From: Nitrososphaerota archaeon
GTDB taxonomy: Archaea; Thermoproteota; Nitrososphaeria; Nitrososphaerales; Nitrosopumilaceae
Direction of reading: 5' to 3'
DNA length: 64,000 nt
Assembly: GCA_016872055.1 (NCBI GenBank)
Contig: VHBH01000002.1
Location: forward strand, 1 to 64,000
Made by a program: the position numbers and the translations under genes. Positions within the stretch are counted from its first letter, which is position 1; each line of letters starts with the position of its first letter. Of the stretch, positions 1-64,000 are shown in pieces. The notes beneath the pieces are model-generated. The model saw only the letters and a program-made list of their open reading frames with translations. It was not told the DNA's origin and made no database searches.

Positions 1-47
1 GCTATTTCACTATTCTTTATTCTTCAACTTACTGGCAGACCACTAGT

Positions 48-1508
48 CTAAACGTCAAAATAAAGATAGAATTCATGCGGGTGAGGTCTAATAGAGATCT
101 CACGATGATCCTTTCTGCCTAATTCTATGATTTTATCAATTACATCATTAGAATAAATTGGATTGAGGAACTTGCGGTCACTTTCCAATTCGTCTATTGC
201 CTCGCCCAGATTTGCTGGAACCGTCTTGATTCCACGTTTCATCCTTTCCTCTTTTGTCATGTGGTAAATGTTCTCTAAAACTGGGTCACCTGGATCCATC
301 TTTTTCTTTATTCCATCTAGGCCTGCGGCCAATACTGCAGAGAAGACCAAATATGGGTTCGATGATGGGTCAGGAGCTCTGTATTCGAATCGTTTTAGAT
401 AGGCATATTTTTCTCCCCTGAAATGCTCTGGCACACGAATTGCAGCTGATCTGTTACTTGGACTCCACGCGATATACACTGGTGCCTCATAACCTGGGAC
501 CAGCCTGTGGTACGAGTTTGTAGATGGATTTGTTATGGCGCAGAGTGCCCTTGCGTGATTTAGGATTCCTCCGCAGAAATATCTGCCGATTTGGCTGATC
601 TCGTTTTTATCATCCTTATCGTAAAATGAGTTTCTGCCGTCCTTCCAGAGGCTGACGTTTGTGTGCATACCAGAGCCTGCATCCATGGATATGGGCTTGG
701 GCATCATGGTAGCTACTTTGCCGAACTTTTGTGCAATGTTCTTAACGACATACTTGTATGTCTGCGCACCATCTGCAGCATTTGTCATGTAATCATATTT
801 GATATCGATTTCACACTGTCCCGCAGTTGCCACTTCGTGATGGTGATTGTCGCACAAAATTCCAAAGTGTTCATTTAGAACATCGACGCATTCGTTTCTA
901 AATTCTGTTAGCGTGTCTGATGGTGTGCTTGGATAGTAACCTTCTTGCAATCCCATTGGATAGCCAGTTCCTTCCTGACTCCACGGTGCTTCCTTGGATT
1001 CTATGGAATAGGACTGACCCTTGTATGGAGTCAGAACATCCCAATGAACTTTGTCAAATACGAAAAACTCTACTTCTGGGCCCCAATAGCTAAAATCAAA
1101 ACCCTGTGTCTTGAGGTATTCCTCTGCCTTTTGCGAAATTGCTCTTGGATCGCGCTCTAGTCTTCCCCTACCTTTTCCCCAATACACATCACAGATTAGT
1201 CGCGCTGTCTTTTTTTCAGTGACCCATGGAATTACAGCAAATGTGTTCGGGTCTGGCTTGAGGACCAGATCTGAATCATCAACACTGGTAAATCCAACAA
1301 TGGACGAGCCGTCGAGCTTTGGCAGACCATCCCTCATTTGGTCCGGGGTAAATGTATCTGCGGAAATTGTCGTGTGGTGATATCTTCCAACTAGACTTGA
1401 AAATTGTAAATCGATGAATCTAATATTTTCGTGCTTTATTTTTGAAAAAACCTCGTCAGGGGAATACTTGACTTGAGTTGTTTCGCCGTGAAATACTTTG
1501 TATGGCAA
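48..1508 (-). CDS. glnA: glutamine synthetase, type I
   Basis: The enzyme makes glutamine from glutamate, ammonium and ATP, the main entry of ammonium into biomass in an ammonia oxidiser. The 486-residue length is normal for GSI. Visible motifs are MDAGSGMHTN (ATP and glutamate loop) and the SPSNRSAAIRVP stretch, with the expected N-terminal beta-grasp domain. The late segment with MTKEERMKRGIK resembles the GSI-alpha group, and no NLYDLPP-type adenylylation tyrosine site is seen, so covalent control by an adenylyltransferase is unlikely. The gene is transcribed away from the GINS gene. The ATG at 1508 gives the full-length N-terminus. Confidence 0.97.
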   Translation of the reverse strand: MPYKVFHGETTQVKYSPDEVFSKIKHENIRFIDLQFSSLVGRYHHTTISADTFTPDQMRDGLPKLDGSSIVGFTSVDDSDLVLKPDPNTFAVIPWVTEKKTARLICDVYWGKGRGRLERDPRAISQKAEEYLKTQGFDFSYWGPEVEFFVFDKVHWDVLTPYKGQSYSIESKEAPWSQEGTGYPMGLQEGYYPSTPSDTLTEFRNECVDVLNEHFGILCDNHHHEVATAGQCEIDIKYDYMTNAADGAQTYKYVVKNIAQKFGKVATMMPKPISMDAGSGMHTNVSLWKDGRNSFYDKDDKNEISQIGRYFCGGILNHARALCAITNPSTNSYHRLVPGYEAPVYIAWSPSNRSAAIRVPEHFRGEKYAYLKRFEYRAPDPSSNPYLVFSAVLAAGLDGIKKKMDPGDPVLENIYHMTKEERMKRGIKTVPANLGEAIDELESDRKFLNPIYSNDVIDKIIELGRKDHREISIRPHPHEFYLYFDV

Positions 1509-1659
1509 TTTGCTCCCTCAGATTTCAATCGGATGCGCCTTGGATTTAAGGCTTAATTTTTGGCTTTTCTGAGGGTAATGTCTGTCTGACTAACCAAAAC
1601 AGCAAAAACAGGAATGAAAAGTTATGAACCTAAATATCCTAATGGGCCCTAGATAACAA
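1509..1659. promoter_or_regulatory. divergent glnA / GINS promoter region with 8-bp inverted repeat
   Basis: This 151-base gap must hold the promoters of two divergent genes. CCCTCAGA at 1515-1522 is mirrored by TCTGAGGG at 1568-1575, leaving a 45-base interval. On the glnA strand the near arm reads TCTGAGGG just upstream of the start, so it may simply be a ribosome-binding stretch. A role as nitrogen operator is a guess. Confidence 0.3.
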
Positions 1660-2211
1660 ATGTCGGAAGCAAAAAAAATTGATCTAAACCTGTTGTATTC
1701 CACACTGGTTCGGGAAATAGAAAATGACACAGTGCAGGAACTAGAGCCGCAATTTTATAGAAATCTCTCTGGATACCTTGGCAAGCTAAAAAGCGAAGGA
1801 TATGATGGAATTGAAAGCAAGATCAAAGCCCGACTCGTAGATATGATTACCAATATAGTGACACTATTAGTCAAGACTAGAATAAGCAAGGTAAGCCATG
1901 GGGGCTTGAACCTGACTAATCTATTAGATGAGGAAAAATACATCATTGAATCAGCGCAGGACCAGCTGGAGCGAAAAGAGATGATTTTGTCTGCAACGCT
2001 GAACGGCAGGACCAAATTATTAGAATCTGTGTCAAAAAAACACAAGACCAAGCCAGTGTCTGTTAGGTTTCTCAAGGACTTCGACCAGTTTGTGGGTGCT
2101 GACTTTACCAAATATGGCCCGTACAAGGCAGAGGAAATTGCAATAATTCCAAACGAGAATGCCCAGGCACTCATTGCCAAGAACATCACAATAAAGATAA
2201 GCGTGGACTAA
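1660..2211 (+). CDS. GINS complex subunit (Gins51/Sld5-like)
   Basis: GINS links the MCM helicase to primase and polymerase at the archaeal replication fork. The 183-residue protein has an alpha-helical A domain (roughly residues 1-115) followed by a short beta-rich B domain (roughly 130-180) with VRFLKDFDQFVG and a YGPYKAEEIAIIP stretch typical of the family. The A-then-B order points to the Gins51 (Sld5/Psf1) type rather than Gins23. Its stop codon overlaps the ATG of the next gene (TAATG), so the two are probably cotranscribed. Confidence 0.85.
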   Translation: MSEAKKIDLNLLYSTLVREIENDTVQELEPQFYRNLSGYLGKLKSEGYDGIESKIKARLVDMITNIVTLLVKTRISKVSHGGLNLTNLLDEEKYIIESAQDQLERKEMILSATLNGRTKLLESVSKKHKTKPVSVRFLKDFDQFVGADFTKYGPYKAEEIAIIPNENAQALIAKNITIKISVD

Positions 2212-2486
2212 TGTCGCACATAGACGTAGACGTAATTGACTTTGTTTTACTGACTGTGTATCCTGTTGCCGCGCTCTTTGTAATAGAAATGATATTTCGC
2301 GTAATCAAGCTCAAAAATTGGATCAAGCTTGCATCGCAGGCTATGGTATCAATTGGGTTTGGGGTCGCGTATATTACGTTAATTACTGCCCACTGGCTTA
2401 CTGCGTTTGTTTTGTTTGCGCTAGCTGCTGCGTTATTGTATCAGGCAAGACTATCCAAAATAAAACCGGGCAAGTCAATATACTAG
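2211..2486 (+). CDS. small membrane protein, unknown function
   Basis: A 91-residue protein with about three hydrophobic helices (near residues 8-28, 37-58 and 62-80) separated by short basic loops such as RVIKLKNWIK; the tail is basic. I recognise no family. It starts inside the stop codon of the GINS gene and is therefore likely translated with it, but nothing in its sequence suggests a replication role; it may just share the promoter. Confidence 0.7.
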   Translation: MSHIDVDVIDFVLLTVYPVAALFVIEMIFRVIKLKNWIKLASQAMVSIGFGVAYITLITAHWLTAFVLFALAAALLYQARLSKIKPGKSIY

Positions 2487-2568
2487 ATTTCATTTATAGG
2501 CTAAAATGGAAAATAATGGAAGTTTTTTCAAAAATTAGTTCTGAAAAATGAACAAAGAATTAAAACAA

Positions 2569-2775
2569 TTATTTTCCAAATATTGTAGAGAAAAAACCCT
2601 TTTTTTGGCGGATTATCTTTTTTTCACCAAAGCGTTTTGCGCGAATTGAGTCAAGCTTGACACATCTATGCTCTTCTGGAAGTCGGTGCTCTGCGCAAAA
2701 CTCATCTTTGCAGTAATTACACTCAAAGGGGAGGTCTGTCTCGTTTCCGCAATAAGTGCAATTTACTTTCTTCAT
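2569..2775 (-). CDS. AN1-type zinc finger protein
   Basis: This 68-residue protein carries an AN1 zinc finger over residues 6-38: C-x2-C-x9-C-x2-C-x4-C-x2-H-x5-H-x-C, all eight metal ligands present. A basic tail with FGEKKIIRQKKGFF follows. AN1 fingers in archaea are short stand-alone proteins of unknown role; in eukaryotes the domain occurs in stress- and ubiquitin-linked proteins. The gene is convergent with the preceding membrane protein gene. Confidence 0.85.
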   Translation of the reverse strand: MKKVNCTYCGNETDLPFECNYCKDEFCAEHRLPEEHRCVKLDSIRAKRFGEKKIIRQKKGFFSTIFGK

Positions 2776-2840
2776 GATGCTATTATTGTGGAACTTCTAA
2801 TAAACTAAAAACATAAAACAATCATCCAGAAAATGGTATC

Positions 2841-3581
2841 ATGCTTGAAGGTAAAGTTGCTATTATTACTGGTGCATCTAGCGGAATAGGCGAGGCAACC
2901 GCTCGGGCACTCTCAAAGGCAGGCGCCAAGGTAGCAATTGGTGCGCGCAGAACAGACAGGTTAGAGCAGATAAAATCACAAATTGAAAAGGACGGCGGCG
3001 AGGTCTTTATGCAAAAACTTGATGTGACAAAAAAGGTAGACTGCGATTCCTTTGTAGATGCGGTGATACAAAAATGGGGAACAGTCGATATCTTGGTTAA
3101 CAATGCTGGCTTGATGCCTCTTAGCTTTTTTAAAAACTTGAAAGTCTCTGAATGGGATCAGATGGTTGACGTCAACATCAAGGGTGTATTGTATTGCACG
3201 GGTGCTGTGATTCCGCATTTGGTTGCAAAAAAGTCCGGCCACATTGTGAATCTGTCATCGGTTGCCGGAAGAATTGTATTTCCTGCTGGATCGGTTTATT
3301 GCGCAACAAAACACGCGGTTGCTGCGTTCTCTGAAGGATTAAGGCAAGAGTTTAGTATCAGGTACAACATTCGCGTTACTTCCATAGAGCCAGGGGTTGT
3401 TGCAACAGAGCTCAACGACACCATTACCGATGAGTCTTTGAAGGGATTTGTCGAATCAGCTAAGAAAATGGTCGCACTACAGGCAGAAGATATTGCAAAT
3501 GCTATATTATTTGCAGTCGAGTCACCACCACACATGAATGTCAATGAAATTTTGATTAGGCCCACCACGCAAGAACGATAA
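2841..3581 (+). CDS. short-chain dehydrogenase/reductase (SDR)
   Basis: NAD(P)-dependent oxidoreductase of the classical SDR family, 246 residues. The cofactor loop TGASSGIG lies near residue 10, a basic GARR at about 35 favours NADP(H), NNAG is near residue 88, and the catalytic Ser (LSSVAG) and YCATK tetrad residues are near 140 and 153. Closest in type to the YdfG-like group acting on small hydroxy acids or 3-hydroxypropionate-like substrates, but the substrate cannot be read from sequence. Monocistronic. Confidence 0.88.
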   Translation: MLEGKVAIITGASSGIGEATARALSKAGAKVAIGARRTDRLEQIKSQIEKDGGEVFMQKLDVTKKVDCDSFVDAVIQKWGTVDILVNNAGLMPLSFFKNLKVSEWDQMVDVNIKGVLYCTGAVIPHLVAKKSGHIVNLSSVAGRIVFPAGSVYCATKHAVAAFSEGLRQEFSIRYNIRVTSIEPGVVATELNDTITDESLKGFVESAKKMVALQAEDIANAILFAVESPPHMNVNEILIRPTTQER

Positions 3582-3742
3582 AGTAACAAATTCTCATATT
3601 AGGCGGCGGATTTTGGGGATGAGCAGTTGCCAACAAAATTCGTATAATTTGTTTGATTGTTCCATTATGTTGTAGACAAAAAAGACTATTTCTTGATGGA
3701 CTTGGTTGAAGCATTAACATCAAAAGAGTTTACTGAGAATGG

Positions 3743-3952
3743 CTATGATTCTTTTGTCTTTTCTCTACTCATGTGGCCAAGCAGTGCCTTGAGATCAGAG
3801 CTGACATTGTCTACATTCTTCATAAAATCTAGCTTTTCTGTGATGGTTCTCTTGAAGTCTTCTACCTCTGTTTCTATTCGTAGTTTTTCTTGGCAGTCTA
3901 GGTGATCTTGATCAGTGCCTGAGATCTTTTTGCAAATAGAGCAGATTTTCAT
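3743..3952 (-). CDS. small zinc-binding protein with coiled-coil tail
   Basis: A 69-residue protein starting MKICSICKK. Cys at 4 and 7 and a following HLDC make a possible Cys3His zinc site, then a charged helical segment (about residues 22-60) likely forms a coiled coil. Family unknown. It stands alone between the SDR gene and tRNA-Pro, convergent with the SDR gene. Confidence 0.6.
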   Translation of the reverse strand: MKICSICKKISGTDQDHLDCQEKLRIETEVEDFKRTITEKLDFMKNVDNVSSDLKALLGHMSREKTKES

Positions 3953-4008
3953 CTGTTATTGGTGGTATCGTCAGGATTTAATTATTTCACGTCTTGCCTA
4001 GCTTTTTA

Positions 4009-4083
4009 GGGGCCGTAGTCCAGCTTGGTTAAGATGCTAGCCTGGGGTGCTAGAGATCGTGAGTTCAAATCTCACCGGCCCCA
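4009..4083 (+). tRNA. tRNA-Pro (GGG)
   Basis: The cloverleaf folds completely: acceptor GGGGCCG pairs with CGGCCCC, anticodon stem CTAGC/GCTAG, loop CTGGGGT giving anticodon GGG, T-stem GTGAG/CTCAC with TTCAAAT loop. The discriminator is A. CCA is not encoded; instead T6 (4084-4089) follows directly, a likely archaeal terminator. No intron. Confidence 0.95.
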
Positions 4084-4089
4084 TTTTTT
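4084..4089 (+). terminator. oligo-T terminator after tRNA-Pro
   Basis: Six T residues begin one base after the discriminator, as expected for archaeal RNA polymerase termination. Confidence 0.5.
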
Positions 4090-4109
4090 GTAAAAATTTC
4101 AACTTTCTA

Positions 4110-4455
4110 TCGTTTACGTCCATTCCGAACAACATATTGGGTAATAGCTATACAATGGTACATCTAACAGGCGTTTGAGGTTATCGCCAACATGCCTACC
4201 GGAGTTGAACTTTTGTTAGATGTACAACTACTTCATCATTGAGATTTTTCACGTATGAAAATCTAAGATCCTTAGATTCCACTATACTAGACAAATCCTT
4301 GATATGAGACTGCCACGTACGCTAAACTGGTCTTTCACAGCTTGATATCAGATGTCTCTAGAACATCAGCCAGTTTTGGAAATCTACCAAAAATTTCTCT
4401 AAATCTGTGGAAATGGAATCAGCTTCATTACCAGCGAGCTGCTATGTTATGATTA
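4110..4455 (-). pseudogene. decayed coding remnant next to tRNA-Pro
   Basis: Conceptual minus-strand translation gives long protein-like stretches broken by stops and at least one frame change: from about 4455 the frame reads AGNEADSISTDLEKFLVDFQ, then a stop, later WQSHIKDLSSIVESKDLRFS and NLNDEVVVHL in the same frame; after a shift another frame gives NSGRHVGDNLKRLLDVPLYS and ends near 4110. Codon use in these stretches looks coding. I cannot name the family. Lying just downstream of a tRNA 3' end, it could be the relic of an integrated element, but no integrase motif is recognisable. This explains most of the 480-base gap between the tRNA and the kinase gene. Confidence 0.4.
4158..4225. 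repeat. 12-bp perfect inverted repeat
   Basis: GTACATCTAACA at 4158-4169 is perfectly mirrored by TGTTAGATGTAC at 4214-4225 with a 44-base interval. It lies within the decayed region after tRNA-Pro. It may be a transcript hairpin or a leftover of a mobile element; no direct repeats flank it that I can see. Confidence 0.5.
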
Positions 4456-4563
4456 CCTGACTAATGATTAGTACGGATTTTTTATAATTGGTAGATTATA
4501 TTTTTCTACTTAATCAATTACTTTGGCTAATTTCAAGTCTTTTTTGAGATTTTTGTGCAGCTC

Positions 4564-5322
4564 TCAAACCAACTTGAGAACTCCTAGTACATCATCAAAG
4601 CTCTGCCTAGTTCTTTTTTCCTTGTAATCTCGCAAAGCAGAAATAATTTTTTGCTTTGGTGGTAGCTTGTAAATTCTATTTACCATTTTTGTAAGACCCG
4701 AGCCAATCAGGATTGCTTGGGAAGCTGACGTAACATTAGATGTCTTACGGTCTAAACTGGCACTTTCAAAGTCGATCATAGTAATACTTTTACCTATAAT
4801 GACATGCTTTGTTATGTTGCTCAATTCCCCATGGTCAAGACCAGCCTCGTCTAATTTGTAACAGTCAGTCAGAACTTTTTTTATGACATCTTTTAGCTTT
4901 GTAGCACTTCCCTTACCCTTTAGCTCGGCAACCCAGTCGTAGATTTTGACACCAGACAAAAACTCCATTACGACAAAATTCTTGCCGCTAGCTATTAGTT
5001 TGGGCCCTACGCCTACCTTGTTTGCAGCCCCTAGCAATATGGTTTCATTTTTCATGTCTCTTCTTGGCGAATCTGTTCTGCGGATTTTGAGTGCGACTTT
5101 TTTTGTACCTATCTTGGCCAAGACCACAATTCCTGCATAGCCCTTGCCCAATACACAAATCTTATCGAGTGTCATTGGACCCTCAAATGACACTCCGTCT
5201 ATGCCTAGACTCTTGAGCTCCTTTGCCCTTGATTGGAGCTGAGCCCTAGTCGCCCTTGGATATCCAAGTATTGCAGAATATGGTTCCTTGACTAGATCAC
5301 TTATTGGAAAAAATTGTCTCAT
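4564..5322 (-). CDS. predicted serine/threonine protein kinase (COG2112 type)
   Basis: Small protein kinase-fold protein, about 252 residues from the ATG at 5322 (an in-frame ATG at 5376 would lengthen the overlap with the CCA gene and looks less likely). The glycine-rich loop GKGYAG, the lysine in VALKIRR and a helix-C Glu (NETILL) are present. The catalytic loop reads LDHGELSN, with HGE where typical kinases have HRD or HGD, and the metal-binding motif is IDFES in place of DFG. These variants are, as I recall, usual in this archaeal family. It overlaps the end of the CCA-adding enzyme gene by 26 bases, so it sits in a tRNA-processing operon. The substrate is unknown. Confidence 0.8.
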   Translation of the reverse strand: MRQFFPISDLVKEPYSAILGYPRATRAQLQSRAKELKSLGIDGVSFEGPMTLDKICVLGKGYAGIVVLAKIGTKKVALKIRRTDSPRRDMKNETILLGAANKVGVGPKLIASGKNFVVMEFLSGVKIYDWVAELKGKGSATKLKDVIKKVLTDCYKLDEAGLDHGELSNITKHVIIGKSITMIDFESASLDRKTSNVTSASQAILIGSGLTKMVNRIYKLPPKQKIISALRDYKEKRTRQSFDDVLGVLKLV

Positions 5323-6625
5323 CCGTTGAGACGAGTTCCCGTGCAGCCTCTTTAATGGATTTGCCTTTTGCGGCACTTGCAGTTATGATTTTAAATTTTT
5401 TAATCTCTGATTTTAGGCCAGCAGGAACTCCGGATTTTTCTATGTTGTACTGGATGAGTAATTTTAGGAATTTTTGCGCATCTGTATTTTGTCTTTTCTG
5501 GAGAGAGCAAACCTGCCCATCATCATTAATCCACATTGCCAGGCTTTTCTTTTTATTTGCAGCAATGAATTTTTCCACATGTTCTGATACAAAGAACTCT
5601 GGCCCGAGCCGTGTCTTCAGATTATCCAGCTTTTTTGATTGTAATAAAAACAACAAAGATGCAATATTATTCTCAGATATGGTAGCGGATCTCTTTAACA
5701 CGGAGAACCCTGCCTGATTCATTTGTGTGGCAAGAGATGTTGCAGCTCGCTTTATCTGGCCCCAGATGATATCTGGACTTCGTGGCTTGTACCTAAATGA
5801 TAAAACCAGAACATTTTTTGTGTCCATCTTAGCGCTTTTCCTCTTTATTGTGAAAAATGATAAGGCCGGCTTGCGCAAAAATGACCGTGCAGCTAGAACA
5901 AACCTTCCAATATTTTCATTAGATATTGCGGCTCCAAGATTTCTGTTCTCATCAATTGGATCAATTATGACAATCTTCGTATCAAACCGCTTTGTTGTTT
6001 TTCCGATTACCTGACCTGCCTTTAGCCGCGAAATTTCCTTTAATACATTTTCAAGTGAACCGAAATTCAGAACTAGAACCTCTGCCACATAGCCAGAAAA
6101 ACCCTGCTTGGCAATCTCAGCACCATAGATGTCGTTTGCCTTCAAGAAAGACTTTAGCAGTCTTACCTCGTTTTTCATTGTGTCAGTTAACGATTTTATC
6201 ATGAATTTTGTGTGAAATGGGGACCTGTCTGCTGAGCTCTTCCAGGAACCTTTCTCTACGTCATAACAAGGAACCACGTTTACCTTGGTGTCACGAATTT
6301 GCGCTTCCACGAAAGGGTGCTCGGCGTATCTAACATAGGGCTTGAATTGTTTTAGTGCCGTAAATCCAATTTTTTTACCAATCTCTATGAATTCTTTTTC
6401 TGAAGTATCGGAATGAAATTTTACAAAAATATCAATATCTGCTCTTTTTGGAAGCCAAGTTCCCTTGGCATAAGAGCCAACAATCTCTATTCCAGTTACC
6501 TGGGAATACTTGGATGCCTCCTTTTGTACTAACTTGACTGACTGCTCCACAATTACGTCCTTTAGCTTTTGCAGCTTCTCTGATGGAATGGTATACTTTT
6601 CTGCCCGTTTTAGAATATGGTTCAT
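5297..6625 (-). CDS. cca: CCA-adding tRNA nucleotidyltransferase, archaeal class I
   Basis: Adds or repairs the 3'-terminal CCA of tRNAs, essential here because none of the three tRNA genes in the window encodes CCA. The 442-residue length fits the archaeal class I enzyme. The polymerase-beta motif GSYAKGTWLPKRADIDIFVKF near residue 50 carries GS and the catalytic DxD; the tRNA-binding central and tail domains follow. The start overlaps the end of thpR by 4 bases (6622-6625) and the 3' end overlaps the kinase gene, giving a three-gene operon thpR-cca-kinase. Confidence 0.93.
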   Translation of the reverse strand: MNHILKRAEKYTIPSEKLQKLKDVIVEQSVKLVQKEASKYSQVTGIEIVGSYAKGTWLPKRADIDIFVKFHSDTSEKEFIEIGKKIGFTALKQFKPYVRYAEHPFVEAQIRDTKVNVVPCYDVEKGSWKSSADRSPFHTKFMIKSLTDTMKNEVRLLKSFLKANDIYGAEIAKQGFSGYVAEVLVLNFGSLENVLKEISRLKAGQVIGKTTKRFDTKIVIIDPIDENRNLGAAISNENIGRFVLAARSFLRKPALSFFTIKRKSAKMDTKNVLVLSFRYKPRSPDIIWGQIKRAATSLATQMNQAGFSVLKRSATISENNIASLLFLLQSKKLDNLKTRLGPEFFVSEHVEKFIAANKKKSLAMWINDDGQVCSLQKRQNTDAQKFLKLLIQYNIEKSGVPAGLKSEIKKFKIITASAAKGKSIKEAARELVSTDETIFSNK

Positions 6626-7158
6626 TTTGCGTTTATTACTCCTATATCAGAATAGATTGGTCCGCTAGGTGTAAGAACGCTTTGCTTGAACTTGATGGAA
6701 GAGACCTTTTGAGCGCCGAATTTCACAGAGGAGTATTTTGAGATTTGTGATGTAATGTCGCCTGTCTTGTTTTTTATTCTAAATATGGTAGCATGTGGCT
6801 TGAATGGCTTGTCTGATTTGAAACCCAGTGGAGCTAGCTTTTCCTCTACTAGTTTGGCAAGCTCGACAAGTTTTTCCCCTCCTTGGTCTAGACCGATCCA
6901 GATTACTCGCGGAAACTTGGGCTTTGGAAAAGCACCTACTCCAATAAATCCAATATCAAATGAGGAAAACTGGATTGTATCCAGCTGAGCTTGAACCTTT
7001 TTTGCCATTTCTTCTGTTATTTCTCCTAGAAAGATTAGTGTAAAGTGTATATTATGAATTTCAACTGGCTTTGCAGAAATTTTAATTTCAGATTGTACAT
7101 TTCTGATTGAATCCAAAACCGTATCATCAGTAATCTCTACTGCAACAAATGTTCGCAT
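6622..7158 (-). CDS. thpR: RNA 2',3'-cyclic phosphodiesterase (2'-5' RNA ligase family)
   Basis: Two-histidine phosphoesterase that opens 2',3'-cyclic phosphates on RNA ends. Both HxT/S motifs are visible: HFTLIF near residue 40 and HATIFR near 130. From the ATG at 7158 (MRTFVAVEI, the usual N-terminus) it has 178 residues; the upstream ATG at 7170 adds only four residues. First gene of the operon with cca and the kinase; divergent from the UPF0200 gene. Confidence 0.9.
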   Translation of the reverse strand: MRTFVAVEITDDTVLDSIRNVQSEIKISAKPVEIHNIHFTLIFLGEITEEMAKKVQAQLDTIQFSSFDIGFIGVGAFPKPKFPRVIWIGLDQGGEKLVELAKLVEEKLAPLGFKSDKPFKPHATIFRIKNKTGDITSQISKYSSVKFGAQKVSSIKFKQSVLTPSGPIYSDIGVINAK

Positions 7159-7230
7159 TTGAGAAATCACATCTTTGTCTTTTTAATGGCTTGCGGTAAA
7201 TTCAATACTCAGGCACAAAAAACATTAGTC

Positions 7231-7779
7231 ATGACAAAGCTGATTGTGTGCCTGACTGGTATGCCTGGCGCAGGAAAATCTACAATTTCTGCTGGCCTGC
7301 AAAAAAAGGGATTTACTAGCATAAACATGGGTGATGCAGTACGTGCAGAGGCAAGAAGGTGTAACCTAGAGCCAACTGGTCAAAACTTGGGAAAACTCAT
7401 GCTGGAGTTGCGAGAAAAAAATGGCCAAGGTGCAGTGGCGGAATTAATCAAGGATCAAATTGTAAATTCTAAATCCGACGTTGTATTAATTGACGGCGTA
7501 CGTTCCAATGCGGAAATCGAGGTACTAAAAAAAATTACCACCGTAAAATTATTGGCAGTACACGCATCAACTGACACTCGTTACACCTTTCTGTCTTTAA
7601 GACACAGATCCGATGATCCACAAAGCAGGCAAAGCTTTGATGAGCGAGACAACAGGGAGATAGGAGTTGGAATATCAGCTTCTATTGCGCTCGCTGATGA
7701 GACACTATCTAACAACAATCTTACAGTCGATCAGCTAATTGAGACAGCTTATCAAATCATTTCCAAGTGGCTTGCATGA
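7231..7779 (+). CDS. UPF0200 P-loop nucleotide kinase-like protein
   Basis: About 182 residues with a P-loop GMPGAGKS near the N-terminus, NMGDAVR, a Walker B-like LIDGVRS, and a lid-like region with RHRSDDP. It resembles dephospho-CoA kinase or adenylate kinase folds and matches the archaeal UPF0200 family, whose substrate is not established to my knowledge. The ATG at 7231 is chosen over an upstream in-frame ATG at 7159 because it begins directly at the conserved beta-strand before the P-loop. Its stop overlaps the next start (ATGA). Confidence 0.85.
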   Translation: MTKLIVCLTGMPGAGKSTISAGLQKKGFTSINMGDAVRAEARRCNLEPTGQNLGKLMLELREKNGQGAVAELIKDQIVNSKSDVVLIDGVRSNAEIEVLKKITTVKLLAVHASTDTRYTFLSLRHRSDDPQSRQSFDERDNREIGVGISASIALADETLSNNNLTVDQLIETAYQIISKWLA

Positions 7780-8165
7780 TCCCTCTAGTTGACTGCAAAA
7801 TAGAATTAGTCTGTTCCATTAATCCATCAGAAGATCCTACCAAAATAGAGCAAGCAATATCCAATATTTTGGATAATGCAGAGATTAAGGTAAGTAAATA
7901 CTCGTTACAGGCAACAGCAAAAGAGCTTGAATCACTATCAAAAATTCATGAATCAATATCAAATCACAACACCAAAAAGATCTATTATCGAATACTAAAC
8001 GAAAATCTAGAGGGAAACTCTACTTGGTTTTACCTAAACAAGCAAGCAGCCTTTACAAATAATGTTGCAGTATGTGAGCATGATGATGAATCTCCTTTGG
8101 GTCCAATCAAGATTATTTTGTCATCGAAGAATATAGAGCGCGTAATAGAGTGGCTTATCTCTTAG
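7776..8165 (+). CDS. UPF0201 family protein
   Basis: About 129 residues, starting at the ATG at 7776 that overlaps the TGA of the UPF0200 gene. The sequence has CKIELVCSINPSEDPTKIEQAI at the start and a QAAFTNNVAVCEHDDESPLGPI stretch characteristic of UPF0201, a family described as having an RNA-binding-like ferredoxin fold. As I recall, the two families are fused into a single protein in Archaeoglobus, which supports a shared function. The precise role is unknown. Confidence 0.8.
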   Translation: MIPLVDCKIELVCSINPSEDPTKIEQAISNILDNAEIKVSKYSLQATAKELESLSKIHESISNHNTKKIYYRILNENLEGNSTWFYLNKQAAFTNNVAVCEHDDESPLGPIKIILSSKNIERVIEWLIS

Positions 8166-8238
8166 TCAGTTTTTTTCCCTATTTGCTCAATTGGATTTGT
8201 TTTCTGATTTTTTATGATTTTACCATTATCTGTGCCTG

Positions 8239-9042
8239 TTGATAGGAAAACTACTATTACTAGGCATAATTTTGTCAGTAGCCGGAGTTCTGGTCTATTC
8301 CCAGCAAGACAAGCTAGGCATCAACGTAAATCCCACAATTAATGCAGTAGCAGAAGACATTGGTGGACTAAAGGACACAACAATCAAACGAGTCTCCTAT
8401 GAACTAGAAAAGACATCCGATGTTGTCGGCGACAAAATTGGCAATGTCGTGCCAAATGTGGACCAGCTAAACCCGATTCCAAAGATCGAAGACCAGCTAA
8501 CCATTCCGTCAAAAAAAGAAGTGTACACAGGCCAAGTCTATGAAAGAAATGAGAATGAGAAAACATGCAACATTTCTGTTCCTAAAATGGCAAAAACAAT
8601 CAACGGAGCAAAAGAACTGACGCACACCATAACTCTAATGGACTGCCAATATGAAAAACACAAACCAGTCCAGGTAACAGTGTTGACTCATCCTATAACA
8701 GGTGAGCAAACAATAACAGTGGAGCCAACTCCGCAAACCAAAATCTTTGAAATATTAAAATTAACTGCTACAAAAAATGAAGACAACACCGTATTGATCA
8801 ATTATGAGGACTCTTCTGGTAAGACACTCAAAGTCACAGTGACGCTTAGCAATACTGAAAAGCAATTATTCTCTGGAGAGTTTTTTGCATCAAAGTTTGA
8901 CACAAGTGTCGATAATGTCTCTGATGCTCCACACATAATAGAAATGATAGTGGAACATACAGAATATGGCACAGTAAATTCGTCAGTGTATAATCCTCAG
9001 GGAAATAATGAAAACACCATTTATGGTGTGTTTAGCCAGTAG
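8239..9042 (+). CDS. membrane-anchored extracellular protein, unknown function
   Basis: 267 residues from a TTG start. An N-terminal hydrophobic stretch (residues 4-20, LLLLGIILSVAGVLVYS) is a signal anchor. The rest is hydrophilic and beta-rich: a region with VGDKIGNVVPNV, a pair of cysteines (near 112 and 136) that could form a disulfide, and a C-terminal NxS/T-rich end. No known family. Convergent with the Sir2 gene, overlapping by 11 bases. Confidence 0.7.
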   Translation: MIGKLLLLGIILSVAGVLVYSQQDKLGINVNPTINAVAEDIGGLKDTTIKRVSYELEKTSDVVGDKIGNVVPNVDQLNPIPKIEDQLTIPSKKEVYTGQVYERNENEKTCNISVPKMAKTINGAKELTHTITLMDCQYEKHKPVQVTVLTHPITGEQTITVEPTPQTKIFEILKLTATKNEDNTVLINYEDSSGKTLKVTVTLSNTEKQLFSGEFFASKFDTSVDNVSDAPHIIEMIVEHTEYGTVNSSVYNPQGNNENTIYGVFSQ

Positions 9043-9754
9043 ACACTAGCTGTACCAGCTTTGGTAGGGCATTAGCAGATGTCTGTCTCACTAACAGTTC
9101 CATTTCCGATGACATTACTGTTTTTTCCGGATTCACCTCAATTAGCACAGCTCCGTTTTGCTTTGCATATAGCGGTAAAGTGTTTGCAGGCGACACCACC
9201 AGAGACGTGCCTGCAATTATCATCACATCACAGGTTTGTGCGTGGAAAATGGCTTCTCCCCAAACATCTTGAGGCAAGCCTTCGCCAAACCAGACTACAT
9301 CTGGGCGCAAAATGTTGCCACACTTGCATTTTGGTGGAAGAGAGTCAAATGACGTTGCAATATTTTCCTTGAAATCACAAACGGTACATTTTATGCGGAT
9401 GATGCTCCCGTGCAGTTCCAACACATTCCTACTACCGGATTTTTGGTGTAGTCCATCAATATTTTGAGTCAGAACAATTACCTCTTTGAATTTTGCAAGC
9501 TCAGATATTGCAAAATGGCCTGCATTTGGTTTTGCGGCCAGAATGTTTGCCCTTCTTTCCTCGTACCATTCCCATACTAACTTTGGGTCCTCATAGAATG
9601 CATCAATTGTTGCAAGTTGCATCGGATCATATCTTCTCCAAAGGCCGTCATTTCCCCTAAATGTTGGAATTCCACTTTCTTGTGATATGCCAGCCCCTGT
9701 GACAAAGACTATTTTCTTTGCGTCCTTAATTTGTCTAGCTAGGGAATCAAACAT
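9032..9754 (-). CDS. cobB: NAD-dependent protein deacylase, Sir2 family
   Basis: Sirtuin of 240 residues that removes acyl groups from lysine using NAD. Seen: GAGIS and GIPTFRG (NAD site) near residue 20, QNIDGLH near 98 with the catalytic His at about 115 (LHGS), a four-cysteine zinc ribbon (CTVC and CKCG), and VVWFGE. In archaea such enzymes act on chromatin protein Alba and metabolic enzymes. Overlaps the 3' end of the convergent secreted-protein gene. Confidence 0.95.
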   Translation of the reverse strand: MFDSLARQIKDAKKIVFVTGAGISQESGIPTFRGNDGLWRRYDPMQLATIDAFYEDPKLVWEWYEERRANILAAKPNAGHFAISELAKFKEVIVLTQNIDGLHQKSGSRNVLELHGSIIRIKCTVCDFKENIATSFDSLPPKCKCGNILRPDVVWFGEGLPQDVWGEAIFHAQTCDVMIIAGTSLVVSPANTLPLYAKQNGAVLIEVNPEKTVMSSEMELLVRQTSANALPKLVQLVSTG

Positions 9755-9975
9755 TTTACAAATTTATTTTCAGATACTGTTAATTGACTCTTTTTGAAGG
9801 ATTAACTGTCTTTCAAATCCTTGCACAAAAAAATCACCCACAAAATAATACTTGTAATGATCTCCAAATGAACCCTTGACTGTAAAATAATCACACCTCA
9901 ATTCATTTTTTTCTTAAAACTAGCTCTGAAATCCAAAAACTTCCTCTTACAATATCACTTATGTCATCTCTTATC

Positions 9976-10188
9976 TTAACACAATCTTTTGGCTAGAATG
10001 TTATAGCAACAGCCCCAAAATGTATTTGATTTGTACGAATTGGAACTATTAGCATCATTTTTGTGCTTCTTTTCAACCAAAATGTACCCACTGTTGTAAG
10101 GTGCACATTGTTGAATTTTGACATATTTTTTAATAAACTCTTGAAATTCAGGTTCGTATTCATCAGCTGTACCTACTTTGTGAGCCAT
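9976..10188 (-). CDS. small protein, unknown, doubtful
   Basis: A 70-residue reading frame from the ATG at 10188 (MAHKVGTADEYEPEFQEFI), with plausible helical composition in the first 45 residues and a Ser/Asn-rich end containing a CC pair. The surrounding 9755-10248 region is AT-rich and holds no other gene I can support. It may be a genuine small gene or a remnant; no family recognised. Confidence 0.35.
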   Translation of the reverse strand: MAHKVGTADEYEPEFQEFIKKYVKIQQCAPYNSGYILVEKKHKNDANSSNSYKSNTFWGCCYNILAKRLC

Positions 10189-10248
10189 GCAAAAAATTAT
10201 CACCAACATGATAATACTGTGGTAATTATGAGATAACCTAGAGAAATA

Positions 10249-11148
10249 CTACTTTATTTCAACTTCGAGTAGATCTTTTGCAGCAATAACAGAACCGTGT
10301 ATCATCTTTGCTTCTTGGATCAGCTCGACCTCATCTTTGTATCTTGCAGAAAAATGAGTCAAGATTAGATTGGATACATTTGCATTTTTAGCTAACATTG
10401 CAGCTTCTTTAGCAGTAGAGTGATTGGTTTCTATTGCCTTGTCCTTGAGCTTGTCAGAAAACGTGCAATCAAATGTTAGATAGTCACAATTTTTGAAAAA
10501 CTCTTCTAATAGTTTGGTAGGCCGTGTGTCTCCAGAGATCCCGATTTTCTTGCCAGGTCTTTTCTCACCTACCACCTGAGATGGTGTAAATGTCTTACCG
10601 CCAACTTTGACTTCTTTTCCTGTCTGCAGGTCATGCCAGAGTGGGCCTTCGGGAATTCCAAGCTTTACCGCCTGATCCCTGTCGAATTTTCCAGACTTGT
10701 CCTTCTCCTCAAATAGATAAGAGAACGCCAGAACGGAATGTTCTGCCTTTTGAGCACGCACAAGGTATGTTTTTTCATCGCATATCATGCCTGGACTTAC
10801 TGCAGTAATGACAACAGGAAATGACAGGCCAAACTGCAAAATTCTAATATTCTCTCCAATAAATTGCTCGATTCCATCTGGGCCGTAGATCTCTATAGGT
10901 TCTGTTCTGTGTTGTAATGTCATGGTTTGCAATAGTCCAAGAACACCGATGCAGTGGTCCCCATGCATGTGTGTTACAAAGATCTTCATTTTCTTGTTCC
11001 ATCCAAGGCCTGATTTCAAATATAACATCTGTGCACCTTCTCCGGCATCAAACATCAGAATTTCGCCTTCCCGCTCAAGGCAGATACATGATAATCCTCT
11101 GTCTTCTGTTGGCTGCGCCGCAGACGTTCCCAAAAATACTAGCTTCAT
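10249..11148 (-). CDS. rnz: ribonuclease Z (tRNA 3' endonuclease)
   Basis: Cleaves the 3' trailer of tRNA precursors so that CCA can be added. Metallo-beta-lactamase fold, 299 residues, with FLGTSAAQP at the N-terminus, the HMHGDH metal motif near residue 60, and later GDTRP and LTHFSARY, all characteristic of RNase Z rather than other members. The ATG overlaps the stop of the tRNA methyltransferase gene by 4 bases, so prs, the methyltransferase and rnz form one operon. Confidence 0.96.
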
Positions 11149-12086
11149 TTTACCAGAATCATCCTCGTTAGGCTCTTGTGTCTGTATATTTCATATTTTT
11201 TTGTCAGATTTAGCTTGACTCCATCGTCTAGGCCTTTCTTACACATGATGGCAAATTTTGCCTTTTTTGGCATCTTTGAGATAAATTTCTTCATTATTTT
11301 CTTTGGTGGCTCGGAAACCTTGGACGCTGTACCATATGGCAGATCAGTTACAATTCCATCAAAGCTGAGATTATTCATGTAATCATAATTTTGGTTGTAT
11401 ACTTCACCAGAAAATCCATTTTTCTTGAGATTGTCCCTTGTTATTTTGCACATTTTCTCATCAAAATCAATTCCAATTGATTTGATTCCCATGGATTGTG
11501 CCTCAAGCAATGTGCTACCCGTTCCGCAAAATGGATCACAGACTGATTCATCGTCGTGAATTTTTGCCAGATTTATCATGGCTCTGGTAAGCTTCCAATC
11601 CAACTCGTGATGAAATTTTATGAGCTTTTCAGGTCGTTTAGCAGGCTCGAATTTAGTGGCAAATCCAAAGAAATTCTCTTCATCTGTGAAAATCATGTAA
11701 ATCACAACGTCTGGGTCTTCTAGAGATACTTTGGCGTTGCAAAAAGTAGAGACCATACTACCCAATGATCTCTCTATTTCCGGAATGTCTACTGGTTTGT
11801 CTGAGAGATTGATTGCCTTACACATGAATGACTTTGCGCCAAACAGGAGAGAATAATTGTTCTCATCAAAGAAAACATTGGACATTTTGCGTAATAACTG
11901 TCCTGCAGTTTTTACAAATGTGGCTCGCCTTGCAATTTTTTCCCATGGAGTAACGCTTTGCACTAGAATCAAATTGGAAATAGTCTTGATCTTGGCAAAT
12001 CTATCATACATTTTTACCAGCGTTACCACTTCATCTACTGCTAATTCTGGATACTCTTTTGAAACTAGAAAAAAGCTTTCTGGCAT
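11145..12086 (-). CDS. tRNA guanosine-N2 methyltransferase, TRM11 type
   Basis: 313-residue SAM-dependent RNA methyltransferase. The N-terminal part (about 1-150) is THUMP-like in position; the C-terminal Rossmann domain has the SAM motif [14 protein letters not shown] near residue 190, the acidic IGIDFDEKM, and the catalytic TDLPYGT, the D/N-PPY variant of the TRM11/Trm-G10 enzymes that methylate G10 of tRNA. It sits between prs and rnz with near-zero spacing. Confidence 0.85.
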
Positions 12087-12959
12087 TTAGATTGCCTTTG
12101 CAATTACTCCAGAGACATCTACTATTGATGTGTTACCAGGAATTGTGTTTGCAGATATAATGGCAGAGACACCGGATTTTTTGATTTTCTTTTCGGCATT
12201 GTCAATTAATAATGCATGAGTACATACCACATAGATTCGTCCGCACTTTTGCTTCTTGAGAAACTGTGTTGCCTTTACAATACTTCCACCGGTGCTTATC
12301 ATGTCGTCTACTAGTACTAAGTCTCGTCCCTTTACTCCGTCAAGGTTTCCAGTCATGATCTGAACCTTGCCTGTCTTTCTGTCACGCTGTTTTTGCAATG
12401 CAATATAGTCAGTTCCGTAGAGCCTTGCAAATTCCTTTGCCCGCTCTTTTCCTCCCAAGTCTGGTGATACAACAAGTGGATTTTTGAGCTTGATCTTTTT
12501 GAGATAATTGGCAAGCTCCGGCACGGCAGAAACATTTCTTATTGGAATGGTAAAGTGCTTGAGCCCAAGTATGCTGTGCATGTCAACTACTATTACTTTT
12601 GATGCGCCTGCAGCCGAGAGAAGCTTAGCAATAACAGACAATGTGACTATCTCTCCAAGAAGAAATTCCCTGTCTTGGCGTGCATAACCCATGTATGGTA
12701 TTGCGCATATTACTTGGTTTGAGAACTGCCTTGCTTTTGAGATAAGAGATAATGTCTGCATCAGGTTTGTATCAACTGGTGGGTATGTCGAATTTACTAC
12801 GATTATTTTGCCTTTGGGTTTTGCAGAAATTGTAACCTTACTCTCACCATCTGGAAAGACTCGAAGCTCAGATGAAACAAATTTTGCCCTTAGTTTTCTT
12901 GCCAGTCTTTTTGCTAGATCTTCAGACGCCTTTCCACCAATAACAGTAACTACTGACAA
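12087..12959 (-). CDS. prs: ribose-phosphate pyrophosphokinase (PRPP synthase)
   Basis: Makes PRPP from ribose 5-phosphate and ATP for nucleotide, histidine and NAD synthesis. At 290 residues it is the short archaeal form. Seen: FPDGESKV near residue 40, the flexible-loop region YARQDREF, VVDMHS, the flag KQRDRKTG, and the PRPP loop LVDDMISTGGS near 215. First gene of the operon with the tRNA methyltransferase (adjacent, no gap) and rnz. Confidence 0.95.
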   Translation of the reverse strand: MSVVTVIGGKASEDLAKRLARKLRAKFVSSELRVFPDGESKVTISAKPKGKIIVVNSTYPPVDTNLMQTLSLISKARQFSNQVICAIPYMGYARQDREFLLGEIVTLSVIAKLLSAAGASKVIVVDMHSILGLKHFTIPIRNVSAVPELANYLKKIKLKNPLVVSPDLGGKERAKEFARLYGTDYIALQKQRDRKTGKVQIMTGNLDGVKGRDLVLVDDMISTGGSIVKATQFLKKQKCGRIYVVCTHALLIDNAEKKIKKSGVSAIISANTIPGNTSIVDVSGVIAKAI

Positions 12960-13001
12960 TAATTCAACAATCGAGGAGGGACTCTTAAGTTTTGGGAGTG
13001 T

Positions 13002-13751
13002 TTATTTTTTTGCTGGAGCAGCTTCAGCTGGTTTTGCCTCTTCCGCCTTTTCTTCTTTCTTTTCTGCCTTTTTGTTTACGTATGTCTCAACAAAATTGAT
13101 CTTCTCCAGTGTCGGGACAAACTTGAAGGCGTCCATCTGGATAAAGTGTTTGATAATTCTCAGGCTTTCTGCACCAAAGATCTCTTCTGGAATGGTAACA
13201 TCAAGTGTGTTACCGTTTAGCTTTGATGATATCTTTGAATCCTCAACTGGAAGATGTCTTTTTAGAATGCCGTTTATCTTGTCTTCAGGTATTTCTAGTG
13301 ATTTTAGTATGTTGACATCATACACTACTGTCTTTCCTGCTAGTCTGTGGTTGAAGTCAACTTGGACTCTGCCAGAACCGACAAATCTTACGACTCCTGT
13401 TTTCTGATCAACTTCGATAGTGTCGCCGACACCGACCTTGTCTGCGTCTTCGCCTAGCTTTCTTAGTGGAATCATGCGGACCTTTCCAGTGTCGCGCTCG
13501 CCAAAGCCCTTGTCTGGTGTAACATCTACTGTCAGATTATCGCCCATCTTTGCTCCTGCCAAAGCATCATCAAGACCCTTTAGAACCCAGGACTCACCTA
13601 CTGAGACCAGTTTTGGTTGGTACTTGATGTTTTCCTGGAATAGGTTGTGCTTTTTTGCCTCGTCTGCAATAGTGGTCTCTACTACTTCGTTAGAGTCCTT
13701 TACCTTGGCAGTATAATCAATCAGAATCAATGAGCCTTTAGTGAATGCCAT
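13002..13751 (-). CDS. FKBP-type peptidyl-prolyl isomerase, SlyD-like, with extended C-terminus
   Basis: Folding helper of 249 residues. The FKBP core (about 1-155) shows IDYTAKVKDSNEVVETT, GLDDALAGAKMGD, PDKGFGERD and VDFNHRLAGKTVVYDV with the chaperone insert-in-flap typical of archaeal long FKBPs. A second domain (about 155-225) follows, then a Lys/Glu/Ala-rich tail (last 25 residues). Likely cytoplasmic, since no signal peptide is present. Confidence 0.92.
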   Translation of the reverse strand: MAFTKGSLILIDYTAKVKDSNEVVETTIADEAKKHNLFQENIKYQPKLVSVGESWVLKGLDDALAGAKMGDNLTVDVTPDKGFGERDTGKVRMIPLRKLGEDADKVGVGDTIEVDQKTGVVRFVGSGRVQVDFNHRLAGKTVVYDVNILKSLEIPEDKINGILKRHLPVEDSKISSKLNGNTLDVTIPEEIFGAESLRIIKHFIQMDAFKFVPTLEKINFVETYVNKKAEKKEEKAEEAKPAEAAPAKK

Positions 13752-13777
13752 GCGATCGCTCCTCGAATTTCCTAATA

Positions 13778-14923
13778 TTAAAGCTGCTTGAGTTTGTCTT
13801 CGGCAACTTTGAGGGCTTCCATCTGCTTGGTCTTGTAGCCCATCATTTCTAGTGTGGAGCCGATTGAAGAAATTGTTCGCATAACGTGGTATTTTTGAAC
13901 CTCACCCATGCAGCCAACACGGAACACTTTACCCTTGAGGTTTCCAAATCCGCCTGCAACCAGAACTCGGAACTTTTCTGCAAGTGTGTTTCTAAAGGTC
14001 TTATCCTCTAATCCTTCTAGGTAGTTTAGCGCAACGACAACTGTAGATCTTGCGTCTTCTTTTGCAAATGGAGTCAGACCAAGCTCGGATAATCCAGAAT
14101 AGAGTGCCTGTGAGCAGACTCGGTGTCTTCTGATTCTATTATCTACTCCTTCTTCTAGTATGATGTTCATTGCCTCTCTGTATGCATATAACAATGGGAG
14201 GGCTGGCGTGAATGGCGTGTGCTTTGCCTCTTCGTAATAGTGGAAATATCTTGATAAATTAAAGTACATTGTCTTCGGCGGATTTGCATTCATGTATTTT
14301 TTGGCTCGCTCGTTTACAACAATTGGCGAGATTCCTGGTGGTGCTGCAAATGCCTTTTGTGCTCCCGTCATCGCAACGTCGATTCCCCACTTGTCCGTTT
14401 CCAGGTCTTCGCCGCCGACAATTGAAACACCGTCTACTACATAGAATGCGTCGTTTCTTGCGGTAAGATCCTTGATTCTATCCAAATAATTTATCATGGT
14501 TCCTGTCGAGGTCTCATTCCATACGCAATAGAACGCCTTGACGTCCTTGTTGTTGTCAAATGCCTCCTTTACTTGATCAAATGTTACATTTGTACCAGGT
14601 GTGCTTTCCAGTTTTATGACTTTGGCGCCGGCCCATTCCAGCATCTGTGCCAATCTTCCGGAGAACTCTCCGTTTGTTGGTATGATTACTTTGTCTCCCG
14701 GCTTTACAATATTGACAACGCTTGCCTCAACAGCTCCTGTTCCTGACGCTGAAAGCAAGACTGCCTCACCACTACTCTTGAAAACTTTTTGTGTTTTTTC
14801 TACAGCGTCTTGGTATAATTCTACAAAATCGTCACTTCGATGATTTATCATCGGTGTCATCATTGCGCGCATTACTCGCTCTGGTACGTTTGTTGGACCA
14901 GGCAACATGACTAGATATTCCAT
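13778..14923 (-). CDS. class V aminotransferase (alanine/serine-glyoxylate type)
   Basis: PLP enzyme of 381 residues. N-terminal PGPTNVPERVMRAM and SASGTGAVEA match the alanine-glyoxylate/serine-pyruvate group; the PLP lysine lies in GAQKAFAAPPG near residue 195, with the VDGVSIVGGEDL aspartate before it. Likely transaminates glyoxylate or pyruvate with alanine or serine. The exact substrate pair cannot be read. It follows NadM on the same strand by 35 bases. Confidence 0.88.
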   Translation of the reverse strand: MEYLVMLPGPTNVPERVMRAMMTPMINHRSDDFVELYQDAVEKTQKVFKSSGEAVLLSASGTGAVEASVVNIVKPGDKVIIPTNGEFSGRLAQMLEWAGAKVIKLESTPGTNVTFDQVKEAFDNNKDVKAFYCVWNETSTGTMINYLDRIKDLTARNDAFYVVDGVSIVGGEDLETDKWGIDVAMTGAQKAFAAPPGISPIVVNERAKKYMNANPPKTMYFNLSRYFHYYEEAKHTPFTPALPLLYAYREAMNIILEEGVDNRIRRHRVCSQALYSGLSELGLTPFAKEDARSTVVVALNYLEGLEDKTFRNTLAEKFRVLVAGGFGNLKGKVFRVGCMGEVQKYHVMRTISSIGSTLEMMGYKTKQMEALKVAEDKLKQL

Positions 14924-14958
14924 AAGCAGTTTGATTGTTTTGCGGGCTTTATTTAAAA

Positions 14959-15453
14959 CTAAAGTTTGGCTAGGCGACTTTGTGCATTAATTTTCAGCAT
15001 TACTTTTGCGGTTCCTTGTGGGACAAACTCGGCCCAGCTTTGACCCGTTGCTATTTTTTGCCTAATGTCAGTTCCAGACAAGATTTCTCTCTGTTTTAAT
15101 GGAACTGATATCACTTGGATTTCTCGCTTTTTGTACAATTCATGCGTAAAATCATCGTTTGAAAATACCACATCATATTTTGGAATGATACTGTCAACGT
15201 GATAAGTCCACTTGGCATGATCGTTTACGTCTGGTACAAAATAGATCTTACATTTTTGTAAATCAGATTTTTCCATGGATGAGTCTATCATTTCTTTTCG
15301 CTCTTCTGCTGTGAATGGGTTTCTTTTTTCATTGAATCGATTAGAGCTGCCGATTCCTATTGCCAAATTATCCACCTGAGTTAATGCAAATTTTACTGCG
15401 GCTAAATGCCCCAAATGGAAAGGCTGGAATCTGCCTATGAGAAGACCATCCAT
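14959..15453 (-). CDS. nadM: nicotinamide-nucleotide adenylyltransferase
   Basis: Forms NAD from NMN and ATP. From the ATG at 15453 (MDGLLIGRFQPFHLGH) it has 164 residues, the normal archaeal length. The nucleotidyltransferase motif GRFQPFHLGH and the C-terminal ISGTDIR-like motif (LSGTDIRQK) are present, as is the RNPFTAEER stretch. An upstream in-frame ATG at 15504 lies in the divergent promoter and is rejected as start. Confidence 0.94.
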   Translation of the reverse strand: MDGLLIGRFQPFHLGHLAAVKFALTQVDNLAIGIGSSNRFNEKRNPFTAEERKEMIDSSMEKSDLQKCKIYFVPDVNDHAKWTYHVDSIIPKYDVVFSNDDFTHELYKKREIQVISVPLKQREILSGTDIRQKIATGQSWAEFVPQGTAKVMLKINAQSRLAKL

Positions 15454-15489
15454 GATTTTTTTGCCTTCACTTGATTTAAAAACTAAACA

Positions 15490-16533
15490 ATGAAACCAGA
15501 ACAAATGGAAGCACTGCTAATAGACGGCTCGCACGGCGAAGGCGGAGGACAAATCTTGCGCTCCGCACTTACGCTTTCTACCATAACGCAAAAGCCAATT
15601 AAAATAGAAAACATTCGCCACAACCGAAAGATTCCAGGACTGCGACCATCACATCTATCTACAATCAAGCTTCTCGGTAAAATATGTGATGCAAAAATTG
15701 ACGGACTGACAGTCGGCTCTACCAGCATTACATTTTCACCAGGACAGATTCAAGACACGAGACTGCAGGAAAATGTCGGAACTGCTGGTAGCATCTCATT
15801 GATTTTGCAGGCAATAATTCCAGCCGTAGCACTTGCAGGAAAAAAACTGGAGCTATCAATTTTTGGAGGAACAGATGTTCCATGGAGTCCTACATCAAAT
15901 TATACGAAATTTGTTATAGGCGAAGCATTTTCACGCCTTGGCATAAAATTTGAGATGAGCATCAAAAAGCGTGGATATTACCCAAAGGGAGGAGGCCAAG
16001 TAGACGTAACAATTTTTCCATGCCATAAACTAGTCCCAATTCATCTATCACAAAGAACAACAAAGGAGGCAAAAATTCTCTGCTCTTTCTCTGGAACATC
16101 ACAAAATGAAATTGGAAATCATATCACTTTTGCAAAAAACACACTAGAGCAAAAAGGATTCTCTGCACAAACACAAATCACAAAAGATCAAGCACTCAAC
16201 CCTGGCGCATCATTTTTGATATATAGTCATGATTCTTCTTCCATAAATGGTGTAGACGAGCTGTTGCATGTCCAAAACAAGTCAAGCTTTGGCAAAGATG
16301 CAACAATCTCATTTACTTCATCAACCCTTGGTGCAGACTCTAATCTCTCTGACATACTCGTAACGCCGCTTGCGCTAGCCAAAGAAATGTCTATTTTCAC
16401 TGTACCAGAAATATCAAAACATCTTGAGACAAACCTCTACATCACATCCAAGATCACTGGCTGTAAGTATGGTGTAGGCAAAATCGACGGCGGCTATGAA
16501 GTCAGAATTGTAGGCTCAGAGGCCAGCATCTAG
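15490..16533 (+). CDS. rtcA: RNA 3'-terminal phosphate cyclase
   Basis: Converts RNA 3'-phosphates to 2',3'-cyclic phosphates with ATP. 347 residues; GSHGEGGGQILRSAL near the N-terminus, HNRKIPGLRPSHL, FGGTDVPWSP and RGYYPKGGG are all family signatures, and SFTSSTLGADSN precedes the region of the nucleotidylated His. No RtcB ligase is adjacent. The 3' end overlaps the convergent membrane-protein gene by 18 bases. A second ATG at 15505 is also possible. Confidence 0.95.
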   Translation: MKPEQMEALLIDGSHGEGGGQILRSALTLSTITQKPIKIENIRHNRKIPGLRPSHLSTIKLLGKICDAKIDGLTVGSTSITFSPGQIQDTRLQENVGTAGSISLILQAIIPAVALAGKKLELSIFGGTDVPWSPTSNYTKFVIGEAFSRLGIKFEMSIKKRGYYPKGGGQVDVTIFPCHKLVPIHLSQRTTKEAKILCSFSGTSQNEIGNHITFAKNTLEQKGFSAQTQITKDQALNPGASFLIYSHDSSSINGVDELLHVQNKSSFGKDATISFTSSTLGADSNLSDILVTPLALAKEMSIFTVPEISKHLETNLYITSKITGCKYGVGKIDGGYEVRIVGSEASI

Positions 16534-17013
16534 AATAGCGGCAAACAATAGCACCAAAACGGACAGAACTACTGTTACCTCGCCTACGATGATGATCTTT
16601 TTTCGGAGCTTGGCTACTTGAGCTGCGTTCAGCTCCTTTTGCATTATTTTTTCTTCAATGTCCTTTCGAATAATTCTCACATGGACTGCATATGAAACCA
16701 AAAGCGCAGCTACTAGGAGCATTTTGATTATCAGCATTGTGCCATAGGTAGACATAAACAAAAATTCTGGTTTGCTCAAAATTTGGTGAGAGCTCCAGAT
16801 TCCTGTCGCAATCAATATCAACAAGGCAGGTATTGCGATTTTGTTAAATCGCCTTCCTACTCTGATCATTATTTGCAGTCGCTCTTCAATGGTTGGCGCC
16901 ATTGTCTTTAGTATTGGAGCAAAAACTATGGCAATGAACAGCGAACCGCCAACCCAGATTGCCGAACAAATCAAATGAATCCACATTATGATTGCTTGCT
17001 CTAATGCCAACAA
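16516..17013 (-). CDS. CopD-like four-helix membrane protein
   Basis: 165 residues with four predicted membrane helices (about 6-30, 55-75, 87-108 and 140-162). The first helix reads MWIHLICSAIWVGGSLF, the WxH..SAxxVGG pattern of the CopD/YcnJ-type domain linked to copper or heme handling in bacteria. A metal role is inferred from this likeness only. Copper matters to ammonia oxidisers, but nothing nearby confirms the link. Confidence 0.7.
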   Translation of the reverse strand: MLALEQAIIMWIHLICSAIWVGGSLFIAIVFAPILKTMAPTIEERLQIMIRVGRRFNKIAIPALLILIATGIWSSHQILSKPEFLFMSTYGTMLIIKMLLVAALLVSYAVHVRIIRKDIEEKIMQKELNAAQVAKLRKKIIIVGEVTVVLSVLVLLFAAILDAGL

Positions 17014-17087
17014 ATTCCCAAGTTTTACTTCAAATATTATCTAACTGAAACCAACATTTTTTAGTTCAGATAATTTGTTACCATTAA

Positions 17088-17582
17088 TTGGCTATACAAA
17101 GTAAGGTGATTCTCTATGGAGCGATTGGTTGCCTACTGGCAATGCTCGGAGGCATCACTTGGTACGCAAGCCTGGATAATCCAAAACTGGAAATGATCGA
17201 GCTAGACATGGGCACAGTCAAACTAGTTAGCGAAAACTCCATTGAAGGAAAGGCAAGGCTTGATGTCGGCTTTGTAATAAGAAATCCAAGCGACAAGACA
17301 TTCACCATATCTAGAATTGACTATGAATTATTTGCAAACGGTGTCTCGCTTGGCAAAAGCCAATACTCTACAGAAGATGTCGCAATGCCTGGTCGCGCGG
17401 CATTTTATCCTAATGCCGAAATTGAGCTCCCAAGTCCGTTTACTCTGACTAAAACTCCAGAAAATGCCGACCAGTACATAGCAATCACAACAAAAACCCC
17501 AATAATGTATTCAGCCAAGGGTCTAGTCGTGGTAGAATCTGCTTGGAGTCTAGTGGAAAAAGAATTCAACATTTCTCAATAA
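17088..17582 (+). CDS. membrane-anchored LEA14/WHy-domain protein
   Basis: 164 residues from a TTG start. An N-terminal signal anchor (residues 7-26) precedes a beta-sandwich with LDVGFVIRNPSDKTFTISRIDYELFANG, typical of the LEA-2 (WHy) domain found in desiccation- and stress-related proteins. It should face the outside. A second, more divergent LEA-like secreted protein lies at 23088-23531. Confidence 0.72.
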   Translation: MAIQSKVILYGAIGCLLAMLGGITWYASLDNPKLEMIELDMGTVKLVSENSIEGKARLDVGFVIRNPSDKTFTISRIDYELFANGVSLGKSQYSTEDVAMPGRAAFYPNAEIELPSPFTLTKTPENADQYIAITTKTPIMYSAKGLVVVESAWSLVEKEFNISQ

Positions 17583-17594
17583 TTTTGTAAAAGG

Positions 17595-17668
17595 TGGGCC
17601 GAGAGAGATTCGAACTCTCGATCACCGCCGTGTCGAGGCGGTATCCTAACCAACTAGACTACCGGCCC
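17595..17668 (-). tRNA. tRNA-Val (GAC) with C33
   Basis: Acceptor GGGCCGG pairs with TCGGCCC (one G-T), D-stem GTCT/GGAT, anticodon stem CCGCC/GGCGG, T-stem GAGAG/CTCTC with TTCGAAT loop, discriminator A, no encoded CCA. The seven-base anticodon loop is TCGACAC, giving anticodon GAC but C at position 33 where almost all elongator tRNAs have U. Confidence 0.9.
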
Positions 17669-17726
17669 AATAAAGTACAGACCATGAGCTCTACATTATT
17701 AACCTTTAAACAACACCAACAGATTC

Positions 17727-18443
17727 ATGAGCGAATTCTCCAGCCAAGAAAAGTCTGGACTCTACAAGGCAATCTTCACAAGGCGAGACGTTAGATCCCA
17801 TTTTAACTCAAAACCAATTCCGGATGAGACACTAGCAAGAATTCTTAATGCAGCTCATCATGCACCATCTGTTGGATTCTCCCAACCGTGGAATTTTGTT
17901 TTGATTAGGAATAACACCACGAAACAAAAGGTCAAAGAATCATTTGAAGCTGAAAAATTCCGCTCATCAAATGATGTCAATGATCAAAAAAAGGAAAAAT
18001 ATCTCTTGCTAAAGCTGGAAGGAATTTTGGAATCTGACGTGAATCTGTGCATTACTTATGATCCAGCCAGATTCGGACCATTTGTGATTGGCAGGTCAAG
18101 CATCCCAGAAACGGGTATCTATAGTGTTTGCTGCGCGGTGCAGAATTTATGGCTTGCAGCCCGCTCAGAAGGAATCGGAGTTGGCTGGGTCAGTATTCTG
18201 TCCAATGAAACCCTAAAGCAAGCACTAAATCTGCCAGAGCATATTGTGCCTGTTGCGTATCTGTGCCTTGGACATGTGGAGGAATTTGCAGAAAAGCCTG
18301 ACTTGGAGAATGCAAAATGGCTTCCGCGTCTTGAGCTCAAGGACGTTGTCTATTTTGAAAAGTGGGGCCAAACATCAAGTGAACTATGGAACAAAATCAA
18401 CGAATTGATCAGAACAAATCTTGATTACGCTTTTATGAAGTAA
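17727..18443 (+). CDS. bluB: 5,6-dimethylbenzimidazole synthase (BluB)
   Basis: Flavin-destroying nitroreductase-fold enzyme that turns FMNH2 into the lower ligand of cobalamin. 238 residues. Diagnostic stretches are RRDVRSHF near residue 20, NAAHHAPSVGFSQPWNFVLI, YDPARFGPFVIGR and PETGIYSVCCAVQNLWLAARSEGIGVGWVSI, matching BluB rather than general nitroreductases. Consistent with cobalamin (not pseudocobalamin) synthesis; cobJ lies 10 kb away in the window. Confidence 0.92.
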   Translation: MSEFSSQEKSGLYKAIFTRRDVRSHFNSKPIPDETLARILNAAHHAPSVGFSQPWNFVLIRNNTTKQKVKESFEAEKFRSSNDVNDQKKEKYLLLKLEGILESDVNLCITYDPARFGPFVIGRSSIPETGIYSVCCAVQNLWLAARSEGIGVGWVSILSNETLKQALNLPEHIVPVAYLCLGHVEEFAEKPDLENAKWLPRLELKDVVYFEKWGQTSSELWNKINELIRTNLDYAFMK

Positions 18444-18461
18444 AACCCACAGTTTTGTTCT

Positions 18462-18555
18462 GGGCTTGTAGCGCAGAGCCAATTTTGGCGCGCAACATGG
18501 ATAGCGCAGTAGCCTCCTAAGTTACAGGTCGAGGGATCGAAGCCCTCCAAGCCCG
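18462..18555 (+). tRNA. tRNA-Arg (CCT) with D-loop intron
   Basis: Acceptor GGGCTTG/CAAGCCC, anticodon stem GTAGC/GTTAC (one G-T), loop CTCCTAA giving anticodon CCT, T-stem GAGGG/CCCTC with ATCGAAG loop, discriminator G, CCA not encoded. The D-arm is 19 bases too long; removing 18477-18495 restores GCGC-AGCATGGATA-GCGC with conserved G18G19. The mature tRNA would be 75 nt. Standard tRNA searches could mis-score this gene. Confidence 0.92.
18477..18495 (+). other. 19-nt tRNA intron at non-canonical position 15/16
   Basis: The intron folds as a bulge-helix-bulge-like element: GCGC 18471-18474 pairs with GCGC 18490-18493; bulge AGA 18475-18477; inner helix GCCA 18478-18481 with TGGC 18486-18489 and ATTT loop; bulge AAC 18494-18496. 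Cutting after the second base of each 3-base bulge, as archaeal splicing endonuclease does, releases exactly 18477-18495. The outer helix is weak, so this is a relaxed (hBH-type) motif. Confidence 0.85.
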
Positions 18556-18597
18556 CTTACCATTATTTTATCAAGTATTGCCAAACCTACTTTCTAA

Positions 18598-18605
18598 TTT
18601 AAATA
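18598..18605 (+). promoter_or_regulatory. TATA box of the flavoprotein gene
   Basis: TTTAAATA is centred about 27 bases before the ATG at 18628, the spacing expected of a leaderless archaeal transcript starting at or next to the start codon. Confidence 0.5.
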
Positions 18606-18627
18606 AAGAACAAAGAAACCTAACCTG

Positions 18628-19149
18628 ATGAAAATAGTTGTAATCTCTGGCAGCCCACGAAAACAAGCAGTAACTCAAGTAATGATGAAGTTTGTCCACG
18701 AATATACCAAGTCAAAAAACGCAGAAACAAAATTCATCAATTTGTCCGATGGTATGGTTGACTGTTACAAGGGCTACGACGTGACCTATTCTGATACAAC
18801 AACCCAAGCAGCAAAGGACATAATGGATGCAGACGTCTGGTTGATTGGCACGCCCATCTACAACTCATTTTTCAGCGCCGCACTCAAAAATCTCTTTGAG
18901 TATGTCAACTACAAATCTACTGCCGGAAAAACCGCAGGACTTGCAATTTTGGCCTCAGGCACAATAGGCTTTACAGACGTACAAACATTACTGACCCAAC
19001 TGATGTCATATTTCAAAGTCATAACAAACCCCAAGGTAGTATTCATGACCGTAGAACAAATTAAGGACGGAACAATCGAAGAGGCAAGCAAAGTCAAGCT
19101 CAGAGAGCTAGTTGATGAAACAATATTGCTTGCTTCTAGACCAAAGTAG
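18628..19149 (+). CDS. NADPH-dependent FMN reductase-like flavoprotein
   Basis: 173 residues, flavodoxin-like fold. VVISGSPRKQAVTQ at the N-terminus is the FMN phosphate loop, and IGTPIYNSFFSAALKNLFEYV the GxPxYxxxxxxxLK flavin-contact motif of the SsuE/ArsH/azoreductase family. Likely reduces FMN or small acceptors with NAD(P)H. Its 3' end overlaps the convergent secreted-protein gene by 14 bases. Confidence 0.85.
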   Translation: MKIVVISGSPRKQAVTQVMMKFVHEYTKSKNAETKFINLSDGMVDCYKGYDVTYSDTTTQAAKDIMDADVWLIGTPIYNSFFSAALKNLFEYVNYKSTAGKTAGLAILASGTIGFTDVQTLLTQLMSYFKVITNPKVVFMTVEQIKDGTIEEASKVKLRELVDETILLASRPK

Positions 19150-19555
19150 AAGTTGCAGGCAGGTACACTACCTTGAATATTTTGACGATATAGTTACCCT
19201 CATAGATCGCTGTAACCTTTGATCCACTGACATCTCTTACTCGGAACTTGTACTCATAAGAGCCGTCTTTCTTGACATCGGTCTGTGCAAAGTGGATTGG
19301 ATCGCCATTTTTAAAGATCTGAATTATCACTGGATACCCCTCAACTGGGTTTGTAATTTTTCCCTCAACAAATCCCCATGGAAGCTTGTTGTTTTTTGGA
19401 GCAGAAAACGGCACTTCTGTTTTTTCTAGTCCTATTGAGGAATTGATTGGTGTCAGGCTTGTTTCTGCAAATGCCGAGTTTACTGTTGTCATTACAGCTG
19501 CAAATGCAATTACTGCAATGATTGCCTTTACGAACATTAACGATTTTTTGCCCAA
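19136..19555 (-). CDS. secreted protein, unknown function
   Basis: 139 residues. A signal peptide (residues 8-29, ending NSAFA) precedes a small beta-rich domain with VEGKITNPVEGYPVIIQIFKNG and DGSYEYKFRVRD, resembling carboxypeptidase-regulatory or Ig-like extracellular modules common in thaumarchaeal surface proteins. The tail VVYLPATSTLV is hydrophobic. No enzymatic residues are recognisable. Confidence 0.7.
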   Translation of the reverse strand: MGKKSLMFVKAIIAVIAFAAVMTTVNSAFAETSLTPINSSIGLEKTEVPFSAPKNNKLPWGFVEGKITNPVEGYPVIIQIFKNGDPIHFAQTDVKKDGSYEYKFRVRDVSGSKVTAIYEGNYIVKIFKVVYLPATSTLV

Positions 19556-19579
19556 GTCAAATATTAAGATGACGTATCA

Positions 19580-19702
19580 ATGATACACATGGAACAGCTA
19601 AACGATGGTTGCACGTGCAAGTGCCATTTTGGCGGTGCAATTAGTTGTCCTGGATGCAAGAAAAATCATCGTGGAACTAAGTCTTGCTCTCACTGCAAGT
19701 GA
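19580..19702 (+). CDS. 40-residue cysteine-rich zinc protein
   Basis: Starts at the ATG at 19580 (or the ATG at 19589). Contains CTCKC, CPGC and CSHC, seven cysteines plus histidines in 40 residues, and ends HCK; it could bind one or two zinc ions. Too short for many gene finders. The similar density of Cys pairs in other small genes in this window supports it. Function unknown. Confidence 0.55.
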   Translation: MIHMEQLNDGCTCKCHFGGAISCPGCKKNHRGTKSCSHCK

Positions 19703-19908
19703 TTATTTTCTTTTTGCAATAGCTCCATTGAAATTTTGCAAGTACTACCTTTACCGCCTCTATTTGGACGATCGTCTATAAATTGGCAATTCCTGTCGCA
19801 TCATGTTATTTCATTGTCCTCGAGCTTTACCTCATCTTTGAGCTCGTTTAGCTCAGCGGTAAATGACTCAGAAATTGATTTAGCTCGACTACTGAGATGT
19901 TTGTTGTT
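19692..19908 (-). pseudogene. open frame interrupted by a single TGA
   Basis: Directly downstream of the stop of the 19909-20163 gene, the same frame stays open for about 71 codons apart from one TGA at 19801-19803. The first half reads SISESFTAELNELKDEVKLE (helical, charged), the second CDRNCQFIDDRPNRGGKGST, CKIS. No ATG, GTG or TTG precedes the first half. It looks like a decayed small gene or two small genes with odd starts. It overlaps the 40-residue Cys-rich gene by a few bases. Confidence 0.35.
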
Positions 19909-20163
19909 TTAGTCGACTTTTTTTTCCTCATGCGGATGGCTAAGGCCGTGTTCTACATGAGAATGCTCATGAACACCATACTTTTTAGTCCAGTCAACGC
20001 TTTTTTGCGCCAAATAGCAGACTACAACCAAAAACCAAGTGACTATGATAGAAACTAGGAGGAGTTGGTGCAGTATCGGAGGCATGTAAAAGTACATACC
20101 TGTCAGAAATACCGCGAAACAACTAGTAACTACTGTCGCTAGGTGGTTTCGCAGATAACCCAT
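19909..20163 (-). CDS. small membrane protein with His-rich tail
   Basis: 84 residues. Two membrane helices (about 9-27 and 31-53) are followed by a cytoplasmic or external tail VHEHSHVEHGLSHPHEE with six histidines and several acids, a plausible metal-binding (Zn, Cu or Ni) segment. Family unknown. The histidine spacing is not that of a known transporter. Confidence 0.65.
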   Translation of the reverse strand: MGYLRNHLATVVTSCFAVFLTGMYFYMPPILHQLLLVSIIVTWFLVVVCYLAQKSVDWTKKYGVHEHSHVEHGLSHPHEEKKVD

Positions 20164-20237
20164 GCACTAAGTCTAGAAAAGTCGAATATAATGTTAATGC
20201 AGAATCTCAAAATAATAAAAGAAAAGTTAAACGAATT

Positions 20238-20468
20238 TTATTCGTCTTTTTCTGATACGGTAATCTCTTGCGGGATTTCAGATTGTAAAATCTTTATTTT
20301 TGACAGAAGCTCATTTCTGAGATCGCGTGCAACCCTTCGCACAGTCGGTCTTGGAACGCCTAATTCTTCGACAACTTTGCTGTAAATGTCTTGCTTGTCT
20401 GTCAGCCCCTTCTCAAGGTAAGTATTGATTGCTGCTTTGATAACGGTGCTTTGATTTGTGCGATTCAC
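20238..20468 (-). CDS. winged-helix-type DNA-binding protein
   Basis: 76 residues with a helix-turn-helix over about 22-52 (DKQDIYSKVVEELGVPRPTVRRVARDL), the recognition helix being PRPTVRRVARDL, followed by a charged helix and an acidic tail. Likely a small transcription regulator or chromatin-associated factor of the thaumarchaeal type; targets unknown. It is divergent from the cyclophilin gene across 237 bases. Confidence 0.7.
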   Translation of the reverse strand: MNRTNQSTVIKAAINTYLEKGLTDKQDIYSKVVEELGVPRPTVRRVARDLRNELLSKIKILQSEIPQEITVSEKDE

Positions 20469-20705
20469 AAATTGTAATTTTTCCCGATCTATATAAGACT
20501 ATAACTTTTCTTGGAAAAAAATCTAAGTTTTCTTGAGCTGGAAAAAATTATTATAATATGAAAATCGTAATGATTGCCGGAGCACTGCAAAACGATTTTC
20601 GATTCGGACAAAAATTCAAAAATTAAAAATTGTAATTTTTACAAAACACTTTCAAAATAATTCAACAGTAAGACTCTTATGCTCAGGGGATGAATCGTCG
20701 TATAA
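20469..20705. promoter_or_regulatory. divergent intergenic region, AT-rich
   Basis: The 237-base gap between the HTH gene and cyclophilin is AT-rich, with TATA-like ATATAAG near 20490 on the HTH side and runs of AAAATT. I see no further gene, RNA or strong repeat in it. Confidence 0.4.
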
Positions 20706-21185
20706 TTGACCCAGGCAACAATCGAAACCAAGTTTGGAAAAATTGTATTTAAATTGCTGCCGGAACTTGCACCAGAACACGTTCGAAACTTTGTAAAGCT
20801 TGCCCAGTCAGGATTTTTCGATGGCACTTTGTTCCACAGGGTGATTCCTGGGTTTATGATTCAGGGCGGAGACCCAAACACTAAGACCGCAGACAAGTCC
20901 AGGTGGGGTCAAGGCGGCCCAGGCTATACAATCAAGGCGGAATTCAACACTAGATCACACTTGAGGGGTATAGTATCGATGGCAAGAGCAATGGATCCAA
21001 ACAGCGCAGGCTCGCAGTTCTTTATTGTAACTTCAGACAGCACATTTTTGGACAGACAATACACCGTCTTCGGCGAGGTCCTAGAGGGAATGCCAATCGC
21101 CGATCAAATTGTTTCCCAGCAAAGGGATAGAAACGACTGCCCACTCCAAGAAGTACGAATGACCAAGGTTACAATCTCTGAATAA
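20706..21185 (+). CDS. cyclophilin-type peptidyl-prolyl isomerase
   Basis: Proline isomerase of 159 residues from a TTG start. FHRVIPGFMIQGGDP near residue 40 contains the catalytic Arg, and SMARAMDPNSAGSQFFIVT and FGEVLEGM are family signatures. No signal peptide, so cytoplasmic. The following secreted-protein gene starts two bases after its stop, suggesting cotranscription. Confidence 0.94.
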   Translation: MTQATIETKFGKIVFKLLPELAPEHVRNFVKLAQSGFFDGTLFHRVIPGFMIQGGDPNTKTADKSRWGQGGPGYTIKAEFNTRSHLRGIVSMARAMDPNSAGSQFFIVTSDSTFLDRQYTVFGEVLEGMPIADQIVSQQRDRNDCPLQEVRMTKVTISE

Positions 21186-21187
21186 AC

Positions 21188-22075
21188 ATGAAAGCAATTC
21201 TTGCAATATTGTTGATATCTACCATATTTTCATATTCGGCATTTGCGCAAGAAATCAAAATCGGCGAGCCGGCAGACCAGCGGGTCTCCATTAGAATCTC
21301 AGAAAATGGTGACGTGCACGTAACTCATGAAGTCAAAAAACCAGACAGTCCAAAGCAAGTCGAGTTTCTATCGCCTGACTATACCAATTTTACCATAATT
21401 GATGATGAAGGAGAAGAGCCAATGTATGCAGAGGTCAGTGACAAAAATCCGGGAATTCTCCTGTTCCCATCAGGTGAAGACATCACAATCGAATATGACA
21501 TTGAGGGAGTCATACAAGAAAAGAATGGTCTGTGGACGTGGGACTATGTCTATTTGGCAGAAACCGCATTCTATTTGCCACAAGGAGTGGATTTGTTTTA
21601 TGTAAATGAAAATCTAATCAGACTGGGAGACCAAAAGGGATTGCTCTGCCATGGATGCCAAATGAAGCTGGAATACGAACTAGAGCCAACCATTATAACA
21701 AAACAAGTAACATGGGATGGCCAAACATTCGATGTTAAAATTATAACCCAGACAGAAATTTCCAAAATAACTCTGGATCAACCAAACAAGATTCTAAGCT
21801 TTGATGTAAACGAGCCCAACTATCCCATCACACTGATAATTCCCCAAGACTTGTTATGGAACCCATACGAAGTGTCACTCAACGACAAATTAATACAAAA
21901 ACAAGAGCGAATAACCCAAGACGGTAATGTTTGGCTACATCTCTATCCGCATGAAGTAGGAACAATAACAATTCTAGGAGTATCGGTTGTGCCGGAATTT
22001 CCGCTAGCCACAGTTTTGGTGTTGAGTGCAGCAATGGTTGCCGTGGTTTATTCCACCAGATTCAGTCGCCACTAG
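21188..22075 (+). CDS. secreted protein with PEF-like C-terminal anchor
   Basis: 295 residues. Signal peptide at 1-20 ending SAFA, an extracellular beta-rich body, then VPEFPLATVLVLSAAMVAVVYSTRFSRH: a PEF tripeptide, a hydrophobic helix and a basic end. That layout resembles PEF/PGF-CTERM sorting signals processed by archaeosortases. A CHGC pair near residue 155 could be a disulfide. Probably surface-bound; function unknown. Confidence 0.72.
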   Translation: MKAILAILLISTIFSYSAFAQEIKIGEPADQRVSIRISENGDVHVTHEVKKPDSPKQVEFLSPDYTNFTIIDDEGEEPMYAEVSDKNPGILLFPSGEDITIEYDIEGVIQEKNGLWTWDYVYLAETAFYLPQGVDLFYVNENLIRLGDQKGLLCHGCQMKLEYELEPTIITKQVTWDGQTFDVKIITQTEISKITLDQPNKILSFDVNEPNYPITLIIPQDLLWNPYEVSLNDKLIQKQERITQDGNVWLHLYPHEVGTITILGVSVVPEFPLATVLVLSAAMVAVVYSTRFSRH

Positions 22076-22220
22076 AGCCGCAAGAGCAAAATCCATACTC
22101 ATCTATTCTAACATTGCACACGGGGCACTTTTCCCCATAGTCTACTTCCCATGGCTCCTTTCCAAACAATTTGTAGTGATCGTCGATTTCCAGCGGTATG
22201 ATCCTTTTTTTGACCAACAA
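22062..22220 (-). CDS. 52-residue zinc-ribbon protein
   Basis: Reads from a TTG at 22220 (TTG TTG GTC) to a TGA at 22062. The middle has IDDHYKLFGKEPWEVDYGEK, then CPVC and CSC near the C-terminus, a plausible four-cysteine zinc site. It overlaps the 3' end of the secreted-protein gene by 14 bases. The biased, protein-like composition argues that it is real. Confidence 0.6.
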   Translation of the reverse strand: MLVKKRIIPLEIDDHYKLFGKEPWEVDYGEKCPVCNVRIDEYGFCSCGSSGD

Positions 22221-22289
22221 ATTTTATGGTGCATTTTGGTATAAATATGTGAGTCAGAATTATTAACGCAAATCATTCTGTACCAAACG

Positions 22290-22478
22290 ATGAAGTGCGA
22301 CTGTGGGTGCCACTGTATCAAATGTAAGAGTCCATTCTTGGAATCATTTCAGGTGGGGAAAAAAGAATCCGACGGATATTTTGACATGCACCATACTTGT
22401 CTTCAATGCAATACGCACTTTGATCACCTAGATGGAACTATCTTCCAGAAATGCGATATCTGTAAGTATTCTAGTTGA
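22290..22478 (+). CDS. 62-residue Cys/His-rich zinc protein
   Basis: Contains CDCGCHCIKC, HHTCLQC, HFDH and CDIC: ten cysteines and six histidines in 62 residues, consistent with two or more zinc sites of the double-zinc-ribbon kind. No family recognised. Convergent with 22471-22953, overlapping by 8 bases. Confidence 0.65.
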   Translation: MKCDCGCHCIKCKSPFLESFQVGKKESDGYFDMHHTCLQCNTHFDHLDGTIFQKCDICKYSS

Positions 22479-22953
22479 GCAGTATCTTGTGGTAAAAGGT
22501 CTTTTTCTGCTCAGAGCTCTTTTCCAGCTCCTTGTTAAACGCCATCTTTGCTAATATCTTGGATACTGCAAGCGGGCTTACAATCATTCCGTGCTGGAGA
22601 AGCTGCTCTACGGTCTCCGATACTGTTCGTGGCTTTGCGAAAAATCCATCCATCTCCAACCCTTCAATTTTGCTTGGCAGCTCTTCTGGAGAGATTTGCC
22701 TTGGCGCGGTAAACTCTGATTCGTGTACTTCGGCGTCCTTGAGCATCTTAAGATAGCTCAAGTTTGATTCGTATGTTGTGGCAATGTCTTGGACTTCCAG
22801 TCTTGGCTCTTTAGTTTTTATTTTTGCCGAGTTTTCCTGCAGTCGAAACGCCAAGTCAGCAATTACCTTGGATACAGTGTCGTTATCGATGTAAAAGTCC
22901 CGCGAGTCAATCTCTACTTCATTTACGCCGAACCTTAGCCTTATCTTTGCCAT
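22471..22953 (-). CDS. conserved-looking protein, unknown function
   Basis: 160 residues. An N-terminal beta segment (MAKIRLRFGVNEVEIDSRDFYI) is followed by helices and a proline-rich linker (PRQISPEELPSKIEG), then a helical C-terminal part with LLQHGMIVSPLAVSKILAKMAF. No signal peptide or catalytic motif. Coding character is clear but I recognise no family. Confidence 0.65.
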   Translation of the reverse strand: MAKIRLRFGVNEVEIDSRDFYIDNDTVSKVIADLAFRLQENSAKIKTKEPRLEVQDIATTYESNLSYLKMLKDAEVHESEFTAPRQISPEELPSKIEGLEMDGFFAKPRTVSETVEQLLQHGMIVSPLAVSKILAKMAFNKELEKSSEQKKTFYHKILLN

Positions 22954-23087
22954 TATACTAAAAGTGATGCGGAATTTGATTTATCTTGCAAGCTTAAATG
23001 AACTCAAAGGGTGGATCAAAACTTTTACACACCAAATGATGATCTTTTTGCCTCCTTTGCACAAAAGCCAATTTCAGAGTATTTGGC

Positions 23088-23531
23088 ATGGCAAAAAAGG
23101 CAGCAGCCACTATCATAATAATGGTGAGCCTGATGGTATTTGGCTATACTCAGTACGCGTCTGCCTCGCAAATCAATGCCAAGATAATCGAAAGCAAGCT
23201 ATTGGAAAAATCAGACAAGGGCTCACTATACAATTTTCAGCTGGAGTTTAACAATCCATCATTGCTATTTCTGACTGCAGGGAAAACCGAATTTACAATA
23301 ATCGCAAACGACAAGACAATTGGGACAGGTGAGCTGGATCCATTTGCATTGCCGGCACTGGGTTCCGCAACAACTAGCGGAGTCTGGCTTAAAGACCAGA
23401 TAGCATCGGAAAACTCGCAGATAAAGATCTCCGGTGTTACAAAATACCAGCTATTGTTTGCGTCAATAGATGTGCCATTTACGTATTACCCAACACATGA
23501 CCAGACTAGGGAATTTATAGCAGACGCATAA
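23088..23531 (+). CDS. secreted LEA-like beta-sandwich protein
   Basis: 147 residues with a signal peptide or anchor at 6-27 (AATIIIMVSLMVFGYTQYASA), then YNFQLEFNNPSLLFLTAGKTEFTIIANDKTIGTGE, an arrangement close to LEA14/WHy domains (here a divergent member). Likely extracellular. Compare the gene at 17088-17582. The PfkB kinase gene follows by 11 bases. Confidence 0.65.
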   Translation: MAKKAAATIIIMVSLMVFGYTQYASASQINAKIIESKLLEKSDKGSLYNFQLEFNNPSLLFLTAGKTEFTIIANDKTIGTGELDPFALPALGSATTSGVWLKDQIASENSQIKISGVTKYQLLFASIDVPFTYYPTHDQTREFIADA

Positions 23532-23542
23532 TTTTTCAAACA

Positions 23543-24436
23543 ATGCTTACTGTTTTTGGCTCTACTGCCCTGGACACAATTCGTACGCCAAACAAAATAC
23601 TTAAGGATGTACTTGGAGGAGCTGCGACATTTGCGGGAGTCTCTGCCAGCTTTTTTGTAGAGACTGGTCTAATAGCGGTGGTTGGAACCGACTTTCCAAA
23701 AAAATATCACAATATTCTAAAAAAACATCTGGATTTGGAAGGACTCGCAATACACAAAGGCAAAACATTTCGTTATGACGGCAGCTACGACAAGACTCTT
23801 TCCACTAGAACCACGAATAAGACAGAGCTCAATGTTTTGGGATCATTTCAGCCAGTGGTGCCTGAAAAATACAGAAAATCTCAGTTTGTGTATTTGGCAA
23901 ACAACGACCCAGACCAGAACACGAAAATCATCCGCGAATTTGACAATGTGAAATTTTCCATGTGCGATACTATAGAATTTTGGATAAACTCCAAGCGAAA
24001 TTCTGTAATCAAGATGATTGGCTCAGTCGACACTGTCGTTATCAATGACGAAGAGGCAAAACTGCTTACCAAAGAGCACAATCTCATAAAATGCGCAAAA
24101 AAAATGATGGACTGGGGCGCAAAATACGTGATTATAAAAAAAGGAGAGCACGGCTCGCTTCTATTTTTTGATGATGTAATATTTCCTTCAGTTGCGTTTT
24201 CCCTGGAAGACATTGTGGACCCGACTGGCGCAGGCGACTCTTTTGCGGGCGCAATGATTGGATACCTAGCAAGCAAAAACTCTACCAAAATTTCTGAAAT
24301 CAAAAAGGCAGTAATATATGGAAATGTAATGGGCTCTTTTGCCGTAGAAAAGTATGGCCTTGACGGATTAACCAGCATAACCAAGGACATGATCCAAAGA
24401 AGAATAAAAAAATACCAATCAATGATCGATTTCTGA
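23543..24436 (+). CDS. PfkB-family sugar/nucleoside kinase
   Basis: Ribokinase-fold kinase of 297 residues. GGAATFAGVSASFF near residue 26 is the substrate-side motif, and DPTGAGDSFAGAMIGYLA near 225 the PfkB signature 2 with the catalytic Asp. Substrate could be ribose, adenosine or another sugar; the sequence does not decide. Confidence 0.86.
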   Translation: MLTVFGSTALDTIRTPNKILKDVLGGAATFAGVSASFFVETGLIAVVGTDFPKKYHNILKKHLDLEGLAIHKGKTFRYDGSYDKTLSTRTTNKTELNVLGSFQPVVPEKYRKSQFVYLANNDPDQNTKIIREFDNVKFSMCDTIEFWINSKRNSVIKMIGSVDTVVINDEEAKLLTKEHNLIKCAKKMMDWGAKYVIIKKGEHGSLLFFDDVIFPSVAFSLEDIVDPTGAGDSFAGAMIGYLASKNSTKISEIKKAVIYGNVMGSFAVEKYGLDGLTSITKDMIQRRIKKYQSMIDF

Positions 24437-24455
24437 AAGGTTATCTAGCAGATCT

Positions 24456-24800
24456 ATGCGTAAAGTTTTGATGGACAGACTAGATGAGATATTTGTAATG
24501 CAAAAGGGACTAACCAAGATGATGAACCTGGATAGATATCCAAAGGACTCGGAAGGTCGCATATCTGCGCTAACCACCGCCATAATACATGAAGCAGTGG
24601 AACTACAACGCTTAACAAACTGGAAGTGGTGGAAAAAACCAACTCCGTTTAGTATGGATGATGCAAAAGAGGAGCTAATCGACATTTGGCATTTTGTGGT
24701 GCAGGCATCACTGGAGCTAAACCTCACGCCAGACGATATTGTAGCAGAATATAGAAAGAAAAACGAGATTAACCGAAACAGGCAGAAAAACGGCTACTAG
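24456..24800 (+). CDS. dUTPase/MazG-like all-alpha NTP pyrophosphatase
   Basis: 114 residues, all helical. HEAVELQRLTNWKWWKKP and AKEELIDIWHFVVQ carry the ExxE and ExxD metal-binding motifs of the dimeric dUTPase/MazG superfamily; the tryptophan-rich NWKWWKK after helix 2 is typical of the dUTPase branch. Likely removes dUTP or other unwanted nucleotides. Its stop overlaps the convergent MtrA-like gene by 4 bases. Confidence 0.8.
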   Translation: MRKVLMDRLDEIFVMQKGLTKMMNLDRYPKDSEGRISALTTAIIHEAVELQRLTNWKWWKKPTPFSMDDAKEELIDIWHFVVQASLELNLTPDDIVAEYRKKNEINRNRQKNGY

Positions 24801-25249
24801 ACTATAATCTGTTCCAGCTTGGTCTTGCCAATCAGATCAACTAACTTTATTCTTTGAAAATTTATAATTTCATTTTTTGATACTCTCAATACTGGATCAG
24901 GGGAGACTGAATTTATTATTCGGTTGGAATCATCTACCCCGTATTTGTGCAGGCAAAACAATGCGTGGCCTGTCTTGTGGCCTGATACTTCATTTCCACA
25001 AACAATGATTGTATGCAGGTTTGGATTCTGATTTACATATTTTACCAGCTCATCAATTCCCCTGTTCTCTGAGAAAAGTCTTGCAGCAATTGCGATTTTG
25101 TCCATAATCTGGGACTGGGATATTTCTTTTAGCAGTTCTATACTGGATAATGTGCATATTGCAATGCCGATTGATTTTCCGATGAATTTCTCCTCTGGAA
25201 TAGGAAAAGCAACCTTGCAAATTTCGCCTGCAATTTGGCCCAGATTCAT
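24797..25249 (-). CDS. soluble MtrA-like corrinoid-binding protein
   Basis: 150 residues matching the cytoplasmic domain of subunit A of tetrahydromethanopterin S-methyltransferase: IIVCGNEVSGHKTGHALFCLHKYGVDD around residues 81-107 aligns with the GKEVKGH-type segment of MtrA, and EIINFQRIKLVDLIGKTKLEQI matches its end. His91 is the likely cobalt ligand by alignment. The C-terminal membrane anchor of methanogen MtrA is absent, so the protein should be soluble. No other mtr gene is in the window. The gene starts inside the end of the upstream DegT aminotransferase gene, so they are probably translated together. Function in a non-methanogen is unknown. Confidence 0.85.
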   Translation of the reverse strand: MNLGQIAGEICKVAFPIPEEKFIGKSIGIAICTLSSIELLKEISQSQIMDKIAIAARLFSENRGIDELVKYVNQNPNLHTIIVCGNEVSGHKTGHALFCLHKYGVDDSNRIINSVSPDPVLRVSKNEIINFQRIKLVDLIGKTKLEQIIV

Positions 25250-26325
25250 AGTGATTTTATTATTCTAGCCGTGGTTTCTAGGTGTTTTTGCGTTACTTGT
25301 GGCTGTACTGGCAGTGAAAGGACACTTTTTGCAGCCCATTCCGTGTTTAACAGCTTTGTCTTTTGATTGTAATAAGGGGTCTTGTGGACGGGTGTGCCAT
25401 AGTATACTGTAGCTCCAATTCCGTTTTCGTTTAGTGCTTTTGAGATCTTGTCCCTGTTTTTACTAGATACAGTATACAGATACCAGTTTACCTTTTCGTG
25501 CTTTCTTGGTACTGGTAATGTAACATCTGCGCCAGAAAGGAGATCCGTTAAGATTTTGGCGTTCTGTGATCTCCTTTTCAAAAATCCTGCAAGCTTTTTC
25601 ATCTGTACTTTGGCAATTGCTGCATTGATCTCCGGCAACCGCAAGTTCAGGCCCAGAATTCTGGTATCATATCCGTGAACCATCCCATGGTTTCTAATCA
25701 TTAGTAATTTGTCACGAAGCTTTTCGTTTGATGTGGTGATTACTCCGCCTTCGCCAGATGTCATTACTTTGGCGGCATATAGGCTAAAGCAACCAAGTTC
25801 TGAGAATGTGCCTGTTTGTTTTCCGCGGTATGTAGAGCCCATCGACTGGCAGGCATCCTCTATTATTGGAATGTGGCTTTTGGCCGCAATTTCAGATATT
25901 TCGTCAATATATGACACATTTCCATACAGGTGTACTGGGATGATCGCCTTGGTTTTTTTGGTTATTTTTTTCCGCAGGTCTTCAGGATCCATGGTGTAAT
26001 TGTCGCGTGTGATATCTACAAAGACCGGCTTTGCGCCAACAGAAACAACAGAATTTGCGGAGGCAACAAAGGTAAATGAAGGTAATACAACTTCGTCACC
26101 GGATTTCACATCAAGGGCATAAAGGGCAGCTTGTAGTGCGGCAGTACCAGAATTGACAGCAATTGCATATTTTGATTTTACAAAAGAGCGGACCAGTCTT
26201 TCAAATTCCTGGACGTTTGGCCCACCATCCCTAACAGCAGATGTGAGTGCGCCTTTTTTTAGAACGGCGGTGACTTCGGCAATTTCCTCTCTGCCAACGA
26301 GAGGGATGTTCACTGGAACCTTCAT
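25246..26325 (-). CDS. DegT/DnrJ/EryC1/StrS-type aminotransferase
   Basis: PLP enzyme of 359 residues acting on nucleotide-linked keto sugars in most relatives. NSGTAALQAAL near residue 60, EDACQSMGSTYRGKQTG, and the PLP lysine in FSLYAAKVMTSGEGG near 185 are seen, as is NLRLPEINAAI. It would fit surface glycan synthesis, but its partner is the MtrA-like gene (4-base overlap), which leaves its substrate open. Confidence 0.9.
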   Translation of the reverse strand: MKVPVNIPLVGREEIAEVTAVLKKGALTSAVRDGGPNVQEFERLVRSFVKSKYAIAVNSGTAALQAALYALDVKSGDEVVLPSFTFVASANSVVSVGAKPVFVDITRDNYTMDPEDLRKKITKKTKAIIPVHLYGNVSYIDEISEIAAKSHIPIIEDACQSMGSTYRGKQTGTFSELGCFSLYAAKVMTSGEGGVITTSNEKLRDKLLMIRNHGMVHGYDTRILGLNLRLPEINAAIAKVQMKKLAGFLKRRSQNAKILTDLLSGADVTLPVPRKHEKVNWYLYTVSSKNRDKISKALNENGIGATVYYGTPVHKTPYYNQKTKLLNTEWAAKSVLSLPVQPQVTQKHLETTARIIKSL

Positions 26326-26411
26326 GATTTGTCGTTTGACATGGATGCTAATTAAACCTCATTTCATAAATGGACAATTCTTATATCCAAATCACAATTT
26401 TTGGCAATTAC

Positions 26412-26975
26412 ATGTCTCGTCACTTGCAGAAAACAGATCCTGGATACAAGGTATACCTGTACATTTTCTACGTATGTGCTTTTTTGATGTTATCTATTAT
26501 GGCATATGGTACATGGGCAATGCTGACTGAATGGCAGCAAAAGGGTACATATGTGATGGGAGAGGTATTAGTCACCACACACATTCCATTTCCCCATTTT
26601 GCAAAATTAATCACATGGCTTTTCTTTGCGTGTATTATAGGCTGGTATTGCGTTTCAAGAATCGGATGGAAAAAGGTAGTACGACTCTATTCCTGGCGAA
26701 TGTCTCTGTTGCAGCTGATGCTTTTGGGATTTGCAATCATAAGTCTGTATGAAGTATTGTATAATTTCACAGTTCTCAATGCACTGATATCTGCAGGAAC
26801 AGCAAACGGACAAGTGCCAGACATTGACAGGCTAACCATTGCATATCCGGATGTTGAAAGGCCATGGAATTTGATATTTGCCACAAAGATCTTCCTTGTA
26901 GCATTTCTGATTTCAGCTCATGCCTTTTACTTGTCGACTAGACCAAGAAAAACACATGATGAATTAGAAACGTAA
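26412..26975 (+). CDS. four-helix membrane protein, unknown function
   Basis: About 187 residues from the ATG at 26412 (MSRHLQKTDPGYK); an upstream ATG at 26370 gives an unlikely extension into the divergent promoter. Four hydrophobic helices lie near 16-36, 65-83, 100-120 and 160-178. A long loop with GTANGQVPDIDRLTIAYPDVERPWN precedes the last helix and would face one side together with IPFPHFAK. No family recognised. Confidence 0.65.
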   Translation: MSRHLQKTDPGYKVYLYIFYVCAFLMLSIMAYGTWAMLTEWQQKGTYVMGEVLVTTHIPFPHFAKLITWLFFACIIGWYCVSRIGWKKVVRLYSWRMSLLQLMLLGFAIISLYEVLYNFTVLNALISAGTANGQVPDIDRLTIAYPDVERPWNLIFATKIFLVAFLISAHAFYLSTRPRKTHDELET

Positions 26976-27007
26976 CTTTATAGGATTATAATCAAAACCC
27001 AGTACCA

Positions 27008-28045
27008 TTGGATGTAACAAGCAAAGTAGAGCTGGTCTTGCGGCCCCCAACAGAAGAAATAGTTACGCAGGAGGAACTGACAAACCTATTTTCGACAAAT
27101 TCCAAGCCGCGACATTACATAGGATTGGAGATTTCCGGATTTTTGCACCTGGGAAGTCTTATCAGTACTGGATTCAAGATTAATGATTTTATCAAAGCTG
27201 GCGTTGAATGCAATGTCTTTTTGGCAGACTGGCACACGCTAATCAACGACAAACTTGGCGGTAACTGGGATACCATAACCAAAGTATCCCATTACTACGA
27301 GCGTGCATTCAAACTGGTCTGTCCAGGTGTGAATATAATTCGCGGAAGTGAACTGTATGATTCCCACAAGGAATACTGGAAGAACTTTGTGTTATTTACG
27401 AAGCACATGACTCTTGCCAGAACAATGAGGGCAATGACAATCATGGGAAGGTCAGAAAGCGACGAGAAAGTCGACCTCTCAAAATTGTTGTATCCGCCGA
27501 TGCAGGCAGTAGACATCCATACAATAGATGTTGATATAGCGCATGCGGGAATGGACCAGAGAAAAATCCACATGCTGGTCCGAGAAATATTTCCAAAAAT
27601 GAAGTGGAAGGTACCAGTTGCCATCCACCATGGTTTGTTGCCGGGACTGACTGAACCAATAACTACAGATGGAGAAGGCTCAAAAATGTCAAAATCAAAG
27701 CCTGGCTCTGGTGTTTTTATTCATGATTCTGATGATGAAATAAAATCCAAGATAAAAAAGGGGTGGTGCGAGCAGGGAAAGGCAAACAATCCAATATTCC
27801 AAATAGCAAAGCACATCTTGTTCCATGAAATGCCCGAGCTCAGTGTGGAAAGGCCGGAAAAGTTCGGCGGAAATGTAACTTATTCCAATTATTCCCAGAT
27901 GGAATCTGACTTTGGCGCAGGAAAGCTGCACCCAATGGATCTCAAAAATGTTGTAGCGGAAAATCTGGTCAAAATCATAGCGCCAATACGTGACAAGCTA
28001 CAAATGGACGACGACACTCGCGACGCAATAAAAAATTCTGTCTAG
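27008..28045 (+). CDS. tyrS: tyrosyl-tRNA synthetase, archaeal type
   Basis: Charges tRNA-Tyr. 345 residues, TTG start. HIGH-like HLGS in YIGLEISGFLHLGSLI, the AHAGMDQRKIH segment and the KMSKSK signature (near residue 230) are present; the length and sequence fit the archaeal/eukaryal TyrRS, which reads the archaeal C1-G72 identity pair. Its 3' end overlaps cobJ by 4 bases, convergent. Confidence 0.95.
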   Translation: MDVTSKVELVLRPPTEEIVTQEELTNLFSTNSKPRHYIGLEISGFLHLGSLISTGFKINDFIKAGVECNVFLADWHTLINDKLGGNWDTITKVSHYYERAFKLVCPGVNIIRGSELYDSHKEYWKNFVLFTKHMTLARTMRAMTIMGRSESDEKVDLSKLLYPPMQAVDIHTIDVDIAHAGMDQRKIHMLVREIFPKMKWKVPVAIHHGLLPGLTEPITTDGEGSKMSKSKPGSGVFIHDSDDEIKSKIKKGWCEQGKANNPIFQIAKHILFHEMPELSVERPEKFGGNVTYSNYSQMESDFGAGKLHPMDLKNVVAENLVKIIAPIRDKLQMDDDTRDAIKNSV

Positions 28046-28812
28046 CTCTGCAGATTATACTTCGATGTGTATCCTCGCGGATTTATCATCAAGTTCTTGA
28101 AATTATACGTAGAAGAATTGCCGATTATCACGGTACTGATCATGCCTAGCTTGTCTGCATACGATTCCATGTTTTCTAGATCAGTAATTACTATTGTCTG
28201 AGATTCTCTGTATGCGCCCTTTATGATGGCAACTGGCGTGGTCGGCTTTCTGTATTTTAGTAAAAGTTTTCTGGTATCTTGTAGTTGGTGGATTCTTTTT
28301 TTGCTTGATGGATTGTAAATCACAATTACATAGTCGCCATGGGCTGCAGCCTCGACTCGCTTTAATATAATTTCCCATGGTACCAACAAGTCACTCATCG
28401 ATACTACTGCAAAATCTGTCATCAGTGGCGAGCCAATCAAGGAAGCACATGAATTTAGGGCAGACACTCCAGGTACTACCTCTACTTCTAGGCCTGTCTT
28501 TGGATCCCAACCAGCTTCTGCCAGTGTTTCGTAGATTAGGCCTGCCATTCCATAAATTCCTGGGTCTCCACTGCTAACCAGCGATACAATTTTACCAGAG
28601 AGGGCAAGCTCGATGCATTGCTTTGCTCGCTCCACTTCTTGGGTCATAGCATATCGGTGGATCTCTTTTCCCTGAATTAGATCTTCTACCAATCCAACAT
28701 AGGTGTCATAGCCCACTATGGTGTCGCTTTGCTCAATGACTTGTTTTGCGCGAAAAGTCATGTGATCGTGCGCTCCGGGGCCCACGCCAACAATGTAGAG
28801 TTTTCCTGTCAA
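28042..28812 (-). CDS. cobJ: precorrin-3B C17-methyltransferase
   Basis: SAM-dependent ring-contracting methyltransferase of corrin synthesis (CobJ/CbiH), 256 residues. VGVGPGAHDHMT at the N-terminus, SSGDPGIYGMAGL near 80, and YNPSSKKRIHQL are characteristic of CobJ within the tetrapyrrole methylase fold. Anaerobic-type CbiH would be the alternative name. No other cob gene is adjacent. Confidence 0.92.
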   Translation of the reverse strand: MTGKLYIVGVGPGAHDHMTFRAKQVIEQSDTIVGYDTYVGLVEDLIQGKEIHRYAMTQEVERAKQCIELALSGKIVSLVSSGDPGIYGMAGLIYETLAEAGWDPKTGLEVEVVPGVSALNSCASLIGSPLMTDFAVVSMSDLLVPWEIILKRVEAAAHGDYVIVIYNPSSKKRIHQLQDTRKLLLKYRKPTTPVAIIKGAYRESQTIVITDLENMESYADKLGMISTVIIGNSSTYNFKNLMINPRGYTSKYNLQS

Positions 28813-28838
28813 GTGATTTTTTTTTCTAAAATGCTAAT

Positions 28839-30263
28839 TTATCCCTTGTTGGATTTTGGTGACTCTATGATTGGGCAGTTCACAATGTGGTCTTCGCTTT
28901 GCGGCCTAGCAAGTGTGACAAAGACAGAGCCGTCTGATCTTTTGGATTCTATGTCTGAAATTGTCTGCAATGGAATGGCGGACTTAGCGTCCTTCCACTC
29001 TACTATGGAAATTCTGCATACTGGAATGTATCTTTCATCCAGTGCTGAGCTCAACACGCCAGGCTGATATCCAAGCGTTCCTGCACCTTTTACCCCATTT
29101 TTGAACTGGTACATTTCAGATATTACATTTGATGTGGCAATCTTTGCAAGCTTGCCAGACACTGGAACCTTCATTATATCAGCCGGCCCCTTTGGTGTCG
29201 CGTCTGGAATAATATAGTAGGTGATGCGGCCGTCAGGACCCCAAGCCCTATGTGCAACAAATGTCACCTTTTTGGAATCCTTGTTTATCTCCAAGACCTG
29301 AACATTATCCAATGATGTACTGTTTGTAGTCTGGATCTGTCCTCCAGGCCAAATTATCTGTGGAACATTCACTGTAACATTTGTCTTTGTCAGTCTTAGT
29401 CGGGAATCTTTCTCTGCCTTTAGTATGTCTTCTACTGACTGGATTTCTTGTGGCTTTTGGCCTGCTTTCCAGGATACTGTAACCAGACTAGCTAACGGTG
29501 TGTATTCTTTTTGTGCAGGAGTTACACCAAAGACTTCTCCTTGGAATCCATAGATGCCGTCTCCCCTGATTCCGTTTGTGAATGCGTATATGGTATCTTG
29601 AGCTGATGCTGGTGCCCACCTAAGCTTTGGAGCAAACTTGACATTCCAGCCCTGCTTTTGTGTCAGCTTGTCCGATATTGTCTTATTGCTGGAATCTGTA
29701 ATGATATAGCTGATAGAACCTTTGCCGTAGAATCCGTCACGCATTGGAATTGCGACTGGAATGTTTTGGTCTAAGAGTTCTATTTCTTGTTCCTTGATTT
29801 CATATGTTTGCGATATCAGTTCAACTGGCTGTCCACGAATCCATCCATCAACGCTTGTTGTTACTACAAATGGAGTAACACTACGAAATGCAACTGCCGC
29901 ACCCGTAAAGTCGAATGTTCCTGCCTTTTTAGCCTCGATTTCTGTCAGTCCGTAAATTGTATTCCCGTCAACACTCCATGTTGGCTGACCACGGGAATCC
30001 TGGCTTGGAATATGATGTAAAACCAGAACTTCAACTGGATTATTTGCAGTAAATGTCAGAGATCCTGTATAAATGCTGTCGCGGTTTGGCGCGAGTACTA
30101 GTGCGAACTGACCACTTCCACTCCCGGGATCAGCAGATGAGACAAACGTCTTGGTGAAGTGAACCTTGCTTTGAGGTTTTGCAACTGCAAATGGGTCTGA
30201 TACCAAAAACGAGACAGCGAGCGCTGGAATAGCTATTATTGCAAAAATGACAAACTTGTTCAT
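28839..30263 (-). CDS. large secreted protein with repeated modules
   Basis: 474 residues. Signal peptide at 1-28 (ends AVA). The remainder appears to consist of an N-terminal domain (about 35-155) and two related modules (about 165-310 and 330-465), each with an Ala/Trp-Gly- or FAP-type strand, a YxFxNGxxGxGxxGxQxxV element (near 230 and 395) and a conserved VSWK/VEWK-(9-10 residues)-QxxxDIxxxxxD segment. Two C-terminal Cys could pair. No transmembrane tail, so released or loosely surface-bound. Function unknown. Confidence 0.72.
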   Translation of the reverse strand: MNKFVIFAIIAIPALAVSFLVSDPFAVAKPQSKVHFTKTFVSSADPGSGSGQFALVLAPNRDSIYTGSLTFTANNPVEVLVLHHIPSQDSRGQPTWSVDGNTIYGLTEIEAKKAGTFDFTGAAVAFRSVTPFVVTTSVDGWIRGQPVELISQTYEIKEQEIELLDQNIPVAIPMRDGFYGKGSISYIITDSSNKTISDKLTQKQGWNVKFAPKLRWAPASAQDTIYAFTNGIRGDGIYGFQGEVFGVTPAQKEYTPLASLVTVSWKAGQKPQEIQSVEDILKAEKDSRLRLTKTNVTVNVPQIIWPGGQIQTTNSTSLDNVQVLEINKDSKKVTFVAHRAWGPDGRITYYIIPDATPKGPADIMKVPVSGKLAKIATSNVISEMYQFKNGVKGAGTLGYQPGVLSSALDERYIPVCRISIVEWKDAKSAIPLQTISDIESKRSDGSVFVTLARPQSEDHIVNCPIIESPKSNKG

Positions 30264-30299
30264 TGGTATCTTAGATTCTGCAAAGATGTTTAAGCGTTT

Positions 30300-31697
30300 T
30301 TAGCTTCCAAGCTTGAACTCATCATGTAACGCTTGAACGGCAGCTGCACAATCTGAATCCTTGACAACAAAAGCCAGGTTCAGCTCAGATGATCCTTGGG
30401 CAATCATCATTACGTTTGCCTTTCTTTTTGCAACTGAACCAAAGACACGCGATGCGACACCGACTGTTCCGCGCATTCCAGAACCTATCAAAGCTATAAT
30501 GGAAACGTCAGTCGTAACATCAATTTTTTTGATTATCTTTCCTAATAGTTCCATTTCCATTGTGTTCACTGCCTTGTCCAGATCGTTTTTCTTGACCACA
30601 ATAGAAATGCTGGATTCTGACGGGCTCTGGGAAATCATCATTATATTTACGCCTACCTTTGCAAGTGTTGTAAATATTGTAGCTGCAGTTCCAGGTGCGC
30701 CAACCATACTTCCACCACGCATATCGATTAATCCATTATGGCGAATCACGGATACGCACTTGACGGTCTTGTTTGTTTTCTCATCTGGATTTGCAGTGAC
30801 CAGCGTGCCGGGATTATTCACATTAAAGGTGCTTCGAATTCGCATCGGTATCTTTTTTGATAATAATGGCTCAAAGGAGCGTGGGTGGATCTGCTTTGCT
30901 CCAAAAAGAGCCATCTCCATTGCTTCCACATAGGACACCTCTGGGATCACCTTTGCATTTTTGACCATCTTTGGGTCTGCGCTCATCAGGCCGTCAACAT
31001 CGCTCATAAGCCAGACCTCATCTGCTTTTATGCATGATGTAATTATGGTAGCTGTATAGTCAGAACCTCCTCTACCAAACGTTGTGACGTGGCCGTGCTG
31101 GTCAGCCCCTGCAAATCCGCCAATAACTGGAATGAATTTCTTTGATAGTAATGGTTCTAGATTTGTAGAAACACGCAATCTAGTGGTATCCATTAGAGGT
31201 TTTGATTGGCCGAAATTAGAATCTGTGACAATTCCCACCTCTTTTCCTGTCAGTGCAATTGACTTTGTCTTGAGATCCAGTATTGCATGCGATACTATTT
31301 CTATTGATAATCGCTCTCCAAATGAAATAAGATAGTCCAGCGACTGCGGCGTCACCTCGCCTAACAAAATCATCCCGTGCATTAGGCCTTTCAGCTCATC
31401 AAGTATGGATTCCAGTTTTTGGATGAGCGCCTTTCTGATTACGGAATTCGATATTGTGTCCTTTGAAATTTGCAAATGTTGTCTTCTTAATCTTGATAAT
31501 ATGGAGTCTGCCTGTACACGGTTTTCCTTTTTTATTGAATCGGAAATTTCTAGCAGATCATCCGTGGTGTCATTTATTGCAGAGCACACCATCACAATCT
31601 GATTTTTCTTTCCAGTGTTTTGGATGAATTTTGCAACGCCCTTGATGTGTTTAGGTGATGCCAATGAAGTTCCGCCAAACTTGATTACTAATCTCAT
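30300..31697 (-). CDS. lysC: aspartate kinase
   Basis: First enzyme of the aspartate family (threonine, methionine, lysine). 465 residues. KFGGTS at the N-terminus, TFGRGGSDYTATI near 220, and two C-terminal ACT domains (about 310-385 and 395-460) that usually bind feedback amino acids. In archaea with this form threonine is a common effector, but the sensitivity cannot be told here. Lies 35 bases downstream of pcn on the same strand. Confidence 0.95.
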   Translation of the reverse strand: MRLVIKFGGTSLASPKHIKGVAKFIQNTGKKNQIVMVCSAINDTTDDLLEISDSIKKENRVQADSILSRLRRQHLQISKDTISNSVIRKALIQKLESILDELKGLMHGMILLGEVTPQSLDYLISFGERLSIEIVSHAILDLKTKSIALTGKEVGIVTDSNFGQSKPLMDTTRLRVSTNLEPLLSKKFIPVIGGFAGADQHGHVTTFGRGGSDYTATIITSCIKADEVWLMSDVDGLMSADPKMVKNAKVIPEVSYVEAMEMALFGAKQIHPRSFEPLLSKKIPMRIRSTFNVNNPGTLVTANPDEKTNKTVKCVSVIRHNGLIDMRGGSMVGAPGTAATIFTTLAKVGVNIMMISQSPSESSISIVVKKNDLDKAVNTMEMELLGKIIKKIDVTTDVSIIALIGSGMRGTVGVASRVFGSVAKRKANVMMIAQGSSELNLAFVVKDSDCAAAVQALHDEFKLGS

Positions 31698-31731
31698 TGG
31701 ATTCCTCTCCCAAAAATGACTTTTTATGCTT

Positions 31732-32475
31732 TTAACTTTCTACTCGCGGTGCTAGGTAAAAGTGGATTCTACCCATGTTTGCAACCTTGAATTCTATTCT
31801 CAGTGGCTTGGCAGAAGAATACTCGCATACTATAATACCGGTTGCTGCACCCACTGCCTTTACTATCGGATTTAGGTATTCGAGGCTGTATGTACCTGTA
31901 GATTCTACCTTTGATGTTATCTCTGTTAGCTCATCTTGCTGTTTTTGAAGTGATATGAGAACCTCGCCAGAATCGCCTTTTCCAGAAAACTCTGCCTTGG
32001 ACTCGTCTGTCTTGATAGTAAGATAGTCAGATACAACTTGGACATCGCCCAGAATTTTATCAAATAGGGTATTTGCAATACCTATTTTTGCATCATATGG
32101 AATTTTTGGCAGTGGTGTGTCGGTTGCCGAGGATTCGATTAATCTCATTTTGTATTGCTTGTTTTTACCAATTACTATCAATAACATGGAATCTGCTATA
32201 CTAATTTGGATGGAATCTGACTTGTCCGACCTTTTGATCAATTTGGAGAATTCATCAATTCTGACTCCGAACTTTATTGGGCCGTCGCACTCGTATTTTT
32301 CAAACGCCGAGTTTGGCCAGGAAATGTCAATTAGAGCAACATGTGAGGGGTCCATTCCGCGAAAGCTGATTCCTTCAACTGTTGCCTCAAATGTGGCCTC
32401 TTCTACAAGTGTGGAAATGGCAGACAAAATTGCCTTCCATTCATCAGATCCGCTTGTCTTTGCAGAAAACACCAT
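31732..32475 (-). CDS. pcn: DNA polymerase sliding clamp (PCNA)
   Basis: Ring-forming processivity factor, 247 residues. EATFEATVEGISFRGMDPSHVALID is the N-terminal hallmark, and SLEYLNPIVKA and the C-terminal FYLAPRVES lie in the second half. The last gene of a probable rpoL-tfs-pcn operon (40-base gap to tfs). A single PCNA suggests a homotrimer. Confidence 0.95.
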   Translation of the reverse strand: MVFSAKTSGSDEWKAILSAISTLVEEATFEATVEGISFRGMDPSHVALIDISWPNSAFEKYECDGPIKFGVRIDEFSKLIKRSDKSDSIQISIADSMLLIVIGKNKQYKMRLIESSATDTPLPKIPYDAKIGIANTLFDKILGDVQVVSDYLTIKTDESKAEFSGKGDSGEVLISLQKQQDELTEITSKVESTGTYSLEYLNPIVKAVGAATGIIVCEYSSAKPLRIEFKVANMGRIHFYLAPRVES

Positions 32476-32515
32476 TTAGCTATCTGTCTTGCGCTTCCAG
32501 TTAAAGGTTATTTTT

Positions 32516-32812
32516 TTACGAATAGTCACGCCAAGTATGCGCGCATTTTGAACACCGGTAGAATTGTGTTGTTGGTTCATCCGCAGATCTCGTCTGTAGC
32601 ATCCACCAGACTGCTTCATCATTTCCGCACTTTTCACATTCCTTTTTGATTGTTGGTAGTTTCTCTCTTTCATCATCTTCCTCAAATACAGTAAAAGACT
32701 TGTCCATTTCTGCAGAAGATTTTTTTGTTTCAGTTTTGGCAGCTTCGGAATAACCGCATTTTGTGCATGTACCTTTCTTTAACCGCAGATTGCACTTGGG
32801 GCAAAATTGCAT
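32516..32812 (-). CDS. tfs: transcription factor S
   Basis: Cleavage-stimulating factor that rescues stalled RNA polymerase. 98 residues with an N-terminal zinc ribbon (CPKCNLRLKKGTCTKCGY) and a C-terminal one (CEKCGND ... CSKCAHTWR). The catalytic acidic tip SADEP in QTRSADEPTTQFYRC is present. Adjacent to rpoL with no gap. Confidence 0.95.
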   Translation of the reverse strand: MQFCPKCNLRLKKGTCTKCGYSEAAKTETKKSSAEMDKSFTVFEEDDEREKLPTIKKECEKCGNDEAVWWMLQTRSADEPTTQFYRCSKCAHTWRDYS

Positions 32813-33094
32813 CTAAACACCTTTGATTTTAGAGTGGATTAGTGATTTTAGTTCCTGGGCTGATTCTATTGCTGATTTTGTAGCCTTTTCCATTTCCTTT
32901 AGAGGACTGCCCTTGGAGGAATTGATACGCATTCTGTATTCGGCAGTCAGTGGGTGTCTTAGAATTACACCTGCAAACTCGACTTGGCTGTCCTTGAGCA
33001 GCTCGTGCTGGACTATATACAGAGTTCCAATGTCGGTATCCTTCAAAACCAGTTCGGTCTCTTTTTGGGAGGACTTAACTACCTGTACGTTCAA
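32813..33094 (-). CDS. rpoL: RNA polymerase subunit L (Rpb11-like)
   Basis: 93 residues from a TTG at 33094 (LNVQVVKSSQKETEL), the usual length for RpoL. An ATG at 33151 in frame would run into the divergent gene starting at 33139, so TTG is preferred. HPLTAEYRMRI is the family's dimerisation segment that pairs with RpoD. Forms an operon with tfs and pcn. Confidence 0.9.
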   Translation of the reverse strand: MNVQVVKSSQKETELVLKDTDIGTLYIVQHELLKDSQVEFAGVILRHPLTAEYRMRINSSKGSPLKEMEKATKSAIESAQELKSLIHSKIKGV

Positions 33095-33138
33095 TCTATC
33101 GGAAAACCACTTATTGTGGATATAAATCATCGTCAAGC

Positions 33139-33675
33139 ATGGGAAGCGCAACGACCCTCACGGAAATAACATTAACAGTGGACAAGCCTGAATACTCTAT
33201 ATCGGACGATATCGTAATCACGGCATCATTTCAGATCAAGGGCGATTTGCGAGATGCGCTAAACGAGAAAAACTGGACTGAATCCTACAACAAATATGAC
33301 AATTTGTTCAAACTCAAATACGGAATCAAGGTTACCTCCGGCGGATTTAGAAAAAAGGAACTCAAAGACATCGACACTTATCGTAAGGCATCATTTTTCT
33401 GGACTAGAAATCCCAAACTGGTAAACCCAATGAAAGAAAAGCGGGTCTGGGTTCAGGTGGCAAAGAACTTTGAGCCGTTCATCAAGCTAACCGAGGAAGA
33501 AGTAAAATCTGAATTGCTAGACTTTAATGAAAAAATTACAATTAAGGCATCCCAGCTTGGATCAGGCAAACACAAGATAAGTGCAGAGGCTTGGGTGTCT
33601 TGGCAAAAACACCTCTGGACTGACTCGGGCGACGCCAAAGGTTCTTCTAAGGAAATCGAAATAACAGTAAATTAA
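33139..33675 (+). CDS. beta-rich protein, unknown function
   Basis: 178 residues, no signal peptide. The first 30 residues (TLTVDKPEYSISDDIVITASF) look like the start of an Ig-like sandwich; the centre is charged, and the end alternates strands with Trp (EAWVSWQKHLW). No known family or catalytic motif. Divergent from rpoL with only 44 bases between. Confidence 0.65.
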   Translation: MGSATTLTEITLTVDKPEYSISDDIVITASFQIKGDLRDALNEKNWTESYNKYDNLFKLKYGIKVTSGGFRKKELKDIDTYRKASFFWTRNPKLVNPMKEKRVWVQVAKNFEPFIKLTEEEVKSELLDFNEKITIKASQLGSGKHKISAEAWVSWQKHLWTDSGDAKGSSKEIEITVN

Positions 33676-33708
33676 AAAATTATAAACAACAATTCTACCG
33701 TTTACTCA

Positions 33709-33861
33709 ATGGCAAAATATGACGGATTACTAGGTCAACCAGTTTTAGAAATTGAGGAGCCGGATGCAGAAGGTGGAATCACCCTAATTTTTAAAGACAA
33801 TAGATTCCTATTTGTAAAAATTGTTGATGGTAAACTCGAGACCATATCTATACCTGAATAA
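33709..33861 (+). CDS. 50-residue acidic protein
   Basis: From ATG at 33709 to TAA at 33861. Alternating strands (PVLEIEEPDAEGGITLIFKD, FLFVKIVDG, ETISIPE) look like a small beta-fold. 33 bases after the preceding gene, possibly cotranscribed; TATA-like TTATAAAC lies upstream as well. Function unknown. The codon pattern and acidic bias support a real gene. Confidence 0.55.
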   Translation: MAKYDGLLGQPVLEIEEPDAEGGITLIFKDNRFLFVKIVDGKLETISIPE

Positions 33862-33913
33862 ACACCCGAAAAAAGCGCCAATGCTTTATTTTAAACTATT
33901 TGAAAAATGATTC

Positions 33914-34489
33914 ATGAAAAAAATTATTTTCTTTGATCTTGGTGGAGTTTTGTTAAACTGGCAAGATGATTGGTTATACGAGGAAATATCAAAACAGACT
34001 AAAATATCAAAACATAAGATAATACAAGATTTTGAATCTCACATCTCATTACTCTTTACAGGAAAAATTTCTGAGATAGAATTTTGGCAAAAAACAGTTG
34101 GAAATCTAATAATTAATCATAATATTATTTCTGAGACTTTTCAGAAATACGCTAGCCTCAACGAAAATATTCTTGGGCTAGCTAACTATTTGAAAAAATG
34201 TAACCATGAGATAGGTATTCTATCTAATATCACTCCGGAGACAAGAAAGGTTTTACCTGACATTTGGTTCACTAATTTTGATCACGTATATTTTTCCAAT
34301 GAAATTGGTCTAGCTAAACCGGACCCGAAAATTTTCGATTATCTACTTGAAAAACACCAGCATAGTGAGATTTTCCTTATTGACGATAAAAAAGAAAATA
34401 CTGATGTTGCAAAAATGCATGGAATTAATGCAATCCTCTATGATGGACAGGGAGATCTCATTTCACAAATAATTCAAGAAAATCACTAG
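33914..34489 (+). CDS. HAD-family hydrolase
   Basis: Phosphatase-like enzyme of 191 residues. Motif I IFFDLGGVLLNW (nucleophile Asp; the usual second Asp of DxD is Gly, as in a known HAD-IA subgroup), motif II LSNITPE, motif III lysine in GLAKPDPKIF, motif IV IDDKKENTDVA. Substrate unknown. The gene is clearly more AT-rich than its neighbours, hinting at separate ancestry. Confidence 0.85.
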   Translation: MKKIIFFDLGGVLLNWQDDWLYEEISKQTKISKHKIIQDFESHISLLFTGKISEIEFWQKTVGNLIINHNIISETFQKYASLNENILGLANYLKKCNHEIGILSNITPETRKVLPDIWFTNFDHVYFSNEIGLAKPDPKIFDYLLEKHQHSEIFLIDDKKENTDVAKMHGINAILYDGQGDLISQIIQENH

Positions 34490-34560
34490 AAACCTAAGGT
34501 TTCAAAAAATATATCAGAATAATTCTTATTATGACAATTTCATATTTGTGTAATTATCTA

Positions 34561-35076
34561 TCAAAAATCATCAGAGGTTTTTTCTGATTTAATGAATTTC
34601 TCATAAGTTGATACAGCTATCTCCTGAGAAGTAGATTGAATCGATCCAGGTCTCTCTTTACGAACAGTTTCAATTGCCTTTCGAGCTGACATTTTCTGAT
34701 ATTTTATCAAATAACTGGCAAGTATTGTTCCAGTTCTTCCGATTCCTGCAGCGCAGTGGACCATTACTGGTTCATTGTTCTTAATTCGCTCTGCGATATA
34801 ATCAACGGTGGAGTCTATCTTGTCAATGTCTGGAGCTGTGAGGTCTTCTGTTGGGACATGGAGATATTCTATTCCATCAATCCAAGTCTGCGGCAATTTG
34901 TATTCTGTCATGGTTACAATTGATTTTACTCCCTGCTTTTGAATCCAGTTTATCTCTTCGATAGTAGTTGGCATTCCAGATCCAGCTAACTTGCCATCCA
35001 AAAGCCATGAAAAATTTGTAGGACGTTTTGTTATTTTACCGTGAATTTTACGCCAGAGATTTCCCGGTTTGCTCAT
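34561..35076 (-). CDS. dual-specificity protein/phosphoinositide-type phosphatase
   Basis: 171 residues. The Cys-based phosphatase signature HCAAGIGRTG lies near residue 107 (HCx5R), with a general acid Asp in LTAPDIDKI upstream. N-terminus basic (WRKIHGKITKRPTNFSWL). Likely removes phosphate from protein Ser/Thr/Tyr or other substrates. It may balance kinases such as the one at 4564-5322, though nothing links them. Confidence 0.85.
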   Translation of the reverse strand: MSKPGNLWRKIHGKITKRPTNFSWLLDGKLAGSGMPTTIEEINWIQKQGVKSIVTMTEYKLPQTWIDGIEYLHVPTEDLTAPDIDKIDSTVDYIAERIKNNEPVMVHCAAGIGRTGTILASYLIKYQKMSARKAIETVRKERPGSIQSTSQEIAVSTYEKFIKSEKTSDDF

Positions 35077-35132
35077 TTGTTGGTTTTACAATTATCAATA
35101 TTTAGACACTAAGATTTGTTTATATTGCAAAA

Positions 35133-36209
35133 TTGTATAACAATACGGTTTTGAACAAAGAAGCAATCCTCTATGAGAGGCTGCCTGACAATAGAGTCAG
35201 ATGTACTGCATGTGCCAGATACTGCGAAATCAAGGACGGACAAATTGGCCTGTGTGGGGTTCGCGGAAACGAGGGCGGCAAGCTCGACCTATATGTATAT
35301 GGTAAAGTAATCACGGGAAATGTCGATCCAATAGAGAAAAAACCTGTTATTCACTACATGCCTGGAACTAGGATCTTTTCAATAGCCACTACTGGCTGCA
35401 ACTGGCTTTGCAAGTATTGCCAAAATTATGATATCTCACAACAAAGAAAAATCGAGGGACAGGACTTTACGCCAAATCAGGTAGTACAGATGGCGCTGGA
35501 TAATAATTCACAGGGAATTGCATACACGTACAATCAACCATCAATTTTCATGGAGTTTGCGCGTGATTGTGGAGTTGAAGCGCACAAAAAGGGACTCTTC
35601 AACATTTTTGTCTCTAATGGATATGACACGCCGGAATCAGTTACGATGATGAATGAATTTCTAGATTGTATCACAGTTGATTTTAAGGGAAGTGCAGAAC
35701 CCGAGTTTACACGAAAGTACATTGGTGTTCCTGACCCAAAACCAATCTTTGATACTTTGATAGAAATTCGTGACAAGACAAAAATTCATGTAGAGATTAC
35801 CGATTTGATAGTGCCACAAGTTGGCGATAGCCTGGAACATGCAAAAAAACTCTGCAAGTTTCTCTATGATAATTTCGGCCCGGAAATGCCGATTCATTTT
35901 CTGAGATTCCATCCAGATTACAAAATGATGGAATTTCCGCCAACGCCGATACAAACACTGGAAAAACACTATGATGTTGCAAAAAAGGAAGGACTAGAAT
36001 ACGTATATCTGGGAAATGTTCCAGGCCACAAATATGAGCACACCTACTGTCCTGGATGTAATGGTGTGGTAGTAGGCAGATACGGATTTGACATTGTATC
36101 ATGGAATCTGGATGAATCCAACAAATGCAAAACTTGTGGCCACAAAATCCCAATCACAGGCCAGCTGGACAAAAATTACAAAAAAAGCAGATTCCAGTTT
36201 GTAGTCTAG
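35133..36209 (+). CDS. AmmeMemoRadiSam-type radical SAM enzyme (AmmS, PflA-like)
   Basis: 358 residues from TTG. N-terminal zinc or Cys module (CTACARYCEIK, GLCGVRGN), the radical SAM cluster CNWLCKYCQ (Cx3Cx2C) near residue 88, and a C-terminal rubredoxin-like pair (YCPGCNGVVVGRYGFD and CKTCGHKI). This is the layout of the COG1180 enzyme that usually accompanies AMMECR1 and Memo-like proteins; those are not in the window. Substrate unproven. Confidence 0.9.
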   Translation: MYNNTVLNKEAILYERLPDNRVRCTACARYCEIKDGQIGLCGVRGNEGGKLDLYVYGKVITGNVDPIEKKPVIHYMPGTRIFSIATTGCNWLCKYCQNYDISQQRKIEGQDFTPNQVVQMALDNNSQGIAYTYNQPSIFMEFARDCGVEAHKKGLFNIFVSNGYDTPESVTMMNEFLDCITVDFKGSAEPEFTRKYIGVPDPKPIFDTLIEIRDKTKIHVEITDLIVPQVGDSLEHAKKLCKFLYDNFGPEMPIHFLRFHPDYKMMEFPPTPIQTLEKHYDVAKKEGLEYVYLGNVPGHKYEHTYCPGCNGVVVGRYGFDIVSWNLDESNKCKTCGHKIPITGQLDKNYKKSRFQFVV

Positions 36210-36841
36210 AAAGCTATTGCGCGAACAGGAGAGCCTGTGGCGTTTTTTAGGTTCAGCGGCAAAGCTACTAAATTGAAGTTTCTGTTTAGTTTGGCCAAAT
36301 TGCAGAGATTTTCCAAAACCAGAACATCATTCTTTAGCAAAACATGGTGAGCTACAAATTTTGTATTATTTCCTGTATCAATGCTTGGCGAATCGATCCC
36401 TACCAGATTAACTCTTTTTGATACCAGGTATTTTGCGGCAGATTCGGAAATTCCCGGATTTGAAAAGAAATCCTTTCTGGATGGATTGTCGTTCCATCCG
36501 GTGGCAAAAATTATTGTAGCCCCACTTGGAATCTTACCGTGCTTTTTTTCAAATGACACAATGTCGGACTTGGTTATGGAATAGTTTGGCTTTGATTTTA
36601 TCCTAATCAGAATGGCGTTTTGCAAAAATCGGGACGGATCCAGCTCGTGAATTTTTTTGCCCGACTTTACAAAATGGTATGGAGCATCTATATGGGTGCC
36701 TGTGTGGGTGCTAAGGAAAATCAACTCTAAATTGTAATCTTCTTGCTCAAGTGAATTCCATTCTATGAAATGTGGAGCGGGAGATCCGGGAAAGGTAGGA
36801 ATTTTTTCTGATACAGGCAATGTCAGATCGTGTACTTTCAC
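36206..36841 (-). CDS. cyclase/kynurenine formamidase-like hydrolase
   Basis: 211 residues. HTGTHIDAPYHF near residue 48 is the HxGTHxDxPxHF metal motif of the cyclase family, and PSGATIIFATGW and VGIDSPSID the C-terminal signatures. Could hydrolyse N-formylkynurenine or another amide; no tryptophan-degradation gene is nearby. Overlaps the radical SAM gene by 4 bases, convergent. Confidence 0.85.
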   Translation of the reverse strand: MKVHDLTLPVSEKIPTFPGSPAPHFIEWNSLEQEDYNLELIFLSTHTGTHIDAPYHFVKSGKKIHELDPSRFLQNAILIRIKSKPNYSITKSDIVSFEKKHGKIPSGATIIFATGWNDNPSRKDFFSNPGISESAAKYLVSKRVNLVGIDSPSIDTGNNTKFVAHHVLLKNDVLVLENLCNLAKLNRNFNLVALPLNLKNATGSPVRAIAF

Positions 36842-36917
36842 GAAAATTGTATGGTTGTGCTTTTATTTTTGGATGATCAAAGATGTTAAATAGATCTCGC
36901 CCAAACTACATTCTACA

Positions 36918-37178
36918 TTGCCTATTTCATTCATTTTGTTAAACTCGGATTTGGGTTCGGACCAGGAAATAATCACAAAGCTCAAGGAGATTCTGGCAGT
37001 AGAAAAAGACCTAAAGTACGAGGTTCAGGGCGTATATGGAATCTATGATATTGTAGTCAAAATCGAGGCTGCAAATGCCGATCTGCTGCGCAATATTATC
37101 ACAAGCAAGATTCGCAAAATAGACAAGGTCCAGTCCACTCTTACCATGATGGTAATAGAAGAACAAGAACGATTATAG
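36918..37178 (+). CDS. stand-alone Lrp/AsnC ligand-binding (RAM) domain protein
   Basis: 86 residues from TTG. The sequence VQGVYGIYDIVVKIEAANADLLRNIITSKIRKIDKVQST is the RAM effector domain of Lrp regulators, with no helix-turn-helix. Such proteins oligomerise and bind amino acids, possibly modulating full-length Lrp proteins such as the one at 59523-60455. Convergent with the next gene, overlapping by 6 bases. Confidence 0.82.
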   Translation: MPISFILLNSDLGSDQEIITKLKEILAVEKDLKYEVQGVYGIYDIVVKIEAANADLLRNIITSKIRKIDKVQSTLTMMVIEEQERL

Positions 37179-38324
37179 TCTTTTTAGCAGATCTACTAGT
37201 TTTAGCATATCTAACTCTGTGTTGAAAAAGTGCGGCGAGGCACGCACGATCTTTTTCTCTGATATTTCCCGTACAGACAGGACAATTCCATTTCGCTCTA
37301 AATGTTGTACAATTTCCTGTGGAGATTTAGTTCCAATGGTAAATGAAACAATGCTTGTTCGCCTATACTGATCTTCTGGGCCGTACAACGTAACATCTGG
37401 TATCTTTACCAACTCTTCCCGTAGGAGATTGGCCAGACCGATTACTCTCTCTCGAATGTTTGCAATTCCTAGGCCTGACAAAAATGAAATTGAATTTTGC
37501 AACCCGACAATTGCCACAAAGTTTCTAAATCCTCCCTGGAACTTGTCTGGAATGTCCTTGTAAGCCAGCTTGGAATCATTGTATGTCATTGCAGATTCTC
37601 CACCTAAATTGACTGGCTCTAGAGTAGAAGCAGCTTCCCTTTTACAGATGAATATTCCAATTCCCATTGGGCCGCAGAGCCACTTGTAGCCATTAAAGGC
37701 TGCATAGTCTGCGCCGGTCTTTGCAAAATCAAACTCTGTACACCCTACTGTCTGGGCCGCATCCAAAAAGAATGGGATTCCTCGCTCATTGAGAATTTTT
37801 CCAATCTCTGGTATTGACAGAATTGCTCCCGTATTGTAAAGGCCATGGCTTAATGCTACCAATTTGGTGTTCCGGTCTAATCTTTTTTCGAGCTCTGATA
37901 TTTCGAAAAACCCGTTGGAATCATGTGGAATTGATCGAAGCTCGATTTTGCTTGCCAGTCTCAGCCACGGATAATAATTTGCATGATGCTCGTGTGTTGT
38001 TCCTCGAATTACAACATTGGAGTCTTTGGCAAAAGACATACCATTTGCAACATTGTTGACTCCTTCTGTGACGCTAGATGTGAGAATTACCTCTTCTTGT
38101 CTACAGTTTACCAGCTTGGATATGGTCTGTCGCAACTCGTTTGATTTTATTGATAATAATGAGGCAAAGTCAAGCGAGTCTGGGCCCAACTCGTTGTATC
38201 GTAGAGTAAAGTCTGTCATGGTCTTTATGGTGGATAGCGGAATCAGGGATAATGAGGCATTGTTTAGATAAATGCGGGAAGACCTCACAAAAGAATTATC
38301 GATCAATTCCTTGTCTAAATTCAT
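37173..38324 (-). CDS. class V aminotransferase (cysteine desulfurase-like)
   Basis: 383-residue PLP enzyme. TSSVTEGVNNVANG near 88, RGTTHEHHANYYPW (PLP-stacking His), VALSHGLYNTGAI, LDAAQTVG and the PLP lysine NGYKWLCGPMG near 213 match the SufS/isopenicillin-epimerase branch. The catalytic Cys-containing loop of true desulfurases is not evident, so selenocysteine lyase-like or other C-S chemistry is possible. Confidence 0.85.
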   Translation of the reverse strand: MNLDKELIDNSFVRSSRIYLNNASLSLIPLSTIKTMTDFTLRYNELGPDSLDFASLLSIKSNELRQTISKLVNCRQEEVILTSSVTEGVNNVANGMSFAKDSNVVIRGTTHEHHANYYPWLRLASKIELRSIPHDSNGFFEISELEKRLDRNTKLVALSHGLYNTGAILSIPEIGKILNERGIPFFLDAAQTVGCTEFDFAKTGADYAAFNGYKWLCGPMGIGIFICKREAASTLEPVNLGGESAMTYNDSKLAYKDIPDKFQGGFRNFVAIVGLQNSISFLSGLGIANIRERVIGLANLLREELVKIPDVTLYGPEDQYRRTSIVSFTIGTKSPQEIVQHLERNGIVLSVREISEKKIVRASPHFFNTELDMLKLVDLLKRL

Positions 38325-38353
38325 TATTATATCACAGAAAAGACTAATCTCTG

Positions 38354-38962
38354 TTGCATAAAAACCAACGATCCGTCAGTGCAGAAAAAATTTCCGAGCT
38401 TGTGTTTGATCAAAACCTCTCTTCCATAACATTTGATGATGCCATAACGAAGACATATTTTTTTCATAAGCTAGGACTAGTAACAGATGTTCCAGTGATC
38501 TATGTCGACTTTGATTTGCTGTATAGTGGATATCTGGCTGCAAATATTTTACCGCAAAACCAAAACATCGAATTGTACGCACCAAAGGATGATTGGCGCG
38601 ACATTTTTGCGCAGCTCACCGATAAAATTTCCACAAAAAAACATCTAGTACTAATTGACTCACTAAATGGATTCTTTGCCACATTGTCTGGGAACAAGGA
38701 TTCTGGAAGAATAATCAACAGTATTCTTGTGTTGTTGGCTAGCGCTGCACAAAAAGCAGACTCGGCTGTTTTATTTGGAAGCACCGCCAAACTCAAAGAG
38801 GATGGATGGGTCTTGCCGGGAATTGGAAGAAAAATTGTGCAAATCCAGAAAATGAATTTTCTTGCTTTGCAACAAAAAAATGAAACACTGAATCTTGTAT
38901 CATTGAATTCTGACAATTCTGTGAAATTAGTAATACCAATTTCAGATCTTGATTTGGTGTGA
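38354..38962 (+). CDS. RecA/KaiC-like protein lacking a Walker A motif
   Basis: 202 residues from TTG. The order of strands, a Walker B-like LVLIDSLNGFFATL (near 95) and a later ADSAVLFGSTAKL strand recall KaiC/RadA-type cores, but no GxxxxGKT/S loop is present, so ATP is probably not bound in the usual way. May be a structural partner, as Elp4-Elp6 or KaiC-like accessory proteins are. Unknown function. Confidence 0.6.
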   Translation: MHKNQRSVSAEKISELVFDQNLSSITFDDAITKTYFFHKLGLVTDVPVIYVDFDLLYSGYLAANILPQNQNIELYAPKDDWRDIFAQLTDKISTKKHLVLIDSLNGFFATLSGNKDSGRIINSILVLLASAAQKADSAVLFGSTAKLKEDGWVLPGIGRKIVQIQKMNFLALQQKNETLNLVSLNSDNSVKLVIPISDLDLV

Positions 38963-38973
38963 TTGCGATCAAA

Positions 38974-39014
38974 AATTATAACAGCGTTAAAATTTCTCTA
39001 ACGCCGTTATAATT
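38974..39014. repeat. 16-bp inverted repeat before the ferredoxin gene
   Basis: AATTATAACAGCGTTA at 38974-38989 mirrors TAACGCCGTTATAATT at 38999-39014 with one central mismatch and a 9-base loop. It lies 11 bases after the preceding stop and just upstream of the ferredoxin TATA box (near 39031-39040). It can be a terminator hairpin, an operator, or both. Confidence 0.75.
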
Positions 39015-39059
39015 CGAACTTTTTAGGGAAATTATATTAAGATCCAAAAGGTAGGAATT

Positions 39060-39368
39060 TTGATTAAAATGCCAGTAGCAATTTTACCAGACATTGGTGA
39101 ACAGATGTGCATTGGATGCGCACTATGCGTTGAAATCTGCACAACACTGGGACCAGATGTACTAAGAGTAAAACCAGTCGAAGGCTGGAAAAGAGGTAAG
39201 GCATTTGTCTTTTACCCAGAAAGATGCATCTCCGACGGAGCATGCATTGGCGTTTGCCCAACAAAGGCAATCTTCTGGATGAGACCAATGGACTTCACAG
39301 TAGGTCAACCAGTTCCTCTATACAAAAACTCAGTCTTCGTTAAGGGCTGGACTGAACTTATCGATTAA
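39060..39368 (+). CDS. ferredoxin with two [4Fe-4S] motifs
   Basis: 102 residues from TTG (or 99 from the ATG at 39069). CIGCALCVEIC near residue 17 and CISDGACIGVC near 57 are two ferredoxin-type cluster motifs; the first ends in CTTLGPD in place of CP and the second has an insertion between its first two cysteines (CxxxxxC), so cluster types could be [4Fe-4S] or [3Fe-4S]. Small electron carrier, cytoplasmic. Promoter TATA at 39031-39040 fits a leaderless or near-leaderless mRNA. Confidence 0.85.
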   Translation: MIKMPVAILPDIGEQMCIGCALCVEICTTLGPDVLRVKPVEGWKRGKAFVFYPERCISDGACIGVCPTKAIFWMRPMDFTVGQPVPLYKNSVFVKGWTELID

Positions 39369-39419
39369 GCTCAGTCATCATAATTTCTTTTTACTATCAT
39401 TTCCTAGTGTGTACTGTAC

Positions 39420-39809
39420 ATGAAATCGGTAACAGAATCTTGCGTTGTACAATATCCAAAGGACGTTGTCTTTGATTTTCTGTCCAACTTTGAGAACATG
39501 CCCAAATGGAGCACCCAGTTTGTCAAAAGCATCAAAATAGAAAATGGTAAGAAAAAGGCAATAACTCCACTTGGGGAAGTCTATATCCGAATAGACTCTG
39601 ACAAAAAATCTGGAATAATCGATATTTTTGCAGGACCGATAGAAAGCCAGATGAATCCTGCATTTATGAGAGTAATTTTCTTTTCAGAAAAATCATGTGG
39701 CGTGACATTTACTTTTTTCCAGTGGCCTGATACCACTGATCAGATGTGGAAAATGTTTTGTGACTGGTTAAAAATTGAAGTAGAAAATATCAAAAAATTA
39801 TTTTCCTAG
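39420..39809 (+). CDS. SRPBCC/START-fold protein
   Basis: 129 residues. [37 protein letters not shown] at the N-terminus and [30 protein letters not shown] at the C-terminus (long closing helix) match the SRPBCC/polyketide-cyclase fold that holds hydrophobic ligands. Ligand unknown. Convergent with cdc48, overlapping by 4 bases. Confidence 0.78.
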
Positions 39810-41932
39810 GCCACTGCCGGAAACTTTGCCTTTACCTTAACCCTTGCTGCGGTATCTACTAGATCTTGTTGTGTTATCTTGATTTCCTTGACTGACTTTG
39901 TTTGGCCTCCAACATGTCTTCGCAATGCAGCAATTGCAGCTCTGTTACATACAGCAGCTAGCTCTGCTCCGGAATAATTATCGGTTAGTTCGACTATTTT
40001 TCCAAGGTCAACATTGGCCTCCAATGGTTTTTTCTTTGTGTGGATTTGCAAGATATGTAATCTACCCTTTGCGCCTGGTTTTGGCACTTCTATAATTCTG
40101 TCAAATCTTCCTGGTCGAAGCAGTGCCTCATCTACGATATCGAGCCTATTTGTGGCACCAACGATTAGCACATCATTTAGCTCCTCTAGACCATCGATTT
40201 CAGTTAGGATCTGAGACACCACATTTTCTGATACATGCGAAGAATCGCCACCACTACGTCTAGGAACCAGAGCATCTATCTCATCAAAGAAAATGATGCA
40301 TGGGGCTGCCTGCCTTGCCTTTCGGAAAATCTCCCTGACTCCTTTTTCGGATTCTCCTACCCATTTTGATAGTAGCTCAGGTCCTTTGACTGAAATAAAG
40401 TTGGATTCTGTCATTTTTGCCAGCGCCTTTGCGATCAGAGTTTTTCCTGTTCCTGGAGGGCCGTACAAGAGAATTCCCTTTGGCGTGGCTACGTCAACAT
40501 ATTCGAATGCCTCCTTGTGCTTTAGTGGCCACTCTACTGCTTCTTTTAGTTCTTCTTTGAGTGAATCTAATCCTCCCACATCATCCCAAGTTACATTTGG
40601 AATCTGTACTAAGACTTCGCGCAACGCGGATGGCCTTACTTCCTTTAGCGCTTCCTTGAAATCGTCTTCGTTGATTTTTATTTTCTGCAAAATTTCTGTA
40701 GAGATCTTTTCCTGTTGTAGATCGATGTCTGGTAGAATTCTTCGCAGAGAACGCATTGCAGCTTCTTTGGCTAGTGATTCTAGGTCAGCTCCTACAAATC
40801 CGTGACTGACTCGGGCAAACTGTTTTAGATCAATTTTTTCATCCACTGGCATTCCCCTAGTGTGGACTTGCAAAATCTCCAGTCGTCCCGCTTCATCTGG
40901 AATTCCAATTTCGATTTCCCTATCAAATCTTCCAGGTCTTCTCAGTGCAGGATCAATTGAATCTGGCCTGTTTGTTGCGGCAATCACTATTACTTTGCCT
41001 CGGGCTTTCATTCCATCCATCAATGTTAGAAGCTGGGACACGATTCTTTTTTCCACTTCGCCAGTTACTTCGTCCCGTTTTGGAGCAATGGAATCAATTT
41101 CGTCAATGAATACAATGCTTGGAGTATTTTCTTCTGCCTGCTTGAAGATCTCTCTGAGTCGTTCCTCGGACTCTCCATAGTATTTACCCATTATTTCTGG
41201 GCCAGAAATCGATGTAAAGTGCGAGTTTGTCTCGCCTGCGACTGCCTTAGCAAGAAGAGTTTTTCCTGTTCCTGGAGGACCATACAGAAGCACGCCTTTT
41301 GGTGCCTCTATTCCAAGTTTTTCGAATAGTTCTGGGTGACGCATTGGAAGCTCCACCATTTCACGTATCTTTTGGACCTCTTTTCTGAGTCCGCCTAAAT
41401 CGTCATAGGTAATCCTTGGAATGGAATTGTCCACGGCCTTTGTCATTGAGCCTAATTTGAACACGGTCTTTGGGATAACAATTACAGGTTTTTGGGGGGT
41501 CGTGGCTGTAACAATTAATTGGGTTTTTCCTCCCAAAGACGTGTTCACTATAATGGTGTCACCTGTGGTAAAGACATGGCCCTCATACAATGTGGACATG
41601 TATTCCTGAAGTCCTTCAACAGAGATTTTCTCAATTGGTGATAATGTGATTTGTGTGGCTTCTGCTGAATCTACAATTTTTAATGTAGCCTTTTCCCCAA
41701 TTCCTGCGCCAATGTTGTGTCTTGTCAGGCCGTCAATGTGTATTATACCGGAACCATAGTCTTCTGACGGGCCTGGCCAAACCTTAACATGGGATTTTTT
41801 GTTTGCAGTAATTTCTATTATCTCCCCTGTTTGCCACTTGTTGTCCTTGACAATTTTTGGATCGATTACTCCGAGGCCCTTTCCAACATGGCGCTGCGCC
41901 GTCTCTTCAATTTTTAATATAATTTCGCTCAT
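39806..41932 (-). CDS. CDC48/VAT-type AAA+ ATPase
   Basis: Unfoldase of 708 residues that extracts or unfolds proteins, likely feeding the proteasome. N-terminal double-psi barrel domain (1-180), then two AAA modules, each with GPPGTGKT and a DEID Walker B ([27 protein letters not shown]) and second-region-of-homology arginines. The C-terminus lacks the eukaryotic HbYX-like tail seen in some VCP relatives. 24 bases downstream of hsp20, same strand, so probably one operon. Confidence 0.95.
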
Positions 41933-41956
41933 TTTATCACCATAAAAAATGGAGGA

Positions 41957-42454
41957 TTAGTTTACCTCCACGGTTTTGCCTATCGGTTTGTCCTCGCCTT
42001 TTAGCTTGAACTGCACTTCCAGAATTCCGTTTGTGTATGTAGCCTTTACGGAATCTGCATCAACCTTTCTTTTGATTGGGACTCTGCCATGGTACTTTTT
42101 GTCGCCATGCTCTGCGTCTACATTTACAACATTTCCTTCGACTACTACCTTGATGTCTTTTTTCTCAACCCCGGGCATTTCTGCGACTAGCTTGAGCATT
42201 CCTTCTTTTTCATCTACGATAGTGTCGATGAGTGGCTCTCTGGATTCTGCGGTTGGAAGCAAACCAGGTCTCACATTACCGTATTCCTGTATCTGCGGCT
42301 TACCGTCTGGGCCAACGGTCATGGAATAACCGTAATAGAATGGTCCGTATGTCTTGCCGTCTTGTACCTTGACATTCTCAAAGATGTCGTCAAAACCCAT
42401 GAAGGATCTTGACATTCTCTTGAAGATTTTGTCAATTTCATCATCAAATGACAT
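41957..42454 (-). CDS. hsp20: small heat shock protein (HSP20)
   Basis: Holdase of 165 residues. N-terminal region with FKRMSRSFMGFDDIFENV, then the alpha-crystallin domain (about 70-160) with LVAEMPGVEKKDIKVVVEGNVVNVDAE, and the closing YTNGILEVQFKL. A C-terminal IxI/V-like IGKTVEV is present. First gene of the operon with cdc48; the leader has AGGTG about 10 bases before the ATG, a plausible ribosome site. Confidence 0.93.
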   Translation of the reverse strand: MSFDDEIDKIFKRMSRSFMGFDDIFENVKVQDGKTYGPFYYGYSMTVGPDGKPQIQEYGNVRPGLLPTAESREPLIDTIVDEKEGMLKLVAEMPGVEKKDIKVVVEGNVVNVDAEHGDKKYHGRVPIKRKVDADSVKATYTNGILEVQFKLKGEDKPIGKTVEVN

Positions 42455-42489
42455 TTGTCATAACACCTGTATACATGTAATAATCATGA

Positions 42490-42501
42490 CATTATATAAT
42501 G
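42490..42501. promoter_or_regulatory. palindromic TATA element upstream of hsp20
   Basis: CATTATATAATG is a perfect 12-base palindrome whose centre lies about 40 bases before the hsp20 ATG, putting transcription start near 42470. A dimeric heat-shock repressor binding here would compete with TBP; that is inference. Confidence 0.5.
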
Positions 42502-42536
42502 ATTTGGGTATTTTGTATGGTTAATGACATAAGGCT

Positions 42537-42543
42537 CTTATAT
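42537..42543 (+). promoter_or_regulatory. TATA box of the ACT-like gene
   Basis: TTATATA is centred about 24 bases before the ATG at 42564, consistent with a leaderless transcript. Confidence 0.45.
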
Positions 42544-42546
42544 ATG

Positions 42547-42560
42547 ACATCACATGATGT
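42547..42560. promoter_or_regulatory. 6-2-6 inverted repeat at the start of the ACT-like gene
   Basis: ACATCA-CA-TGATGT ends 3 bases before the ATG at 42564, directly after a TATA-like TTATATA. Its position over the transcription start suits a repressor site; could be shared with the divergent hsp20. Confidence 0.4.
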
Positions 42561-42563
42561 ATT

Positions 42564-43229
42564 ATGCGAACAAGTAACCTTTCTGTTCCAGAAGCCGTAC
42601 GTGAAATCATCACCAAGAATAGATCCATCTATGACTGCATGAAGATGGATGTGATAAATTACACGGCACTTGCCGTAAAGATTCAGACCGACGTGGAGCG
42701 GCAGCTTGGTAATCCCGTTAATCTCAATACTATAGTGGTTGCAATCAAAAGATATGCGGATTCGTTTTTGGAAAAAGAAGAGATCAAGACAGAGTCTGTT
42801 CTCAAAAATGCCAGACTGTCCCTGACTGATGGAATATTGGACATCAAATTTTCAACCAATGACATGGGCAAAAAAGAGACCGCGTCACTATTGGATAAGT
42901 TCGAGCAGTATGATTCCGATTATGAGTTTTTCAGAATGGCTGACTCGACATTTCGTGTCTTGACTGAAGATCTGGCTGACATTAGGAGAATGTTCGAGTC
43001 GTTTCCGTCCGCCAAGAACTTTTTCAGCACAGGCCTAGCTAAAATCGAGATTCGCATACCCCAAGAACAAAACAGGTCCGATGTTGTGTCCTATGTGGCT
43101 GAAATCCTGCACAATAATGGCATAGAATTGCAAAACGCGTTTTTCTCTCAAGACAATATCATATTGGTATTGCGAGAAGAAGACGCATCAAAAGCATACG
43201 AGGTACTACGAGCAGAAATCTCTAGATAA
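42564..43229 (+). CDS. ACT-domain-like regulatory protein
   Basis: 221 residues. The first 60 residues (PEAVREIITKNRSIYDCMKMDVINYTALAVKIQTDVER) look helical and HTH-like; the second half includes LAKIEIRIPQEQNRSDVVSYVAEILHNNGIELQNAFFSQDNIILVLREEDASKAYEVL, an ACT-type alpha/beta unit. Possibly an amino-acid-responsive regulator. Family assignment tentative. Divergent from hsp20. Confidence 0.65.
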   Translation: MRTSNLSVPEAVREIITKNRSIYDCMKMDVINYTALAVKIQTDVERQLGNPVNLNTIVVAIKRYADSFLEKEEIKTESVLKNARLSLTDGILDIKFSTNDMGKKETASLLDKFEQYDSDYEFFRMADSTFRVLTEDLADIRRMFESFPSAKNFFSTGLAKIEIRIPQEQNRSDVVSYVAEILHNNGIELQNAFFSQDNIILVLREEDASKAYEVLRAEISR

Positions 43230-43556
43230 CTAGATCCCAGAAGTCTCGGCCTTGGAGATCTCCAAGTATACCTTGTCGCCAACAGACAGTGATAATTCCT
43301 TGTATTCTCTCATGTCTAACTTCATGCTAGTCATGTTTCCCGGCATACCCAATCCTCCACCGCCAAGCATCTTGTTTAGCGATTTCATCATGTCGTCCAT
43401 GTTTGTAAAGCCCATTACACCAGGGCCTCCGCCATAAGGAGACTGGGGAAATCCCTGGCTTTCCTTGAAATCCTTGGTTGCCTGCAATGACACTATTACA
43501 TATGGTGCGCCGTCTGGTGAGGCGTCAATTCGTACCACGACATATTCCTTCTTCAT
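43230..43556 (-). CDS. Gly/Met-rich small protein, unknown function
   Basis: 108 residues. N- and C-terminal beta segments (EYVVVRIDASPDGAPYVIVSLQA, LSVGDKVYLEISKAE) flank a flexible Gly/Pro/Met-rich middle (YGGGPGVMGFTNMDDMMKSLN). The ends read like a small OB- or SH3-like barrel split by a loop. No family recognised; immediately convergent with the ACT-like gene. Confidence 0.6.
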   Translation of the reverse strand: MKKEYVVVRIDASPDGAPYVIVSLQATKDFKESQGFPQSPYGGGPGVMGFTNMDDMMKSLNKMLGGGGLGMPGNMTSMKLDMREYKELSLSVGDKVYLEISKAETSGI

Positions 43557-43701
43557 ATGATTTTTGTGCGTGTTTTTGCGATATTTTACTTTACCTGCTG
43601 ATCGAGCTATACCATAATACCCAGCCCTTTATCAAAATAGCAAAATATCGTATTTTGATTTGGTAATCAAATGTTATATCGGCTTATTTTGGAGTAATTA
43701 G

Positions 43702-45054
43702 GTGACGCACAAAAGAATACTTGTCATTGGCGGGGGATTCGCCGGAGTAGAGTGCACTGAAAAGCTGGAATCGTACTTTAAGAGAGATCCTGAGGTGCAA
43801 ATAGACCTGGTCTCAGAAGACAATTTCCTGCTCTTTACGCCTATGCTTCCACAGGTTGCGTCTGGTATGATAGAAACAAGGCACATTGTAATTCCAATCA
43901 GAACCATAATCAAAAAGGCCATATTCCATGAGGGCAAGGTCAAAAACATAGACCCGTATGGAAAACGAGTAACACTTTATGGCACAAACGAAAAAAGAGG
44001 AACCTCACTTGAATATGATTATTTGATAGTGGCACTTGGAAGCCAGACCAACTTCTTTGGCAACCAAACTGTAGAGAATCATGCTTATACAATGAAGACG
44101 CTAAACGACGCCGTAGTTCTTCGAAATAGAATAATAGACATGTTAGAGCAGGCCGACAATGAAAAAGATCCAATCCTAAAACAATCACTTTTGACATTTG
44201 TCGTAGTGGGCGCTGGATTTGCAGGAATAGAGACAGCGGGAGAGATACACGACTTTTTGCTTGATGCAAAAAAATATTATCCGAATATCAAAGAATCTGA
44301 CATCAAGGTAATAGTATTGGAGGCACTACCAATTGTACTACCTGGATTTTCTGAAAAACTTGCGTCATTTACAAAAGATAAGCTAATCCAGAGGGGAATT
44401 GATATCAAGCTAAACACACAGGTTGTGACATTTGACGGTTCTGAGGTAATAATCAAAGACGCAGTGGATCCGACCATGACACAGGTAAAAGAGCCTACAA
44501 TGGATGCCATAGAAACTAAGACGTTAATCTGGACTGCAGGCGTAACGCCGGTTGATACTATCAAAAATTCCATGTTCAAAACAGACCGTGGCAAAATCAT
44601 CGTAAATGAAAATCTCGAGGTACCAAACTTTCCAGGAGTGTATGTGGTTGGCGATTGTAGCTTGGCAATTGATCCTAGAACAGGCAAGCCTTATCCACCG
44701 ACTGCGCAAAACGCGGAGGGTCAGGCAAAGACTGCAGCGTACAATATTTTTGCAGATATGCATGGAAAGCCCAAGAAGAAAATTGACTTTGTATCAAAAG
44801 GACAAATGGCGATCATTGGAAAAAGAACCGCAATTGCGTCGCTTTCTGGGGTGAACATTCATGGATTTTTGGCCTGGATTCTTTGGAGGGCTGTATATGT
44901 CAGAAAGATACCCAAAATAAACAAAAGGCTCAGAATCTTGCTTGACTGGACTGCAGATCTGCTCTTTGATAGGGATATCTCCAGACTAAAGATAATCCGC
45001 AAGGACCAACCAATTGACTACAAGGAATTAGACGAAGTAGACGATGTTTGGTAG
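43702..45054 (+). CDS. FAD-dependent NADH dehydrogenase (NDH-2-like)
   Basis: 450 residues from GTG. Two dinucleotide folds: RILVIGGGFAGVECTEKL (FAD) and FVVVGAGFAGIETAGEI (NAD). VYVVGDCSLAID and PPTAQNAEGQAKTAAYNI (quinone/FAD region) are type II NDH features; the C-terminal HGFLAWILWRAVYVRKI amphipathic helix suggests attachment to the inner face of the membrane. May pass electrons from NADH to quinone without pumping. Sulfide:quinone reductase is the alternative, but its cysteines are absent. Confidence 0.9.
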   Translation: MTHKRILVIGGGFAGVECTEKLESYFKRDPEVQIDLVSEDNFLLFTPMLPQVASGMIETRHIVIPIRTIIKKAIFHEGKVKNIDPYGKRVTLYGTNEKRGTSLEYDYLIVALGSQTNFFGNQTVENHAYTMKTLNDAVVLRNRIIDMLEQADNEKDPILKQSLLTFVVVGAGFAGIETAGEIHDFLLDAKKYYPNIKESDIKVIVLEALPIVLPGFSEKLASFTKDKLIQRGIDIKLNTQVVTFDGSEVIIKDAVDPTMTQVKEPTMDAIETKTLIWTAGVTPVDTIKNSMFKTDRGKIIVNENLEVPNFPGVYVVGDCSLAIDPRTGKPYPPTAQNAEGQAKTAAYNIFADMHGKPKKKIDFVSKGQMAIIGKRTAIASLSGVNIHGFLAWILWRAVYVRKIPKINKRLRILLDWTADLLFDRDISRLKIIRKDQPIDYKELDEVDDVW

Positions 45055-45183
45055 TTAACTTCCGTACAATTTCTTAAAATCGCATTTTGTGCAATACAAT
45101 TCCTTTCTGTCGACACCTGAATTGTCTATGATATCTCGAATTTCCAGATGTATGCCGCACTTGGGACAGAATATGAAAGGCAT
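45055..45183 (-). CDS. 42-residue zinc-ribbon protein
   Basis: From ATG at 45183 to TAA at 45055, abutting the NDH-2-like gene. MPFIFCPKCGIHLEI and LYCTKCDFKKLYGS form a clean CPxCG...CxxC zinc ribbon, as in RNA polymerase subunit or TFS N-terminal ribbons. Probably a real small gene; role unknown. Confidence 0.65.
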   Translation of the reverse strand: MPFIFCPKCGIHLEIRDIIDNSGVDRKELYCTKCDFKKLYGS

Positions 45184-45264
45184 GAGGCGTGTAAATCAGG
45201 CCATGTTATTATTTTGTATGATGATTTTCAATACTCCAGTATATTTGATTACATCTAAACGCTT

Positions 45265-45384
45265 ATGATGCTAATGCTAAAAAATGAGTTAATGGGAATA
45301 ATGAATACTCTGCGCAAATTCTGCGTCATGAAAAGCGTTAGAGACAAAGCAAAAGAAGAATCCGAAGACGTAAAAAAAGACTAA
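45265..45384 (+). CDS. 39-residue basic/acidic small protein, doubtful
   Basis: From ATG at 45265 (several further Met codons follow) to TAA at 45384. Starts hydrophobic (MMLMLKNELMGIMNTLRKFC) and ends charged (DKAKEESEDVKKD). Could be a short peptide gene; no conservation can be judged. Confidence 0.3.
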   Translation: MMLMLKNELMGIMNTLRKFCVMKSVRDKAKEESEDVKKD

Positions 45385-45399
45385 ATTTTTAAAAATTTT

Positions 45400-45532
45400 C
45401 TAGTCGTATTTGGGAGAATGTTTTAGACCTTCAGCAAGTATACAGCTGATTATCTCTGAAAAACCCACATGCTCATTTTTTTTAAGAATTCTCTCTACCT
45501 TTAATTTGCGTAGCTTGGTTTCATTTTTTCAT
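45400..45532 (-). pseudogene. small gene broken at an A6 run
   Basis: From ATG at 45532 the frame meets TGA after two lysines, because the run of six A (45524-45529 on this strand) shifts it. With one A fewer the frame continues for about 43 residues: ETKLRKLKVERILKKNEHVG, then FSEIISCILAEGLKHSPKYD, to TAG at 45400. The second stretch resembles ribbon-helix-helix or similar small helical proteins. A real frameshift, a slippery programmed site, or a sequencing error all fit. The rest of the interval to 45713 shows nothing. Confidence 0.4.
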
Positions 45533-45713
45533 CTACACTATTATGACTCGACGTATTGCCACAGTTGTGCAAGCTGGTTTTAGTTGAAAACTAGAATAAC
45601 GATGATAATCCGCACATTACTAAAAAGGGAAAAATTTTTGAAAAGAATTTTAACCGCTAAGAAAGATTGCTACCCAAATATCTGATAAGTATTTCGTAAA
45701 ATAATCCACAGAA

Positions 45714-45944
45714 TCATCGATAGCGACTTTTTACTTTTTGCTCGTGTTCTTCTCTTGCGTGATGCAGCCTGTCCTTTTCATGAATGAATTCCTTTCCACA
45801 GCCAGTGCACTTGGTTATGTGCCGATGGTGTATCTTTCTTGCATGGGAAATCAGGTCTGAGTAGCTTGGAAGCTTTTCCTTACAATCCTCACAAGTGTTG
45901 TTGTTTCGATTGAAGAACTTCAATTTGCTGTAATACGGTATCAT
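45714..45944 (-). CDS. two-finger C2H2 zinc protein
   Basis: 76 residues. Two C2H2 fingers: CEDCKEKLPSYSDLISHARKIHH (about 18-40) and CTGCGKEFIHEKDRLHHAREEH (about 46-67), with a basic linker and tail (KVKSRYR). Such fingers are common in thaumarchaea and probably bind DNA or RNA. No neighbouring target. Confidence 0.78.
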   Translation of the reverse strand: MIPYYSKLKFFNRNNNTCEDCKEKLPSYSDLISHARKIHHRHITKCTGCGKEFIHEKDRLHHAREEHEQKVKSRYR

Positions 45945-45985
45945 ACTATAAAAGAAATTCCAACCCTGATCGCTAATTCTATGAC

Positions 45986-46105
45986 CTAAGGAAAAACCTC
46001 TACATCTCGCTTAAAATTTGGAAGGTTGCATGTGCACTCTATTGAACAATACTTGGAATCTGGTGGCAAACTTGCCAGTGAGCCTCCGCATATCTTGCAT
46101 ATTTG
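45986..46105 (-). pseudogene. zinc-ribbon frame without a start codon
   Basis: 39 codons read QICKICGGSLASLPPDSKYC and continue with ECTCNLPNFKRDVEVFP, five cysteines in a treble-clef-like order resembling small archaeal zinc proteins that begin with MKKICKICGG. The frame is preceded immediately by TAA (46106-46108) and contains no ATG or GTG, only a TTG after the CICGG segment. An upstream frame in the other register carries another CVC-type stretch, suggesting a frame-shifted relic. Confidence 0.35.
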
Positions 46106-46259
46106 TTACTATGTGAGTATCACAACTCTTTTCTAATAATTGATTATGCTTTTGAAATGAACAAACACAATTTCGTGAGTAATTCATACTGAATAAGTCA
46201 TTATTTGGGGTTCCAAAGAACCCAGCAAAGAACTCACAAAGACCAAAACAAAAAAAGAC

Positions 46260-47147
46260 ATGGAAGAAGATATGGTGCAGCCGCAAAAATATCAATTCGT
46301 CCCTAGATGGTCAGATAAGAAAATTAATCATTATACAATTCAAAAAACATTGAAGATCCGCAAGGCCAAAAAATCTGATAAGGCCCAAATTCTGTCGTTT
46401 TGCCAGCACACGTTTCGCTGGGGCGATTATATTGATAGGGTCTGGGACAAGTGGCTTGCAGAAAAAAATCTGCTTACAATAGAGCAAAACGGCAAGGCAA
46501 TCGGAATCTGCAATGCAGGAATCTCTCAAAATCAGGTCTGGATTGAGGGAATCCGCATCAATCCTGACTTTAGAAGAAAAGGACACGCTAGCAAGCTGGT
46601 AATCACTGCAGAAAAACTGGCTAGAAGGAAAAAGATTGGAATCTCTCGCATGATTATAGCTTACAATAACAAGCGTTCCCTTTCCATGGCAAAAAAGCTT
46701 GGATATCACATAGAGGATAAGTGGTGGCTGTACAACCTTTCTCCAAGAAGACAAAAAACAACTGCAAGGATCGCTATTAGCCCAAAAGACCTCGACTCGC
46801 TGATCCAGTCCAGTACCTTTTCGGAATCATGGAACTGGTTCTCACTTGACAAAAAAGTTCTGACCAAGATAGTCAGTCAAGGCCGTGTCATTGTGTATTA
46901 TAAAAACAAAAAGCCTCAAGCAATGGGAATATGGAACAAGACATCCAAGCTAGACAAAAACGTAATTCAGCTTGGCTACCTTAGCGGAACCATGCTTGGA
47001 ATCCGGCAAATCATTCACTTTATGCAAAACAAGGGATTTGAGGAAAAAAAGGATCGAATCCAGCTCCTAATACAGAATAAAATCAAGCCAAAGATACCGG
47101 GGTTGGACAAAAGGATGCTTTTCTATCTTATAAAAAAGGAACTGTAA
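46260..47147 (+). CDS. GNAT-family acetyltransferase with extra C-terminal domain
   Basis: 295 residues. The GNAT core (about 30-160) has IEGIRINPDFRRKGHASKLVITAEKLARRKKI, with the acetyl-CoA loop (RRKGHA) and the NKRSLSMAKKLGY end-motif. A second domain (about 165-290) resembles another, motif-poor acetyltransferase lobe. Substrate unknown; could be a small molecule or protein N-terminus. Confidence 0.82.
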   Translation: MEEDMVQPQKYQFVPRWSDKKINHYTIQKTLKIRKAKKSDKAQILSFCQHTFRWGDYIDRVWDKWLAEKNLLTIEQNGKAIGICNAGISQNQVWIEGIRINPDFRRKGHASKLVITAEKLARRKKIGISRMIIAYNNKRSLSMAKKLGYHIEDKWWLYNLSPRRQKTTARIAISPKDLDSLIQSSTFSESWNWFSLDKKVLTKIVSQGRVIVYYKNKKPQAMGIWNKTSKLDKNVIQLGYLSGTMLGIRQIIHFMQNKGFEEKKDRIQLLIQNKIKPKIPGLDKRMLFYLIKKEL

Positions 47148-47263
47148 GATTAGCCTAAATTAATACTGGAGAGATGTGTCAGGAATATCTTTACTTGTTT
47201 GCTATTACTAGCAGTGAAATTGCTTGGTGTAGTGGATGAACAAATGTGATCGTGCGCTTTTCC

Positions 47264-47287
47264 TTTACCATACTATGATATGGTGAA
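47264..47287. terminator. hairpin between convergent genes
   Basis: TTTACCATA at 47264-47272 and TATGGTGAA at 47279-47287 pair over 9 bases (one G-T) around a CTATGA loop, between the acetyltransferase and helicase genes. A weak terminator or small RNA element; the rest of 47148-47342 shows nothing else. Confidence 0.35.
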
Positions 47288-47342
47288 AGTATGAATAAAC
47301 ATGTGCACAATATGTCTCTAAGTTGTGGTCGGTCTAAATGTC

Positions 47343-49238
47343 CTATTTTGGAATTCCTTCACATGCATCCATGAACCATTTTGGCAAATCGTTTCTCTGA
47401 TAGTATATCATGCGTTCTGCCTTGGTATCTAGGACATAGGTCATTGCGCTATCCTTTACATGCCGGATGCTTCTACCTGCCATTTGCAGTAATCGAAATG
47501 CAGATTTTAGATAATATCTTCGATGGTCTGCCTCGGAATCATAGATCTTTTTCATTCGAAGATCGTCAACGGTTGGATAGTAAGGGGCTTTAACGATAAT
47601 CTGGAACCTGCTGTCGTCGTCTGGGAGATTAACACCGGATTCCAAGCCAGGCGAAATCAGAACAGAGTTTAGCGTGCCACGGTGAACGTCGATTGCCTCT
47701 GCCTTATCCTGACCGCGTTCTAGTGGCAACAATCTTGGTTTTAGCTCAGGCGATATCTTTTCCATGATATAATCAAGCTGTGAATAGCTGGTAAGTAGTA
47801 TGATCCCACGTTGGGTCGGCCTAATCTTGAGAATTGCTTCTATTTGTGAAATAATCTTTCCAGGCAGTACATTTTCCGATGTTGCCTCGACATATTCTGT
47901 TTTCAAGAATACTACTTTGCGATTTTCTACTGGAATGTTGGAGTCTTCGTTTATGAAATATACCTCATCCTTTTTGAATCCCGTCTCTTTGCAGAATAAT
48001 TCCAGATTTATGGTAGCTGACATGTACAAGGATAGATCAAAGCCTGAGCTCATCTCTTCCATAAACCAGTGAAGGTGCCACGGTTTTATTGTGACCTCAT
48101 CAAAGTTTCTCCCCTGTTTATCATCTTGCGACTTTGACTGAATGTCAGTAATGATGTAATTTTGGTCAGCTGATTCTAGGCCCTTTTGCAGGATTTTCAT
48201 TTTTGTGGTATAGTTTTTGAGGTCATTTAGGACAAAATGGTTGATGTGCTTGTGGTCAAACTTACAATCAACGTGAACCTTACACTTTAGGAATTCCTTG
48301 GTCTTGATGTAATCTCGGATTTTGTTACAGTCAGAACAGCTAAATTGCAGCTTGATTCCATGTTTGATACATCTGACATGCTTTTTGATGTGTTCCTCAG
48401 ATTGTAAAAATAATGAATGTTCTGCGCACTGCTTTAAGACGGATTCTCGCTTTTTGAAGGCCTCTGAAAATGAATTGACGTATTGCTTTATTGTGCCAAG
48501 ATCGGAGTTGACTGAAAATTTGGGCATTTCCACACCAAGCAGCTCACCGTAGAATCCTGACAGATTTGTTGCGAGCTGGTTTGCAAGCTCCTCATCCAGT
48601 TCATGTGCCTCATCACACACTAAGAGCTTCCTTTGCGGCATTTCCTCGCCAGACAACAAGTGCGAAAGGTACGATGCGTAGGAATAGGCAACAAAGCTTG
48701 CCTTTTTGCCAATCTCAATTTGGTCATAGTACGGGCACTTTCTGGGTGTATCTTGGCCTATGATTTTCTCCGCTATAGTGCCTTTTTTGACAATACTGTA
48801 TGATTCTGATTCTGGCTTGAAAGAGCAGTCATTGCAATAACCGTGGGTACAGTCAAAGACGCGGTTTGTCTGCTCGCAGAGAAATCTTCTCTTTCCTCGG
48901 ACTGTATTGAAAAAGCTAAACTCGTTTCTATACTGGTCCTGGAGCAGTACCGTTGATGTCAATATGGTTGCTGATCTAAAGTATAGAGATAGCGCAATTG
49001 CAATCCAACTCTTGCCTGTTCCAGTAGGGGCTGATAAGAGAATTCTCTTGTAGCCAGATTCTATTGCATGTTGGATCTTTTTGATTACTTCATATTGTTT
49101 GGGGGTTGGCTCTTTTCCGGCAAACTGTCCAACTAATTCCAGTGCCTCGACCAGAGAAATGGGCTCTCGGGGGTTTTTGAGGTTGATTTCTGGATAGCTT
49201 GAGCGCATTCTGCGTCCTAAGGCGTCAAATTGCAACAT
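47343..49238 (-). CDS. XPD/DinG-family iron-sulfur helicase with Cys/His-rich insertion
   Basis: Superfamily 2 DNA helicase of 631 residues. Walker A APTGTGKS at 70-77, cluster cysteines C121, C130, C135/C138 and C168, DEAH at 209-212, and C-terminal QMAGRSIRH (motif VI) near 600. Unlike canonical XPD, residues 271-333 add C271, H274, H283, H287, C290, H293, C301, C304, C319, H322, C325, H329 and H333, likely one or more zinc sites. Role in repair or transcription-linked unwinding is inferred from the family. Confidence 0.88.
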   Translation of the reverse strand: MLQFDALGRRMRSSYPEINLKNPREPISLVEALELVGQFAGKEPTPKQYEVIKKIQHAIESGYKRILLSAPTGTGKSWIAIALSLYFRSATILTSTVLLQDQYRNEFSFFNTVRGKRRFLCEQTNRVFDCTHGYCNDCSFKPESESYSIVKKGTIAEKIIGQDTPRKCPYYDQIEIGKKASFVAYSYASYLSHLLSGEEMPQRKLLVCDEAHELDEELANQLATNLSGFYGELLGVEMPKFSVNSDLGTIKQYVNSFSEAFKKRESVLKQCAEHSLFLQSEEHIKKHVRCIKHGIKLQFSCSDCNKIRDYIKTKEFLKCKVHVDCKFDHKHINHFVLNDLKNYTTKMKILQKGLESADQNYIITDIQSKSQDDKQGRNFDEVTIKPWHLHWFMEEMSSGFDLSLYMSATINLELFCKETGFKKDEVYFINEDSNIPVENRKVVFLKTEYVEATSENVLPGKIISQIEAILKIRPTQRGIILLTSYSQLDYIMEKISPELKPRLLPLERGQDKAEAIDVHRGTLNSVLISPGLESGVNLPDDDSRFQIIVKAPYYPTVDDLRMKKIYDSEADHRRYYLKSAFRLLQMAGRSIRHVKDSAMTYVLDTKAERMIYYQRNDLPKWFMDACEGIPK

Positions 49239-49351
49239 CTAACCCCTAGATGTAGTGGATATAATTGTAGAATCAGAATGAATCTGAGCTAGCCTTTGGT
49301 TAGTGGTGATTCGATCATACCATTGATTATGTTGCCTATGATACTAAAAGC

Positions 49352-49480
49352 ATGAAAGCAAAATTCGCTACCTTATGTTCAGCATGTGGGGATAAAATAG
49401 CGCCTGGAAAGGAAATTGCAAAAAATGAGTCAGGAAAATGGGTTCACAAGCATTGTGCCCCAGAAATAGAGTTACTCTAA
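49352..49480 (+). CDS. 42-residue zinc-binding protein
   Basis: From ATG at 49352 to TAA at 49480: MKAKFATLCSACGDKIAPGK, ending with GKWVHKHCAPEIELL. The CSAC and HKHC pairs form a CxxC...HxxC zinc site, resembling PARP-type or short LIM-like fingers. Overlaps the 3' end of the methylase gene by 9 bases (convergent). Confidence 0.65.
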   Translation: MKAKFATLCSACGDKIAPGKEIAKNESGKWVHKHCAPEIELL

Positions 49481-50239
49481 GTCCTGGCTTAGAATTAGAA
49501 CCTCTCTGGACTTTTTGTTATTTGACATTCCATATTTCCAATCCGGATATAGAATTGTATAATCCGAGTAGAGCTCGTGGATTTCTTTAGAATTGTTGTA
49601 TGAGAGAATCCAGTTGTTTCGTTTTTTGAGAATCTTTGCCAAACCTGTATGATCAAAGTTTTTGTGCAAATCTCCCTTTTTACCATAAAGTTTGCTCTGG
49701 ATTAGGTACGGCGGATCCAAGTATAGAAGCGCTTTTTTGTGCCTAGGAATAGATTTTTTGAAATCCAGTTGCTGTACAGTGAGGTTTTTGATTCGAAATG
49801 ATTTTAGCTTTTCAATGGATGATTTTGTAAATCTTGGATTATTGTCTTGACCGCCGCTTGCCATTCCGCCGGATAATGTGGAGCCAGAAAATGAAGTCCT
49901 GTTTAGGACAAAAAATACAGACGCTCGCTCGAATTTACTTTTTGATTCCAGCTGGACTTTTTGTAATTTGTAAAATTGTACTTTTTTTAATGGATGATAT
50001 TTTTTTATACTAGCTGCAAGTTTTTGTGGATTTTTTAGCAAAACCTGCCAAAAATCAACTAGCGGCCAAAAACTGTCATAACCATAAACCCGGATTCCAT
50101 TTTGTGCGCAATAGATCTCAAGTGATCCACCGCCAAAAAATGGTGAGCAAAGACTTGTGGTTTCTTTTGGAATGTATTTTGATATGATTTTGACTGCGCG
50201 AGATTTTCCACCCGGATAGCGCAAAGGTGATTTAATCAT
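49472..50239 (-). CDS. DNA adenine methyltransferase (D12 class N6)
   Basis: 255 residues. SPLRYPGGKSRAVKII at the start is the FxGxG-like SAM motif of D12 (Dam-type) enzymes, SPFFGGGSLEI follows, and LLYLDPPYL is the DPPY catalytic motif near 165. No restriction nuclease gene is adjacent, so it looks like an orphan methylase, possibly for regulation, timing or protection. The recognition site cannot be read. Confidence 0.9.
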   Translation of the reverse strand: MIKSPLRYPGGKSRAVKIISKYIPKETTSLCSPFFGGGSLEIYCAQNGIRVYGYDSFWPLVDFWQVLLKNPQKLAASIKKYHPLKKVQFYKLQKVQLESKSKFERASVFFVLNRTSFSGSTLSGGMASGGQDNNPRFTKSSIEKLKSFRIKNLTVQQLDFKKSIPRHKKALLYLDPPYLIQSKLYGKKGDLHKNFDHTGLAKILKKRNNWILSYNNSKEIHELYSDYTILYPDWKYGMSNNKKSREVLILSQDLE

Positions 50240-50280
50240 ACTAAATCGTTTTATTTGCTAATCCAGTATATCATTTACCT

Positions 50281-51852
50281 TTGATTGAAAACGAAAATAC
50301 TTGGGCAAATGCAGTAAAAACCGACACCCAAGACGATTTCCACAAAAAATTCGACTCTTCCCTAGAAGCCCTAAAATCAAAATTTGGCAAAACCTACCCG
50401 TTAATTATAGGAGGAAAAGAAGTTTACACAGAAAAAACATTCGACGTACGATCACCATCTGACACCAGAATAATCCTGGGTAAGTTCCCACTGGCAACAA
50501 AAGAGGAGATAAACCTGGCAATAGAATCGGCCAAGGATGCATTTTACAATTGGAGCTCCACACCATATCAGAATAGAGCACAAGTCTTCCGCGAAGTAGC
50601 ATCACAATTCTCCAAAGAAAAATTCACGCTAGCTGCCACAGTGAGCCTAGAAAACGGTAAAAACCGACTCGAGGCAATGGCTGAAATAGATGAAACAATT
50701 GACTTTCTGAGATATTATGCAGACCAGCTAGAAGCAAACCAGGGATTTGTTAAGTCAACCAAAAATGCAAACCCAAATGAAAAAACCCAATCTGTCCTAA
50801 AACCATACGGAGTTTGGGGAATAATTTCCCCGTTTAACTTTCCATCAGCCATAGCGATTGGAATGAGTAGTGGAGCACTAATTACGGGAAATTCTGTGGT
50901 ACTAAAGCCGGCAAGCGATACGCCACTATCAGCCTTTCAATTTGTAAACGCAATCTACAAAAAAATCACGTCAGGTGCAATCAACTTTGTAACAGGACAG
51001 GGCAATATTGTGGGTCAAAATATACTTGAAAACCCAAATGTCTCCGGCATTGCATTTACCGGCTCCAAAGAAGTTGGGTTATCAGGATTTAGGTCATTTA
51101 CTAGAGAGTCTCCAAAACCATTCATATCAGAGATGGGCGGCAAAAACCCAGTCATAGTGACAGAATCTGCAGATTTGGAAAAAGCAACCGACGGGGTTTT
51201 GCGTGCAGCGTTTGGATATGGCGGACAAAAATGTAGCGCCTGCTCGCGAGTATATGTCCAAAAGCAAATTGCGCCAAAATTCCTAGGAAAACTCGTAACA
51301 AAAACACAAAACCTCAAAATCGGACTTCCTTGGGAAAAGGACACTTACTTGGGTCCTATCATTAATGATTCTGCAAAAAAGAAATTCGAGTCAGCAGTGG
51401 AGCTTGCAAAAAAGGACGGCAAGATAATCTTTGGCGGTGAAACCCTAAAGGATGGACTGTACCAAAACGGCTACTATGTCAAGCCTACAATAGTATCTAA
51501 TCTTCCGAAAGACCACAAGCTAGTCAAAGAGGAATTATTTTTGCCATTTTTGTGCGTTCAGGAATTTGAAAAATTCGATGATGCGATCAAGGAGGCAAAC
51601 GATTCAGAATTCGGCCTCACAGCAGGCATATTTTCACAATCCAAGTCAGAAATTGACGAATTTTTCTCCAAAATCGAGGCTGGAGTAACGTACGCAAATC
51701 GAACCCAGTCTGCCACAACCGGAGCAATGGTGCAGTCACAACCCTTTGTTGGATGGAAAAATTCTGGAATCTCTGGCAAAGGTGCAGGCGGTGCATATTA
51801 CCTAATCCAGTTCCTACGGGAACAAACCCAAACAATTTGTAACGAACAATAG
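50281..51852 (+). CDS. aldehyde dehydrogenase, P5C-dehydrogenase-like
   Basis: 523 residues, TTG start. GIISPFNFPSAIAIGMSSGALITGNSVVLKPASDTPL, catalytic Glu in SEMGGKNPVIV and nucleophile Cys in FGYGGQKCSACSRVYV match the 1-pyrroline-5-carboxylate dehydrogenase branch. In this lineage similar enzymes have been considered for semialdehyde steps of the 3-hydroxypropionate/4-hydroxybutyrate carbon-fixation cycle, so glutamate-semialdehyde, succinate-semialdehyde or related substrates are open. Confidence 0.87.
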   Translation: MIENENTWANAVKTDTQDDFHKKFDSSLEALKSKFGKTYPLIIGGKEVYTEKTFDVRSPSDTRIILGKFPLATKEEINLAIESAKDAFYNWSSTPYQNRAQVFREVASQFSKEKFTLAATVSLENGKNRLEAMAEIDETIDFLRYYADQLEANQGFVKSTKNANPNEKTQSVLKPYGVWGIISPFNFPSAIAIGMSSGALITGNSVVLKPASDTPLSAFQFVNAIYKKITSGAINFVTGQGNIVGQNILENPNVSGIAFTGSKEVGLSGFRSFTRESPKPFISEMGGKNPVIVTESADLEKATDGVLRAAFGYGGQKCSACSRVYVQKQIAPKFLGKLVTKTQNLKIGLPWEKDTYLGPIINDSAKKKFESAVELAKKDGKIIFGGETLKDGLYQNGYYVKPTIVSNLPKDHKLVKEELFLPFLCVQEFEKFDDAIKEANDSEFGLTAGIFSQSKSEIDEFFSKIEAGVTYANRTQSATTGAMVQSQPFVGWKNSGISGKGAGGAYYLIQFLREQTQTICNEQ

Positions 51853-51965
51853 GTTTTGATTAAATCGATTCACCAAACCAAAACTAACCAATTCTTTAAG
51901 CTTTTTTTCGTATGTAGTACAATATCTACACAATGTTTAACTGTAAATTCTAGTGTTGACGAATA

Positions 51966-54185
51966 TTGAATACTAATATCATTATAGCTGTTGTAGCAGC
52001 AATTTCTGTAGCCGGATCATTTGGAATATTTATGACTCTAATGCCTACTAGCACACCACCTTCTCCATATGTTGTTCCGTCAAACACATTTGATGACACA
52101 CCGCTAATATCAGTTGAAGGATCCCAAGAGCTCAAAAAATTTTCTTCATATGAAGAGCTCAAAAAATATCTTCAAACAACACAGATTTCACAAGATCAAT
52201 TCTACCAAGACTATGGTGGCCCAATGGCTCTTGAAAGAAAAGTTTTCTCAACTCCTTTCACTAGAACAGATTCACAATCGAATATGGCTAAAGAAGCAGC
52301 TCCAACATCAGCTCCAATTCCATCCTCAGTTCCCACTATTGGAGTTGTAGATTCTGCCAAGCCAGAATACTCAACCACAAACGTCCAAGTCAAAAATGTG
52401 GACGAGCCAGACTTTCTAAAAAACGATGACAAGTACGTATACATCGTAACAGGCGACAAATTGACCATAATAGAAGCATATCCTGCAGAGACTGCAAAAA
52501 TCATACTCAAGGTTGGAATCGATATTCCGCAAGGCCAGTCAATACAAAACATTTTCCTAAATCAGGATAGACTGGTCATTTTCTACCAAGACTATCAGGA
52601 AAACGATTACATCCCACAATACAATTTTGCACCATCAAAAATCTACACAAACCTAACTCACATCATAATAATGGATGTCTCTAGCAAGGAATCACCAAAG
52701 ATAATCAAAGACTACAGCGTCAACGGATATTATCACAATGCCAGAATGATCGGAAATGTGGTCTATCTGATATCAATAGCAGAGGTAAATCACTTCCAGC
52801 CAATCATTCCGTTAATTAGAGAAGACGCAAGGACCATCATTTCTCCAGACGTTTTCTATTTTGATAACCCAGAATCTTACTATAATTTCAACATGGTAAC
52901 TGCAATCGATATTTTTGCAGACACCATAAAATCAGAGACCTACATGATGGGCGGCGCAGGAACAATCTACATGTCTGAGAATAATTTGTACATTACATAC
53001 CAAAAGAATTTACCATATCGGTATTACCAAGTCCACGAAAAGACCCGATTCTTTGAAGCCATAGTTCCAGTACTACCAAGCAACATACAAGCACAAATCA
53101 AAGAAATAACAAACGATTCCACAATAAGCGAATCCGAAAAATGGAGCAAAGTATCTGATCTGCTCCAAAACACCTATAATTCCATGTCGGAGTCGGAAAA
53201 ATCAAAATTATTTGAGAAAATCCAGTCCGCAATCAACGACTATGAGCTGAAAATCCAGCAGAAAACACTAAAGACAGTAATTCATAAAATTGGACTGAAT
53301 TCTGGCGAGCTAAAATATTTGGCAAAGGGTGAAGTTCCCGGAAGGCTGCTCAACCAATTCTCAATGGACGAGTCGGAAAACAGATTCAGAATAGCAACCA
53401 CATCGGAATTTTACTCAAATCGCTCATACCTGCACAACAATGTCTATGTTTTAGACGAAAACTTGGTGCGCGTAGGAGCACTTGAGCAAATAGCAAAGGA
53501 CGAGTCCATTTATTCCGCAAGATTCATGGGCGAACGACTATACCTAGTGACATTCCAAACAATAGACCCGTTCTTTGTAATTGATCTGTCCACAGACACG
53601 CCAAAAGTATTAGGTGAGCTCAAAATTCCTGGATTTTCGCAGTATCTTCACCCATATGACGAAAACCATGTCATTGGTATAGGCAGGGACACTAAGGAAA
53701 ACCAGTGGGGCGGAGTCCAGACAGAAGGAGTCAAGCTGGCATTATTTGATGTAACAGATGTGTCCAAACCATCCGCAGTAGACGTGGAAATAATAGGAAA
53801 GCAAGGAACAGACTCCGAAGTGCTAAACGACCACAAGGCGATGCTCTTTGACAAGCAAAAGGGAATACTATCCATTCCAATTTCTAATTACAGCTATAAC
53901 ATAGAGCCGTACTACAAAGACGGCAAATATGTTGAGCCAAAAACATGGAGAGGATTTTACGTGTATGATGTCAAAGATTCAGGCTTTGATCTTAAAGGAA
54001 CTATAATGCATTCAAACAGCACCGGCTACGAATACTATGGATACGGAAGCAGGTCATTTTACATCGATGACACACTGTACACTGTAAGCCCTAATCTAAT
54101 GAAAATGAACACGATGTCCGATTTACACGAGGTAAACCAGATAAAATTCAGGGACGAGGCAAAACTAGTCCACTATATCGACTAA
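51966..54185 (+). CDS. secreted beta-propeller domain protein
   Basis: 739 residues from TTG. N-terminal signal anchor (3-25), Pro/Ser-rich linker, then a large beta-propeller: TTNVQVKNVDEPDFLKNDDKYVYIVTGDKLTIIEAYP is the hallmark of the family with C-terminal propeller domain (PF09826 type), with later NNVYVLDENLVRVG and LHPYDENHVIGIGRDT. A helical insertion lies about 365-430. Probably an extracellular binding or scaffold protein; no enzyme residues seen. Confidence 0.85.
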   Translation: MNTNIIIAVVAAISVAGSFGIFMTLMPTSTPPSPYVVPSNTFDDTPLISVEGSQELKKFSSYEELKKYLQTTQISQDQFYQDYGGPMALERKVFSTPFTRTDSQSNMAKEAAPTSAPIPSSVPTIGVVDSAKPEYSTTNVQVKNVDEPDFLKNDDKYVYIVTGDKLTIIEAYPAETAKIILKVGIDIPQGQSIQNIFLNQDRLVIFYQDYQENDYIPQYNFAPSKIYTNLTHIIIMDVSSKESPKIIKDYSVNGYYHNARMIGNVVYLISIAEVNHFQPIIPLIREDARTIISPDVFYFDNPESYYNFNMVTAIDIFADTIKSETYMMGGAGTIYMSENNLYITYQKNLPYRYYQVHEKTRFFEAIVPVLPSNIQAQIKEITNDSTISESEKWSKVSDLLQNTYNSMSESEKSKLFEKIQSAINDYELKIQQKTLKTVIHKIGLNSGELKYLAKGEVPGRLLNQFSMDESENRFRIATTSEFYSNRSYLHNNVYVLDENLVRVGALEQIAKDESIYSARFMGERLYLVTFQTIDPFFVIDLSTDTPKVLGELKIPGFSQYLHPYDENHVIGIGRDTKENQWGGVQTEGVKLALFDVTDVSKPSAVDVEIIGKQGTDSEVLNDHKAMLFDKQKGILSIPISNYSYNIEPYYKDGKYVEPKTWRGFYVYDVKDSGFDLKGTIMHSNSTGYEYYGYGSRSFYIDDTLYTVSPNLMKMNTMSDLHEVNQIKFRDEAKLVHYID

Positions 54186-54247
54186 TTCATTGTATATTTT
54201 TTAGCTTTGACTACAGTTAGGTTGCTCCTTTTGCAACCATGAGACTG

Positions 54248-55483
54248 TCATCTATGAGCTAGTTTTTCTTCTATTTGCTTTCTGATAAACTTTGATATCT
54301 CGTCTTTGTTTTTGCGACCAGAGCTTTTAGTCTTTCCGGATTTATCCACGATAATGACTTCGTTTAGCTCGCGGTTCTTTAGGTATTTTGCTCCAATATC
54401 GTTTGCAACTATGATATCTGATTCAGATTCTTTAAGTTTCTTTTTTGCCAGCTCTACAAGCTTTTGCCTTGAAATGTTAGTTTCTGCCTTGAATCCAACC
54501 AGAAAAATATTTTTTTGGATTTTTTTGATATTATCTATTATTTTTGGAGCCCTCTGCAGCTTGATAGTAATGCTAGCTTTGTCGCTTTTTATTTTTGACT
54601 TTGTTGGTATGGTAGTATAGTCGGCTGGTGCCGCAGATAAAATTGCTACATCAAATTTTTTGGACTGTAGTTCTTTTTTTACCGCATCGAACATTTGCCG
54701 AACTGTATTCACCGGTATGGTTTTAGCGCCCTTTGGCGGTTTTTCAGTTCCAGGCCCATACACCAGTGTGACTTTGGCGCCAGCCGAAATCATCTCCCGT
54801 GCAAGCAAAACACCAGTCTTACCCGAGCTCTGGTTTGTCAAAACCCGAATAGTGTCTATTGGCTCGGCGGTGGGGCCTGCAGTGATTAGTATTTTTTTAC
54901 CGGACAAAAGAGGAGATCGGCCAAATCTGTCCAAAACATAGTCCAATACATCCTCAGGCTCAGCTGCCTTTGCCTTTTCCTCTATAAAATTAGGCTCGAT
55001 AAACTCAACTAACTCTTTCAAAAACGAAATATTTCGCAATACGGCGGCATTCTCATACATTGCCTGGTGCATTGCAAGTGCCATTATTATGGGAATTTTT
55101 GCGCCAAACCCAACTGTTAACACAGTGGAAATCGGCGTGTCATCAATTCCATTTGCAAGTTTTCCCAAAGTGTTTGCAGTCCCGGGATATACTATGATGC
55201 AGTCGGATTTTTTGTAATCGGCCAGCGCAACATGTTCCATTTTGCCTGTGAGTTTTGTTATTACCTCGTTTCCTGTTGCCCATTTAAAATAGTCCGGCTT
55301 GATCAGTTTTGTAACAGCTTCACTTGCAACACATGTAACATCCGCACCATGCCTCATTAGTAATCTTGCCAGTTCTATTGCCTTGTATGCAGCAACACTT
55401 CCCGTAACACACAGAACAATTTTTTTTCCAGCTAGTTCTGTTCCGTATGATTCCACTATGTCTAACGATGGATGCTTATTCAA
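54248..55483 (-). CDS. coaBC: bifunctional phosphopantothenoylcysteine decarboxylase/synthetase
   Basis: Makes 4'-phosphopantetheine from phosphopantothenate and cysteine. 411 residues: CoaC flavoprotein domain (about 18-190; VTGSVAAYKAIELARLL, MALAMHQAMYEN) and CoaB domain (about 195-405; ILITAGPTAEPIDTIRVLTNQSSGKTG). Last gene of the CoA operon; its ATG overlaps the panB stop region by 8 bases. Confidence 0.95.
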   Translation of the reverse strand: MNKHPSLDIVESYGTELAGKKIVLCVTGSVAAYKAIELARLLMRHGADVTCVASEAVTKLIKPDYFKWATGNEVITKLTGKMEHVALADYKKSDCIIVYPGTANTLGKLANGIDDTPISTVLTVGFGAKIPIIMALAMHQAMYENAAVLRNISFLKELVEFIEPNFIEEKAKAAEPEDVLDYVLDRFGRSPLLSGKKILITAGPTAEPIDTIRVLTNQSSGKTGVLLAREMISAGAKVTLVYGPGTEKPPKGAKTIPVNTVRQMFDAVKKELQSKKFDVAILSAAPADYTTIPTKSKIKSDKASITIKLQRAPKIIDNIKKIQKNIFLVGFKAETNISRQKLVELAKKKLKESESDIIVANDIGAKYLKNRELNEVIIVDKSGKTKSSGRKNKDEISKFIRKQIEEKLAHR

Positions 55484-56312
55484 TTTCCTTCATGAGCTTA
55501 TCTAGCTCGGATTTCTCCATTGTAAACCAATTTTCCTTTGTAGGAAATTTTCCTGCCTCCACATCTGATTTGTATAGAGATATGGCCTTTGTTATCTGGT
55601 CAGATAATGTCATGTATTGCTTTACAAATTTTGGTTTTATTTTGTCATACATTCCCAGAACGTCATGCACCACTAATACTTGACCATCGCAAAATTTTCC
55701 AGATCCTATACCTATAGTAGGAATCGACATGGATTCGGAAATTATTTTTGCCACTTCAGATGTAACCATCTCCAGTGCTATGGAAAAAACACCTGCCTTT
55801 TCCAAGGCTTTTGCATCTTCAATTAGTGTAATTGCAGCATCCTTTGTCTTTGCCTGGACCCTGTACCCTTGCGCAAGCGTGGTAGTCTGAGGCTGAAATC
55901 CAATGTGGCCCATCACGGGAATGCCTGTATCCACTATTGCTTGGATGGTGGGCGCAACAATTTTTCCACCTTCGAGTTTAACAGCATCAGCTCCTGCTTT
56001 TATCAGTCGGCCAGAGTTTGCAATTGCATCCGATATGCTTGCCTGGTATGACATGAAAGGCATGTCAGCCACTAGAAGTGAATTTTGTCTTGCACGAGAT
56101 ACAGCATCTGTAAATAGAACCATCTGATCCATGGTAACAGGTATTGTGTTTTCATATCCGAGCATGACCATGCCGGCACTATCACCAACCAGCATGATGT
56201 CAATCCCAGACTTATCACATAATGATGCTAGGGTATAATCATATGCAGTAATGACAGATATTTTCTGGCCGTTCCTTTTTTTGTCTAAAATATCCTTAAC
56301 TGATTTGTGCAT
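55476..56312 (-). CDS. panB: ketopantoate hydroxymethyltransferase
   Basis: Transfers a hydroxymethyl group to 2-oxoisovalerate for pantoate synthesis. 278 residues, (alpha/beta)8 enzyme. ITAYDYTLASLCD, VGDSAGMVMLGYENT and GHIGFQPQ are signatures; metal-binding Asp residues lie in VGDS and ADMP. Overlaps the upstream PPS gene by 17 bases. Confidence 0.95.
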   Translation of the reverse strand: MHKSVKDILDKKRNGQKISVITAYDYTLASLCDKSGIDIMLVGDSAGMVMLGYENTIPVTMDQMVLFTDAVSRARQNSLLVADMPFMSYQASISDAIANSGRLIKAGADAVKLEGGKIVAPTIQAIVDTGIPVMGHIGFQPQTTTLAQGYRVQAKTKDAAITLIEDAKALEKAGVFSIALEMVTSEVAKIISESMSIPTIGIGSGKFCDGQVLVVHDVLGMYDKIKPKFVKQYMTLSDQITKAISLYKSDVEAGKFPTKENWFTMEKSELDKLMKEIE

Positions 56313-57039
56313 TGCGAGCCCTCCTAGTCAAATTTGCCTTGATTTCTAGTATTGCTAGTGCAAGATTTTTGGAATTGTCAAATTTTATCTCTTTGGGGTT
56401 TTTGCAGGATTTTATCAATAATATAATTGCGCGAACAACGTTGTCCACTATTGTAATATCGGCAGTCTCGGCTGTGCGTGACATTGGGTTTAGATCAAAT
56501 GTTATTACTTTTTTTCCGGCCTTTTTTAGTGCTAGTGTTCGATCGCCGTCTTCCAGTGGAACCACAACCACATCCGCAGAATAAATTCCATCCCTATCCA
56601 CAATTCTTCTAGCAGAATCCAGGCCAGAAAGTTTAGTAGAGTTTTTCTTATCCATTCCATAGATCCTAGGCGCGCCGTTTTTTTTCAATACGCGAAAAAT
56701 GTTTTGTCGTCTGGACTTTGTTGCATAAAATAGGTTTACTTCTATTTTTGCGCCAGAGACTTTGGCAAGCTGTACTATTTCCTTTGAGCATAGCCCAGCA
56801 ATGTTGCCGTTTACCGAAATTACGGGATTTCGTGCCTGTTTTAGCATAAAGGCGGCAGCCAAAATCGCCTTTTTGGCAGATTTTGATGTTTTTTCACCAA
56901 TCAAATAGTCAAATGCCTCACCACGCCCGTGCGCCATGAGTCCTTCCTTTGCGATAAGACCAGCATCAAATGCTTCAACTAGTCTTTCTCGGATATACAG
57001 CGATTTTGCCCGCGGATGATTTGTTGGAATATGATTCAA
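56296..57039 (-). CDS. 4-phosphopantoate--beta-alanine ligase (phosphopantothenate synthetase)
   Basis: Archaeal-specific enzyme replacing bacterial PanC: joins phosphopantoate and beta-alanine. 247 residues; HPRAKSLYIRERLVEAFDAGLIAKEGLMAHGRGEAFDYLIGE near the N-terminus and VSVNGNIAGLCSKEIV are typical of this (former DUF137) family. Starts 4 bases inside the pantoate kinase gene end. Confidence 0.92.
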   Translation of the reverse strand: MNHIPTNHPRAKSLYIRERLVEAFDAGLIAKEGLMAHGRGEAFDYLIGEKTSKSAKKAILAAAFMLKQARNPVISVNGNIAGLCSKEIVQLAKVSGAKIEVNLFYATKSRRQNIFRVLKKNGAPRIYGMDKKNSTKLSGLDSARRIVDRDGIYSADVVVVPLEDGDRTLALKKAGKKVITFDLNPMSRTAETADITIVDNVVRAIILLIKSCKNPKEIKFDNSKNLALAILEIKANLTRRARNAQIS

Positions 57040-57932
57040 TGTAATAGTCTTGCACCGACTTGGTCGATTTTCGATTTGATTATAATTCCATCAGGATATT
57101 TTTCCAAAATGGAAATCACCATACTTTCCATTTCAGGTTTTATCAGAGTAAATATTGTCTCACCAAAAAGTGCAACACCACATTTTATTTCGTTCTGTTT
57201 CAGATCGTCAATTACCAATTTCATTTTTGGCGTTATAATGTCAACATAGTTTGCAAATTCAATAGAATAGTCATGGAACTGGTCTACATTTTTTGTTTGC
57301 ACTAGCTTGTCCACCATTTTCCCCCCAAGGCCGTTTATTGATGCCAGTCTTTCCTTAAGGAATTGTTTTGTAGAAATTGGCGAAAAGCAAATCATTATCG
57401 CACTATATGATTCCAAAGATATTTTCTTTATTTGGCCAATCCCTGGCGCACCTCCTTTTACTCTAATCTCAAATCCACCGTGATATGACGCCAAAACATC
57501 GCCTAGGCCAGTTCTGCACATTACCTCTGCATTGTGCGCCATGGTACCAAGCTGTTCTTTGGTATAGTTTGTCCTAAATGCAGAGTTTAGCGCATATACC
57601 AAAGACAATGCAACGGCCGCAGAACATCCTAAACCATAACCCACTGGGACCTTAATGTCATGGTGTACTTTGAGAAAATAATTGCCCTGCATGTTTTTGA
57701 GAAACTCGGAAATTACAAATTCAGAGACCTGCGTGTTATCTGGCCGGTATCCAGAAATTGTAATGGCGTAATCAGAAAATTCAGAGTCCTGCACTTCGAC
57801 TGTTGAGGTGACTCCTTCTTGGATGGAAAAACCCGCACCCAGAGAGCCTTGCATTTCAGGCCTTGCTATCTGGTCTAGTTCTGCCTTAAAGAATCCAGTT
57901 ATGTGTGCAGGGCTAAATGCAATCCCCTTCAT
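57036..57932 (-). CDS. pantoate kinase
   Basis: GHMP-fold kinase that phosphorylates pantoate in the archaeal CoA pathway. 298 residues. The ATP motif VPVGYGLGCSAAVALSLVYA near 97-116 is the GHMP PxxxGLGSSAA signature with GCSAA; FSPAHITGFF is at the N-terminus. First gene of the operon PoK-PPS-panB-coaBC. Confidence 0.92.
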   Translation of the reverse strand: MKGIAFSPAHITGFFKAELDQIARPEMQGSLGAGFSIQEGVTSTVEVQDSEFSDYAITISGYRPDNTQVSEFVISEFLKNMQGNYFLKVHHDIKVPVGYGLGCSAAVALSLVYALNSAFRTNYTKEQLGTMAHNAEVMCRTGLGDVLASYHGGFEIRVKGGAPGIGQIKKISLESYSAIMICFSPISTKQFLKERLASINGLGGKMVDKLVQTKNVDQFHDYSIEFANYVDIITPKMKLVIDDLKQNEIKCGVALFGETIFTLIKPEMESMVISILEKYPDGIIIKSKIDQVGARLLH

Positions 57933-57974
57933 CTGATCTGAGTTTAAATTTTAATAAAAATATAAGAATATGGC

Positions 57975-57997
57975 TTATACTAATTAGATTAGTATAA
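57975..57997. promoter_or_regulatory. perfect 10-3-10 inverted repeat at the phoU-like promoter
   Basis: TTATACTAAT at 57975-57984, spacer TAG, ATTAGTATAA at 57988-57997. The left arm covers the TATA box of the gene starting TTG at 57999 and the right arm ends one base before the start codon, so a dimer bound here would block initiation. Probably an operator for this gene and possibly for the divergent CoA operon. Confidence 0.75.
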
Positions 57998-57998
57998 A

Positions 57999-58973
57999 TT
58001 GCCTAAATTCATTCGACGCCTGCAAAAGATAGGAAGCAGCATTCTGGTATCATTGCCAAAAGAATGGGTCAAGGCAAACCATCTAGACAAGAGTGCCGAG
58101 GTAGAACTCGAAACATCCGACAACACCGTATCAATTACCGCAGGCAAAACAGAACGGCCATCAAAGGAAGTCGTAATATCGTATCCATTGCCGCAAGACG
58201 AAAACATTGTCGCAAACATTACCGGCGCATATCTGATTGGCTATGACATTATTCGAATAAAGGCAAGGACTACCATTCCGGCAGAAGACAGGGAAAAAAT
58301 CCGCAATTCCATGAGAAGACTCGTTGGTATGGAAATAGTGGAGGAAGACTCGTCAAATGTAAATGTCCAGTTCCTACTTGATGCGGCCACGCTAAATCCA
58401 CAAAAAATTCTCAAGCGAATCAGCTCTATCGCACTGGGAATGTTTAATGATGTATCATCTTCTTTGATATCAGACGACAGATCAAACCTCCAGACTCTAT
58501 CGCACCGGGACGACGAAGTAGACAGGCAGTATTTCCTTTTGGTCAGACTGATTCGTAGTACCATCTCCGACAAAAGACTTGCCACCGCATTTCATCTAGA
58601 AAACATTGACGTTCTGGATTACAGAATTGCAGCAAATATTCTAGAGACAACAAGTGATACTCTGGTAGAAATTGCAAATTCATTGTCGAATACAACACTA
58701 TCAAAAAACGACCTCAAAAAAATATACGAGCTGACAAAAGACATAGAATCAATTCACCAAAAATCAATTGACGCATTTATTGAGCAAAACCGAAGCCTGG
58801 CAATTGATGCTATTGCAAGCCATAGGAAATTCCAGAGAAAAATATCTGACATCCGCTCTTCAATAGAGCAAAAAAACCAGTTCCAAATTGACCTATTGGA
58901 TCTAATCTACATGTTTGAGCGAGTCTCTAGGTCCTGGGCAGACGTTGCAGATCTGGTCAAGCCAGTCTACTAG
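57999..58973 (+). CDS. PhoU-like regulator with N-terminal AbrB-type domain
   Basis: 324 residues from TTG. Residues 1-50 (FIRRLQKIGSSILVSLPKEWVKANHLDKSAEVELE) are a SpoVT/AbrB swapped-hairpin DNA-binding domain; the rest holds two PhoU three-helix bundles with RDDEVDRQYFLL (about 175) and the ESIHQKSIDAF region. Proposed to sense phosphate status and bind DNA. The leaderless TTG follows an inverted repeat that it may itself occupy. Confidence 0.88.
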   Translation: MPKFIRRLQKIGSSILVSLPKEWVKANHLDKSAEVELETSDNTVSITAGKTERPSKEVVISYPLPQDENIVANITGAYLIGYDIIRIKARTTIPAEDREKIRNSMRRLVGMEIVEEDSSNVNVQFLLDAATLNPQKILKRISSIALGMFNDVSSSLISDDRSNLQTLSHRDDEVDRQYFLLVRLIRSTISDKRLATAFHLENIDVLDYRIAANILETTSDTLVEIANSLSNTTLSKNDLKKIYELTKDIESIHQKSIDAFIEQNRSLAIDAIASHRKFQRKISDIRSSIEQKNQFQIDLLDLIYMFERVSRSWADVADLVKPVY

Positions 58974-58978
58974 ATCGT

Positions 58979-59494
58979 CTAGTACAACTTGTTCTTTGCA
59001 GCATAGGTCAAAACAGCACAGATTGTTTTGGAATCGATAATTTTTCCTATCTTTATCATAGATATGAGGCGCTTGAGGTCCATCTTTACAACAGACATTA
59101 TCTCGTCTTCATCAAGCACCTGTGCGCTTGTTTTTTTGAGATTTTTTGCAACAAAGCAATGAATTGCCTCCTTGTTATACCCAACAGAAGGATAATACGT
59201 CAAAAAGTGTGTCATTTTTGACGCCTTGTAGCCAGTTTCCTCCTGAATTTCGCGAAAAGCGCAACTAATTGGCTTTTCACCCTTTTCCAGCGTGCCTGCA
59301 GGAATCTCTAGTACGTATCCATGCGGGAATCTGTACTGTTTTACTAATATGACCTTACCTTTCTCATCAAATGCTAAAATTGCAGCAGCCCCTCGATGTT
59401 CTATAATTTCGCGCTTTACTTTGCGTCCTTGTATGGTAATATCATAGATGCTCAGGCCCAAAATCTTACCGTCATAGATCTTTTTTTTTCGCAT
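58979..59494 (-). CDS. Nudix hydrolase, ADP-ribose pyrophosphatase type
   Basis: 171 residues with a complete Nudix box over about 65-87: G-x5-E-x7-REIQEETGY. [26 protein letters not shown] before it is typical of ADP-ribose or NADH pyrophosphatases. Probably removes ADP-ribose or other nucleoside diphosphate derivatives. Convergent with the PhoU-like gene. Confidence 0.9.
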
Positions 59495-59522
59495 CTATAC
59501 AATCCCTGATTTTGGATGGATT

Positions 59523-60455
59523 TTAATGATATGCCAGGTGTAGTTTTTGGGAAGCCCTTGCTTCCTTGATTGCGTTTTTAATCCATTTCTGTGGGAATGT
59601 TATCTTTTTTGGAATAAACAAGTCCGCAGATCCTACTCCCTTTATTAGACGCACCCTTTGCGTTATGGAATCTAATTCAAATATATTGTTTGAAAACAAG
59701 ACTAATACAATCTGGTTTTTTGACAAAAATGGTTTCATCAAAAATGACTCGGAAAACTCTTTTTTGAGTGACTTGAGAGTCTCATTAAAGTCGCCAGCAA
59801 CCCAGGCTAACACCACAAAAGGAATGTACTGGCCAAACTTGGTAGGATCATAAATCATGGTAAACTGGATTGCCTCGTCGTTTTGCAGTTTCTGCAAAGA
59901 TCGCGTGATAGTTTTTGTGGAAAGCCTTGTCTTTTTTGCTAAATCATCTATCTTTGCCCGCGGGTTCTTTAGCAGCTCACTAATGATGTCAACATCGGTC
60001 CTTGTGAGGTCTGATCGTATTCCTGGGTTTTCCGCTTCAAATATTGACAATAACCTGACATCCTTCATCAATCCCTTTGCAAGCTCTATTTTTTGAGAAA
60101 CATTTTCCTTTACTACAATCCCACAAACCGTGATACCGCCAATAACTGGCACAACCAAGAACGACTCACCAATCAATTCCACTTGTTTTAGGATTTCATT
60201 TATGTTCTGGCCTGTCACAACAATATACAACAGACTATATCCAAAAACTGGTGGCTCTATTTTCAGTGTATAGTCCTCGATGATTCCGTTTTTTATCATC
60301 TTTGCAATTCGTGACTTGACTGCAGCACCGGAAATTCCAATTCTGGTGCCGATTTGCCTGTCGGATTCACGGCAGTTATCTAGCATTGTGTGTAAAATAT
60401 CCACGTCTAATTTGTCCAATTTGCTAGAGTTAGGCACTATTTTCTTATTAAACAC
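59523..60455 (-). CDS. double-HTH Lrp/AsnC-type transcription regulator
   Basis: 310 residues with two complete HTH units: KLDKLDVDILHTMLDNCRESDRQIGTRIGISGAAVKSRIAKM (about 13-55) and RTDVDIISELLKNPRAKIDDLAKKTRLSTKTITRSLQKL (about 152-192), each followed by an alpha/beta effector-like region. Tandem duplication of the Lrp unit, so one chain could act like a dimer. Divergent from the ABC transporter by 80 bases containing an inverted repeat. Confidence 0.88.
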   Translation of the reverse strand: MFNKKIVPNSSKLDKLDVDILHTMLDNCRESDRQIGTRIGISGAAVKSRIAKMIKNGIIEDYTLKIEPPVFGYSLLYIVVTGQNINEILKQVELIGESFLVVPVIGGITVCGIVVKENVSQKIELAKGLMKDVRLLSIFEAENPGIRSDLTRTDVDIISELLKNPRAKIDDLAKKTRLSTKTITRSLQKLQNDEAIQFTMIYDPTKFGQYIPFVVLAWVAGDFNETLKSLKKEFSESFLMKPFLSKNQIVLVLFSNNIFELDSITQRVRLIKGVGSADLFIPKKITFPQKWIKNAIKEARASQKLHLAYH

Positions 60456-60475
60456 TACTATTCATTAATTGAAGT

Positions 60476-60520
60476 GTCTGATTTAAGCATTTTATGCATA
60501 TAATACATTAAATATCAGAC
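60476..60520. promoter_or_regulatory. inverted repeat flanking the ABC operon TATA box
   Basis: GTCTGAT at 60476-60482 and ATCAGAC at 60514-60520 surround an AT-rich centre with the TATA-like ATATAAT near 60500. Each arm extends with TTAA. Shared by the divergent Lrp-like gene and the ABC operon starting 60536. Confidence 0.55.
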
Positions 60521-60535
60521 TAAATTACTATACTC

Positions 60536-61723
60536 ATGGATTACCGAGTCCAACTAGCAAAAAGAATGCTCTCCAACAAAAAGGGCTCACTTATTGGTGC
60601 AGTACTTGCCGTATCAATTGGAATATTGGTAATTCATGTGAATTTTGTAATTTTCCAAGGATTATACGATGCAATTGTCAGGGATCTGTCCAGCTATAGA
60701 TTTGGAGATGTCCTAGTGACAGACGAGGAGAGCTTCATTACAAAATCCGATACTTATCTGGTAGGATGGTTTGAGAAAATACCATATGTAGAGGCCGCAA
60801 CGCCCAGGATGCAGTCATCCGCATCAATTACCGTAACAAAAAATGGAAAATTAGTCGAGGAATTCCGAGTTTCAGTCATTGGTGTAGATCCAATGCGGGA
60901 TCCAAGGGTATCGACAGCTTACCAAACAGTATCTGACGGCCAGTTTGTCTTTTCAAGAAACTCAATTGTTATTGGATCTCGGGTAATCGATGATCTCGGC
61001 GGAGCTATGGTGGGTGATAGCGTCAAAATAAAGATCACTGACAGGCGAGGCGAAGATCAGGTCAGAAGATTTCTCATCACTGGTATAACAACATCGCCTG
61101 GAGGGCAGGGCCTAGACTCACAGGTGATAATGCACATTGATGCGCTTCGAGACATGCTGGACAGAGGCGGAGAGACGGGAGAAATTTTGGTAAAGCTAAA
61201 TGATCCAAAAAAGGCATCCGATGTGAAAAATTATTTTCTCAGGACTTTTCCTAATGATGATTTCAAGGCAGAAACTATAGAAGAATCTGCAGAGGCAGCA
61301 CTAAGCGGTTTTAGATCAGGTATTGCCATGATCAACATGATTGGCTATTTTGGGTTAATGTCGTCGGCATTCGCAGTGGTAACAATCCAGATGATGCTAG
61401 TATCTAGCAAGACAAGGGAGGTGGGTGTCATGCGCGCAATTGGAGCCAAAAGAAAGGACATCTTGATTATCTTCATTGTCCAAGGCATGATGATTGGCGC
61501 AATAGGCGCGGGAATAGGCACGGCAATGGGCCTAGGATACACGTTTTACGCAAAAGAGACCAAGATGACCTTTGCTGGGTCCATCCCACTAGAGGTAAGC
61601 TACGACTGGGCAAAAATCACCCAGACTGCAATCATGGCGTTTTCATTGGCAGTAATGGCGTCGATTTACCCGTCATACAAGGCAACCAAACTGCAACCGG
61701 TGGAGGCAATGAGATATGTCTGA
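60536..61723 (+). CDS. FtsX/LolC/MacB-type ABC transporter permease
   Basis: 395 residues. One N-terminal helix (about 17-40), an extracellular MacB-like core (about 45-255), then three C-terminal helices (about 270-295, 320-345, 360-385) with SKTREVGVMRAIGAKRKDIL, the FtsX coupling stretch, and YPSYKATKLQPVEAMRYV at the end. Such pairs act by mechanical signalling or release of surface proteins or lipids, not by classical transport. Overlaps the ATPase gene by 8 bases. Confidence 0.92.
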   Translation: MDYRVQLAKRMLSNKKGSLIGAVLAVSIGILVIHVNFVIFQGLYDAIVRDLSSYRFGDVLVTDEESFITKSDTYLVGWFEKIPYVEAATPRMQSSASITVTKNGKLVEEFRVSVIGVDPMRDPRVSTAYQTVSDGQFVFSRNSIVIGSRVIDDLGGAMVGDSVKIKITDRRGEDQVRRFLITGITTSPGGQGLDSQVIMHIDALRDMLDRGGETGEILVKLNDPKKASDVKNYFLRTFPNDDFKAETIEESAEAALSGFRSGIAMINMIGYFGLMSSAFAVVTIQMMLVSSKTREVGVMRAIGAKRKDILIIFIVQGMMIGAIGAGIGTAMGLGYTFYAKETKMTFAGSIPLEVSYDWAKITQTAIMAFSLAVMASIYPSYKATKLQPVEAMRYV

Positions 61724-62426
61724 TATTGTACTGGAATTAAAAAACGTCAACAAGGTTTTCGGACATGGAGATACCCGAGTCCAAGCTCTAAACAATGTTT
61801 CATTTTCTGTAAAAAAAGGAGAGTTTTTGCTAATTGTTGGAAGCTCCGGCTCCGGCAAGTCTACATTACTTAACATGATTGGATTATTGGACAGGCCAAG
61901 CAGCGGCCAAGTAATGATTGATGGAAAAAACACAACCAAGCTATCCGATGGAAAAATCTCGGAATTTAGAAACTCCAAGCTAGGCTTTATCTTTCAATTT
62001 TCAAATCTTATGGCAGACCTAACAATTTTGGAAAATGTGTTGCTGCCAAGAAACATACAGAGATCAGATAAAAATGCATACAAAGAAGCATCAGATCTGC
62101 TCAAGGCAGTGGGATTAGAATCGCAAATCAACAAGCGGGCAAACGAGGTCTCTGGCGGACAAGCCCAGAGAGCAGCAATTGCAAGGGGTCTAGTGAATCA
62201 TCCAACCATAGTATTGGCTGATGAGCCGACAGGAAACTTAGACTCTGTTACTGCAGAAACCATTGTACAGCTAATGAAGTCAATGGCAAAAAAGCTAAAC
62301 CAGACATTCATCATAGTAACACACGACAGAAACCAATTTGGCAAAGTGGACCGAGTTATCACTACTAAGGACGGGCGCGCATTTGAGGGAGAAGACGCGC
62401 CGCCAAAAATGGAGCTGACAGTATGA
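61716..62426 (+). CDS. ABC transporter ATP-binding protein (LolD/MacB type)
   Basis: 236 residues. Walker A GSSGSGKST near 44, the Q-loop, the signature VSGGQAQRAAIARGL near 145, Walker B VLADEPTGNLD near 165, and a switch His in VTHDR. Partners the preceding permease and sits in one operon; the next gene overlaps by 4 bases. Confidence 0.95.
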   Translation: MSDIVLELKNVNKVFGHGDTRVQALNNVSFSVKKGEFLLIVGSSGSGKSTLLNMIGLLDRPSSGQVMIDGKNTTKLSDGKISEFRNSKLGFIFQFSNLMADLTILENVLLPRNIQRSDKNAYKEASDLLKAVGLESQINKRANEVSGGQAQRAAIARGLVNHPTIVLADEPTGNLDSVTAETIVQLMKSMAKKLNQTFIIVTHDRNQFGKVDRVITTKDGRAFEGEDAPPKMELTV

Positions 62427-63727
62427 AAACCCTAGTCTATGTCATGATATCTCTAATTGTATTATCGCCTGTGCTTGATGCCTATGCCCGACCAGGTAGT
62501 CAGGAAATTAACTCACCATTTGAGCGTAATTTTGGCGATGTCAAGTTCCTAGATGCATATTTTGGCACTCTAAATAAAAAAATCGAGGTAACACCAGGCG
62601 ACAAAAACGTTCCACTTACCGTGGTATTTGCAAATGTGGGCTCGCAAGATATCACTGGAATCAGAGGGCAACTCCTAATGCCAACGGGCTTTAGCTCATC
62701 GGATAGCGAGGGGGCGCTAATTTTTGCGGACAGCAATTCCGAGGCAACTAAAGGAAAACACTTTTCGTTGACATTTTTTATAAATCTGGACAAGAGCATA
62801 TCTGTACAACAATTCCCAGCAACTGTCAAACTTGATTATACTAGAATTCTAGAGTCCGGCACCAGAAATTCATTCTTTGACTTTAATTTCATGGTAACTG
62901 GAAAAAGCATCCTAAATCTCAAGGCCGATAATCCATTTTTGACTTCTCTAAAAACAAATAGCGTCACAGTAGAGATAACAAACACAGGTACAGCACCATT
63001 ATCCAACGTCGAGGTTGTATTGCAAAATAGCCAGTTGAAGTCAAGCAGTTCCACCACCTTAACAAACATAGAAAATGTCGTCTTTGATCAAAATAAATGG
63101 AATATCGGCACAATAGACAAAAAATCATCCAAGAAATTTTCCTTTTCTGTATTTGTTCCTGAAAATATTAGAACCGAAACACTGCACATACCATTACTAG
63201 TGTCGTATTTTGACGGACATGGGAACAAGACAGAAGACACAAGGTCTGTGGACTTTTACATAACTGGTTTGATTGACGCAAGGATCTACGACATCAAGGT
63301 AATAGATTTAGGAGACCAGCAGACCATAATCGGAGATATCATAAACGAAGGCAACATCAATGCCCTTTTTGCGTTTGTGACGCTAGAACCACTGGAAGGC
63401 TCTAATCTCAAAAAGGTAACCCAATTCATTGATGAGCTAGAAACAGACTCACCAATACCGTTCAACATCCCAGTAGAGTTTGACGGCGAGCCTAAGTACG
63501 GCGACCACAAAATCAAGGTTACAGTCCGATACAAAGATGATCTGCGGCAAGAACACCTAGTATCGGAAATTGTAACTGTGACACTCAAGGACCTGACCAT
63601 AAAACCAGAGCCCTCACCAATGGACTTTGCACCAGGAATAATCAGCCTGATAATAGCTGGCATAGCAGGATATATCATATTCAAGAAAATCAAAAAGAAA
63701 AAGCAGGCTCGGGCAGAAGAAAACTAA
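62423..63727 (+). CDS. secreted CARDB/COG1361-type partner of the ABC system
   Basis: 434 residues. Signal peptide at 1-22, several Ig-like beta repeats: VTPGDKNVPLTVVFANVGSQDITGIRGQL, then SVTVEITNTGTAPLSNVEVVLQN and HKIKVTVRYKDDLRQEHLVSEIVTV, the CARDB/NEW3-like pattern, and a C-terminal anchor FAPGIISLIIAGIAGYIIFKKIKKKKQ. Encoded in the same operon as the permease and ATPase, so probably their extracellular substrate or adaptor. Confidence 0.8.
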   Translation: MKTLVYVMISLIVLSPVLDAYARPGSQEINSPFERNFGDVKFLDAYFGTLNKKIEVTPGDKNVPLTVVFANVGSQDITGIRGQLLMPTGFSSSDSEGALIFADSNSEATKGKHFSLTFFINLDKSISVQQFPATVKLDYTRILESGTRNSFFDFNFMVTGKSILNLKADNPFLTSLKTNSVTVEITNTGTAPLSNVEVVLQNSQLKSSSSTTLTNIENVVFDQNKWNIGTIDKKSSKKFSFSVFVPENIRTETLHIPLLVSYFDGHGNKTEDTRSVDFYITGLIDARIYDIKVIDLGDQQTIIGDIINEGNINALFAFVTLEPLEGSNLKKVTQFIDELETDSPIPFNIPVEFDGEPKYGDHKIKVTVRYKDDLRQEHLVSEIVTVTLKDLTIKPEPSPMDFAPGIISLIIAGIAGYIIFKKIKKKKQARAEEN

Positions 63728-63768
63728 ACCCACTAGAATTATTAATCAAATAGTGGTATTTTTGATCC

Positions 63769-64000
63769 ATGCCTTTTGATGAAATCGAAATCCCAAAAGA
63801 AATTCGACCGTTCATGCTAGAGCGGGCCCAAGAAACAAAACTTGGACACAAAAACGGTGCACAAAGGCAGTTCCGATACAAAAATCTGCACATCAGAGAA
63901 TACGAAGACAGGTACCTCGTCCACGTGGACAGGGTCAATCCACATGACGATCCTTTGGGACATCTAGTCTATGACGCCCCAGAGGTCCTAGTAGGCCTGG
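63769..64000 (+). CDS. partial gene, unknown function
   Basis: Starts at ATG 63769 and runs off the window end after about 77 codons. It reads IPKEIRPFMLERAQETKLGH, then FRYKNLHIREYEDRYLVHVD, ending in DPLGHLVYDAPEVLVGL. A charged alpha/beta protein that I do not recognise; the layout begins 41 bases after the secreted partner gene. Confidence 0.6.
   Translation, partial: MPFDEIEIPKEIRPFMLERAQETKLGHKNGAQRQFRYKNLHIREYEDRYLVHVDRVNPHDDPLGHLVYDAPEVLVGL

Follow-up and report, generated by a model that had tools for sequence, protein, structure and literature searches.

Archaeal tRNA introns at noncanonical sites, with their BHB or relaxed hBH and HBh' motifs, were reportedly described by Marck and Grosjean in 2003. 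Introns of this kind, carrying either the BHB or the relaxed hBH and HBh' motifs, have been reviewed (PMC4090602, PMC6379350), and D-loop introns are explicitly counted among the known noncanonical sites (PMC6379350). The positions given include 20/21, 22/23 and 25/26 in a list that ends in 'etc.', with 15/16 not spelled out (PMC4090602). For Thaumarchaeota, the tRNAscan-SE 2.0 report gives 107 noncanonical introns and a dedicated BHB covariance model (PMC8450103). In A. pernix, residues K44-P45-R46 of the Crenarchaea-specific loop (CSL) have been described as important for cleavage and for relaxed recognition (PMC12397907). Our literature search for a specific 15/16 intron, or for D-loop introns in named Thaumarchaeota, returned general statements only.

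Here, we analysed a tRNA-Arg(CCT) gene from an ammonia-oxidizing archaeon, 94 nt long when unspliced, at positions 18462-18555 of the window, which is the whole stretch of 64,000 nucleotides under study; its letters and coordinates were checked and found to be exact. The gene almost certainly encodes a functional, single-copy tRNA-Arg(CCU) whose precursor carries a 19-nt archaeal intron at the noncanonical site 15/16 and is spliced through a relaxed HBh' motif. Like the described noncanonical introns, this intron is short, lies at a site other than 37/38 and has bulge-helix geometry in which the expected cut falls after the second base of each 3-nt bulge. As in the hosts of such introns, the genes of the genome predict an endonuclease of the (alpha beta)2 type whose loop bears a lysine, and nothing basic differs. 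Lineage and class are also the same as for the thaumarchaeal introns in the tRNAscan-SE 2.0 report cited above, and the intron family may be among those 107 (PMC8450103).

The gene reads GGGCTTG-TA-GCGC-AG/AGCCAATTTTGGCGCGCAA/CATGGATA-GCGC-A-GTAGC-CTCCTAA-GTTAC-AGGTC-GAGGG-ATCGAAG-CCCTC-CAAGCCC-G, where the slashes enclose the proposed intron, and the predicted spliced sequence across 18476/18496 is GCGCAGCATGG (Table 1). The T-loop ATCGAAG (18536-18542), also seen in the orthologs, has A54 and G60 in place of T54 and T60; this genome has the same loop in its tRNA-Arg(TCT) and in a CAT tRNA, and the orthologs of family f8 have the usual TTCAAAT.

Table 1. Features of the tRNA-Arg(CCT) gene, in window coordinates.
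Feature	Positions	Strand	Remarks
Probable box A (TATA), CTTTTAT	18430..18436	+	-32 to -26; overlaps the upstream ORF 17727-18443 at its 3' end
Exon 1	18462..18476	+	Acceptor 5' strand GGGCTTG, T8-A9, D-stem 5' strand GCGC, A14, G15
GCGC, positions 10-13	18471..18474	+	Mature tRNA: D-stem 5' strand; precursor: central-helix 5' strand
5' bulge AGA	18475..18477	+	5' splice site at 18476/18477
19-nt intron AGCCAATTTTGGCGCGCAA	18477..18495	+	Between positions 15 and 16; missing from intron-less orthologs; deletion gives a perfect cloverleaf
Inner helix 5' strand GCCA	18478..18481	+	Covaries with 18486-18489
Inner helix 3' strand TGGC	18486..18489	+	Covaries with 18478-18481
Central-helix 3' strand GCGC, intronic	18490..18493	+	Predicted fold and intron alignment
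3' bulge/loop AAC	18494..18496	+	3' splice site at 18495/18496; junction matches intron-less orthologs
Exon 2	18496..18555	+	From C16 to the discriminator base G73; anticodon CCT, 18516-18518; no encoded CCA
GCGC, positions 22-25	18504..18507	+	Mature tRNA: D-stem 3' strand

Common tools miss or mis-frame this gene, and its annotation is corrected here. On the window, ARAGORN reported only tRNA-Pro(ggg) and tRNA-Val(gac) and not tRNA-Arg(CCT), and on the isolated 94-mer it found no tRNA even in intron mode, which is restricted to the anticodon loop. Deletion of 18477-18495 yielded a 75-nt tRNA-Arg(cct) in ARAGORN with all stems paired, and the minimum-energy fold of this spliced sequence was that same cloverleaf, which bears out the original prediction that the gene forms a normal tRNA only without these bases. 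The Rfam model RF00005 gave a partial and marginal match (18485-18550; score 30.2 bits, cut-off 29 bits), mis-paired in that the intronic GCGC was taken as the 5' strand of the D-stem.

We examined the splice motif in the unspliced RNA. Its minimum-energy structure pairs 18471-18474 with 18490-18493, bulges out AGA (18475-18477) and folds the hairpin GCCA-ATTT-TGGC. Three elements are thus present, namely a central helix of 4 bp in which exon 1 pairs with the intron's 3' end, the 3-nt 5' bulge and the inner intron helix, and cuts two bases into each 3-nt bulge give exactly 18477-18495. The outer exon-exon helix is absent from this structure, positions 8-9 being unable to pair with the ATGG of exon 2, and because of this missing helix the predicted motif is classed as relaxed HBh' (bulge-helix-loop) and not as strict hBHBh'. 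The BHB-like motif of the original prediction was therefore recovered in its GCGC/GCGC helix, AGA bulge and GCCA/TGGC hairpin, but not as a full BHB; the expected cut sites, said to delimit 18477-18495 and restore G18G19, agree with the junction of intron-less orthologs. A further claim was that the intronic GCGC copies the D-stem and competes with it. Since site 15/16 puts the 5' bulge at positions 14-16, the central helix must take its 5' strand from positions 10-13 of the D-stem, and the intronic partner of this strand consequently resembles positions 22-25; the competition is real, but it is inherent to any 15/16 intron and no separate peculiarity.

An alternative is that the 19 bases are retained, so that the mature product would be a variant tRNA with an enlarged 29-nt D-loop and no splicing. 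The D-stem can formally be closed over this longer loop. In computed energies, however, the motif was better than such a D-arm by 6.6 kcal/mol for the window gene and by a mean of 3.9 kcal/mol across 61 orthologous precursors, being the more stable fold in 57/61, with the D-arm slightly better in 4/61. Retention is also opposed by the orthologs that cleanly lack the insertion, described below, and by the way in which the introns vary.

To describe this variation, 59 distinct introns were aligned, with the window's family (f1) and a second family (f8) pooled. Inner-helix pairs 1-5 were formed in 59/59, 59/59, 57/58, 49/55 and 24/29 introns, respectively, and scored above all 2000 shuffles in this pooled set; pair 1 varies between G-C and C-G and pair 2 between T-A and C-G, with both still formed in every intron. 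Much of the signal in this set comes from differences between f1 and f8. In the window's family alone, pair 2 beat every shuffle (39/39 paired, as T-A or C-G), and in f8 alone pairs 2-5 did so. In all 59 introns the central helix has three standard pairs, of which one is G-U in five cases, and its fourth pair is G-C, G-U or G-A, the last in 16/59. The first intron base is A in 55/59; the loop varies, and intron length ranges from 14 to 35 nt. Judged from the alignment, a covarying helix with a drifting loop and length is the pattern of a structured intron that is removed, and we regard retention of the 19 bases as very improbable.

The conservation of the intron and its empty sites are, like its anatomy, matters of observation. 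A pattern search across 250 sampled genomes from the family found the intron in 193 (20 of 22 genera) and an intron-less gene in 22 (4 genera), and no genome had both an intron-bearing and an intron-less copy. The remaining 35 fit neither pattern; many of these are incomplete and some have diverged exons, for example G020. Among high-quality genomes, 119/131 have the intron and 5/131 lack it. Exon identity is high throughout the family in genes that carry the insertion. The ortholog comparison proposed in the original prediction came out in favor of an intron, in that intron-less orthologs have a clean empty site at the predicted junction, GCGCAG/CATGGATAGCGC; they read GCGCAG-YATGGATA-GCGY (one CTTGG), with no base gained or lost. 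These natural empty sites are the decisive evidence for the intron, and they lend indirect support to its removal in vivo. One of them, L072 (same contig as G341), was located via a conserved downstream gene and is syntenic, lying directly upstream of that gene, and the 5' half represented by exon 1 is identical in the intron-less ortholog L072/L102. With the intron found in 193/250 family genomes, covarying helices and empty-site orthologs, a tRNA-Arg(CCT) with a 19-nt D-loop intron, as originally proposed, is far beyond chance.

The register of the intron required separate consideration, as the repeat GCGCA (18471-18475 and 18490-18494) allows any removal from 18471-18489 up to 18476-18494, which would leave A15 and the D-loop AACATGGATA with the D-stem intact and equally good. 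Against this, every intron-less ortholog whose empty site was matched reads GCGCAG, and none reads GCGCAA; the empty-site pattern used on the 250 genomes itself requires G15, but G15 was also present in ortholog sequences found without that constraint. Moreover, a G at position 15 preserves the Levitt pair G15-C48, which is present in 82/82 orthologs, and 18477-18495 is the intron expected if both 3-nt bulges are cut symmetrically. Because the intron-less orthologs all have G15 and G15-C48 is found in 82/82, we settled the junction as 18476/18496 and give a shifted register very little credence.

Least probable of all is that this tRNA copy is decaying or has been inactivated, its insertion being a chance event, and that the tRNA comes from another gene: ordinary tRNA finders do miss or mis-call the gene, but it is the only tRNA-Arg(CCT) among the 42 tRNA matches to RF00005 in the genome, its exons are kept at high identity with the insertion in place, and a box A-like element, CTTAAAT, is conserved upstream of most family orthologs, intron-bearing and intron-less alike.

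Other tRNA genes of the same genome (G000) were inspected as well. A second noncanonical intron is likely in tRNA-Val(CAC) (L022, G000:C3:69368-69463, - strand), where a standard 74-nt tRNA results once the 22-nt AGGATTGTTGCAATCCCGCAAA 3' of the anticodon stem is removed; its motif, TGCG[TAA]GGATTG...CAATCC-CGCA[AAG], has the same HBh' design as that of tRNA-Arg(CCT). L028 (G000:C12:4821-4923) was called tRNA-Arg(TCT) with a 28-nt intron by ARAGORN, and other 28-nt removals give tRNA-Met(CAT), so that it may be an elongator tRNA-Met with a shifted intron. tRNA-Trp, initiator tRNA-Met, Gln(CTG), Leu(TAA) and Arg(TCG) were not among the 42 RF00005 matches; these genes may be intron-disrupted or unassembled.

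Genes for a splicing machinery are present. Splicing endonuclease (PF01974) genes were found in all but two of 41 searched genomes, mostly two per genome. The window's genome has two, encoding an alpha protein of 177 aa and a beta protein of 197 aa. The alpha protein matches the A. pernix EndA chain 3p1z_B (2e-39) and has the aligned tyrosine, histidine and lysine, which we take to be the active-site residues of the EndA family, and the beta protein lacks the active-site histidine. Because one catalytic and one histidine-lacking PF01974 protein are encoded, the enzyme is likely of the (alpha beta)2 type. The alpha protein also has K-P-K aligned with K44-P45-R46 of the A. pernix CSL, and a gene for the RtcB ligase is present.

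In the predicted precursor fold, the 5' D-stem GCGC pairs with the intronic GCGC and the intron folds its own hairpin, giving the relaxed HBh' motif. By analogy with the known archaeal pathway, the heteromeric endonuclease would then cut between 18476 and 18477 and between 18495 and 18496, and RtcB would join the exons. The freed GCGC would pair with 18504-18507 to form a normal D-arm (A14-G15-C16...G18G19). G15 is the last base of exon 1, and the genome has a TGT-family gene, a potential maker of archaeosine at G15, whose presence is silent on the order of this step relative to splicing. It is conceivable, though we consider it unlikely, that the 15/16 intron is old and position-locked in ammonia-oxidizing archaea and is kept since the motif holds the D-arm open until splicing, thereby timing events in the D-arm, the formation of archaeosine at G15 among them.

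Within genera g12, g16 and g19 of the surveyed family, intron states are mixed, which suggests several precise losses. In other families of the order (f2, f14 and f15), the members sampled are intron-less. Family f8 has introns at the same 15/16 site, with the same central-helix rule and a first base that is mostly A; they differ from those of the window's family in an unrelated inner helix and in length (14-35 nt), being mostly longer. In family f3, the tRNA-Arg genes L085 (G054) and L089 (G038) have other, longer D-loop insertions, one of which is flanked by the direct repeat CTCAGTTTGG.

Taken together, the 15/16 intron of tRNA-Arg(CCT) is a well-supported, well-conserved and ordinary case of a known class, which it fits in every tested respect. 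It leaves the picture of archaeal tRNA splicing unchanged and is of moderate value for annotation and for intron evolution. Together with f8, the family provides a clean natural series, with the intron present, absent or different at the same site, in which one can study how noncanonical tRNA introns are gained and lost and, in ammonia-oxidizing archaea, which substrates the endonuclease accepts.
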